Source: Candidatus Poribacteria bacterium
GTDB taxonomy: Bacteria > Poribacteria > WGA-4E > WGA-3G
NCBI GenBank assembly: GCA_022824265.1
Contig: JAJEAG010000018.1
Coordinates: 1 to 35,178 of the forward strand
Length of the DNA: 35,178 nt
Direction of reading: 5' to 3'
Shown here: positions 1 to 35,178 of the stretch, one piece after another
How positions within the stretch are numbered: the stretch's first letter is position 1
Layout of the letters: each line of letters opens with the position of its first letter
Made by a program: the position numbers and the translations under genes
Notes under the pieces: generated by a model
The model's input: only the letters and a program-made list of their open reading frames with translations
The model's database searches: none
What the model was told of the DNA's origin: nothing

Positions 1-66
1 AATCGCAAGGCTTTTACATAGTTGTTTCACTGCCCAGTTGTCTACCACAACATCAACTATAACCAA
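1..66 (-). CDS. N-terminal fragment of an unidentified protein (runs off left edge)
   Basis: A frame on the minus strand is open from a TTG at 66-64 to the window edge, 22 codons, reading roughly (M)VIVDVVVDNWAVKQL. The fragment is too short to assign to a family. What supports it is the position: a consensus-quality leftward promoter lies immediately upstream, so that transcription would begin about 11 bases before the TTG. No clear Shine-Dalgarno sequence is visible, and a GTG a few codons in is an alternative start. The reading is tentative. Confidence 0.3.
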   Translation of the reverse strand, partial: MVIVDVVVDNWAVKQLCKSLAI

Positions 67-83
67 TGCCGACTGCTAAAAAA

Positions 84-112
84 AGTATAGCAAATATATT
101 AGAATATGTCAA
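84..112 (-). promoter_or_regulatory. Sigma-70-type promoter firing leftward
   Basis: On the minus strand a perfect -35 TTGACA (112-107) is followed by a 17-base spacer and TATACT (89-84). The predicted transcription start is near 77, facing the truncated gene at the left edge. Confidence 0.6.
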
Positions 113-138
113 GTTGTTTTGATAGATAAATATAAAAG

Positions 139-178
139 CCGTCTACATCCCACAAGCTAAAGCATGGGGATTTGACGG
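139..178 (+). repeat. Imperfect hairpin resembling an IS200/IS605-type right-end structure
   Basis: Nested pairing is visible: CCGTC (139-143) with GACGG (174-178), ATCCCA (147-152) with TGGGGAT (165-171, one bulge), and GCT (156-158) with AGC (161-163). The form CCCA..GCTAAAGC..TGGGG followed by a GACGG arm resembles the subterminal hairpins at right ends of IS200/IS605 elements. No tnpA or tnpB is present beside it, so at most this is a solo end or relic. It could instead be a structured leader for the following gene. There is no T-run, which argues against an intrinsic terminator. Confidence 0.35.
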
Positions 179-204
179 GGAGTGTTAATGTTTATAAGGT
201 GTTT

Positions 205-567
205 ATGCGATTAACTCTTAGAAACATAAAGAAAATTCTACAATGCAGTATTGGACTTAAGTGTCCTCGGTGTTGTAAAGGTTCGCTCTTCAAAAAACGG
301 TTTTCTATGTTTTCACATTGTCCCGAATGTGAGTTGAAGTATGAACGGGAGCAAGGTTATTTTATCGGTGCAATGTATATCAACTATGGTGCAACTGTAT
401 TCCTCGTCTTTCCCGGGTACTTTGTTACAGATCTAATTATTAATACTCCTTTCTGGTTTAATTTTTGTGTTTGGGGTGTAGTTTCTGCGATATTTCCTGT
501 TTTTTTCTATCGTTATTCAAAAAGTTTTTGGCTCAGTTTTGACTTCATACTAAACCCAAATTCTTAG
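205..567 (+). CDS. DUF983 family small membrane protein
   Basis: A 120-residue protein. The N-terminus carries two CxxC pairs (C20-PR-C23 and C39-PE-C42), like a small zinc ribbon. The DUF983 hallmark YEREQGYFIGAMYINYG follows, and then two hydrophobic segments (about residues 62-82 and 85-103). The family has no established biochemical role; members are small membrane proteins with an N-terminal metal-binding-like motif. I chose the ATG at 205 because AAGG at 196-199 lies 5 bases upstream. A longer TTG start at 172 would fall inside the hairpin at 139-178 and adds non-conserved residues. It stands alone, convergent with the SDR gene (gap 32 bases). Confidence 0.85.
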   Translation: MRLTLRNIKKILQCSIGLKCPRCCKGSLFKKRFSMFSHCPECELKYEREQGYFIGAMYINYGATVFLVFPGYFVTDLIINTPFWFNFCVWGVVSAIFPVFFYRYSKSFWLSFDFILNPNS

Positions 568-599
568 TTCAATCCCATCTTTTATTTATTCCGATGAAA

Positions 600-1349
600 T
601 TACCTTGTAGATATTATCCCACGTACATAAGAACCTTCTTCGGATGCAAGAAATGTCAGAACTCTTGCAACCCCTATCGGATCAGCAAGTGATTTTAATG
701 CATTAGCGACTGCTGCATCTGGATCCTGTCCATCTCGTTTGGCAGATTGTGCTATTTGACCAAGTTTTAGAGGAGTAGCAAGTCCACCTGGACAAATCGT
801 ATGCATTCTTATGCCCGATCCAACTTGGTTCTCTACTGTCATCAAAAGTCCATTAACACCACCTTTACTTGACGCATAAGCAACTGAAGAACTTCCACCA
901 CGAATTCCAGCACCGGATGCAATGCACAGGATTACTCCGCCACCGCTCTCTCTCATTATCGGTACAGCATGCTTGAGAGCATAGAACGTACCGTTTAGGT
1001 TCACATCAATTACTGAATTAAAAGTAGCAGCATCAAAGTCTGAAATATGGACACTTGCCCCTTCTAAAATACCTGCACATGTTACTAAGATATGAATTCC
1101 ACCATAAGTTTCTTCGGCAGTACGCATTAGAGTTGTAACATCGTCTTCAGAGGTGACATTGGTGGCACAGAATATTGCTTCCCCGCCTTGTTTTTCAATC
1201 ACATTGACAGTTTCTCTTCCATCAAGTTCGTTTATATCTCCAATTACTACTTTTGCACCAGCCTCTGCATATAAAAGAGCAGTTGCAGCACCGATTCCAG
1301 TGGATCCACCAGTAATTACAGCGACCTTATCAGTAAGTTGAATATTCAC
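600..1349 (-). CDS. SDR family NAD(P)-dependent oxidoreductase
   Basis: A classical short-chain dehydrogenase/reductase of 249 residues. The cofactor motif TGGSTGIG is near the N-terminus, the acidic residue after beta-2 (VIGDIN) suggests NAD preference, a TCAG stands where NNAG is usual, the catalytic Ser lies in the IASGAG stretch, and the YASSK gives catalytic Tyr and Lys. A GTG at 1349 is the best start: GGAG (1361-1358) is 8 bases upstream and the product begins just before the Rossmann core; a longer in-frame start to 1409 adds unconserved residues. The C-terminus ends SYVRGIISTR, lacking the usual VDGG-containing tail; no frame just downstream restores it. The substrate is unknown. No operon partner is evident. 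Confidence 0.9.
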   Translation of the reverse strand: MNIQLTDKVAVITGGSTGIGAATALLYAEAGAKVVIGDINELDGRETVNVIEKQGGEAIFCATNVTSEDDVTTLMRTAEETYGGIHILVTCAGILEGASVHISDFDAATFNSVIDVNLNGTFYALKHAVPIMRESGGGVILCIASGAGIRGGSSSVAYASSKGGVNGLLMTVENQVGSGIRMHTICPGGLATPLKLGQIAQSAKRDGQDPDAAVANALKSLADPIGVARVLTFLASEEGSYVRGIISTR

Positions 1350-1544
1350 TTGTAAATCTCCATAGATAATGATTTCTGAAAGTATAAAATATATCCATTT
1401 AGAAGACAAGTGTTTTGTATATGGTATGTTATGGAATGTACTAATAGGAGGGTAGGTTCAGCAAATAGGTTTGAATGGGTTATCCATTCAAATTAAACCA
1501 TAGGCGTCAATTTAGTGATTCTTGCTTGTCTGCATCGCTTATTG

Positions 1545-1570
1545 TCTGAACCAGGATTTCCAGGATTAGG
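1545..1570 (+). repeat. Dispersed TGAACCA(A/G)GATT repeat, inverted pair inside the element
   Basis: The sequence TCTGAACCAGGATTTCCAGG recurs in related form at 10920-10947 and 34631-34662. A reverse-oriented arm ending AATCTTGGTTCAGACA (about 1657-1672) pairs with it inside the MITE-like element. Confidence 0.6.
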
Positions 1571-1678
1571 AATTTGTAGTATATATTCCGTTGTCCAGGA
1601 TGAAGGGCTAACTTTTGCATAGGAACATTGGCATACAAATCTCTTATTTTGTAAATCTTGGTTCAGACACAATACTTG

Positions 1679-1780
1679 TCGTAGGTCGCTTTGCTCGCTC
1701 CGACCTACGAGAATGTAAGAAGTGAAGACGGGCGAGGAAACCTCGCCCTACGTTAGTGTAAGAGGCGCAATGAATTGCGC
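1679..1780. repeat. Cluster of three short intergenic palindromes
   Basis: Three separate hairpins stand in a row: TCGTAGGTCG/CGACCTACGA (1679-1688 and 1701-1710), GGGCGAGG/CCTCGCCC with an AAA loop (1730-1737 and 1741-1748), and GCGCAAT/ATTGCGC (1765-1771 and 1774-1780). All are GC-rich compared with the surroundings and all lie inside the first MITE-like element. A degenerate relative of the second (CGAGGGACCTCGCCCCC) is near 34701. Confidence 0.7.
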
Positions 1781-1819
1781 GACTACAAACGCATCTCGTC
1801 CTTAAATTGACGCTTATGG

Positions 1820-2731
1820 TTATCCATTCAAATTAAACCTATAGGGAATACGGATCCGTTGTGAGATCGCAACTTTTCCCTGCATTGCAGGCGTAAATTG
1901 TGAGGATTTGAGTGCTTGAATTGCAGCCTCTTCACAACCGAGACCACTAATTTCAATGACTTCAATCACTCGGATGTCATGGGCTTTTCCATCAACGCCA
2001 ATTGTTGCTTCAAGAACAACCAATCCTTGTTTATGCGTCAATCTGGCAGAATCAGGATATACCGGTTCAATCTTTTTTATGAATGTAGCATTTTGGGTGG
2101 GTTTAGATACATTCGGGACATTAAGAGGTATAGGTGATAATTGAATCTGGAATAATTCGGGTGAACTAAACTCAGATTTACGTTTTGCTCTTTGCAGTAC
2201 TATATTGACTGAAGAGACATATTTTTGGCATTTCTCTATATTGGTCTGATACGGAACATGGATATCAGATAAAGAACTATTAGGTTCGTGCAAACCAAAT
2301 GTGCCAACTATGTATGTATCTGTCGTGGTTGCTGATGCTGGTTGGATATCTGTTTTTACCACTGAAGGCACAGGATCAACTTTCGGTCGTGAAAGACGAT
2401 GTAAATTCACAGTTTTTGGAGGAACAATTTGACGCTTACTTTTCTCTTTAGGTAAAACAGTGAGAAAACGTTTCTGTGATGGACTTGAAATAAAATCTAC
2501 ATGCATTGAATTGGATTGTATATCAGTCGTTTCAATTGACGAAAGACCAATAATTGACACACCTATCAGATGTATGCTAACCGATAAGATAAGCGAGGTA
2601 TTTGATAACAAACTACCAGAGAAGAATCGCGTAATAGGTTTAATAATGCCAGGAACTTTATGTGTACTATTCATACGATTCTGTCCAGAAAATAATAATA
2701 ATTTGTTTATAATTTGAACAATGCTGTTCAT
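1820..2731 (-). CDS. TonB family energy transducer
   Basis: A 303-residue TonB-type protein that would pass proton-motive force from ExbB/ExbD to outer-membrane receptors. It has a single N-terminal membrane segment (about residues 42-65), a long basic and proline-containing periplasmic linker, and a C-terminal TonB domain (about 213-303) with KKIEPVYPDSAR, GLVVLEATIGVDGK and IPYRFNLNG typical of the family. ExbB/D and a receptor are not in this window. The ATG at 2731 is used, with a weak GGTG upstream; an internal Met at residue 20 is possible. The final codons and stop lie within a direct repeat flanking the MITE-like element, so the insertion left the reading frame intact. Confidence 0.88.
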   Translation of the reverse strand: MNSIVQIINKLLLFSGQNRMNSTHKVPGIIKPITRFFSGSLLSNTSLILSVSIHLIGVSIIGLSSIETTDIQSNSMHVDFISSPSQKRFLTVLPKEKSKRQIVPPKTVNLHRLSRPKVDPVPSVVKTDIQPASATTTDTYIVGTFGLHEPNSSLSDIHVPYQTNIEKCQKYVSSVNIVLQRAKRKSEFSSPELFQIQLSPIPLNVPNVSKPTQNATFIKKIEPVYPDSARLTHKQGLVVLEATIGVDGKAHDIRVIEVIEISGLGCEEAAIQALKSSQFTPAMQGKVAISQRIRIPYRFNLNG

Positions 2732-3065
2732 TTTGTTTACACCATATCACTTGGTTCGAATTCTTATTCCTCTAAAATCCCCATATAACTTAGTTACCAC
2801 ATATTTCATTTGAAAATCTACCTACATCCTATACTGCATATAAGCAAATACTGTGCCAAAAACATAAGATAAGCAGAAAACTTTATTTACATACTCGTTT
2901 CATTTTTATTTGACACACTATGCTATTATTTGCTAAACTATTAAGTAAGTTCAGAATAGGAAGTAGGACTTGATTTTGCAAGTGTAACAACCTCACGAAC
3001 TTATTGTATTTGTCTGGTGCAATCTAACGAAACTCATCAGCGAAAGGACAGGTTCGCTACATCCA
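2732..3065. other. Gene-free divergent intergenic region
   Basis: 334 bases between the TonB gene and the TRAP permease gene. A rightward promoter candidate is annotated separately. I see no convincing leftward promoter, no RNA gene and no conserved small protein. A GGTTCGAATTC near 2752 looks like a tRNA T-loop but has no pairing arms. Confidence 0.6.
2910..2939 (+). promoter_or_regulatory. Probable promoter of the TRAP/symporter operon
   Basis: TTGACA (2910-2915), an 18-base spacer and TAAACT (2934-2939). Start of transcription would be near 2946, giving a leader of about 120 bases before the permease gene. Confidence 0.5.
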
Positions 3066-5024
3066 TTGAAACAGAAAAACCTCACCTTAATTCTACCTGT
3101 CTCTGTAATACTTAGTCTCTTTATACTCGCGGAAGTCAACTATCCTTTACTCAAACCGCAATCAGCGTTAGCATTCTTCGCGATGTTAGGACTCATAGTT
3201 GTTTTTCTGAAATATCCTCTCCATCCCAATCTTTCTAAAAACCGGATCTGTCAATATATTGATATTGTTCTTGTATGCGGTGTAATTGTCTGTTTTGGTT
3301 ACGTTGTCGTTCAAACAGAACCGATATTTAAACGATTTTGGTTAAATGACGTCTTTCTCGGTGAGCGTGCATCAGCAGAACACATTTTGGATTTTTATAT
3401 TGGTGGGTTTGGTCTGATATTAATTTTAGAGGCAACACGTCGTTCCATCGGCTTAACTCTACCTATACTCGCTATCGTATTTCTCCTATATGCATTCTTC
3501 GGTAAATATTTACCCGGATGGTTATTTCCACATCGTGGGTATTCCATTCAACGTATTATCAGTCAAACCTTTTTGCACGGCGGTGTGTTTGGTGTTGCGC
3601 TAAGAGTCATGTTCACCTATGTGTTTCTCTTTGTACTGTTTGGAGCTTTTCTGGAACGTACAGGGGCAACAGGTTATATATTGAACTTAGCCAAACGGAT
3701 ATTTGGATCCAGTACAGGTAGTCCTGCAAAGGTAGCAGTAATTGGAAGTGGTATGATGGGCTCACTATCTGGTTCAGCTGTTGCTAACACTGCTACAACT
3801 GGTACATTTACAATTCCATTGATGCGTAGCATGGGATTTAGACCAGAAATTGCGGGTGGTATTGAGGCAGCAGCAAGTTCAGGAGGGGCATTAGTTCCAC
3901 CAATTATGGGTGCAGCTGCCTATATGATGTTAGAAATCGTTGAACCTTCAGTCACATATTTGGAGATTATAAAAGCAGCTTTGCTTCCAGCGATACTTTA
4001 CTATACTGCTCTTTTGCTCATTGTCCATTTTCACGCAAAACGCACCCTTAGTACAGACGAGAATACGGTACACACATCAACAACTACTGATGCAGAAAAT
4101 CTAACATCAGAAGAAATGCCAAAAATGCAAGGGCTTGTGTTTTTATCTGCGTTTGTTACCCTTATTGTGTTTTTGCTAATGGGAGCAACACCCTTCCGAG
4201 CAGTAAGTTGGAGTTTGCTGGCTGTTTTAATAGTAAGTGTATTTCATTCAAAAACTCGGGTCGGTCCCACTGGCATTTCAAAAGCAATGGAAAACGCGGG
4301 GCATAGTGGTGTATCCCTAATTGCGGCTGCTTCATGTGTAGGGATTATTCTTGGGGTGGTTACACTTACAGGTGTTGGTTCTAAATTACCGAGAGTCCTA
4401 TTACCACTTGCAGAAACTAATTTGATTTTAGCACTCTTCCTGCTTATGATTTCTACCATAATATTAGGAATGGGACTTCCCTCGTCAGTCTGTTATCTCT
4501 TGATGGCAATCTTGGTTGGACCTGTTCTTCTTGACTTAGGTGTAGTTCCGCTGGCAGCTCATTTTTTTATTTTTTATTTTGGCATGATGTCAATGGTCAC
4601 ACCACCGGTTGCCCTGGCGGCTTATACTGCTGCCGCTATTGCTGATTCTGGCATCATGCAGACTGCGTTTGCTGCATTTCGGTTTGCACTTGTTGGTTTT
4701 GCATTACCTTATGCTTTTGTGTTGCGACCAGAATTGTTATGGCTAAGTACAAATGGAGGAAGCCCAGAATTATGGGTTGTTATCATTAACCTTTTTTGGA
4801 CTTTGGTCGCAACAATAATATTTGCAGCAGGTATCGCGGGTTTTGCTTTTAAGGAAGTTTCCTTATGGGAACGTTGTGTGATGTTTATTGCAGTTGCGAT
4901 CCTTTTCTTTGCACCTACAGATATGCATCTGATGTGGATACATGGATTAACACTACTTGCAAGTGTTTTTATCTTTTACTATAATTGGCATAAAGAGGAG
5001 ATTAGTCATGAAAAATTCACTTAG
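3066..5024 (+). CDS. TRAP transporter fused permease (4TM/12TM type)
   Basis: A 652-residue, very hydrophobic inner-membrane protein in which the small and large permease subunits of a TRAP importer are fused, as in TAXI-type systems. Signature stretches include FGAFLERTGATGYI, MMGSLSGSAVANTATTG, EAAASSGGALVPPIMGAAAYMM and, late in the protein, GMGLPSSVCYLL and MVTPPVALAAYTAAAIA. Such permeases couple Na+ or H+ entry to uptake of organic acids delivered by a periplasmic protein. A TAXI binding protein is not nearby; the only TRAP binding protein in the window is DctP-type, 12 kb away on the other strand. The start is a TTG at 3066; a GAAAGGA lies about 18 bases upstream, so the exact start is uncertain. 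Its end overlaps the next gene by 17 bases. Confidence 0.9.
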   Translation: MKQKNLTLILPVSVILSLFILAEVNYPLLKPQSALAFFAMLGLIVVFLKYPLHPNLSKNRICQYIDIVLVCGVIVCFGYVVVQTEPIFKRFWLNDVFLGERASAEHILDFYIGGFGLILILEATRRSIGLTLPILAIVFLLYAFFGKYLPGWLFPHRGYSIQRIISQTFLHGGVFGVALRVMFTYVFLFVLFGAFLERTGATGYILNLAKRIFGSSTGSPAKVAVIGSGMMGSLSGSAVANTATTGTFTIPLMRSMGFRPEIAGGIEAAASSGGALVPPIMGAAAYMMLEIVEPSVTYLEIIKAALLPAILYYTALLLIVHFHAKRTLSTDENTVHTSTTTDAENLTSEEMPKMQGLVFLSAFVTLIVFLLMGATPFRAVSWSLLAVLIVSVFHSKTRVGPTGISKAMENAGHSGVSLIAAASCVGIILGVVTLTGVGSKLPRVLLPLAETNLILALFLLMISTIILGMGLPSSVCYLLMAILVGPVLLDLGVVPLAAHFFIFYFGMMSMVTPPVALAAYTAAAIADSGIMQTAFAAFRFALVGFALPYAFVLRPELLWLSTNGGSPELWVVIINLFWTLVATIIFAAGIAGFAFKEVSLWERCVMFIAVAILFFAPTDMHLMWIHGLTLLASVFIFYYNWHKEEISHEKFT

Positions 5025-5202
5025 GTGGGTTCTATATAGTTTGCTGGCAATACTATTTATTTTGCACAACGACTACTGGTTCTGGCAAACACCTCAAATG
5101 GTGTTAGGACTCCCTATTGGCATTCTCTACCACATCATGTATTGCTTTGTCGCATCACTGATTATGTTCTCTTTAGTCAAGTATACCTGGAGAGATAAAT
5201 GA
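5008..5202 (+). CDS. DUF3311-type small membrane protein, symporter partner
   Basis: A 64-residue protein with two membrane segments and the family-like centre NDYWFWQTPQMVLGLPIGILYH. Small DUF3311 proteins are usually encoded directly before a sodium:solute symporter, as here, and are assumed to be its accessory subunit. The ATG at 5008 has GAGGAG 7 bases upstream (4995-5000). The gene overlaps the end of the TRAP permease by 17 bases and its TGA overlaps the ATG of the symporter (ATGA), which indicates translational coupling of all three. Confidence 0.75.
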   Translation: MKNSLRWVLYSLLAILFILHNDYWFWQTPQMVLGLPIGILYHIMYCFVASLIMFSLVKYTWRDK

Positions 5203-6659
5203 TCCTTACTATCATCATTCTATATCTGGGATTGGTGCTTAGTCTCGGTATACTAAGCCACAAATTCTTTCGCAATACCGGAGAAGACTATTTTGTAGCA
5301 AGTCGAAACATTAATTGGTTTATGTTGTTAATGTCCCTTTTTGGTACGAACATGACAGCATTTTCGATTCTTGGGGCATCTGGAGAAGCGTATCATAGAG
5401 GAATTGGTGTATTTGCTTTGATGGCATCTTCATCTGCTATTGTTGTGCCTTGTATTTTTCTATTTATAGGGACACGTTTATGGAGATTGGGTAAAAAGTT
5501 TGGATATATGACACAAGTTCAGTATTTTCGTGACAGATGGGAATCGCATGGATTAGGATTACTCATTTTTGTGGTTTTAGTGTTGTTACTCATACCGTAT
5601 CTTCTTATTGGTGTAATGGGTGGTGGTGACACACTGAATAAGATAACTCAAAATACAATACCAAAGTGGATTGGTGGGTTACTGATTTGTGCAGTAGTCC
5701 TTTGCTATGTAACATATAGTGGAATGCGTGGTACTGCATGGGTGAATACTTTTCAAACCCTTATTTTCATGATTCTTGGTGCAGTTACCTTTGTCGTTAT
5801 CCTTTATAGAATGGGAGGATTTTCCACCGCAATATCACAAGTCGACTCAAGTCTGTTGATGCAGTCTGATCATATCAAACCGTTAGAGTTGTTGACCTAT
5901 ACATGCATTCCAATTTCAGTCGGCATGTTTCCACATATATTTTCACATTTCTTGACCGCGAAAGATGTGAGTACGTTCAAATATCCTATTATTTTATATC
6001 CGGTATGTATCGCGATAGTGTGGATTCCAAGTGTGTTACTTGGTGTATTGGGTAATGTGGATTTCCCCGGTTTGAAGGGACCAGAAGCTAATTCTGTGCT
6101 TATTCAAATGATTCGTCATTATGCACCAGGAGTATTATCGGGTTTATTGGGAGCAGGTGTCTTTGCTGCAATTATGTCCTCATTAGACTCTCAATCTCTG
6201 TCTCTTGGTAGTATGTTCACAAACGACATCGTTCGTCCTTATCTTAGAAACAGAGGACAAGAACAGATGTCTGAAAAACAGCAAGTATGGATTGGACGAC
6301 TATTTGTTGTTGGTATCATTAGTATAACATATATAATTTCATTAATTGCCACGCCAAGTATTTTTAAGCTTGCAATTTGGTCTTTCACAGGTTTCACAGG
6401 ACTCTTTCCTGTTGTGGTTGCTGCGTTGTTCTGGAAGGGCAGTACAAAGTATGGTGTTTTCAGTTCAGTTTTCAGTGTTATCGTTTTGTGGTTATATTAT
6501 TTTCTAAGTTATTGGAAAACTCCTGGGTATACAGTTGGCGGAACAGGAATTATGCCTGTAGCAGTAATCATCGTTGTTTCTTCAATCACTTTGATTATTG
6601 TTTCTCTTTTGACTAAACCGCCTTCTTCAGAAACAGTCGATAAATTTATCAACTTATAG
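5199..6659 (+). CDS. Sodium:solute symporter (SSS family)
   Basis: A 486-residue membrane protein with about 13 hydrophobic segments. Family stretches include GEDYFVASRNINWFMLLMSLFGTNMTAFSILGASGEAY at the N-terminus (the sodium-site region), the Arg-rich loop after it with MTQVQYFRDRW, GMRGTAWVNTFQTLIF, and AGVFAAIMSSLDSQSLSLGSMFTNDIV, a hallmark of SSS transporters. It imports a small organic solute with Na+; substrate is unknown, with pantothenate, proline or sugar-acid transporters as relatives. The start ATG overlaps the stop of the DUF3311 gene. It is the last gene of the coupled cluster, 56 bases before the glycosyltransferase. Confidence 0.92.
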   Translation: MILTIIILYLGLVLSLGILSHKFFRNTGEDYFVASRNINWFMLLMSLFGTNMTAFSILGASGEAYHRGIGVFALMASSSAIVVPCIFLFIGTRLWRLGKKFGYMTQVQYFRDRWESHGLGLLIFVVLVLLLIPYLLIGVMGGGDTLNKITQNTIPKWIGGLLICAVVLCYVTYSGMRGTAWVNTFQTLIFMILGAVTFVVILYRMGGFSTAISQVDSSLLMQSDHIKPLELLTYTCIPISVGMFPHIFSHFLTAKDVSTFKYPIILYPVCIAIVWIPSVLLGVLGNVDFPGLKGPEANSVLIQMIRHYAPGVLSGLLGAGVFAAIMSSLDSQSLSLGSMFTNDIVRPYLRNRGQEQMSEKQQVWIGRLFVVGIISITYIISLIATPSIFKLAIWSFTGFTGLFPVVVAALFWKGSTKYGVFSSVFSVIVLWLYYFLSYWKTPGYTVGGTGIMPVAVIIVVSSITLIIVSLLTKPPSSETVDKFINL

Positions 6660-6715
6660 AATAATTGAAAGGAAATTTGCCAAGTAACAATACTATTCTT
6701 GATGCAAATCAAAAT

Positions 6716-8005
6716 ATGAAAGTTGCTTACATTACTGCAGGTGCAGCAGGTATGTATTGTGGAACATGCATCCATGACAATACCGTTGCATCCGTGTTAA
6801 AAAAACAGGGACATAACGTTGCGTTGATCCCAACTTATACGCCAACCAGAACTGATGAAGAAAATGTTAGTTTAGATCGCATCTTTTATGGAGGTATAAA
6901 CGTATATCTCCAACAAAAGTTATCGATATTCCGACATACACCTTGGGTGTTAGATAGGATGTTGGACAGTCCAACGTTATTAAATAGTTTGGCGCGTTTT
7001 AGTGCTTCCACAGATGCACGAGATTTAGGGAAGTTGACTATTTCAATGTTAAGTGCCGAACAAGGTTACCAAAAGAAAGAATTGGCAAAATTAGTCAAAT
7101 GGCTTCAAGAAGAGAACAGACCTGATATTGTCTATCTGACTAACTCCATGCTTATCGGAATGGCAAAAGAAATAAAGAAAGCATTGGATGTACCTGTCGT
7201 CTGTGCCCTCCAAGGTGAAGACATCTTTCTAAGAGATCTGATTGACCCATATAAGACAAAAGCATTATCGTTATTAGCTGAACGTGCTAAAGATGCTGAT
7301 GGATTTGTCGCTCCTTGCAACTACTATGCTCAATTTATGGCAGAGGAATATCTTAAAGTTGCAATTGATAAGATTCATGTTGTGCCTCTCGGTTTGAACC
7401 TGGAGGGACACGGGGAGAAAGTTGATAAAGCAGGACCACCACCTTTTATCATCGGTTATTTGGCACGTATTTGCCCCGAAAAAGGGTTACACATATTGGT
7501 TAGTGCATTTTACACACTGACAAAAGAGTTAGGTGCTGACAATGTTGCACTTCATGTTGCGGGTTATCTTGGTAAAAAGGATGAACCGTATTTTGAGGAG
7601 TTGGTTAATCAGATTCATGCGTGGGGTTTACAAGATAGTTTTGTACATCATGGGGAGGTCTCTCGCTCAGAAAAGATAGATTTTCTCAATCGTCTTCATG
7701 TCTTCTCTGTGCCCACTGTTTATAGAGAGTCGAAAGGACTATCTATTTTAGAAGCACTTGCAAATGGTGTTCCGGTTGTTCAACCCAAACACGGATCATT
7801 CCCAGAAATGGTCAAGGCAACCGAGGGTGGGATATTAGTTGAACCAGAATCAGCAGAAGCCCTCACTGAAGGTATTTTTCAACTCTACCGAGATTCTGAG
7901 AGGAGAAGACAATTAGGTAGAACTGGAAAATTGAATGTTCATAGAAATTTTAGCGACGAAATCATTGCACAGCAGCTGATGAATGTATTTGAAAAGTATA
8001 TTTAA
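6716..8005 (+). CDS. Glycosyltransferase family 4 (GT-B fold)
   Basis: A 429-residue retaining glycosyltransferase. The N-terminal acceptor domain starts MKVAYITAGAAGMYCGTCIHDN; this GMYCGTCIHDN motif is typical of one GT4 subgroup. The C-terminal donor domain has IIGYLARICPEKGL, a GEVS turn, and the E-x7-E motif in RESKGLSILEALANGVPVV (near residues 336-350). It would move a sugar from a nucleotide donor to an unknown acceptor, in the cytoplasm or at the membrane. Start choice is uncertain: the ATG at 6716 fits the family but lacks an SD, while an in-frame TTG at 6677 follows AAAGGAAA very closely. It is probably co-transcribed with the symporter. Confidence 0.9.
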   Translation: MKVAYITAGAAGMYCGTCIHDNTVASVLKKQGHNVALIPTYTPTRTDEENVSLDRIFYGGINVYLQQKLSIFRHTPWVLDRMLDSPTLLNSLARFSASTDARDLGKLTISMLSAEQGYQKKELAKLVKWLQEENRPDIVYLTNSMLIGMAKEIKKALDVPVVCALQGEDIFLRDLIDPYKTKALSLLAERAKDADGFVAPCNYYAQFMAEEYLKVAIDKIHVVPLGLNLEGHGEKVDKAGPPPFIIGYLARICPEKGLHILVSAFYTLTKELGADNVALHVAGYLGKKDEPYFEELVNQIHAWGLQDSFVHHGEVSRSEKIDFLNRLHVFSVPTVYRESKGLSILEALANGVPVVQPKHGSFPEMVKATEGGILVEPESAEALTEGIFQLYRDSERRRQLGRTGKLNVHRNFSDEIIAQQLMNVFEKYI

Positions 8006-8100
8006 AATTAGTAGTTGCATTTAATACCCTCCTTAATTCATTTTATTGAGTAATAGAATTCAACTACATTCTGAACCAATCTGGAAAAAGGAGATAAAGA

Positions 8101-8577
8101 ATGGTTAGAACATGGCTTATTTTTGTTGTCCTGACAGTAGCATCATGGGGACTCTACGGTGTTTTTCTTCACAAAGGTCAATTAACTATGGAAGATGCAG
8201 TGCATGGACGATACAAAGCATTCCTGTTTGTAGGGCTTGCTTATCTCCTTGTAGCTGTCATAGGTTCCGCATTTATGCTGATAATAAATGGTGCTGAATG
8301 GAATTTTGCTTCCAAAGGCGTATCTTGGTCCTTTCTTGCTGGCGTTGTTGGTGCTGTCGGTGCATTTGGAGTACTTTTAGCATTCGGTGCAAAAGGCAGA
8401 CCTGCAGTCGTCATGTCCATTGTCTTTGCGGGTGCACCAATTGTGAACGCTGTTGTTGCGACGTTATCCCACCCTCCACCTGGTGGGTGGGGAGCTATCC
8501 GTTGGCAGTTTGTACTCGGTATTTTTCTCGCTGCAGCAGGTGGATGTCTCGTTACGTTTTTCAGACCAGGTACTTAG
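8101..8577 (+). CDS. Small DMT/EamA-like membrane protein
   Basis: A 158-residue protein with about five hydrophobic segments, starting WLIFVVLTVASWGLYGVFLHKG and containing AFGAKGRPAVVMSIVFAGAPIVNAVVA, which resembles one half of a drug/metabolite transporter (EamA) protein. Full-length members have ten segments in two repeats, so this would act as a dimer or with a partner. A good GGAG (8091-8094) precedes the ATG. It follows the glycosyltransferase by 95 bases. Substrate is unknown and the EamA assignment rests on membrane pattern and one conserved-looking stretch. Confidence 0.7.
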   Translation: MVRTWLIFVVLTVASWGLYGVFLHKGQLTMEDAVHGRYKAFLFVGLAYLLVAVIGSAFMLIINGAEWNFASKGVSWSFLAGVVGAVGAFGVLLAFGAKGRPAVVMSIVFAGAPIVNAVVATLSHPPPGGWGAIRWQFVLGIFLAAAGGCLVTFFRPGT

Positions 8578-8715
8578 TTTTATATTTTACAAGTTTTCAA
8601 AGTCTTTACACGATATCTGTACAAAATACAACTGTAAGGGATTGGAGCAAAAACAGGTGAGTAGGATTTGAAGATGTCATGTTTATCCTGCTGATGATTT
8701 ATGAACCGAAGCATC

Positions 8716-8733
8716 TTACAACATAAGTTGTAA
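8716..8733. promoter_or_regulatory. Perfect palindrome upstream of the sigma factor gene
   Basis: TTACAAC (8716-8722), ATAA, GTTGTAA (8727-8733), about 60 bases before the sigma factor start. The size and symmetry fit an operator for a dimeric regulator; the regulator is unknown. Confidence 0.4.
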
Positions 8734-8792
8734 ATTTCTATCCTTTTCAAGAAGTACTGTCTCTATTTGAATAGGAAAGGAGTAATTGTTTC

Positions 8793-9377
8793 ATGAGCGT
8801 GGATGAGTTGAAAGATGCTGAGGATGCAGAACTGATAATTGCTGTATTAGCAGGTAATCTTAAAGCTTTTGATGAATTAGTCTCTCGCTATCAACGCGCA
8901 ATGCTAACGGTTGCCCAGCAAGTTGTCAAAAACCCAATTGAAGCAGAAGATATCGTTCAAGATGCTTTCCTACTTGCTTTTGAAGCATTACCTCAACTTG
9001 ATAATCTAAATAGATTCGGATCTTGGCTCTATTCAATTACCCGTAATCGCGCACTACGATTCATGAAACGATCCAGCAAATTCCAACTTCATGAGGATGA
9101 AGATGCAGAATTACAAATTGAAGCAGACCCTACTTCAACTGATCCAGCACAGATATTAGTTCAGGAATCTACGCATCAGGCTGTCAGAGAATCAATAAAT
9201 TCATTACCAACTGACTTTCAAGAAGTGATTACGCTATATTATTGGGCAGAGATGCCACAGAAACGAATTGCAGATACTTTGTCTCTACCCATAACGACAG
9301 TAAAATGGAGACTTCACAAAGCAAAAGATTTGCTAAAATCACTATTAGAAAAACGAGGATACGGAGATTTGCTGTAA
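8793..9377 (+). CDS. ECF-type RNA polymerase sigma factor
   Basis: A 194-residue sigma-70-family factor of the extracytoplasmic-function type. Region 2 (about residues 24-92) shows FDELVSRYQRAMLTVAQQVV, EAEDIVQDAFLLAFEALPQ and FGSWLYSITRN. Region 4 (about 130-185) shows INSLPTDFQEVITLYYWAEMPQKRIADTLSLPITTVKWRLHKAKDLL, a helix-turn-helix that reads the -35 element. Regions 1 and 3 are missing, as usual for the class. AAAGGAG sits before the ATG at a suitable distance. No zinc-finger or membrane anti-sigma gene follows; instead the next gene, 136 bases downstream, codes for a soluble DUF4097-like protein, which may be the partner. A palindrome lies upstream. Confidence 0.93.
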   Translation: MSVDELKDAEDAELIIAVLAGNLKAFDELVSRYQRAMLTVAQQVVKNPIEAEDIVQDAFLLAFEALPQLDNLNRFGSWLYSITRNRALRFMKRSSKFQLHEDEDAELQIEADPTSTDPAQILVQESTHQAVRESINSLPTDFQEVITLYYWAEMPQKRIADTLSLPITTVKWRLHKAKDLLKSLLEKRGYGDLL

Positions 9378-9420
9378 ATCAAGTTCTCATATTCCTGTTA
9401 GATTCGGTTTTCAAACCAAT

Positions 9421-9444
9421 GCAAAATATAAATGCATATTTTGC
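9421..9444. promoter_or_regulatory. Palindrome between sigma factor gene and DUF4097 gene
   Basis: GCAAAATAT (9421-9429), AAATGC, ATATTTTGC (9436-9444): perfect 9-base arms. It lies 44 bases after the sigma stop and 70 before the next start. No T-run follows; it could be an operator, an RNA-processing hairpin or a weak terminator. Confidence 0.35.
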
Positions 9445-9513
9445 TATAAGTCCAAAGTTCAGATTTATCAAACTCACGTTATATTAAAAATAGCATTTAC
9501 GAAGAGGTTTCTC

Positions 9514-10902
9514 ATGGAACAGGAACGACATCAAGAAATTCGCGGACTCTTTCAGATACTCGAACAAACTTCAAAAATCGCAGAAGACTCAATATTGACA
9601 GAAAACTATAAAGACAGTGAAAGTCGATGCATTTCTCAATTTAATAAAGTTTTGCATCGACTGAATGAGATCAATACTGTCCCTGAAGGTCTTTTCGATC
9701 CATTGGAAGAAAATGCCACTTTTAGTGAAATTAGTATAGCATGCAATCACCTTGCAGCTTACCTTAGCGAGGGGTTGGGAATAACATCAGATTTGAAGTC
9801 CATGATGACAAATATTCTTGGTAAAAACATTATTGATACTATAAATGAAGAGTTTAAAGAGAGTGGAATTGGTGAATTAATTCGTAGTGCAATGCCTGAT
9901 TTCTTGACTGAGACTGTCTTAGATGACATCAATAGGTCTTTCAAAGCATCGTCAGATGGTTCCTTATTACTTGACACAGACTTAGGAAATATTTATGTAC
10001 AAGGAGCAGATACTGAAGATGTAAATGTAGTAGTCCACCGCGCAGCACAGATGAAGACAGATAGACATGCTGCTGAATTCATCAAAGCCTTTAACGTTAA
10101 CTTTAACCAAGAGGATACAGAACTTCACATTGAGGCAAAGTTTAGTGATGGAAAACGATACTGGACAATAGCAAATATTCGTTTGGATATTCTTTTTTTC
10201 ATTACAGTTCCAAAAACCTTTCGCAGTATCGTTGTAAAATCTGCTGGAGGAGATGTCACTGTACAGAACTTAAACGGATCTATTCAATGCCGAACTAATA
10301 GTGGACAACTTAACTTTGAAAATATAGCAGGACCTATTTTGGGTCATACAGACAATGGTAATATCAGGTTAACAAAGTGTGATGGAGATGTCCGTGTTGA
10401 TACGTTACGCGGAAACATTGAAATAAACGATATTGTAGGTCGGGTTAACACAACATCATTTGGCGGTAATATTCGCGCTAACAATGTTATCGGTGCAATC
10501 ACAACCGAAACATCTGGTGGAAACATCAAAATTGAGAACTGTAAAGGTGGTGTAACCGCTGAAACTGCCGGTGGTAGTATAGACTTGGAAAATGATGGAC
10601 CAATCACTGCAAAGACTTTTGGTGGTTCCATTAATGCAGATATAACTGGACAACTGCAAGAGGATTCAATCCTTGAGTCACCTGGCGGTGACATCACTGT
10701 CTCTATGTTATCTGACATTCTTGTTAAAATAGATGCGAAATGTAATGGGGGTGAGGTAACATCAGAACTTCCTGTGGAATTATTTGACAAAGATTTCGAG
10801 TCTACTTGGCAAATACAAGGGATTATTAATGGTGATGGACCACTTCTTAAACTTCGCAGTATAGGTGGAGATATTAATCTAAAGTCTTTGAATGAATCAT
10901 GA
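9514..10902 (+). CDS. Soluble protein with helical N-terminus and DUF4097-like beta-solenoid
   Basis: 462 residues. Residues 1-150 are mostly helical and of no family I recognise. Residues 155-460 form a DUF4097/adhesin-like repeat region, with turns such as SAGGDVTVQNLNGSI, SFGGNIRANNVIGAIT, TSGGNIKIENCKGGVT and TAGGSIDLENDG about every 19-22 residues, and a closing GDGPLLKLRSIGGDINL. There is no signal peptide or membrane segment, so it is predicted cytoplasmic, unlike many DUF4097 proteins. An ATG with GAGG upstream is used. It lies behind an ECF sigma factor, the place where an anti-sigma factor is expected, so a role in controlling that sigma factor is plausible but not shown. The Omp85 fusion at 20863-24645 has a similar region. 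Confidence 0.75.
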   Translation: MEQERHQEIRGLFQILEQTSKIAEDSILTENYKDSESRCISQFNKVLHRLNEINTVPEGLFDPLEENATFSEISIACNHLAAYLSEGLGITSDLKSMMTNILGKNIIDTINEEFKESGIGELIRSAMPDFLTETVLDDINRSFKASSDGSLLLDTDLGNIYVQGADTEDVNVVVHRAAQMKTDRHAAEFIKAFNVNFNQEDTELHIEAKFSDGKRYWTIANIRLDILFFITVPKTFRSIVVKSAGGDVTVQNLNGSIQCRTNSGQLNFENIAGPILGHTDNGNIRLTKCDGDVRVDTLRGNIEINDIVGRVNTTSFGGNIRANNVIGAITTETSGGNIKIENCKGGVTAETAGGSIDLENDGPITAKTFGGSINADITGQLQEDSILESPGGDITVSMLSDILVKIDAKCNGGEVTSELPVELFDKDFESTWQIQGIINGDGPLLKLRSIGGDINLKSLNES

Positions 10903-10919
10903 GAAAGATAACCTGATTT

Positions 10920-10947
10920 TTGAACCAAGATTTTCCGATTTAACAGG
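10920..10947 (+). repeat. Copy of dispersed TGAACCAAGATTTTC repeat
   Basis: TTGAACCAAGATTTTCCGAT followed by TTAACAGG, shared in degenerate form with 1545-1570 and 34631-34662. It lies just after the DUF4097-like gene. Confidence 0.5.
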
Positions 10948-11039
10948 TTTAGAGGGAAACAGTAGACTCAATGATGCTAAATTACCACATTTATGAGATT
11001 TGTTGTAGTGATTCCTAAAACAAATATAACTGATTTCAT

Positions 11040-11068
11040 TTGTTTATATTCTCTAATTCTGCTATAAT
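11040..11068 (+). promoter_or_regulatory. Promoter of the ABC importer operon
   Basis: TTGTTT (11040-11045), 17-base spacer, TATAAT (11063-11068). Transcription would start near 11075, leaving a leader of about 90 bases. Within the leader, TACGTCC occurs twice 14 bases apart (11101 and 11115), and GGTAC (11099-11103) can pair with GTACC (11123-11127), which could be a regulator site or small leader hairpin. Confidence 0.6.
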
Positions 11069-11164
11069 CATGGTAAAATTAGGATCGTTTGATGGTGCGG
11101 TACGTCCGAGTATATACGTCCTGTACCTGTTATAAGTGTTACAGAATCAAAAGGAGTAACAGTA

Positions 11165-12514
11165 ATGAAACGTTTGTTTATATGTTTTGTCCTTCTAATG
11201 ATGATAGTTGTTGTGGGATGTAACAATCAGAAAGATGATGCAGAACCCGCACCAGAAGAATCACAAAAGACATTAACGATAGTTTGGGCAGAATGGGACC
11301 CAGCGAACTATTTACAAGAACTATCCAAGGATTTTACTACAGAGACAGGAATCGCAGTTGATGTAGTACAAATTCCGTGGCCTACTTTCCAAGATAAAGT
11401 CTTTAACACCTTTGTTGCCAAAGGTGACATATACGACATTGTGATTGGTGACAGTCAATGGCTTGGTAGAAACTCTGTTGGTGGACACTACATTGATATG
11501 ACTGAATGGATTAATGAAAACATTGATGTTGCATCTATTTATGCTCCCGCGATGACAGCATTTGCCGAATATCCGAAAGGCAGTAAAAAGTATTGGGCAT
11601 TACCCGCAGAAGTAGATGCTGCGGGATATGTTTTTCGGAAAGACCTTTTTGAAGACCCAAAAGAAATGGAAGCATTCCAAAAGAAATATGGTTATGCGCT
11701 TGCACCGCCGACAACATACTCAGAACTTCGTGATATAGCAGAATTCTTTACCCGTCCTGACGACGAATTATACGGGATCGCGACGTGGTATAGTAAGGAA
11801 TATGATGGCATTACAATGGGCTTCCAACAGGTAATGTGGAGTTATGGTGCATCTTACGGTGATCCAGATACATACAAGGTTGATGGTCATATTAATTCTG
11901 AAGATGCTGTTAAGGCACTTGATTATTACAAAGATTTGCTAAAATTTGCACCTCCGGATGCTCCGAACTATTATTGGTCAGAGACACTTGATGCATATAA
12001 CGCAGGTAAGGTTGCAATGGCAATGAACTACTTTGCTTTTTTCCCAGGTGTTCTTGATCCTGAGAAAAACCCTACTTCACACGACAAGAGTGGTTTCTTT
12101 GTTGCACCTAAGGGACCGAAGGGACATTATATAAGTATCGGTGGACAAGGTATGTCAATTTCAGAATATTCAAAAAATAAGGACATTGCAAAGCAATATC
12201 TGAAATGGTTTATGCAGAAACCGGTTCAAGAAAAGTGGGCAAAACTTGGGGGCTTCACACCTTTGAAAGAGGTTTTGGAATCGGATACGTTTAAGAATGC
12301 TACTCCATATAACGAAGCGTTTGCTGCAAGTTTCCCATATCTACGTGATTTCTGGGCTGTTCCTCAATACGCAGAACTCTTAGCCGAATGCCAAACCAAT
12401 TGGAGTGAAGCAATAACAGGAATCAAAACCTCAAAGGAAGCACTTGATACCATAGCACAGAAACATGAGGAAATCTTCACTGAAGCAATGAAGGATAGCA
12501 CTGATACAGAATAA
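11165..12514 (+). CDS. ABC sugar transporter substrate-binding lipoprotein
   Basis: A 449-residue extracellular solute-binding protein of family 1 (sugar type). The signal peptide ends with lipobox VVVGC, so Cys19 would be lipidated and the protein anchored in the envelope. The mature part begins with a short acidic linker and then LTIVWAEWDPANYLQELSKDFTTETGIAVDVVQ, a typical first strand and helix; aromatic stretches such as YYWSETLDAY and GGQGMSISEYSKNKDIAKQYLKWFM fit sugar binders. AAAGGAG precedes the ATG. It is the first gene of an importer with two permeases; no ATPase gene is adjacent, so a shared MsmK/UgpC-like ATPase elsewhere is likely. The sugar cannot be named. Confidence 0.92.
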   Translation: MKRLFICFVLLMMIVVVGCNNQKDDAEPAPEESQKTLTIVWAEWDPANYLQELSKDFTTETGIAVDVVQIPWPTFQDKVFNTFVAKGDIYDIVIGDSQWLGRNSVGGHYIDMTEWINENIDVASIYAPAMTAFAEYPKGSKKYWALPAEVDAAGYVFRKDLFEDPKEMEAFQKKYGYALAPPTTYSELRDIAEFFTRPDDELYGIATWYSKEYDGITMGFQQVMWSYGASYGDPDTYKVDGHINSEDAVKALDYYKDLLKFAPPDAPNYYWSETLDAYNAGKVAMAMNYFAFFPGVLDPEKNPTSHDKSGFFVAPKGPKGHYISIGGQGMSISEYSKNKDIAKQYLKWFMQKPVQEKWAKLGGFTPLKEVLESDTFKNATPYNEAFAASFPYLRDFWAVPQYAELLAECQTNWSEAITGIKTSKEALDTIAQKHEEIFTEAMKDSTDTE

Positions 12515-12594
12515 GTTCGTGCTATTATAAATCCTTAGGGTTGTATATGTTGACAAGGAATCTGTAATCACATTGCCTGAATTCTGTGTATTAG

Positions 12595-12617
12595 GCGCGC
12601 TGTATAAGCGCGCTTTT
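12595..12617 (+). terminator. Intrinsic terminator/attenuator within the ABC operon
   Basis: GCGCGCT (12595-12601), loop GTATA, AGCGCGC (12607-12613), then TTTT (12614-12617). It is a perfect 7-bp GC stem in AT-rich surroundings, 80 bases after the binding-protein stop and 67 before the first permease. Partial termination here would give excess binding protein over permeases. Confidence 0.7.
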
Positions 12618-12683
12618 CCTTATTGACTATATTACACCTAATGTGTTAGCACGAAATCCCATTTAAGATACTACATAAACAAT

Positions 12684-13613
12684 ATGCAGACCAACCGTTT
12701 TTCGCGTGGAATGAGTGATTATCAGTTGAAGATGGCATTCATTATGCCGACGATGATTTTGCTCATTTTGATGAATATCTTTCCGCTTTTGTGGTCTCTC
12801 TATTTGAGTTTCCATGACTACGAAGCATCCATGCAAAAACCACCCGTATTTATTGGCGCAAAGAACTACGTAGACGTACTTACGGATCCTGATATATGGG
12901 GTTATTTTCGTACGACAGCGTATTTTGTAGTTGTAGCAGTCAGTGCACAATTCCTGATAGGATTTGGTTTAGCACTATTGCTTAACCGTAGTTTTCCATC
13001 CAAAGGGTTGGTCACGACGTTACTCCTACTCCCAATGATGTTGTCTCCTGTTGTTGTCGGTATATTTTGGCGGTTTATTCTTGCTTCAGACAATTCGGGA
13101 TTGCTGAACTATCTATTAAGTCCTATTCTTAACTTACCTGTAATTAATACTATTTTTGCCCCTCCAATTGAGTGGACTACTGATCCAAAGATTGCTATGT
13201 TGGCTGTGGTAATCGTTGATACATGGATGTGGTCACCATTTATGATGTTGATTTCCTTAGCAGGTCTAAGTGCTGTCCCAAAATCACTCTATGAAGCAGC
13301 CGATGTGGACAGAGCATCAACTTGGTTCAAGTTTCGTTGGATTACATTACCTTTGGTGTCGCCACTCCTACTTATTGCCCTTTTATTCCGGACTATGGAT
13401 GCATTTAAGATGTTTGACATTGTGTATGTGCTCACGCGTGAAGGTGGTCCAGGGAGAGTAACCGAAACCGTCTCTATGAATCTATATAGAATTGCATTTC
13501 GGAATTATGATACAGGTAAAGCTTGTGCTATGGCATATATTCTACTTATTATTATTGTTGCATTAAGTAACATCTATGTGAAATACCTAAATCGTGTTAA
13601 GGGAGAAGAATAA
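12684..13613 (+). CDS. ABC sugar transporter permease (MalF/UgpA-like)
   Basis: 309 residues, six membrane segments. After the N-terminal FIMPTMILLILMNIFPLLWSLYLSF segment comes a periplasmic loop with GAKNYVDVLTDPD, as in UgpA-like permeases. The cytoplasmic EAA loop reads YEAADVDRASTWFKFRWITLPLVSP (about 203-227); the normally conserved Gly after Asp is Arg here. This loop docks on the ATPase. It pairs with the next gene's product to form the channel. The ATG at 12684 has no clear SD; a Met 9 codons later (GTGGA upstream) is an alternative. One base sits between its stop and the next ATG. Confidence 0.92.
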   Translation: MQTNRFSRGMSDYQLKMAFIMPTMILLILMNIFPLLWSLYLSFHDYEASMQKPPVFIGAKNYVDVLTDPDIWGYFRTTAYFVVVAVSAQFLIGFGLALLLNRSFPSKGLVTTLLLLPMMLSPVVVGIFWRFILASDNSGLLNYLLSPILNLPVINTIFAPPIEWTTDPKIAMLAVVIVDTWMWSPFMMLISLAGLSAVPKSLYEAADVDRASTWFKFRWITLPLVSPLLLIALLFRTMDAFKMFDIVYVLTREGGPGRVTETVSMNLYRIAFRNYDTGKACAMAYILLIIIVALSNIYVKYLNRVKGEE

Positions 13614-14858
13614 ATGGCAAATCATCCAAACAGGAATTCTTTTGTATTTACCATAATCATGGTATTAATTATCCTTTCAGTGATTGCCTATATTCTGCCA
13701 ATTTATTGGATTGTAGTTACATCACTAAAAGCCCCCGCAGACATCAACACGAAAGTTCCAAAGTTTCTCTTTATTCTCTCGTTGGAGAACTATCAAAAGT
13801 TGATGCCTGAAGGGAATATATCTATAGTTACTTATCTTTTCATAGGGCAAGTAATTGCAGGACTAATTATATTTGCCATTTTCTCCTTACCTAATATTAA
13901 ACTTACCTCTCGTGTGTCGCTTCGTGCCCTTGGTATCCTCTGGAATGTTTTATTTATAATCACATGTATCTATGGATTCTTAAGTACTTCACCACATCCT
14001 CGTTTAAAAGTGGATGTCCGTTATCATTTTTTCACGTTAATCCTTTGTTCAGTAGGGGCATATTTACTGGTTATCCCTTGGAAGAAAAAAATATATTCTG
14101 TATTTACTGACTCCAATGGAGATGCAATCCCAAACAAAAAGGAGAAACTGGCATTTATTATACCAGTTATCTTCGCGACAATCGGTATCTGTATTGCACT
14201 CGCAAATGGTGGGTCAAAGTATTTCTATCAGCTTTTCAATAGTATTATCATCGGTGGTGGTAGCACAGTGCTTGCAGTTGGCTTAGGCACTATTTCTGCG
14301 TATGCATTTTCACGATTCAATATTGCTGGTAAGGATGATCTGCTATTCTTTATCCTCAGTACGCGTATGTTACCACCTGTTGTGGTCGTAATACCGATTT
14401 ATCTGATGTATATTGCACTGAAGTTAAAGGATACACATTTTGGTTTGATACTCCTTTACACGACCTTTAACGTTTCTTTTGCAGTTTGGCTCATGAAAGG
14501 ATTCATTGATGAAATCCCAAAGGAATACGAAGACGCTGCCCTCGTTGATGGATACACACGTTTTCAAACATTCATGAAAGTTGTGTTACCTCAATCTGTT
14601 ACAGGAATTGCAGCGACTGCAGTGTTCTGCTTGATAACTGCATGGAATGAATTTGCATTTGCACTGGTTCTAACGGAAACCGGTGGTAGAGCAGTAACTG
14701 CACCACCATCCATTCAAAGTGCTACAGGCTCTGCAGGAATGGACTGGGGTAAAATCGCTGCATCCACGTTTGTTTTTTTACTGCCTGTTGCTATCTTCAC
14801 ATTCATTATGCGAAGCCATTTATTGCGCGGTGTAACGTTTGGTGCTGTTAAGAAATAA
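13614..14858 (+). CDS. ABC sugar transporter permease (MalG/UgpE-like) with large insertion
   Basis: 414 residues where 270-300 is usual. Residues 1-65 match the MalG type N-terminus (first membrane segment, then SLKAPADINTKVP and LENYQKLM). The family sequence resumes at about 202 with YFYQLFNSIIIGGGSTVLAVGLGTISAYAFSRF and continues to the EAA loop EYEDAALVDGYTRFQTFMKVVLP (about 295-316) and a normal C-terminus. Residues about 66-201 are extra: three to four hydrophobic segments and a loop TDSNGDAIPNKKEK. The reading frame is open throughout and the insert has the same base use as its surroundings, so it looks functional. It is translated right after the first permease. Confidence 0.9.
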   Translation: MANHPNRNSFVFTIIMVLIILSVIAYILPIYWIVVTSLKAPADINTKVPKFLFILSLENYQKLMPEGNISIVTYLFIGQVIAGLIIFAIFSLPNIKLTSRVSLRALGILWNVLFIITCIYGFLSTSPHPRLKVDVRYHFFTLILCSVGAYLLVIPWKKKIYSVFTDSNGDAIPNKKEKLAFIIPVIFATIGICIALANGGSKYFYQLFNSIIIGGGSTVLAVGLGTISAYAFSRFNIAGKDDLLFFILSTRMLPPVVVVIPIYLMYIALKLKDTHFGLILLYTTFNVSFAVWLMKGFIDEIPKEYEDAALVDGYTRFQTFMKVVLPQSVTGIAATAVFCLITAWNEFAFALVLTETGGRAVTAPPSIQSATGSAGMDWGKIAASTFVFLLPVAIFTFIMRSHLLRGVTFGAVKK

Positions 14859-15087
14859 TTGACACGACTTGCGTCAGTTAAAATTCTGTGCTATCATTAA
14901 ATACTGTTCATATAAAACACGCTATGAACTGTATTTTAATTGCATTATATTCAAACCCATTCAACATTAGAAATATCCAAACTGAACTGAATGTACATTT
15001 ACATTCGTATCGGCAGAAAATTGTCTATTTATTTTGCTTTATAATCAAAAAAGTGCATCCAAAATGAAGTTAATTTGGAGGAAATAG

Positions 15088-16539
15088 ATGGCAAAAAAGA
15101 AAAAGTCACCACAAGCTAAAATCGGTTTTGATCAACTTACATGGAAAATGCAAGAGCATATTAAGTTATTAGGATTTTCTTCGGTTGATCAATATAAACG
15201 CTGGTGTCGTCAGCACACTTTCAGCAGCGGGTTGAATAAAAATTCACTTCAACGTCGAAACGAAATAACTGCTGCGAAGTCAATAGAAATATCTAAAATA
15301 ATGGCGAAGGAAAAAAAGGGGCGCAACTTACAGGATATAATTCCTAAGATTTATGTAGAAGAACTTGATGGTGAAGAACTAAGAAATCCAATTGCGAAAG
15401 AAATTGCCCTTGCTTTTAACAGAAGTAATTGTCGCGATGTACTTCAACGATTATTGTTATATATTGGTGAAAATTCTGACCTGTTAAAAGACACTTTTTA
15501 TATTAAGGGGATTGAAGCGATTGCAAATCATTCAGAAAGTTGGATACGCCCCTTGGAAACGTGGCATGTGAAAAGACATAACCGTGACCGTCAGTTTGCA
15601 GAACTACTTCGACATTTATTCGTGGCTTATGATGTGCCATCTTTCATGGATCGTGTTTGGTTCGCTGATAACGAGACACACCAAGAATGGTATAAACATA
15701 TAGGTGTTGGAAACAATATCCGAACCGCGCCTGAATTACCTGTATCACTGACGAAAAAGATGGCACACCATTTTCTGAGTGCTCCCAAGCAATACACTGT
15801 CGAGGAAGCACTAAGATGGGGACAAATTCAGGCACTGGGTGGGGATAGACGACTATTTGATGCACTTCGAGGCACACGATTTATAAATAATTTTAGCAAC
15901 GATGAATTCTGGTTGAATGTAGTTCGGTTTTTTATTGCGAATCCAATGTTGGATGTGAGTCATGTTAACCCGATTATTGATTTCATCTGGAATCAGAAAT
16001 TTCAGAATCGACGTGTCTTTGTTGAAAGAGGCGTGGTTGAGGAAATTGATCCGCCACAACCAAACTTTAATATGAAAGGTAGGACACCTGAAACATTACT
16101 CCGACAAGTTAATGAATGGCATAAGACACTTGGTAAAAAAAGAAGGCAAGGGAATTTACTGTGGGAACATTCAAATATTGGAGAATTGCATCTGAGAGAA
16201 CGGAGTGTGGATAAGAATAGAACCATTAACTGGCACATTAGAGAGCTTTTAAGCACAGAGGAGCTCATCGACGAAGGTAGGGCATTGAAACACTGCGTTT
16301 ATACTTATGCGGATTCCTGTGTTAGTGGTAAAACATCTATTTGGTCGTTGGAGACTGAAGATGAAGGTAAACGAAAAAAGTATCTGACTATTGAACTATT
16401 ATTGGGAGAAAAACTAATCCGTCAAGTTAGAGGGAGAGCGAATCGATTACCAACACAAAAAGAAAAAAACATGCTAATGCGGTGGGTCAGGAAGGAAAAC
16501 CTTGAAATTGCTGATTATGTTAGTTTTGATCGTGGTTAG
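15088..16539 (+). CDS. PcfJ-like domain protein
   Basis: 483 residues, basic N-terminus (MAKKKKSPQ). The C-terminal part (about residues 395-480) has GRALKHCVYTYADSCVSGKTSIWSLE, KKYLTIELLLGEKLIRQVRGRANRLPTQKEK, which match the PcfJ family (His-Cys pair, ligand-like E and QxRG..N). PcfJ was named from a conjugative plasmid, but relatives occur in many chromosomes and their activity is unknown. The N-terminal two thirds are not assigned. No signal peptide or membrane segment is present. A GGAGGAAATAG sequence precedes the ATG. It stands alone after the ABC operon, with a 229-base gap, and before a toxin-antitoxin pair; no conjugation genes are near. Confidence 0.7.
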   Translation: MAKKKKSPQAKIGFDQLTWKMQEHIKLLGFSSVDQYKRWCRQHTFSSGLNKNSLQRRNEITAAKSIEISKIMAKEKKGRNLQDIIPKIYVEELDGEELRNPIAKEIALAFNRSNCRDVLQRLLLYIGENSDLLKDTFYIKGIEAIANHSESWIRPLETWHVKRHNRDRQFAELLRHLFVAYDVPSFMDRVWFADNETHQEWYKHIGVGNNIRTAPELPVSLTKKMAHHFLSAPKQYTVEEALRWGQIQALGGDRRLFDALRGTRFINNFSNDEFWLNVVRFFIANPMLDVSHVNPIIDFIWNQKFQNRRVFVERGVVEEIDPPQPNFNMKGRTPETLLRQVNEWHKTLGKKRRQGNLLWEHSNIGELHLRERSVDKNRTINWHIRELLSTEELIDEGRALKHCVYTYADSCVSGKTSIWSLETEDEGKRKKYLTIELLLGEKLIRQVRGRANRLPTQKEKNMLMRWVRKENLEIADYVSFDRG

Positions 16540-16568
16540 AGGAATAAGTTGATAATTTGTTAAAATAC

Positions 16569-16589
16569 ATGGTAAACTTCCTATACCAT
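16569..16589. promoter_or_regulatory. Small inverted repeat upstream of the toxin-antitoxin genes
   Basis: ATGGTA (16569-16574) and TACCAT (16584-16589) are in the promoter region of the pair, 55 bases before the antitoxin start. VapBC complexes commonly repress their own promoter at such sites; here that is inference. Confidence 0.35.
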
Positions 16590-16643
16590 AATCTGGTGGT
16601 AATGTATCCTTTATCGTTATGAGACCTTAAAGGAGGGGAAATA

Positions 16644-16874
16644 ATGGAAAATTCAACGACTATACAAGAAATTGTAACACAACTTAAAATGCTATCTCTT
16701 GAACAACAGAGACAAGTATTAAATTTTATGTTAGAGCTGTCAGACGAACAACCAAAACAATATCCTGGTAAAAACCTTCTGCAACTTGTCGGTACAATTT
16801 CAAAAGAAGACTTGGAAATCATGAAACAGACAATTAAAGATGGGTGTGATCAGATTGATGAATCAGAGTGGTAG
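16644..16874 (+). CDS. Putative VapB-type antitoxin
   Basis: A 76-residue protein: an N-terminal helical segment (TTIQEIVTQLKMLSLEQQRQVLNFMLEL), which resembles small antitoxins of the DUF2281 kind, then a short Pro-rich turn and an acidic C-terminus ISKEDLEIMKQTIKDGCDQIDESEW of the type that wraps the toxin. AAAGGAGGGGA gives a strong SD before the ATG. Its 3' end overlaps the PIN-domain toxin gene by 17 bases, which is the usual antitoxin-first layout. The DNA-binding part is not obvious; the role is inferred from the neighbour. Confidence 0.7.
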   Translation: MENSTTIQEIVTQLKMLSLEQQRQVLNFMLELSDEQPKQYPGKNLLQLVGTISKEDLEIMKQTIKDGCDQIDESEW

Positions 16875-17253
16875 ATATCTGCTTGATACCAATATTGCAA
16901 TTGCATTGTTTGCGGGTGACCCCATAATACAAGAAAAAGTAAGAGAATCTGACAATATAGTTGTAGCAACTCCAATTATTGGTGAACTTTGTTTTGGTGC
17001 CCAGAAATCTAATAAAGTATCAGAAAATCTGCAGAAAATTGACATATTAGTAGAACAAAGTCTTTTTCTTTCTTGTGATTTAGAAACCGCTCGGTGGTAC
17101 GGAATCATCAAAAACCAGCTGCAAAGCAAAGGTCGTCCTATTCCGAACAACGATATCTGGATCGCAGCAATTGCTATTCAACACGAATTAATCCTCGTCA
17201 CACGGGACACACATTTTGATGGAATTGACACTCTACAGACAGAATATTGGTAG
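16858..17253 (+). CDS. PIN domain toxin, VapC family
   Basis: A 131-residue PIN-domain ribonuclease-like protein. The four acidic residues of the metal site are present: D10 in YLLDTN, E43 in IGELCFGA, D99 in NNDIWIAA and D117 in VTRDTHFD. VapC toxins cut tRNA or rRNA when freed from the antitoxin. I use the ATG at 16858, which puts YLLDTN at the right distance from the N-terminus; a longer GAT-GGG start at 16840 (TTG/GTG type) adds residues not seen in the family. The gene overlaps the antitoxin gene by 17 bases. All catalytic residues are intact, so the toxin should be active. Confidence 0.9.
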   Translation: MNQSGRYLLDTNIAIALFAGDPIIQEKVRESDNIVVATPIIGELCFGAQKSNKVSENLQKIDILVEQSLFLSCDLETARWYGIIKNQLQSKGRPIPNNDIWIAAIAIQHELILVTRDTHFDGIDTLQTEYW

Positions 17254-17292
17254 TTTCAAATTATCAACGAATAACTCTCTTTCCAATAATAC

Positions 17293-17432
17293 AAAAAAAT
17301 AGGCGGATTTAGATGAAGATTAAGATTAAGAAATAAATTCGGTAATTTACTATTGAAGTCCAGCGCGCTTACAGGTTTTGAGGACATTCATATTACCGAA
17401 AGAATAAATTAATCTTCATGCAAACCCGCCTA
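17293..17432 (-). terminator. Long inverted repeat with T-run; probable terminator of the TRAP binding-protein operon
   Basis: Arms TAGGCGG (17300-17306)/CCGCCTA (17426-17432), ATGAAGATTAA (17313-17323)/TTAATCTTCAT (17409-17419) and TTCGGTAAT (17338-17346)/ATTACCGAA (17392-17400) fold one 133-base imperfect hairpin. On the minus strand it is followed by TTTTTTT (17299-17293). It sits between convergent genes. The size suggests a former MITE-like hairpin now serving as a terminator. Confidence 0.6.
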
Positions 17433-17448
17433 TCGCATTGTGAAAAGC

Positions 17449-18492
17449 CTACTTTTTCGCTCTATAGTCTTTCAACAATTCATTGATTTTATCAAGAAAC
17501 TCTTGAGAGTATATATCCCCAATTAATGCTTTGTGAGTTTCAGTAGCAATTGTGTCCCAAGCCATTATTGCATCGTCCTCAAACTCAACAACCTTAATAC
17601 CCGCTTTCTTTGTCAGAGCTTCAACAGCCCTGTCATTGTCTTTACGGATATCCTGAATTAACATACTCATATATTTTTTTCCAGCTTCACGTATTACCTT
17701 CTGTTGATCAGCAGTAAATTTATCGAACTTTTCCTTTGTAATCACCAATGCACCCACACCAGCATTTACCGGTAACATCGTCATGTATTTGAATTTGTCG
17801 TGCCATTGTAGGGCAATCGTGACATAAGGTGATGCAGTTAACGTATTGAGTTGTCCTGAGTGCAGTGCAGGTAAGACCTGATTAACTTCTCTGGGAACAG
17901 TTGCAATATTCGCTCTTTTGAAAAATTCAATCCCAATCTTATCGCTTGTTCTAACCCACATTTTCACATTTGTAGATTGAAGGTCTGCAATAGTCTTTAT
18001 CGGTTGATTGCTAAAAATGTAATAAAACCCAATATCTCCCATACCAATAAGAACATAACCCTTTTCAAGAAATACCTTGTCTAAATCATCAAGTAGATAG
18101 TCACGAACATAGTCAAGTTCTTCGTAGTTTTTAAACAAGCGAGGAAGTTGGAATATCAAGACCTCTTCGTTTATTTCTCCAAGACCAGTAGCAGTCATCG
18201 CCCCAGCATGAATCAAACCTGTTCGCATCTTACGGATAACATCCAGTTCGTCACCCTGTATTCCATTAGCAAAGAATTGGAATTTGATCTGACCATCAGT
18301 ATTTTTGAATATTTCTTTTGCCATCGCATCAAAATTGTTCATCCATGTTGAACCTTTCGGGGCATAAGTAGCGAACTTAATAGACTCAACAGCCAGAAGG
18401 GCTGTTGGTAAGCATAACATCCCAAAAATAAATATAATTACACTAATAATACTTACAAGTTGATTCTTACATCTTAATTTCATATTTGCCAT
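17449..18492 (-). CDS. TRAP transporter substrate-binding protein (DctP/TatP type)
   Basis: 347 residues with a signal peptide ending near LPTALLAVES. The mature protein starts IKFATYAPKGSTWMNNFDAMAKEIFKNTDGQIKFQFFANGIQGDELDVIRKMRTGLIHAGAMTATGLGEI, a clear DctP-family opening. The conserved ligand Arg is in KMWVRTSDK; PREVNQVLPALHSGQLNTLTASPY fits the second lobe hinge. It binds an organic acid or similar ligand in the periplasm and delivers it to a TRAP permease. It is directly preceded by TatT: TAATG makes stop and start overlap by one base. Its partner is therefore likely TatT rather than a normal soluble protein alone, as in the Treponema pallidum TatP-TatT pair. No permease gene is adjacent. 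Confidence 0.9.
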   Translation of the reverse strand: MANMKLRCKNQLVSIISVIIFIFGMLCLPTALLAVESIKFATYAPKGSTWMNNFDAMAKEIFKNTDGQIKFQFFANGIQGDELDVIRKMRTGLIHAGAMTATGLGEINEEVLIFQLPRLFKNYEELDYVRDYLLDDLDKVFLEKGYVLIGMGDIGFYYIFSNQPIKTIADLQSTNVKMWVRTSDKIGIEFFKRANIATVPREVNQVLPALHSGQLNTLTASPYVTIALQWHDKFKYMTMLPVNAGVGALVITKEKFDKFTADQQKVIREAGKKYMSMLIQDIRKDNDRAVEALTKKAGIKVVEFEDDAIMAWDTIATETHKALIGDIYSQEFLDKINELLKDYRAKK

Positions 18493-19400
18493 TATTCTGT
18501 TTCTCCTTCTTCCATTTCCGCACCAAAAAGCTCATCAGTTTGAGAGAGCCAACGTTTTGCGCGAGACTTCGCTATTGATGTTGCAGCTTCTTGTCCAGGA
18601 TAAATGTCGTTTGGGGCATTAATTACTGCCTGTAATGAATTCTTATATAGTTCAACATCCAGTTTTGGATAGGCATAATATCGCGCAAGATAAAATTTAC
18701 TCATTAGGAATTTACCACTGTTTATTTCATCAACTTTATCAATATGTTCCTTTGCCTTTTCAGGATCACCCCCAATTGCTGGGGACCTGTCACCGTAATA
18801 GACAGCGTAGAACAAATGTGCACTACCAAAGTAGAAAGTTTCATCTAACTCAAGGACACGCCGCATCATTAACTCCACACGAGCCAGATCAATAACTTGC
18901 ATTGGGTCATCTTTTTGTAGACTAATACCGCGTCCTACAGAATAAGCAGCCCAAAAAAGTGGTTCTACATCCTTCTTTTTCAACTTTTGCAGGGCACTTT
19001 CAAAAGATGCAGAATCTATAGATCTCCCCTTCTTGAAGGTTTTATCAGACTTTGCCAATGCCTTGAACGCATACATTTCAGACTGGGTATAATGCTCTAT
19101 CGCTTTTTCACGCATCTCATTGGCAGTATCAGTGTCTCCTGAAATTTCCGCATCTTCCATTTTGTCTTCAAGAAATCCACTATAAGATGCATGTGCCCTT
19201 GAAGTCTTAACAATCAGTGATTTATTCCCTAACTTAGATAATCGGTCAAGTGTCTTAAGGTTTTTCTCAAGTGTGGTTTCTACAACAACTAAGTCGCCTT
19301 CCTCTTGAATTTTGGAGAGTTTACTTAGTCCACAACCACTAACGAGTATAGATACAAAAAATAAAATTGCTATCTGAATAATGAACTTATTGCTAATCAT
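18492..19400 (-). CDS. TRAP transporter TatT component, lipoprotein
   Basis: 302 residues. Lipobox LVSGC puts the lipidated Cys at 23. The rest is alpha-helical, TPR-like, with the family stretches PLFWAAYSVGRGISLQKDD, RVELMMRRVLELDETFYFGSAHLFYAVYYGDRSPAIGGDPEKAKEH and FYLARYYA. TatT of Treponema pallidum forms a trimer that holds the ligand-binding TatP; the gene pair here has the same order. An AGGAGG lies 14 bases before the ATG, somewhat far. It is coupled to the binding protein gene. Upstream is a decayed stress-protein gene, then YgfZ and Omp85 genes in the same direction. Confidence 0.85.
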   Translation of the reverse strand: MISNKFIIQIAILFFVSILVSGCGLSKLSKIQEEGDLVVVETTLEKNLKTLDRLSKLGNKSLIVKTSRAHASYSGFLEDKMEDAEISGDTDTANEMREKAIEHYTQSEMYAFKALAKSDKTFKKGRSIDSASFESALQKLKKKDVEPLFWAAYSVGRGISLQKDDPMQVIDLARVELMMRRVLELDETFYFGSAHLFYAVYYGDRSPAIGGDPEKAKEHIDKVDEINSGKFLMSKFYLARYYAYPKLDVELYKNSLQAVINAPNDIYPGQEAATSIAKSRAKRWLSQTDELFGAEMEEGETE

Positions 19401-19483
19401 TTGTGTAGAAATTACCTCCTGTCAGTTCAGTTTCCTAATGGAAACATTATTGGATTACATTGTTTATACCAGACACTCTTTCT

Positions 19484-19710
19484 CTAATGATAAAGAAAGA
19501 GTGGTATATCGGTATCGTGAATAAATTGCTGTGTCACGCTTTTGAGGAAGGATTCTCTGACACACATTTTCCCATAAGCACCCATAACCAGTAGGTCAAT
19601 ATTATCCTCGGCAATATAGGCTTTTATCACTGCATCAAGGATTCCGTTTTTGATTACAAGGTTCGGTTAGATACCATATCTTCATAAGAAACCTGAAAGT
19701 TTTTTGTCAA
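19484..19710 (-). pseudogene. Remnant of a universal stress protein (UspA) gene
   Basis: On the minus strand 19666-19484 reads NLVIKNGILDAVIKAYIAED, then NIDLLVMGAYGKMCVRESFL, KSVTQQFIHDTDIPLFLYH and a stop. This is the C-terminal half of a UspA fold: DLLVMGAYG, then the S-V-T-Q before the last helix and the last strand DIPLFLY. A stop precedes it in frame. In another frame, 19710-19669 reads LTKNFQVSYEDMVSNRT, which would fit the part just before, implying a frameshift. The N-terminal half is missing. UspA genes (such as TeaD) accompany some TRAP operons, which fits the place beside TatT and the binding protein. Confidence 0.7.
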
Positions 19711-19748
19711 TTATTGTAAAGTTGATGAATGGATACTATAGCATAATG

Positions 19749-20837
19749 TCAGCTTATATTGGAAATAAAAGGTAGATTAACGACAGTGCCGCAAATGTTA
19801 TCCGTTGGAGTCTCAATCTGAATTCTGCTGCCTTTTTCAATGTGCGCCATACGAACATAACCTATGGCAATCGGTACTCCAAGTGTCGGGGAATAGACTG
19901 AACTTGTAACCCATCCTATTTCTGTGTCGTCATCTACTATGGGTAAATTTGGTTGTACAGGATTTTCATCATGTATTCTAATGCCGCGTAAGAGACGGTT
20001 CGGATGTCCACGATACTTCATTCGTGCGACGATCTCTTGTCCAATGTAGCAGCCTTTTTCAAAATCAATTGCGTGTTCTAATTCCGCTTCAAGTGGGAAA
20101 ATTGCATCTGATAATTCTGTTCCGTATCGCGGTGTACCTGCTTCAATCCTTAGCGACTCAAGTGCGTCCCACCCGACTGGTACAACATCAGATCTTGCTG
20201 TTATCATCTTATTCCATAACCATTCCAAATTGTCAGTAGCAGTATACAGATGATACCCATATTCTCCTACTGTATTTGACCTGACACAACCAATCCATTG
20301 GTTATCTATATCACAGGATAGTGAATGATGTTCTGGTAAGGTTCTGAGTTCTTTCAATCCCAATACTGATTCGACAAGTTCTGGAGATTCGGGTCCGTAT
20401 ACTGCAATAGCCCCCACTTTGTCAGATACCACCGAAAGTTCTACATCATCTGCAATAATGTACTTGTCTAATTCTGTAAAAGCTTGATCTATGCATTCAG
20501 GAGCAGTGCTGATATAGATTGTATCTTCAAAGATATAAACCTTCAGATCCGCTATTATTTTACCACGATTTGTTAATAATGTAGCATAATTCCCTTCCCC
20601 AGTTGATAGGTTTTCTACATCATTAGAGATGAGACGGTGCAAAAATATAGACCGGTCCTCTCCTGTCAGACATAGTGTTCCAAGGAATGAAATATCAGAA
20701 ATACCAACACTATTTCTGACCGCATTGTGTTCCTCAATAGGGTTGGTGAATTGAACTGCTAAATTCCAATCACCGTGTCTTCCATCAAAGGTTGCACCAA
20801 GTTTTTGATGTAATTCATAAAGCTGTGTATTTTTCAT
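19749..20837 (-). CDS. YgfZ/GcvT-like folate-binding protein
   Basis: 362 residues. It has the GcvT tetrahydrofolate fold and near residue 258 the motif KGCYIGQE, which is the YgfZ hallmark (K-G-C-[FY]-x-G-Q-E; the Cys is important in E. coli). YgfZ/IBA57 proteins support assembly or repair of certain Fe-S enzymes and depend on folate. A P-protein or glycine-cleavage partner is not close. The ATG at 20837 has an AGGAAA 5 bases upstream and gives MKNTQLYELHQKLGATF; longer frames upstream overlap the Omp85 gene and are not real. It follows the Omp85 gene by 25 bases and is probably in its operon. Confidence 0.9.
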   Translation of the reverse strand: MKNTQLYELHQKLGATFDGRHGDWNLAVQFTNPIEEHNAVRNSVGISDISFLGTLCLTGEDRSIFLHRLISNDVENLSTGEGNYATLLTNRGKIIADLKVYIFEDTIYISTAPECIDQAFTELDKYIIADDVELSVVSDKVGAIAVYGPESPELVESVLGLKELRTLPEHHSLSCDIDNQWIGCVRSNTVGEYGYHLYTATDNLEWLWNKMITARSDVVPVGWDALESLRIEAGTPRYGTELSDAIFPLEAELEHAIDFEKGCYIGQEIVARMKYRGHPNRLLRGIRIHDENPVQPNLPIVDDDTEIGWVTSSVYSPTLGVPIAIGYVRMAHIEKGSRIQIETPTDNICGTVVNLPFISNIS

Positions 20838-20862
20838 TATTTTCCTATCTAATTTAACAGAA

Positions 20863-23800
20863 TCAGAACATCCGTTCCAAACGCCAGAATAGTTTAGGTT
20901 TACGTAACGTAGAATCACTGGTAATAGGGATGGAAAAGTCAAACACATTAGTAATTGGATATGGACTACCCAATGGGCTGACATAAATTGTAAAACCGAT
21001 CCCAACAGATGATTTTATCTCATTGAATGTAAAGTCAGCATAGATATTATCATCATACTCCCAAATCCGTCCAATATCCATAAAAGTACTTAGAGCCCAT
21101 CCGATATAAGCATCTGTTCCTGTGTCAATTTGGATTTCATCTGCAATTCGATGTTCTACATTGAGCATTATTCTGCTATCTCCAGCAAATGAGTTGAAAC
21201 TGTATCCACGTAGAGATTTTGATCCACCAAGGTAGAGTAGTCTTTGTCTGGGTAATGGTGCATCAGCGAAATCACCAACTATACGTAAATTTAGGTTGTG
21301 TAGTCCAATCAACGGATTATACCGCGCCAACTCAAAATTGTAGACATTATATGTAAGATCTCCACCAAGAAATCTACCAGCTATTTCAACACCGAAATTG
21401 CCTCTCCAACCACGACGTGTTCGTTCATTTGGTCTCAAGATCATTTGGCTTGCCAGATTTTCAGCACTATCAAGGCGCGATTTATGATCTCTCGTATCAA
21501 AAGTATATCTAAAGGAAATCATTCTAAGTGATCCAGTATCAATCCGAGGATTACCGAGTTTTATCAGACTGCTTTGTAAATAACTCCAGTTCGTGGATTT
21601 AAACAAATTAGAATGGTTATCAAGTGTATATTCAAGACGTAGCTGTGAGTATTGTCCAAACTTATTTGCTATCCAAAAATGTTGACCTTGACGTTGAAAG
21701 TAATTATCAGCAGAAGTACCGTAAAATGAATCACTTAAACTTATTTCAGCAGGTCGTAGACGTAAGTCACCAAAACTATAATCAGTCAGTTTGAATAATC
21801 CGACACCTAAAGTCAATGGAATACGTCTAAAGAAACTATTTTCAACTCCAACATGATAATTCAATATTTTACTTGAGACACCAATGCTTACAGAACCAAA
21901 TAATTTTTCAGAATTAATATATCGGGTGTTGAGTGTTCCACCTGCTCCAAGTGCCACACCATGAACCCGGTTGTAACCAACTATGGGGAACCAACCCGGT
22001 TTAATCAGTGATCGTTCTTGAATTTCAACAATCAGTATGTTTTTTCCACCTTCGCTTTGCACCTGCCAATCACCTACCGATTTGAATAGGTCATTGGTGT
22101 TGCTTAATTTTTTGTGCAAATTATTGACTTTTGCTTGTCCAAGTGAATGGAAATACACACCATCTGTATCTATATCAAGTGCAGAAATGAGTTCTGCACG
22201 CGAGATTTTCCTATTACCAGTAAAACGTATCTCATTTAAATAACCCTCACTTATGTTATACTGTAATACATCGTTAGAAATTCCATGGGTAACATCTGCA
22301 AAAGGAAAACCGCGGTTGAGATAAAAGTCGTTAATCATCCACTGTTTCAACTTTATACTCGCGACAGAAGTATATCCAGGCAATATATCATACCAATCTT
22401 TTATGAATTTGTTAGGAAAACTCTTATTTCCGTTGATTGATACCAGTCTTACAAAATCCACAGGTGTTTCTTTAATACTGATTTGCAAGATAACCCTCAA
22501 TGGATCGATATTTGAATTATTCTCTGATAAAGCACTTCCTACAACCTTAATATTAACTGGATTTTTCGATTTTTCTACTGGATCGACAGATTGACGGTTG
22601 AGTTCTTTTGTCTCCATAATCACTGTCTTTAACTGAACTTCCTGAAACAAATCACTGTTTTCTAATTCAATAAAAACACGAGAAAGTTGTTCATTTGTAA
22701 TTGTATTCCCAACCACAATTGGTATCTTTTTTAGCAATTCTTCAGTTGGAATATTCTTATTTCCATCTATTTCAACCGAATCAACTATGAACTTTTCTGA
22801 CACCTGATATGATGCGGGGGAATCTGCTTGTTTTTGAACTAACCTTAATTTCCCCATACCCTCTTTCCAATGGGGCCACCACGGATATTTCTCATCATAT
22901 ATCGGTAACCAATAACTATACTCTCGTTGTACAACTGGGTGCAATTCGTCTCCATTTATATGCTTAACTTGTGATTTTCGGTGAACGTTGAATAACCATG
23001 TTTCAGTACCGCTTTTTTCCTTTGATTCCCGAGGTATAGCAACTTCTAAACTCCAGTAATTAGCCGTTATTTTAGTTGCAACAACTGCGTTCGAATCCCA
23101 TGAACTGTTCCCTATAAAACGTACTACTGACTCATCGACTTTTTCTCGCTTTACATCAGGTGGAGCAAATCTGAAATTCGGGAAACCTTCTTTATTTACT
23201 CGTTGGTCGAACATTCCGCCAATTGGGTTAATTATTAGGTGTGAATAGTTGAAGGATTCTGGAGTCATATCAAGTAGAATCTCAACTGACTCATCCTCCC
23301 AAATAGGCGAATCATGTTGTGTCTGTGATATCCTTGGTATTTGCTTTTCTTGTATATGTGCTCTTACACCAATGTATAAATAGCGGTTATCCCACAATAA
23401 ATAAACATCAGTTGGATTTTTTGATGTTTTAGTTCCCATAGGATTCTGAAAATCATGGAGTGCTGTTGCATCTAACCACGCTGTTTCAGATAAATTACCG
23501 TCAATTGCGGGTGGAATTGGAGTATGATAAATTGGTTGTACATATTCAATAGCTGCTTCGTCTTGGGAACTATTGTTCTTCGTATTTTCAGAGAGACTTC
23601 GTAATTTTGTGTTTTGTAGGATGGAAATAGTACCAGAAGAGGACATTTCCAATAAGGGACCACCACCATTTATAGCAATTGTGTTATTGTCCATTTCAGA
23701 AGGTAAGTTTAGGATATAATGTTGTTTGTCATTTTTGAATTTTATATCAGCTGGATAGTCTTCGGGTAGAAGTAAACTTATATTACCTCCAATTGCTGTT

Positions 23801-24645
23801 ATTTCAAGTTGTGCTGCCAGCGCATCAAGTATTGATATATCAATTGAACCGTTGTCAGTCTTAATGTGATTTTCACCAGGAATCATCAATATTGACCCGT
23901 GAATACGACCTTTCTTGACTTCTACATTATAGTTTCCTATTGTCTCATCTAAATGTACGTTACCTATATCATTTAGGATTACTACCTTACCGCGAATACG
24001 ATGTATATATACATTACCATTCTTTACATTTAGTTTAACTGAGATATCTGGAGGAGTTTTTATTTCGTAGTCCAATTGGAGATGTTGTGTTACATCAGTT
24101 GATTTTTGTTCTTCTAATATCACATTTGAATAATCATCTGGTATTTGAGTAGTTAATTGAAGTATACCGTCAGTATTTTTCCCAGTTATAGATACGTCTT
24201 TTAGAAAAGTATCTGTAAAGATGTCAAGATTATCCCGCACACGTTTTTCAAGTGTTACAGTAATTTTCTCATCGTTTTTTGCATTATTGTCTATCGCGAC
24301 GATTCTAATGTTTCCGGGGATATCTGTTATTAATTCTACCTGTAAGACATCATGATAATTAAAATGCTGGGAGGAGGTAGGGATGGAGTTTTGTGTTTGG
24401 TCTATTCCCGTTTGTGGCTTTAAAAACCTTCTTAATTTAGCATCTTCCGATTGATCCTCAAACGCAAAAACTATGTTTGGAAATAGAACTATGACAAACA
24501 ACACTAAATATATTGACAATTGACAATGACTCAACTTGACAACAGCTCTAATGAAATAAATCAGATAGGTAATTGCAAATGATGGTGAAACTGCAATTTT
24601 TAATGAACTGTTATTTTTTTTCATCATTTCAGTTGCAGACAACAT
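20863..24645 (-). CDS. Omp85-family outer-membrane protein fused to DUF4097-like and CBM9-like regions
   Basis: 1260 residues. In order: a signal peptide (about 43-62, unusually far from the N-terminus); a DUF4097-like beta-repeat region (about 95-350; NGNVYIHRIRGKV, GRIHGSI, NGSIDISIL, GGNISLLLP, and a GGGPLLEMSSSGTISI close); a carbohydrate-binding family 9-like domain (about 365-605; IPPAIDGNLSETAWLDA, VYLLWDNRYLYIGVRA, WEDESVEILLD, WSLEVAIP); POTRA-like repeats (about 617-870; DSVEIDGNKNIPTEELL, NEIRFTGNRKISRAEL); and a barrel to the end with GGSKSLRGYSF, the L6 motif of Omp85 proteins, and terminal Phe. The ATG at 24645 has GAGG 7 bases upstream. Omp85 proteins insert or transport proteins through the outer membrane; the extra domains suggest a surface-glycan-linked version. 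Confidence 0.88.
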   Translation of the reverse strand: MLSATEMMKKNNSSLKIAVSPSFAITYLIYFIRAVVKLSHCQLSIYLVLFVIVLFPNIVFAFEDQSEDAKLRRFLKPQTGIDQTQNSIPTSSQHFNYHDVLQVELITDIPGNIRIVAIDNNAKNDEKITVTLEKRVRDNLDIFTDTFLKDVSITGKNTDGILQLTTQIPDDYSNVILEEQKSTDVTQHLQLDYEIKTPPDISVKLNVKNGNVYIHRIRGKVVILNDIGNVHLDETIGNYNVEVKKGRIHGSILMIPGENHIKTDNGSIDISILDALAAQLEITAIGGNISLLLPEDYPADIKFKNDKQHYILNLPSEMDNNTIAINGGGPLLEMSSSGTISILQNTKLRSLSENTKNNSSQDEAAIEYVQPIYHTPIPPAIDGNLSETAWLDATALHDFQNPMGTKTSKNPTDVYLLWDNRYLYIGVRAHIQEKQIPRISQTQHDSPIWEDESVEILLDMTPESFNYSHLIINPIGGMFDQRVNKEGFPNFRFAPPDVKREKVDESVVRFIGNSSWDSNAVVATKITANYWSLEVAIPRESKEKSGTETWLFNVHRKSQVKHINGDELHPVVQREYSYWLPIYDEKYPWWPHWKEGMGKLRLVQKQADSPASYQVSEKFIVDSVEIDGNKNIPTEELLKKIPIVVGNTITNEQLSRVFIELENSDLFQEVQLKTVIMETKELNRQSVDPVEKSKNPVNIKVVGSALSENNSNIDPLRVILQISIKETPVDFVRLVSINGNKSFPNKFIKDWYDILPGYTSVASIKLKQWMINDFYLNRGFPFADVTHGISNDVLQYNISEGYLNEIRFTGNRKISRAELISALDIDTDGVYFHSLGQAKVNNLHKKLSNTNDLFKSVGDWQVQSEGGKNILIVEIQERSLIKPGWFPIVGYNRVHGVALGAGGTLNTRYINSEKLFGSVSIGVSSKILNYHVGVENSFFRRIPLTLGVGLFKLTDYSFGDLRLRPAEISLSDSFYGTSADNYFQRQGQHFWIANKFGQYSQLRLEYTLDNHSNLFKSTNWSYLQSSLIKLGNPRIDTGSLRMISFRYTFDTRDHKSRLDSAENLASQMILRPNERTRRGWRGNFGVEIAGRFLGGDLTYNVYNFELARYNPLIGLHNLNLRIVGDFADAPLPRQRLLYLGGSKSLRGYSFNSFAGDSRIMLNVEHRIADEIQIDTGTDAYIGWALSTFMDIGRIWEYDDNIYADFTFNEIKSSVGIGFTIYVSPLGSPYPITNVFDFSIPITSDSTLRKPKLFWRLERMF

Positions 24646-24683
24646 CAAAATACCTCACTAATTCATACTGAAAGAAAATAGAC

Positions 24684-24712
24684 TTGACACTATATAAATA
24701 ATACTTTATACT
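24684..24712 (+). promoter_or_regulatory. Consensus promoter of the XylA-like gene
   Basis: TTGACA (24684-24689), 17 bases, TATACT (24707-24712). Transcription would start near 24719, a leader of about 120 bases. It is interleaved with the opposite promoter at 24698-24727. Confidence 0.7.
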
Positions 24713-24727
24713 TATTTAATATGTCAA
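24698..24727 (-). promoter_or_regulatory. Consensus promoter of the Omp85 fusion gene
   Basis: On the minus strand TTGACA (24727-24722), 18 bases, TATTAT (24703-24698). Transcription would start near 24691, about 45 bases before the ATG. Its core overlaps that of the rightward promoter, so one RNA polymerase should exclude the other. Confidence 0.65.
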
Positions 24728-24837
24728 GGAGTTTGTTAGTGTAAAGTAACTTATTCTTGGATAGAGACGTTAATGTACAGATAGATTAAAGGCACTAAAG
24801 CGTTACCGTCCTCAAGATTGTTTTCTCGGAGCATTTA

Positions 24838-25884
24838 ATGTCCAATTCGCTTACAGAATACCGTTTTTCTTTCGGACCCTGGAATATACATGAGGGTGCA
24901 GACCCTTTTGGTCCTCTTGTTCGGGAATCATTTAGTTTTGATGAAAAAGTTGATTTCTATCGTGATCTCGGATTTGTAGGCATTCAATTTCATGATGACG
25001 ATGTAGTCCCTGATATTGACAACAAAACACATTCAGAAATCATTTCGCAGACACGAAGTGTTAAGTCACAACTTGATAACCACGGTTTAGTCACAGAGGT
25101 AGTAGCACCACGACTTTGGGAGTCACCATTGACAATTGATGGTGCTTTCACGTCAAATTCTGCAGATGAAAGACAATATGCTATTGAACGTTCAAAACGT
25201 TGTATTGATATAGCAAATGAACTTGAGTGTAGAAATTTTGTATTATGGCTCGCACGGGAAGGTACATATATTCGTGAATCTAAGAGTTCTGCTGGTGCCG
25301 TAGGACAGATTTTGGATGCAATTAATGTCCTACTTGACTATGATCCTGAGATCCGGATCTTGATTGAACCAAAGCCGAATGAACCTATGGATATTGCCTA
25401 TATCCCAACAATTGGTCATGCAATCGGATTAGCATATAGAAGCACTGACCCTGACCGTGTTGGTGGTTTAATAGAAAGTGCGCATGCTATTCTTGCTGGT
25501 TTAGAACCGTCCGATGAAATGGGTTATGCATTGCATCATAAGAAACTTTGGAGTGTCCATCTTAATGACCAGAACGGTCTAAAATTTGATCAAGATAAAG
25601 CATTCGGATCAGCGAATATACGACGTGCCTTCAATCAGGTTCGTGTACTTGAAGAGAATGGGTATGGTAAAAACGGAGAATTTGTGGGATTAGATGTTAA
25701 AGTTATGCGGACACAACCACGTGAAATCTCTACAAAACATCTGTTGAGTAGCCGTAAAACTTTTCTAAATTTACTTGAAAAAGTCCGGACATTAGATAAA
25801 AAAATCGAACAGGAATATATTGCCGCGAGAGATTACGAAGGTTTAGATTTTTACATACTGGAACACTTACTTGGAACACTATAA
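24838..25884 (+). CDS. Xylose isomerase-like TIM-barrel protein
   Basis: 348 residues with strong resemblance to class I XylA along the length: FHDDDVVPD (H52 and D55), APRLWESPLTIDGAFTSN, LAREG, IEPKPNEP (E177, K179), ESAHAILAGL (E213, H216), FDQD (D251, D253) and GLDVKVMR (D286). The aspartate of the HIDLNGQ motif, a metal ligand in XylA, is His here (WSVHLNDQ, H241). So it is likely an aldose-ketose isomerase or relative, but xylose as substrate is not assured. There is no xylulokinase gene nearby. The ATG at 24838 follows GGAG with a short gap. It is divergent from the Omp85 fusion gene. Confidence 0.82.
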   Translation: MSNSLTEYRFSFGPWNIHEGADPFGPLVRESFSFDEKVDFYRDLGFVGIQFHDDDVVPDIDNKTHSEIISQTRSVKSQLDNHGLVTEVVAPRLWESPLTIDGAFTSNSADERQYAIERSKRCIDIANELECRNFVLWLAREGTYIRESKSSAGAVGQILDAINVLLDYDPEIRILIEPKPNEPMDIAYIPTIGHAIGLAYRSTDPDRVGGLIESAHAILAGLEPSDEMGYALHHKKLWSVHLNDQNGLKFDQDKAFGSANIRRAFNQVRVLEENGYGKNGEFVGLDVKVMRTQPREISTKHLLSSRKTFLNLLEKVRTLDKKIEQEYIAARDYEGLDFYILEHLLGTL

Positions 25885-25973
25885 TTTACTATATACATAT
25901 AAATACTACCCTACCTTGTATAAACTCAATCCCCTTTTCAGTAAGACATATAGAAAAATGAGGATAAAGACGC

Positions 25974-26642
25974 ATGACAACGGATAAGAAGTTACTATTT
26001 CCTGACAAACCTATATGTATGGAGGATGGACCTAGTTATAGATCAGTCGTTTTGGTTGGTCCACCAGGCGTTGGTAAGGGAACACAAGGAAAGTTACTAT
26101 CACATATTCCGGGTCTTTTTCACCTTTCTAGCGGGGATATGTTTCGTGAACTTGATGAAGAGTCTGAATTAGGTCAACTCTTTCATCAATATGCAACACA
26201 CGGTGAATTCGTTCCTGATGATATTACGATAAAAACGTGGGAAAAATACATCAGGACGAAAGTGGAATTAAATAAATATAATCCTGAAACCGATTTACTT
26301 GTTCTTGACGGTATCCCGCGAAACATCACACAAGCAGATTTATTATGTCCTTATGTGAATATTCTTAAAGTTCTCTTTTTGGTCTGCGAGGATAGAGAAG
26401 TGATGTTTAAACGAATACGTGGTAGAGCAGTAAAAGAAAAACGACAAGACGATGCTGATGAATTGGTTGCTCGGTACCGATGGGATCTATATAAGAGAGA
26501 TACAGAACCCCTTATAGATCACTATCCTCAAGAATTGGTTAGGATAATTGATGCAGATAATATTCCAGCTGATGTATTACATCAGATATTAGCCGTAATT
26601 GTCCCTTTACAGAAAAGATGTTTTTCTCCTCCCAATTTTTAA
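25974..26642 (+). CDS. Adenylate kinase family protein
   Basis: 222 residues. Motifs: P-loop GPPGVGKGT (29-37), LSSGDMFR (51-58) for NMP binding, LVLDGIPRNITQ (109-120), the RGRA-type arginines (about 149-152) and a short lid followed by RYRWDLYKRDTEPLIDHY. The length and motifs fit nucleoside monophosphate kinases of the Adk/UMP-CMP group without a zinc-binding lid. There is an about 22-residue N-terminal extension before the usual first strand. GAGG lies 10 bases before the ATG. It is not in the ribosomal-protein context in which adk is usually found (secY-adk), so it may be a second paralogue. Confidence 0.85.
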   Translation: MTTDKKLLFPDKPICMEDGPSYRSVVLVGPPGVGKGTQGKLLSHIPGLFHLSSGDMFRELDEESELGQLFHQYATHGEFVPDDITIKTWEKYIRTKVELNKYNPETDLLVLDGIPRNITQADLLCPYVNILKVLFLVCEDREVMFKRIRGRAVKEKRQDDADELVARYRWDLYKRDTEPLIDHYPQELVRIIDADNIPADVLHQILAVIVPLQKRCFSPPNF

Positions 26643-26743
26643 TACCTGTGTCTGTTTCTTAACCCATTCTAAATCTACAATTAACGTGAGTTTGATAAAT
26701 CATAATATTTTATAGTAAAATCCAAAAATATATTCACACTCCT

Positions 26744-26768
26744 TGGTAGGTGCGGTTTCTAACCGCAC
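26744..26768. repeat. GGTAGGnGCGGTT-type palindrome, left copy
   Basis: GTGCGGTT (26750-26757), TCT, AACCGCAC (26761-26768), preceded by GGTAG. The inverted counterpart is at 27038-27063. Confidence 0.6.
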
Positions 26769-26778
26769 TATTTACACA

Positions 26779-26995
26779 GGTTCAGTTAGGAAACCGAACC
26801 ATAAGCGTCAATTTAAGGAAATTCAGACGATGCAAAGTAGTAGGCACACTCCGTGTGCCGTATACAATAAGGGTATTCAACGCGGATTTGATATGGTATA
26901 TACTAAAAGAATGTATGTTAGACGGCACACGGCGTGTGCCTACTACCTTTAAATCAACACTAAATTGATGCCTATGGTTCAGTTAGGAAACCGAA
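26779..26995. mobile_element. MITE-like element, copy 2 (175-bp core with terminal inverted repeats and flanking direct repeats)
   Basis: The core 26801-26975 starts ATAAGCGTCAATTTA and ends TAAATTGATGCCTAT, the same ends as the element at 1500-1817. It is flanked by 20-base direct repeats GGTTCAGTTAGGAAACCGAA (26779-26798 and 26976-26995). The right copy is followed by TC rather than CC, which suggests that AACC at the left belongs to the element and that the duplicated target is 14 bp (CAGTTAGGAAACCG). The target is itself palindrome-like. Inside, 25-base arms GTAGTAGGCACAC... (26837-26861 and 26922-26946) are inverted with one mismatch, and each arm is a hairpin GGCACAC/GTGTGCC. No protein is encoded. 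Confidence 0.75.
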
Positions 26996-27037
26996 TCTAC
27001 TGAGTGTATAAGTAATTACGAATTTTACCATAACTCA

Positions 27038-27063
27038 GAGCGGTTAGGAAACCGCTCCTACCG
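27038..27063. repeat. GGTAGGnGCGGTT-type palindrome, right copy
   Basis: GAGCGGTT (27038-27045), AGGA, AACCGCTC (27050-27057), followed by CTACCGG. Read on the opposite strand it matches the left copy at 26744-26768, so the two bound a 320-base segment in which the MITE-like element lies. Confidence 0.6.
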
Positions 27064-27128
27064 GATTATGGGAATAAGGTTTTATGCAAAATGAAGTTCA
27101 TATATCTATTATCAAACTCACATTACAA

Positions 27129-28736
27129 TTAATCGGTACGTTGATAGAGATGGATCTCAGGATGTATTAGTGCTCGTATTGGAAAAGGGGCACGGTTATC
27201 AGATATTCTGATACCAATGAACCGTGGTGTGCGGCGGAATACCTTGCGTAGTTTATAACGACTGTCTTCTCCAATTATCCATTTGTAAAATTGTAACGTT
27301 TCTTCAAATGTTATATCTTCAATTGGGTACCAATCATCATTTTTATAGTCTTGAGGATTCTGTGCGTATTTAAGGAACACCTCCATGTTAGGATAGATGA
27401 TTATTACCCACTCAGTATCCTCATCAGCCAATTCAAGATCAACATTAGGTATTAGCCAATCAAATAAGATTATAGGTGAACGCGAAATTGTCTCCTCTTG
27501 AGGAATGTTCTCCGTAATCCAATTTGTTGCTTCCATACCTGTAGGTTGAGAGATCATTACAGCAACAAATGCTCCAGTATAAATAAATGAATATATCCAG
27601 ACCACTACCCCAAAAACTATTCCAATATGTTTATTAAGTGAAAGTAAAAACGATGCAGCAATTACAATCAGTGCGGGGTAGAGAATCAGTAAATGACGCG
27701 TGAATGAAACTTTGTATGAACCAATAAACAGAAGATACGGAATAATAAAAAATAGTAAAAATAATTCTTGTCGGTGTTCTTGAATTGATAAATGTTCTGT
27801 GTAGTGTTTTCTTATAGATTGCCCCGTCTTAAAAAGTGTATATACAACACCAATACCTACAAGTATAGCAAGTGGTAATCCCAACCCCCATTTGAAAAGT
27901 ACTCCTAAATACAGAAAACGTTCTAACCAACCTGTATCTCCAGTAGAAAAAAGCCCGAAATGACCACGATGGTAGTGCATGGTCTCATACCAGAAATCAT
28001 CAAAGAAATGATTCCATTCTTGTGAGAACATATCAATTAACCAATATGGACAGATCAATGTAAAGGTAATTGCACATACACCCAAAATCGCTGCTAATTT
28101 TCGGTAAAAGTATCTTGTGTCGTATAGGAAAATAATAGGAAGAACGACAAAAACGGTTGTGTACTTAACTGCAATTCCTATCCCCGCAACAATACCTAAC
28201 TGTAAACAGGTTCGAAATGTTAGGTTAGTGTCTTTAGTAACTAACCAGAGGAAGAGTGTTACACAAAAGGTGGCAGGTATATCTACAAGGGCAAAACGGG
28301 ATTCGTTGGTAGCATGTAACATTGCAACAGTTAAAAAAGCAGCAGCAATTAATCCAACACGTCGGTTGTAACATCTTAGACCGAGACAATAGGTTAACCA
28401 GATTGTACCTGTTGACAGGAGAAGGTTAATGAAACGAGCAATCCATATCACACTTGATTCAGTCATTTCCAATCCGAAGATTGAAAGGATTTTACCAATC
28501 AGAGCAATAAGGTAGAACCATGCTGTGCCGGGCCAATTATAGATTGATGGAGCTGCGGTAAGATTGATAAGATTAAGGACATCCTGAGAAATAAGCATTT
28601 CGCGAGGATCAGGAGTATCGGGTAAACCAACACCTATGCCAAGAAGGCGTATGACGAAACCGAAAACAATGATAGCAGTAATTAGAATGGAGTTAGGAAC
28701 ATAGGGTTGATGTCTTAACGTGGTCAGGAATTTCAT
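27129..28736 (-). CDS. GT-C glycosyltransferase, GT39/ArnT-like (PMT_2)
   Basis: A 535-residue membrane protein with about 11-12 hydrophobic segments. The first periplasmic loop after the first segment has LPDTPDPREMLI, where GT39/PMT-like enzymes keep an acidic pair. WPGTAWFYLIALIGK, RFINLLLSTGTIWLTYCLGLRCYNRRVGLIAA and ESRFALVDIPATF are typical of the PMT_2 domain. Such enzymes take a sugar from a lipid-phosphate donor on the periplasmic side. The C-terminal 130 residues form a soluble domain. The start at 28736 lies 7 bases after the stop of the acetyltransferase gene, so the two are likely co-translated; no SD is evident. Confidence 0.85.
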   Translation of the reverse strand: MKFLTTLRHQPYVPNSILITAIIVFGFVIRLLGIGVGLPDTPDPREMLISQDVLNLINLTAAPSIYNWPGTAWFYLIALIGKILSIFGLEMTESSVIWIARFINLLLSTGTIWLTYCLGLRCYNRRVGLIAAAFLTVAMLHATNESRFALVDIPATFCVTLFLWLVTKDTNLTFRTCLQLGIVAGIGIAVKYTTVFVVLPIIFLYDTRYFYRKLAAILGVCAITFTLICPYWLIDMFSQEWNHFFDDFWYETMHYHRGHFGLFSTGDTGWLERFLYLGVLFKWGLGLPLAILVGIGVVYTLFKTGQSIRKHYTEHLSIQEHRQELFLLFFIIPYLLFIGSYKVSFTRHLLILYPALIVIAASFLLSLNKHIGIVFGVVVWIYSFIYTGAFVAVMISQPTGMEATNWITENIPQEETISRSPIILFDWLIPNVDLELADEDTEWVIIIYPNMEVFLKYAQNPQDYKNDDWYPIEDITFEETLQFYKWIIGEDSRYKLRKVFRRTPRFIGIRISDNRAPFPIRALIHPEIHLYQRTD

Positions 28737-28743
28737 ACTGACA

Positions 28744-29340
28744 TTATTGTGAAACCTTTGCCCACAATTCGGAAGGAAGTATTGCTGCTACTTGTGTGAT
28801 TTGCATTGTCATGTGAGGAATTTCAAATTGTGTAAATATAGTTTTCCAACGTTCATGCTGGGAATCCTCAACATAAACAGGAACAAATCCTAAATTAAGA
28901 TAGGTCTTAATCGCTGGCATGCGAAAGTCGTCTGTATCAAGCATGGAACAAGTGAATCCATGATCGTAAAAATAATATAAAACTGCAAGGGATACCCACT
29001 TTCCAAGTTTCTGCCCAGTGTGTTCACCTAAAACCCCGACCATGTGGACATATCCAACATCTGTTTCATCAACGGATTGCCGCCATGCACAAGCAGTACC
29101 GACAGGTCTATCCTGATGTGTTACAAAGAAGAGCCCCTCTGGAACAAATACATCACGACTGATTATTTCATTATGTGTATCTTGAGGTGTGCGTTTCCTA
29201 CCACCAAATGAATCACTAATGATATTTGCCCAATGCGCCTCATCACCTTCTTGGTATGTCCGCAGACCGTATTCATCAGGAAGCTCTAACTTTGGTAAAT
29301 CATCAAGATTGGGTCGTACCATTCTAAGTTGACGTGCCAT
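28744..29340 (-). CDS. GNAT family N-acetyltransferase
   Basis: 198 residues. The GNAT core has GLRTYQEGDEAHWANIISDSFGG (first strand and helix), PVGTACAW (strand 4), VGYVHMVGVLGEHTGQKLGKWVSLAVLYYFYDHG (the acetyl-CoA pyrophosphate loop, in the form V.x.x.x.G.x.G/K), and DDFRMPAIKTYLNLGFVPVYVED (helix 4 and strand 7). The cosubstrate is acetyl-CoA; the substrate is unknown. The ATG at 29340 has AAGGA 8 bases upstream; a longer TTG start at 29388 is not supported. Together with the GT39-like gene it may act on a glycan or envelope component. Confidence 0.85.
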   Translation of the reverse strand: MARQLRMVRPNLDDLPKLELPDEYGLRTYQEGDEAHWANIISDSFGGRKRTPQDTHNEIISRDVFVPEGLFFVTHQDRPVGTACAWRQSVDETDVGYVHMVGVLGEHTGQKLGKWVSLAVLYYFYDHGFTCSMLDTDDFRMPAIKTYLNLGFVPVYVEDSQHERWKTIFTQFEIPHMTMQITQVAAILPSELWAKVSQ

Positions 29341-29443
29341 CTGCTGAATCCTTATGTTGATGTTTATAGTAGGAGCGTTTGGAGACAAGATTAGTGATTA
29401 CAGAAAATAAATGTAAAAGGAATCGTATATTATATGGATAACC

Positions 29444-30178
29444 TTAGTCAGTACTCTCTGATTGAAGCCGTTCTATCTCCGCTAACGCCTTCGCAAGTTC
29501 TGCTTCTGCAGATTTTCGTGCGTTTGCTTCCTTTTCAGCGAGTTCTTCAGCAGATTTTCGTGCGTTTGCTTCCTCTTCTGCGCGTTCTCGAACCGTTCTT
29601 ACTTCCTCTTGTAGTGATTGCATCCACTGTCCGATATTAGGGTTATAGAGACGCAACTTACCTTCGCATTCTCCTAACTCCAATCCTAATACAACCGATG
29701 GGAGTCGATCATCTACTAATTCAATATCTTGGTATTCGCCATCAATTAACCTATATCCACTAAAACTTGGCACAACCTGTCCAAGTGGATCGTAGATATA
29801 ATATTCTTTGACTCCGAGGACAGTAGCATAGAGTTCTTTTTTTCTACCAATATCATGCCGATAGGTGCTTGGACTTGCAACTTCCAATACAAAATCGGGT
29901 GTATTTGCTTCTTCCCATGTAAGAAAAGTGTTCCGAAGTTTCTTTTTAACTCCAAAGACAACAAACACATCAGGGGAAATGGATTTCCTCGGATCCCCTT
30001 CCTGATAATACATGAGGAGGTTGCCTGAAACATAAACATCATTCTCATACTGAAAATGGTCTTCCAGCATCTGAATGAAATCCATCATCAATTTTCTGTG
30101 TACATCAGTTTCTGCCATCGGTTTCCCATCCGATTCCGGATAGATTATTGTCGGCGCAGATTGTATTTTGTTCTGCAT
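29444..30178 (-). CDS. Uma2 family (DUF820) putative nuclease with coiled-coil tail
   Basis: 244 residues. The core (about 25-185) has the PD-(D/E)XK-like signature of Uma2 proteins: SPDVFVVFGVKKK, PDFVLEVASPSTYRHDIGRKKELYA, GVKEYYIYDP. The C-terminal 50 residues are a charged Ala/Glu-rich coiled coil with a 14-residue repeat (ANARKSAEELAEKE, ANARKSAEAELAKA). Uma2 proteins are abundant in Cyanobacteria and similar genomes; the role is not established. Start at 30178 with GGGAG 8 bases upstream, rather than an in-frame TTG at 30199. A consensus promoter lies just upstream. Confidence 0.88.
   Translation of the reverse strand: MQNKIQSAPTIIYPESDGKPMAETDVHRKLMMDFIQMLEDHFQYENDVYVSGNLLMYYQEGDPRKSISPDVFVVFGVKKKLRNTFLTWEEANTPDFVLEVASPSTYRHDIGRKKELYATVLGVKEYYIYDPLGQVVPSFSGYRLIDGEYQDIELVDDRLPSVVLGLELGECEGKLRLYNPNIGQWMQSLQEEVRTVRERAEEEANARKSAEELAEKEANARKSAEAELAKALAEIERLQSESTD
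29508..29573 (-). repeat. 42-base tandem repeat in the Uma2 gene
   Basis: An identical 24-base stretch beginning GCAGATTTTCGTGCG occurs at 29508-29531 and 29550-29573, a period of 42 bases equal to 14 codons. It encodes the coiled-coil repeat ANARKSAEE. Slippage could change the tail length. Confidence 0.75.
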
Positions 30179-30226
30179 CGTATTATCTCCCAGTATCAAT
30201 TTTATATACGTATATATTTTTATTTT

Positions 30227-30255
30227 AGTATATTACAAAGAGGTATGGATGTCAA
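30227..30255 (-). promoter_or_regulatory. Consensus promoter of the Uma2 gene
   Basis: On the minus strand TTGACA (30255-30250), 17 bases, TATACT (30232-30227). Start would be near 30220, about 42 bases before the ATG. Confidence 0.7.
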
Positions 30256-30278
30256 GGTCTATATGACATCGCGCTGGG

Positions 30279-30313
30279 TTTCATATTAGATGTTTCCAAC
30301 ATCTAATATGAAA
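30279..30313. promoter_or_regulatory. Perfect 16-bp-arm palindrome midway between divergent promoters
   Basis: TTTCATATTAGATGTT (30279-30294), TCC, AACATCTAATATGAAA (30298-30313). The edges lie 23 and 24 bases from the -35 boxes of the leftward (30255) and rightward (30338) promoters. It is not followed by a T-run in either direction and stands upstream of both genes, so an operator or binding site is more likely than a terminator. Confidence 0.6.
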
Positions 30314-30337
30314 TAAAAACAGTTCTACTTATTTATA

Positions 30338-30366
30338 TTGCTGTCTTATTCATTGTTTTATATAAT
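30338..30366 (+). promoter_or_regulatory. Promoter of the sugar isomerase-like gene
   Basis: TTGCTG (30338-30343), 17 bases, TATAAT (30361-30366). Start would be near 30373, about 27 bases before the ATG. Confidence 0.55.
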
Positions 30367-30399
30367 CATATTATACAGATTTATTTATAGGAGATGTAT

Positions 30400-31200
30400 A
30401 TGCACGTTGGACTTATGGAAGGAACAATTCACCGAAAAACACTTACTGAGAGTCTCAATGCAGTTGTGGAACACGGAATTTATCATTTGCAGTATCATGT
30501 GCCTTTTTCAACATCCATAACAAACATTCGTAAGGAGATGGATGTCCACAATATCAATATAGTTGCTCTATCAGGCACTTACAATATGATTGATCCTGAT
30601 ATTCAGAAACGTCACGATGGATTGCAGAAGTTACGCTATGTTGCTCAACAGTGTGAAACACTTGGCACATCAGTGATTACACTCTGCACCGGTTCTCGCG
30701 ATCCACATAGCATGTGGCGCGCTCACCCAGGCAATAACTCAATTTCCGCATGGAAAGACTTGATTGTCTCAATGGAAGAAGCTTTGGAGATTGCAGAGGA
30801 ATACCGAGTGACCTTGGCATTTGAACCGGAGGTGTCTAATGTGGTTGATACAGCACAGAAAGCACGCAATCTGCTTGATGAGATGAAATCACCTTACTTG
30901 AAGGTTGTAATGGATGGTGCGAACATCTTTCATAAAGGGGAATTACCAAAGATGCGTGAAATGCTTGACGAGGCTTTTGATCTGTTAGGTAATGATATTG
31001 CACTTGCACATGCAAAGGATTTGGATCGGGATGGACATGCAGGAAACCTTGCGGCAGGGACGGGATTGTTAGATTACGATCAATATATCGACTTGTTGAA
31101 GAAAAGTGGTTATGAGGGTGCGGTGGTATTGCATGGGTTAACTGAAGAACAAGTGCCTTTCTGTACAAAGTTTTTGCAAGAGAAGATTGATGCAGTGTAG
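30400..31200 (+). CDS. Sugar phosphate isomerase/epimerase-like TIM-barrel protein
   Basis: 266 residues of the AP-endonuclease-2/xylose isomerase-like TIM-barrel superfamily. Likely metal ligands are the Glu in LAFEPEVSN, the Asp in VVMDGANIFH, the His in IALAHAKDLD and the Glu or His in the last strand (VVLHGLTEEQ). The enzyme would isomerise or epimerise a sugar or inositol-type compound in the cytoplasm; the substrate is not clear. I choose the second ATG (30400): AGGAG (30389-30393) is 6 bases upstream, whereas it directly abuts the first ATG at 30394. Confidence 0.85.
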   Translation: MHVGLMEGTIHRKTLTESLNAVVEHGIYHLQYHVPFSTSITNIRKEMDVHNINIVALSGTYNMIDPDIQKRHDGLQKLRYVAQQCETLGTSVITLCTGSRDPHSMWRAHPGNNSISAWKDLIVSMEEALEIAEEYRVTLAFEPEVSNVVDTAQKARNLLDEMKSPYLKVVMDGANIFHKGELPKMREMLDEAFDLLGNDIALAHAKDLDRDGHAGNLAAGTGLLDYDQYIDLLKKSGYEGAVVLHGLTEEQVPFCTKFLQEKIDAV

Positions 31201-31248
31201 AGTATGGTTTCAATGTGATAAATTCACATCACGAGTAAATCACTTATA

Positions 31249-31698
31249 TTAAAACTGTTTATCACTATCCAGCAAAATAGTTACAGGTCCATCGTTGACC
31301 AAGTGCACATCCATCATTGCTTGGAAAGTGCCGCCTTTTGTTGGAATGTTCAACTCTTCTAAAACAGATATGAACTTTTCATACAATTCGTTTGCAATTT
31401 CTGGACGTGCTGCACCAATAAAACTTGGTCGTCTGCCCTTACGGCAGTCACCGTAAAGCGTGAATTGCGATACAACCAATGCCGAACCACCAATATCCAG
31501 CAACGAACAATTCATTTTACCATCAGTATCTTCAAAGATACGTAGATTCGCAGCTTTGTTCGCTATATATTCTATCTCTGCTTCCGTATCATCGTGTGCA
31601 ATACCGATAAAAATAAGTAGACCCGTATCTATTTCTGATACAAGTTCACCGTCTACAGTCACACTTGCTGATTTGACGCGTTGGATAACTGCTCTCAT
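31249..31698 (-). CDS. dtd: D-aminoacyl-tRNA deacylase
   Basis: 149 residues, the usual length of Dtd. The diagnostic motifs are both present: SQFTLYGD at 77-84 (SQxTL, with the catalytic-site Thr) and NDGPVTI at 135-141 (the N-x-G-P-x-T cross-subunit motif). It removes D-amino acids, and Gly mischarged on tRNA-Ala, from tRNA. The start [18 protein letters not shown] is the standard N-terminus. It ends 48 bases from the convergent TIM-barrel gene; a weak hairpin ATGTGA/TCACAT (31213-31229) lies between. Confidence 0.95.
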
Positions 31699-31764
31699 GT
31701 GTTGTTCTTGTTAGGTACCGAAGCATACATCACCGACGTTTGCTATCTGATTAAAATGTTTAAT

Positions 31765-32715
31765 TTAGAATAGCAACTGATTCTCTTCAGTTTCCTGTGC
31801 CTTTTCTCCACCAAGCATTAGATTAAACTGAAAACCGGGACGGCTATCTCTCAGGTTGAATCCTAACTGAAATGCCAGAGTCCGGGACACTTCATATCGG
31901 AATGCAAGTCCAATAATATTTGATAAACTTATACCCGAATATAGGAGTTCACGTGAAAAATCGGCAGCAAACCACATGTTATCTGCTAATGCAATTTCAC
32001 CACCTCCCTGCCAATTAAACGAAAAGGAATCAGTGGTTCTGATTGATTTTGATGATAGTGATACACCTGCTCCAGCGTGAAACCTTAGAAATGCTCCGAC
32101 CTGTTGTGAACCAACAAAAAAGACATTCATTCCAACATAAGGAAATCCATTAATTGGGTCGTGGTCAAGGAATTCATCTTCAGAATTAAGACGGTCATCT
32201 GCGGTGAAACCTGATGAAAAATGTCCTCCAATGGAGATACTCGGAAACCCGTCATTTCTGGGTGGAATCATGTTATATTTTAATCCGACCAAACCATCAT
32301 ACAGGGGTTGGTCATAAACACGATCAGAACTGATGTCAGGGTTTCCTGTGTTGTAATAATCATCAACCACTTTATGTACATTACCAACAGATAGAGTTGT
32401 ACCCAATTGTAGGTCAAGTTTATCACTTAACCCATAAGTAAATCGGACGGGTATGATGAAAGTCTCGATCTCAAGTGATGTAATATGTTGTTCCTCAAAT
32501 CCACCGATAACAACATTTTGACTCTCTTCTGGAGTTAATTCCTTTTTGGAATACTGGAACAGACCAATAGAAGTTGTAGAACCACCTTTACCTATCGGTT
32601 CAGCGGTTTGTATAGTAGTAAGTTGTGAAACAGGTGGTGATTGTGCGAAAATTGGAGCATTAATTCCGATGAATATAAAAAGTATTAGAATTGCTATTCG
32701 GTTTTTAAACTGCAT
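31765..32715 (-). CDS. Predicted outer-membrane beta-barrel protein
   Basis: 316 residues. It has a signal peptide (about 1-25, IAILILFIFIGINAPIFAQ) and then alternating amphipathic strands such as FIIPVRFTYGLSDKLDLQLGTTLSVGNV, PSISIGGHFSSGF and LAFQLGFNLRDSRPGFQFNLMLGG. No enzymatic motif is seen. The family resembles the general group of barrel proteins compared with phenol-degradation or DUF-type porins; no firm name can be given. The ATG at 32715 has AAGGA at 7-11 bases upstream. It lies 34 bases after the FN3 lipoprotein gene and is probably in an operon with it. Confidence 0.7.
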   Translation of the reverse strand: MQFKNRIAILILFIFIGINAPIFAQSPPVSQLTTIQTAEPIGKGGSTTSIGLFQYSKKELTPEESQNVVIGGFEEQHITSLEIETFIIPVRFTYGLSDKLDLQLGTTLSVGNVHKVVDDYYNTGNPDISSDRVYDQPLYDGLVGLKYNMIPPRNDGFPSISIGGHFSSGFTADDRLNSEDEFLDHDPINGFPYVGMNVFFVGSQQVGAFLRFHAGAGVSLSSKSIRTTDSFSFNWQGGGEIALADNMWFAADFSRELLYSGISLSNIIGLAFRYEVSRTLAFQLGFNLRDSRPGFQFNLMLGGEKAQETEENQLLF

Positions 32716-32749
32716 GTTTTTTCCTTTTCTATCTCTTATGACATCTATT

Positions 32750-33892
32750 TTATGGGTAGAAAGCTTCTGCTTCCACATATTCACTTTCATCTCGCTTACC
32801 ATCAGCATTTGGGGTGTCATCAAAAGCGGTGATAAAATAAGTTTTAAAGAAAAAGTCTTGACCGATTACAATTGGATCCTCACTTGCTATTATTACACTT
32901 GTCTCATTCGGTTTTAGTTTACGACGTTGAATATAGTTGTCCTGAGCATCTCTTGCATATATCTGGTACCCGTCAAGGTCTCTCTCTTTATTTTCATCCC
33001 AAACAAATCTAACATCGTATTTATTGTTAAATAAGGAGCGAAATGCATAAAATGCCTGAAAGCCTTTTGGTGGAGCAGGCGGCAAGTTTGGAGATGTAGC
33101 CTCTATAGTTGTTATTCCTTCAACACCAAATTCATCAACTGCTGCTAAGCGATATACTTTTGATATTCCATCCTGACGGAAGTTATCATCAATGAAGAAG
33201 AATTGATCCGATGGTAATTCCTTAACATTACTGAAGTCCAAAGGTTCTTCATCACCCTCATCTATTGCAATATACAACCGAAAAAGTTTAAAGTCAGAAG
33301 GGTAATTGTAATTTTCCCAAAACAGATTTACCCTGAGATCAGTTGGATCTCCAAGTACAACAACTGGAGGTGGCGGAGCTACGCTTGGTGTAACCGTTGC
33401 TGTTTGCCAAAGTTGGAATGGTTCCTCAGTCGTATTTGGTGGATTTGTTGGATCAGGTGATTCAACGTCATTCATATCAACATACGAAATTCTATATTCA
33501 TACGCGATATTTTCACCAGATGGACCTTTGCGATCATTTTCAATATTTTGTGAATCTATATACTCGTTAGCAGGAGCATCAACCGTAGCAATTAATTCAA
33601 AAGGTTCCTCCGAATTGGCAGATGAACGTCGATAGATTCGGTATGCTTTAATACCTTCTTGTCCGGTATCATTCCATGTCACACGAATTTGTCTATCACC
33701 AGGAAAAAGTGTTAGTCCATCAGGAGCACCAGCTGTCCGTAAGTTTGCTGAGTCCAACGGGTTGGCATAATCTTCACTGTTGGTACAGGCGACAAATATA
33801 GTCATTATTATGCACATAGGTATTATTAACATACCTGCATTTACAAGTACAGTATGTCTTGAAGATGCTTTTATTTTACAAAATGAATACAT
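32750..33892 (-). CDS. Fibronectin type III-domain lipoprotein
   Basis: 380 residues with a lipobox-like IFVAC at about residues 32-36 (CTNSEDYANPLD follows). At least three fibronectin-III-like modules are suggested: APDGLTLFPGDRQIRVTWNDTGQEGIKAYRIYRR (first), DPTDLRVNLFWENYNYPSDFKLFRLYIA (second), and PPKGFQAFYAFRSLFNNKYDVRFVWDENKERDLDGYQIYARD (third). It would be an envelope or surface protein that makes contacts with other molecules. AGGAG precedes the ATG by 7 bases. It follows the small hydrophobic protein gene by 84 bases. Confidence 0.85.
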   Translation of the reverse strand: MYSFCKIKASSRHTVLVNAGMLIIPMCIIMTIFVACTNSEDYANPLDSANLRTAGAPDGLTLFPGDRQIRVTWNDTGQEGIKAYRIYRRSSANSEEPFELIATVDAPANEYIDSQNIENDRKGPSGENIAYEYRISYVDMNDVESPDPTNPPNTTEEPFQLWQTATVTPSVAPPPPVVVLGDPTDLRVNLFWENYNYPSDFKLFRLYIAIDEGDEEPLDFSNVKELPSDQFFFIDDNFRQDGISKVYRLAAVDEFGVEGITTIEATSPNLPPAPPKGFQAFYAFRSLFNNKYDVRFVWDENKERDLDGYQIYARDAQDNYIQRRKLKPNETSVIIASEDPIVIGQDFFFKTYFITAFDDTPNADGKRDESEYVEAEAFYP

Positions 33893-33976
33893 CTATTTTC
33901 TCCTAAACAAATAGTACTGTCTAATTTTATGGTAACGATATATCAAGATTCCTAAACTGTGATAAGATTAGAAGCA

Positions 33977-34513
33977 TTAGAAACGGTGTAGTATTTGTAT
34001 ACTTGCTCTATTTCTTTGGAAATCGTAATATGGATTAAAACTGAACTTTTGCGAATTACCAAAAATCCTATTGTTCAATAAGTTTCTTGATGAAACTAAA
34101 CTTAATGGATTTGGTGTGATTCGATTAGTTTTATTTGGATTATATGTTATTGAAGTCGTTTCAGTTGCTGCATTGTCCAGTTGATTAAATATGGAGAGCA
34201 GTACTGCCAAACCTACACACCCATAACCAACACGAGACATTATTACACTGGCATTTTTTCGTGTAATTGTGTCATTTTTATATGTTTCAATGTCAGCTTG
34301 GAGAGAAGCAGATAGATAATCTTCATATCGACTTTCAGCTGAGGTATTCAGGAATGTACTACCGACTTGTAGACCTACCCCTGAAATCAACAACGTGATA
34401 GCAAGACCGTTTGATCTTTTTGCTGCTTGTACTGGTAATATTGTCCAGCAGAAAACAAATATACAACATAAACAGAAGATCATTTTATGTGAACTCAATT
34501 TAAGTCGTTCCAT
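33977..34513 (-). CDS. Exported protein with a membrane segment, unknown function
   Basis: 178 residues. A cleavable signal peptide (about 1-30, ending VQAA) is followed by a hydrophobic segment LAITLLISGVGLQVGSTF, a polar region SAESRYEDYLSASLQADIETYKNDTITRKNAS, a second hydrophobic segment (about 94-109) and an Asn-rich tail ending NRASIQILHRF. The mid part (YEDYL...ETYK) resembles small proteins associated with outer-membrane proteins, but I cannot name a family. The SD AAGGA is about 11 bases upstream, which is loose. It heads the three-gene set. Confidence 0.65.
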   Translation of the reverse strand: MERLKLSSHKMIFCLCCIFVFCWTILPVQAAKRSNGLAITLLISGVGLQVGSTFLNTSAESRYEDYLSASLQADIETYKNDTITRKNASVIMSRVGYGCVGLAVLLSIFNQLDNAATETTSITYNPNKTNRITPNPLSLVSSRNLLNNRIFGNSQKFSFNPYYDFQRNRASIQILHRF

Positions 34514-35062
34514 TATAAGTATTATCCTTAATATTCGTTTGTTTGACTTGATATTTAGTTTAACCTATTATATTTTGAAAGTCAATGCTATTTCAATTGT
34601 TGCATAGACATTCAATTGTGGAATTTTCAGTCTGAACCAAGATTTTCAGGATTTACAGGATAAGAGTTCGCTATTCGGAGAACGTCCCTACAAGACGTAC
34701 GAGGGACCTCGCCCCCTACGATGGAGTTATGAATTGCATAAAATTGCTCCTTCTAAAAACGTACCAAAAACGGCTGTTTTTCGTTTCTGTGTACGTTTTG
34801 ATTTTTGGGGTTATGCCAGTCTGGAACTGGGTTTATCAGTGTGTACGAAACTTTTTGAAATTTTCATTTGTGTACGTTTTTTATCTGCTTGGTTATGGTC
34901 GGTTTTTGAGTGAATATTTTTGGGGTGACAGGTGATGGTTTTTGTTGAGAATGCGGGTGTAGTCGGTTTTTGTATTTCATGGTGGTCGTATTATAACAGG
35001 TAGTGGGATATGGTGTAAAGGGGTTATGGGGACTGGACAGGGTTATTTAGTTTTAAGGATTC
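34514..35062. other. Intergenic region with repeat remnants, no supported gene
   Basis: 549 bases. It holds a dispersed repeat (34631-34662) and a degenerate GGGCGAGG-type palindrome (about 34700-34720). A short open frame at 34729-34935 (+) codes for an unusual Phe/Val/Tyr-rich peptide without SD or family match; it contains GTGTACG repeats and I do not call it. T/G-rich sequence follows up to the transposase remnant. Confidence 0.6.
34631..34662 (+). repeat. Copy of dispersed TGAACCAAGATTTTC repeat
   Basis: TCTGAACCAAGATTTTCAGG followed by ATTTACAGGATA, the best-preserved copy in the window; relatives are at 1545-1570 and 10920-10947. Confidence 0.6.
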
Positions 35063-35178
35063 TCAATTTATGAGGTTAACTGCGAGTTTAGGTTTTGAAG
35101 CATAGTATTTCATCGTATCAGCTATCCGCGTAACCCCTGCCAAGCGGAATACTGCTAATGCGGTATTTCGTAATGCAG
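35063..35178 (-). CDS. C-terminal end of a transposase (ISAs1/H-repeat-like), runs off right edge
   Basis: From the window edge the minus strand reads ALRNTALAVFRLAG, then VTRIADTMKYYASKPKLAVN and LIN with a TGA at 35065-35063. This fits the C-terminus of DDE transposases of the ISAs1 or H-repeat kind: a short RN-x-A-x-x-x-x-R-L-A-G helix, then I-A-x-x-x-x-x-Y-A and a final x-LIN. Only 37 codons are inside the window, so whether the rest is intact is unknown. The element's end would lie between here and about 34990. Confidence 0.6.
   Translation of the reverse strand, partial: ALRNTALAVFRLAGVTRIADTMKYYASKPKLAVNLIN

What the first reader, a model, noticed from the sequence alone, without database searches (positions are those of the whole stretch)
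9514..10902. ECF sigma factor followed by a soluble DUF4097-like solenoid instead of an anti-sigma factor
The gene after the sigma factor has no zinc finger, no membrane segment and no signal peptide, but has a helical N-terminus and a beta-solenoid. ECF sigma factors normally have an anti-sigma factor beside them; DUF4097 proteins are usually membrane or secreted. A cytoplasmic solenoid with a helical domain could be a new kind of partner.
Basis: partly seen in the sequence, partly recalled or inferred. Interest (0 to 1): 0.62.

Follow-up and report, generated by a model that had tools for sequence, protein, structure and literature searches.

The report
Sigma factor with toastrack-fused helical partner
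In uncultured Poribacteria, a transcription switch (an ECF sigma factor) is encoded with an undescribed soluble helical protein, here fused to a beta-solenoid, and sequence evidence suggests that the pair turns on genes that protect the cell membrane.

Summary
An ECF sigma gene (8793-9377) precedes a 462-aa protein without zinc motif or membrane segment: a helical N-domain ("ND") plus a DUF4097/Toastrack. The organism belongs with Candidatus Poribacteria. The constant partner is ND, not the solenoid: the sigma precedes ND-Toastrack in 55 of 55 family genomes examined, and outside the family ND without Toastrack follows the orthologous sigma, overlapping or within 14 nt, in 10 of 11 ND loci. 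A conserved bipartite promoter (8738-8765) precedes the sigma. The same motif precedes the unlinked second ND gene (18 of 18 genus genomes), pspA (15 of 16 in the genus, 12 of 15 in a sister genus, 0 of 15 genomes lacking the sigma) and some flotillin, GrpE/DnaK and membrane-protein genes; reversed-pattern controls gave 1 and 0 hits against 39 and 51. Best reading: a PSP/SigW-like envelope-stress switch in which a soluble Toastrack-fused protein controls an ECF sigma through an undescribed domain, probably as an anti-sigma factor. Contact and direction of control are not shown; the sigma-ND fold (pTM 0.39) does not dock them.

The parts
8738..8765 (+). predicted autoregulated ECF promoter: -35-like CTATCC (8738-8743), 15-nt spacer, -10-like GTCTCTA (8759-8765), 27 nt before the sigma ATG
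   Evidence: conserved upstream of the sigma gene in 42 of 45 family loci tested; exact match in the window
8793..9377 (+). ECF sigma factor, 194 aa (P0001)
   Evidence: Pfam region 2 and region 4; orthologue directly upstream of the partner gene in relatives
9378..9513 (+). intergenic gap, 136 nt; no conserved promoter in relatives, only a ribosome-binding site
9514..10902 (+). partner protein, 462 aa (P0002): ND + linker + DUF4097/Toastrack, no membrane segment
9514..9921 (+). ND: undescribed helical domain, residues 1-136; helices 2-29, 36-52 and 70-87, then a flexible stretch
   Evidence: no Pfam match above cut-off in any of 9 ND-bearing stretches scanned; AF2; standalone and sigma-linked homologues
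9871..9906 (+). conserved short helix after the flexible stretch, residues 120-131 (GELIRSAMPDFL); candidate sigma contact
   Evidence: alignment A1; pLDDT about 46-49 alone against 67-75 in the sigma-ND read-through model of a relative; inference
9985..10881 (+). DUF4097/Toastrack beta-solenoid, residues 158-456
   Evidence: PF13349 E 2.7e-12

Best explanation
The two genes form an autoregulated operon for an ECF sigma factor and its cytoplasmic partner. The partner's N-terminal helical domain (ND) most likely binds the sigma and holds it inactive, as an anti-sigma domain would. The fused Toastrack is the input module that reports membrane or envelope disturbance. When released, the sigma transcribes its own operon, a second unlinked ND gene (negative feedback), pspA with its ABC transporter, and in some genomes a PH-domain/YqiJ/flotillin operon, GrpE/DnaK and small membrane proteins: a PSP/SigW-like membrane-protection response. 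Shown by sequence: gene linkage, ND as the constant partner, the shared promoter motif and its targets. Inferred: that this sigma reads that motif, physical binding, inhibition as the direction of control, Toastrack as sensor.
For: Linkage: sigma directly upstream of ND-Toastrack in 55 of 55 family-f1 genomes examined (30, 10 more, 15 more; 3 of 58 f1 genomes not examined). Outside f1, 10 of 11 ND loci (7 genomes) have the sigma directly upstream, overlapping or within 14 nt, although the flanking genes of the window are gone. Co-occurrence: the sigma orthologue (E <= 1e-30) is absent from 18 of the 19 ND-less genomes searched; the nineteenth has it cut by a contig end. Promoter: block conserved upstream of the sigma. 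Motif counts against the reversed pattern in 18 genus genomes: 47 vs 12, 39 vs 1, 51 vs 0. The unlinked ND gene has the motif in 18 of 18 genus genomes and in 40 of 41 standalone ND loci. pspA: 15/16 in g1, 12/15 in g2, 0/15 genomes without the sigma. Background: 37 of 543 other ORFs score >= 12.5 and 36 of those are the ND gene; 0 of 19 ECF paralogues. Pfam of targets: PspA_IM30, bPH_3, YqiJ_N, Band_7/Flot, GrpE, HSP70. Toastrack is a known PSP partner domain (PMC11237479, passages), and sigmaW of B. subtilis controls pspA and flotillins (PMC8144471, passages).
Against: The AF2 model of sigma-linker-ND has pTM 0.39: no confident docking. ND shows no sequence similarity to any anti-sigma family tested. 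The best fold matches are ordinary helical bundles such as Bpa, within the helical background. pspA lacks the motif in genus g3 (0/2) and in three non-f1 genomes with the sigma (0/4 loci). The flotillin operon has it in only 7 of 16 genomes. Two g3 sigma genes lack the motif. An exact motif also precedes a different ECF sigma gene in two genomes. ND and Toastrack could be effectors, not regulators.
Confidence: 0.58

Rival explanations
1. ND-Toastrack is an effector of the envelope-stress response, co-transcribed with the sigma but not its regulator; the sigma is controlled transcriptionally or by an unlinked protein.
For: ND2 and, in 17 of 41 standalone loci, a downstream DUF4097 gene lie behind the same promoter motif as pspA, as effectors would; AF2 gives no docking.
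Against: Outside f1 the ND gene overlaps or nearly overlaps the sigma gene in 10 of 10 sigma-linked loci, with no Toastrack and no shared flanking genes, a classic sigma/regulator layout; ND and sigma co-occur.
Confidence: 0.24
2. ND is a positive co-factor or scaffold that brings the sigma to the membrane or to RNA polymerase, with Toastrack as membrane/PSP dock.
For: Toastrack is proposed to assemble sub-membrane complexes (PMC11237479, passages); an autoregulated positive loop would also conserve the pair.
Against: No known ECF precedent recalled; the second ND copy in the regulon fits negative feedback more simply.
Confidence: 0.12
3. Neighbours by chance or by general synteny.
For: Inside f1 the upstream EamA-like gene is conserved too (found in 29 of 30 loci), so synteny inside f1 alone proves little.
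Against: Outside f1 the flanks are lost and sigma-ND adjacency remains; unlinked ND shares the sigma's promoter motif.
Confidence: 0.02

Closest known systems
B. subtilis sigmaW / RsiW (membrane-bound zinc-type anti-sigma) and its regulon
   Same: ECF sigma of comparable sequence (NCBIfam SigW models among the best hits, below cut-off); predicted regulon with pspA, flotillin and PH-domain genes; autoregulated (sigmaW controls pspA and flotillins: PMC8144471 passages; the rest recalled)
   Different: partner is soluble, without zinc motif or membrane helix, and carries a Toastrack; promoter CTATCC/GTCTCTA
R. sphaeroides RpoE / ChrR
   Same: soluble partner with N-terminal helical domain and C-terminal beta sensor domain (PMC8999054 section 2, read)
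   Different: ChrR uses a zinc-binding anti-sigma domain and a cupin; ND has no HxxxCxxC and no similarity found, and the C-terminal domain is a Toastrack
P. aeruginosa SigX / CfrX (ECF102)
   Same: membrane-stress ECF with a small soluble putative anti-sigma (PMC8999054 section 2.3)
   Different: no Toastrack; sequence relation of CfrX to ND not tested
PSP-associated Toastrack systems (LiaG, LiaX/YvlB, DUF2089-Toastrack operons)
   Same: Toastrack domain; coupling to transcriptional control of a PSP-type response; DUF2089-Toastrack clusters occur in related Poribacteria (PMC11237479 passages)
   Different: here Toastrack is fused to ND and paired with an ECF sigma; no SHOCT-like or PspC part found in this protein
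Bpa (mycobacterial proteasome activator) fold
   Same: best structural match to ND, Z 9.8, rmsd 3.0, 89 residues
   Different: Z lies within the background for helical bundles; no sequence match; a lead only

Membership tests
ECF sigma factor | sigma region 2 and region 4 only, about 190 aa | tested here: met
   Sigma70_r2 59 bits, Sigma70_r4_2 40.5 bits, both above cut-off; 194 aa
ECF sigma factor | autoregulated promoter of its own operon | tested here: met
   conserved bipartite block upstream in 42 of 45 f1 loci; clear in 4 and degenerate in 6 of 10 non-f1 loci, with a pattern widened after inspection; by sequence only
DUF4097/Toastrack | match to PF13349 above the gathering score | tested here: met
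   47 bits vs 22.9
Class I anti-sigma domain (ASDI) | three-helix bundle, flexible linker, fourth helix | tested here: inconclusive
   AF2 gives three confident helices, a low-confidence linker and a conserved short helix; fold search returns generic helical bundles; architecture of ASDI from PMC7406223 passages
Class I anti-sigma domain (ASDI) | Hx3Cx2C zinc motif (present in about half) | tested here: not met
   absent in 30 of 30 f1 proteins and 7 of 7 non-f1 ND proteins checked; not obligatory for ASDI
Class I anti-sigma domain (ASDI) | sequence similarity to known anti-sigma families | tested here: not met
   no Pfam match above cut-off for 9 ND-bearing stretches; profile vs PDB sequences: 1 hit, E 1.4, a hydrolase
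Class I anti-sigma domain (ASDI) | binds and inhibits the cognate sigma | not testable with these tools
   AF2 read-through model pTM 0.39, no interface scores available
PSP/SigW-type envelope-stress regulon | pspA behind the sigma's promoter | tested here: met
   motif in 15/16 g1 and 12/15 g2 genomes; 0/2 g3 and 0/4 non-f1 loci with the sigma; 0/15 genomes without it
PSP/SigW-type envelope-stress regulon | induced by envelope stress | not testable with these tools
   no expression data; organism uncultured
LiaG / LiaX equivalogs | NCBIfam cut-off | tested here: not met
   31.8 bits vs 285 and 26.5 vs 350

The most novel reading that the evidence does not exclude
ND is a new class of soluble anti-sigma domain, unrelated to the described classes. 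In this poribacterial family it has been fused to a Toastrack, so that a PSP-type membrane-surveillance module directly gates an ECF sigma factor in the cytoplasm, without transmembrane proteolysis, zinc or a two-component system.
Probability: 0.42. Interest if true: 0.8.

Novelty: new variant of a known kind. Interest (0 to 1): 0.66.

Why it matters
How Toastrack proteins pass envelope stress on to transcription is open; the PSP review only infers it from gene neighbourhoods. Here one protein carries both a Toastrack and a conserved sigma-partner domain, and the predicted regulon includes pspA. That makes the question directly testable with two genes and one promoter. It also gives an undescribed domain family and a readable promoter code for uncultured bacteria, so their stress regulon can be mapped from sequence.

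Tried and rejected
Solenoid as the constant sigma partner: rejected, as it is absent next to the sigma outside family f1. Independent promoter between the genes: no conserved block. Known Pfam family for ND: none found. Bpa homology: structure only, within background, no sequence support. Sigma-ND docking by AF2: not resolved, pTM 0.39; the rise in pLDDT of the GELIRSAMPDFL helix is weak evidence, because the two models start from different sequences. Fold search with the sigma-ND model listed sigma factors only. Distribution: all 80 kept genome-contig loci are Poribacteria, but the search patterns were built from family-like sequences, so absence elsewhere is not shown. The CTATCC-only pattern had 12 control hits and gave several sites inside genes; the narrower patterns are the ones relied on. 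Rows dropped before counts: nine loci left out of the promoter-matrix training set (L023, L033, L039, L041, L063, L066, L102, L103, L105), so the matrix describes the commoner form; the matrix is circular for the sigma itself but not for pspA, ND2 or the other targets. differ slightly (spacers 14-15 in 260 nt; 13-15 in 300 nt). The lipoprotein target is in only 6 of 39 genomes, with the motif at score >= 14 in 4 of the 6. Casas-Pastor et al. 2021 (ECF classification) is not held, so whether a numbered ECF group covers this sigma is unchecked. Not-in-print statements rest on the searches (CC-licensed PMC papers only); no paper pairing DUF4097/Toastrack with an ECF partner domain of this kind appeared beyond the remark in PMC11237479.

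Full report
WHAT IS THERE. Window 8793-9377 (+) encodes a 194-aa ECF sigma factor and 9514-10902 (+) a 462-aa protein whose residues 158-456 match DUF4097/Toastrack. The protein has no HxxxCxxC motif and no hydrophobic segment, and neither feature occurs in any of the 30 family proteins checked. The genome is 4.45 Mb in 100 contigs, 96.7% complete. Its relatives in the public collection are all Candidatus Poribacteria (80 of 80 kept loci).

THE N-TERMINAL DOMAIN IS THE CONSTANT PARTNER. A search with the whole protein showed that its first 95-135 residues ('ND') also occur without the solenoid. A profile of ND found it in 65 of 84 held genomes of the phylum. In the window's family (f1) the sigma lies directly upstream of ND-Toastrack on the same strand in 55 of 55 genomes examined: 30, 10 further, 15 further. 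Three of the 58 f1 genomes were not examined. In two of the 55 (G020, G067) a partial extra ND copy lies between them. Outside f1 ND is not fused to a Toastrack, and in 10 of 11 ND loci it lies directly behind an orthologous sigma; the exception is a weak match, L104. In those ten the genes overlap or are at most 14 nt apart. The window's flanking genes (EamA-like, solute-binding protein) are not found there, whereas inside f1 the EamA-like gene is also conserved (29 of 30 loci); the non-f1 loci are therefore the stronger evidence. The sigma orthologue (E <= 1e-30) was found in 3 of 21 genomes of other families: two with ND, and G052, where a contig end cuts the place of the next gene. So sigma and ND travel together, and the Toastrack is most simply a later fusion.

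WHAT ND LOOKS LIKE. No Pfam family matches ND above cut-off and no PDB sequence matches it convincingly. AF2 predicts helices 2-29, 36-52 and 70-87 with high confidence, then a flexible stretch. Fold search gives only helical bundles, Bpa first at Z 9.8, which is within the helical background. A conserved short segment (GELIRSAMPDFL, residues 120-131) follows the flexible stretch. In a read-through model of sigma-gap-ND from a relative this segment reaches pLDDT 67-75, against 46-49 alone, but pTM is 0.39, so no docking is claimed. The layout (three helices, linker, further helix) resembles class I anti-sigma domains as described in PMC7406223 (passages). This is a likeness of layout, not membership.

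THE PROMOTER. Alignment of upstream regions showed one conserved block just before the sigma gene, CTATCC-(TTTT)-GTCTCTA with a 14-15 nt spacer. It is present in 42 of 45 f1 loci, clear in 4 of 10 non-f1 loci and degenerate in the other 6. No such block lies between the sigma and ND genes. In 18 genomes of the genus, CTATCYTTN{12,13}GTMTCTA has 39 hits against 1 for the reversed pattern, and the GACTCTA form 51 against 0.

THE PREDICTED REGULON. (a) The sigma operon itself. (b) The unlinked second ND gene: exact motif just upstream in 18 of 18 genus genomes and score >= 12.5 in 40 of 41 standalone ND loci; in 17 of those 41 a DUF4097 gene follows, so ND and Toastrack are associated a second time, unfused. 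(c) pspA: score >= 14 in 15 of 16 genus genomes, the own genome included, and in 12 of 15 g2 genomes; 0 of 2 g3 genomes, 0 of 4 loci in three non-f1 genomes that have the sigma, and 0 of 15 genomes without the sigma orthologue. (d) A bPH/YqiJ/flotillin operon: 7 of 16 at >= 13.9, own genome included (Pfam). (e) GrpE/HSP70 operon in two genomes; a 95-aa membrane protein ahead of a dehydrogenase in ten genomes (and the same place in two more); a lipoprotein pair in 4 of 6 genomes that have it. Background: of 543 other ORFs, 37 score >= 12.5 and 36 of them are the ND gene; 0 of 19 ECF paralogues of the own genome do, maximum 7.4 (19 of the 40 other ECF matches were examined).

MECHANISM. Most likely the sigma is held by ND in the cytoplasm, and the fused Toastrack feeds in the state of the membrane. 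Release switches on pspA and other membrane-protection genes, while ND and ND2 restore inhibition. Linkage, shared promoter and targets are shown by sequence; that this sigma reads the motif is inferred from its place upstream of the sigma gene and from co-occurrence; binding, inhibition and sensing are inferred. ChrR (helical anti-sigma domain plus beta sensor domain) and SigX/CfrX (soluble partner, membrane stress) are working analogues (PMC8999054, section 2 read and section 3 read in part). SigmaW of B. subtilis controls pspA and flotillins (PMC8144471, passages).

WHAT IS NEW. Toastrack as an intracellular PSP partner, including operons with a linked sigma factor, is already proposed (PMC11237479, passages). 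New here are the ND family, its fixed pairing with one ECF lineage, its fusion to Toastrack, and the promoter evidence tying the pair to pspA. Within the searches made no paper described this; the main ECF classification paper was not available.

Noticed in passing
window 20863-24648 (-): 1261-aa outer-membrane protein with CBM9_1, POTRA and Omp85 domains; its N-terminal 80-330 looks like a further Toastrack-type solenoid by eye, and similar long ORFs of relatives match DUF4097 weakly.
   Followed up: partly
own genome: 41 ECF sigma matches in one 4.45-Mb genome; many sit in open frames of 900-1050 aa, as if the sigma were fused to a large further domain.
   Followed up: no
L218 (G005:C28), L220 (G004:C95): Exact copy of the promoter motif 113-167 nt upstream of a gene that by eye is a different ECF sigma: possible sigma cascade.
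   Followed up: no
L264 (G014:C139): Motif 87 nt upstream of an ORF that by eye looks like a reverse transcriptase, followed by a Cas1-like ORF.
   Followed up: no
L059 4309-5067 (-) (G019): Third kind of ND protein, with predicted membrane segments after ND and no sigma in the fetched stretch.
   Followed up: no
L107 and L120 (G067, G020): An extra partial ND copy between the sigma and the ND-Toastrack gene.
   Followed up: no
L067, L068 (genus g7): A DUF2089 regulator followed by three DUF4097-type proteins, two with SHOCT-like N-termini (Pfam run on L067; gene layout of both): the DUF2089-Toastrack context of the PSP review, in Poribacteria without the sigma-ND pair.
   Followed up: partly

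Follow-up and report, generated by a model that had tools for sequence, protein, structure and literature searches.

A single open reading frame in the analysed DNA encodes, in this order, a signal peptide, a Toastrack (DUF4097) domain, a CBM9-type domain, three POTRA domains and a 16-strand beta-barrel, and its product is an extra, phylum-specific Omp85 protein of the Poribacteria. We consider it about an even chance (probability roughly 0.5) that this protein serves Poribacteria specifically as an accessory factor of outer-membrane assembly or as a translocase; its arm would dock a partner through the Toastrack domain and a glycan through the CBM9-type domain.

Domain architecture of the protein

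The window, i.e., the whole stretch of 35,178 nucleotides that was analysed, is contig C40 of a 4.45 Mb Candidatus Poribacteria genome, and the nearest named relative is 93% identical. The Omp85 gene occupies positions 20863..24648 of the minus strand, on which all features described below also lie, as one uninterrupted frame of 1261 aa. The ATG at 24645 is a more likely start codon than the TTG at 24648, on the basis of the start "MLSA/MLSN/MLSS" that is repeated in the orthologues. The N-terminal leader and signal peptide (24463..24645), seen in the sequence, end in ...FPNIVFA at a predicted cleavage site, and a hydrophobic leader was also present in the orthologues inspected.

The AlphaFold2 model of residues 64-1261, calculated from 36 sequences (mean pLDDT 76.5), exhibited a beta-solenoid, a beta-sandwich, three POTRA domains and 16 barrel strands, with a pTM of 0.50, at which the mutual placement of the domains is unreliable. 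A second model, covering residues 88-615, reached a pLDDT of 79.8. The earlier note had read a signal peptide, a DUF4097-like region, a CBM9-like domain, POTRA repeats and a barrel in one frame, with borders at residues 95-350, 365-605, 617-870 and 880-1260; Pfam, AlphaFold2 and Foldseek bear out this order, the borders differ from those of the model by no more than a few residues, and both the CBM9 and the DUF4097 folds are recovered by the model and Foldseek.

For the Toastrack domain (residues 88-346, 23611..24387), which was assigned from Pfam PF13349 in the orthologues and from Foldseek, the window protein itself scored 15.7 bits, under the Pfam cut-off of 22.9. The DUF4097 reading is nevertheless right, because 28/36 orthologues match PF13349 (E<=1; best 1.3e-9) and the deep-branching orthologue L133 (1095 aa) exceeds the Pfam cut-offs for all four domains (DUF4097, 38.6 bits; CBM9_1, 41.6; POTRA, 65.4; Omp85, 64.6). 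The Foldseek search with the model of residues 88-615 returned the Toastrack structures 4qrk (E=6.4e-7) and 4opw (3.9e-3), as well as 3pet and 3ljy, and the right-handed beta-solenoid fold of 4qrk and 4opw is present in the model. The closest of these structures are annotated as "putative adhesins". Toastrack is the current name of the DUF4097 family, for which 4qrk is among the cited examples of the fold, and such domains recur in envelope-stress systems (PMC11237479). The Toastrack proteins LiaG, LiaF and LiaX share the beta-solenoid fold with the window protein, and the LiaG/LiaX models matched L133 weakly. In contrast to the systems studied in PMC11237479, for which an intracellular location of the domain is argued, the Toastrack domain of the window protein follows a signal peptide and is fused to an outer-membrane barrel.

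For the CBM9-type domain (residues 368-605, 22834..23547), Pfam CBM9_1 matched residues 382-465 with 32.3 bits against a cut-off of 23.4, and a profile search against the PDB matched 1i82 at 2.1e-9. The top Foldseek match of residues 88-615 was the same structure, Thermotoga CBM9-2 with cellobiose (8.9e-8; TM-score 0.71 by target), and further matches were 4jpq, a putative carbohydrate-binding protein, and 7nwo, a Caldicellulosiruptor CBM9 with glucose. Heme-binding relatives of the fold (2ivf_C and 7b04_C) ranked under the true CBM9s and are not favoured.

The sugar clamp is formed by Trp71 and Trp175 in TmCBM9-2 and by Tyr89 and Trp191 in CBM9.3 (PMC8280721). In the sequence alignment, W450 (motif SPIWEDESVEILLD; 23299..23301) falls on the first clamp residue of Thermotoga CBM9-2 (motif NPWEQDSVEIFID). 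W580 (22909..22911) is a candidate equivalent of Trp175 by its position: it sits in the C-terminal loop of the second clamp residue, within the near-invariant motif EYSYWxP. Among the 72 aligned proteins, close relatives included, Trp is found at position 450 in 66 and at position 580 in 69; D452 is kept in 71/72, and N474 and W532 in all 72. The candidate-site residues are also present in the deepest orthologues, L133 and L134. Since W450 and W580 are almost invariant, glycan binding by the CBM9-type domain is plausible. The domain shares with the CBM9 modules of Thermotoga Xyn10A (CBM9-2, 1i82) and Caldicellulosiruptor (CBM9.3, 7nwo) both the fold and the N-terminal motif PxIDGxxxE...W, with W450 at the clamp position; however, the known modules are attached to a glycan-active enzyme, whereas the module of the window protein, whose binding is a prediction, is attached to an Omp85 barrel.

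CBM9-type domains are also found in other large exported-type proteins, namely the DUF5916 fusions of the same genome. These proteins likewise carry the CBM9-type domain before a large C-terminal domain, which is DUF5916 in place of the POTRA-Omp85 part of the window protein.

The C-terminal half of the frame comprises POTRA 1 (residues 619-727, 22468..22794; Pfam stretch 621-689), with a low-confidence insertion at ~680-714 in the AlphaFold2 model, POTRA 2 (residues 728-802, 22243..22467; Pfam C40:22243-22452), POTRA 3 (residues 803-880, 22009..22242; Pfam C40:22012-22242) and the barrel (residues 882-1261, 20866..22005), all assigned from Pfam and AlphaFold2, and the barrel also from its Foldseek similarity to BamA. 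Pfam identified the three POTRA stretches with 51.9 bits (cut-off 21.3), and POTRA was matched in 36/36 members. Omp85 was matched at 1076-1242 with 45.2 bits (cut-off 24). The 16 barrel strands lie at 819-1193 of the mature AlphaFold2 model, and the whole model matched BamA structures in Foldseek (best 7nri, E=7.1e-26). The L6 motif LRGY (residues 1146-1149, 21202..21213) is evident in the sequence, and its R1147 and G1148 are each conserved in 65/72 aligned proteins. The features of the Omp85 superfamily, i.e., a 16-strand barrel, at least one POTRA domain and the L6 motif (V/I/L)RG(F/Y), are all present, and the window protein belongs to this superfamily by every feature examined.

Occurrence in Poribacteria and search of other phyla

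A profile search matched the protein in 85/85 Poribacteria genomes, and in 68 of them the match was continuous and in a single frame, as defined by coverage of at least ~1000 of the 1218 positions in the model. The remaining genomes carry genes cut by contig ends, or diverged (family f5) or shortened (family f3) proteins. The members span families f1-f10. The identity among full-length members ranges from 93% down to ~25%, and deep lineages at 25-30% identity, including L133 and L134, keep the one-frame architecture. The possibility that an assembly error joined two genes here, which the earlier note had raised, is rejected as practically nil, since the identical frame order recurs in those 68 independent genomes, some of them single-contig, across 25-93% identity.

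For each of 84,980 species, a single genome was scanned with three sequence patterns; the scan, which reached members at 28% identity and may miss very distant ones, returned 65 loci, all in Poribacteria except L131 and L132, for which the matches were to CBM9 only. The phylum to which L131 belongs was searched in 201 genomes, a set with no internal control for an empty result, and no match to the profile was found at 1e-40; the same profile matches all 85 Poribacteria genomes. A plasmid search also gave no match. Because the architecture is phylum-wide in these 85 genomes and was not found in the other scanned phyla, it looks ancestral in Poribacteria and, so far, restricted to the phylum.

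Naturally shortened and degraded orthologues

In family f3, the orthologues of three genomes (L046, L047 and L048), which belong to the same order, are 649-687 aa long, and their Toastrack domain passes into the barrel via a short linker. Neither CBM9 nor POTRA was detected by Pfam in these three proteins, nor is there space for either. In the barrel tree, they group with full-length proteins of the same order with a support of 90/95, which is below the starred level. This placement is consistent with the CBM9-type domain and the POTRA domains having been lost together in f3. In family f5, the CBM9-type region is partly kept, and W450 is gone.

The short f3 forms and the erosion in f5 indicate, at the sequence level, that the Toastrack domain and the barrel are the most constant core of the protein, and that at least one family can do without the CBM9-type domain and all of the POTRA domains.

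Relation to other Omp85 proteins

The genome encodes its own BamA with five POTRA domains (C19:41260-43491) and, on C8, a four-POTRA Omp85 directly after a TamB-containing frame of 2127 aa, which constitutes a TAM-like pair. Further Omp85 proteins are a three-POTRA protein (C19), a WD40-type protein (C80) and two more barrels (C47). The window protein scored 72.8 bits against the BamA equivalog TIGR03303 (cut-off 297.15) and 19.9 bits against the TamA model NF047950 (cut-off 625). An identity as the housekeeping BamA is ruled out by the low NCBIfam score and by the separate BamA on C19, and an identity as TamA by its low score and by the TamB that adjoins another Omp85 on C8. The window protein is classed as an extra Omp85 because the genome already has this BamA, the TamB-TamA-like pair and the WD40-Omp85.

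The window protein shares with BamA, its best Foldseek match, the POTRA domains followed by a 16-strand barrel with the L6 RG motif, but it has three POTRA domains, with Toastrack and CBM9 ahead of them, in place of five. Like TamA and the "BamA-like" Omp85 proteins with 1-3 POTRA domains, it has three POTRA domains and exists besides BamA; unlike TamA, it has no adjoining TamB and carries extra N-terminal domains. The WD40-Omp85 and PlpD-type Omp85 proteins likewise add a non-POTRA N-terminal domain to the barrel, which, according to PMC4104836 and PMC11116518, is a beta-propeller or a patatin, whereas it is Toastrack and CBM9 here.

None of the ten Omp85/TpsB subfamilies has a Toastrack or CBM9 domain according to the subfamily descriptions in the text of Heinz and Lithgow (2014; PMC4104836), and the window protein stands outside all ten, set apart by those descriptions. 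The earlier note had called the build unusual, which holds in comparison with these subfamilies; within Poribacteria, however, the build is normal. The literature search returned nothing on Poribacteria with Omp85 and no description of a Toastrack-CBM9-POTRA-barrel architecture.

Genomic neighbourhood

A YgfZ/GcvT-like gene (19749..20834; Pfam GCV_T) lies downstream, 28 bases past the stop codon, and a homologue is present at 48/61 loci. The two genes are probably co-transcribed, with no evident functional link. In family f1, a block of TRAP-transport genes, the YgfZ/GcvT-like gene, a PMT-family gene and a GNAT gene is conserved, together with two divergent upstream genes, for a TIM-barrel protein and an adenylate kinase. 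A partner operon was sought at ~60 loci, and only housekeeping and TRAP genes were conserved in f1; beyond f1, no conserved neighbourhood was found. Nor were polysaccharide synthesis or uptake genes a consistent neighbour at the loci compared.

The genome also encodes 36 sorting-tail proteins (T9SS-type cargo). A role in secreting such cargo was considered because published single-cell Poribacteria genomes are without Por structural genes (PMC3909097), and it was set aside, as a divergent SprA-like frame exists in the genome.

Proposed function and alternative explanations

In the preferred reading, the POTRA domains and the barrel would serve some of the outer-membrane or surface proteins by folding, inserting or passing them, presumably through beta-augmentation and lateral opening, by analogy with BamA and TamA. 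Classically studied Omp85 proteins act in OMP assembly or translocation (PMC4104836, PMC11116518). The arm ahead of POTRA 1 would remain periplasmic, a topology that is suggested because the N-terminal enzyme domain of PlpD stays in the periplasm. The Toastrack solenoid may present flat sheets to a protein partner, and the CBM9-type domain may bind a glycan on a substrate, a surface polysaccharide in transit or peptidoglycan; together, they would bring clients to the barrel or position it. The earlier note had guessed that the protein recruits glycan-bearing proteins or feeds the insertion of surface polymers, at which the W450/W580 pair weakly hints. Against the assembly-factor reading, the neighbours name no client or partner, PlpD is a precedent for other functions, three orthologues are without CBM9 and POTRA domains, f5 is without W450, and the W/E motif is widespread across CBM9-type domains. 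More tentatively, the protein may represent a new Omp85 subfamily that became fixed close to the base of the phylum. In it, a lectin-like CBM9 domain and the Toastrack domain would give a machine for barrel assembly or translocation a glycan-dependent input, so that sugar would select what is inserted into the outer membrane or moved across it, and one family would have reduced this machine to Toastrack and barrel, with the POTRA domains gone.

The main rival, which we regard as doubtful, is that the barrel serves as an anchor and that the Toastrack and CBM9 domains of the arm bind peptidoglycan or another glycan of the envelope and, in doing so, stabilise the envelope or signal its state. PlpD provides a precedent, as an extra periplasmic domain on its Omp85 scaffold has a novel function (PMC11116518); in addition, the recurrence of Toastrack in envelope-stress systems (PMC11237479) and the weak LiaG/LiaX matches of L133 would fit an anchor, and the f3 proteins would be easier to accommodate if POTRA-driven insertion were not essential. 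However, the POTRA domains are retained in nearly all other lineages and are detected in every one of the 36 members, and the barrel retains the L6 motif. Self-secretion, in which the Toastrack-CBM9 part would travel through the protein's own barrel and act at the cell surface as an adhesin for glycans of sponge or marine origin, is unlikely. Although the solved sugar-bound CBM9 modules derive from secreted xylanases, the closest Toastrack structures carry the adhesin annotation and Poribacteria live in sponges (PMC3909097), the POTRA domains separate the passenger from the barrel, the earlier claim of self-secretion for PlpD has been overturned (PMC11116518), and the architecture is retained in the deep lineages L133 and L134.

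A derivation of the CBM9-type domain from the CBM9-DUF5916 proteins of the same genomes, with the fusion serving polysaccharide export or uptake and not protein assembly, is quite improbable. The genome does encode a CBM9_1-DUF5916 protein (L004), and many relatives have CBM9 matches in frames of ~690-800 aa at 30-36% identity; however, the loci lack a consistent polysaccharide-related neighbour, and we know of no Omp85 barrel that acts as a polysaccharide channel.

Discussion

The diversity of Omp85 proteins is defined by the domains that stand ahead of the barrel. By its subfamily descriptions, the published classification (PMC4104836) has no subfamily that bears a carbohydrate-binding-type or Toastrack domain, and the Toastrack-CBM9-Omp85 protein is conserved throughout an uncultured phylum and is no one-off fusion. 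The natural series from the full-length protein, through the form with a degraded CBM9, to the form that has lost both CBM9 and the POTRA domains can be used to ask about the role of each part. If the CBM9-type domain binds a glycan, the protein would exemplify outer-membrane assembly or translocation guided by sugar, of which we found no description, and it would have a bearing on the way in which Poribacteria construct their surface inside sponges.

Omp85 barrels and a possible secretion system beyond the fused protein

Further Omp85-type barrels were found in the genome from which the window derives (G000). An adjoining pair on its contig C47, of 809 aa (L053:4748-7177) and 783 aa (L053:8369-10720), clusters in the barrel tree with the barrels of the Toastrack-CBM9-Omp85 family, not with BamA/TamA. 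On contig C80 (locus L057), one protein combines an Omp85 barrel with a WD40-like (PD40) beta-propeller and so belongs to an already known Omp85 subfamily. On contig C8, a TamB-containing 2127-aa frame (G000:C8:49704-54133) lies directly before a four-POTRA Omp85, and the two constitute a TAM-like pair in Poribacteria.

In three genomes with shortened orthologues, the Omp85 barrel is fused straight onto Toastrack and POTRA is absent (L046:5779-7842, minus strand; L047:5969-7960 and L048:4675-6624, both plus strand; 649-687 aa). This type is an Omp85 that lacks POTRA and has a soluble N-terminal domain.

Within the window, a sigma-70-family (ECF-like) sigma factor gene (8793-9377, plus strand) is followed by that of a second Toastrack protein (9514-10902, plus strand; PF13349, 47 bits), ~10 kb from the fused Toastrack-Omp85 gene. 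Together they resemble a stress-sigma pair in which the partner is a Toastrack protein.

The T9SS-type sorting tail (TIGR04183) is matched at 36 places in the window's own genome, where collinear matches to the translocon SprA, below the cut-off, were also observed in one 2155-aa frame (G000:C14:35302-39261). Since earlier work reported that Por structural genes are absent from Poribacteria (PMC3909097), a divergent T9SS may have been overlooked so far in this phylum.
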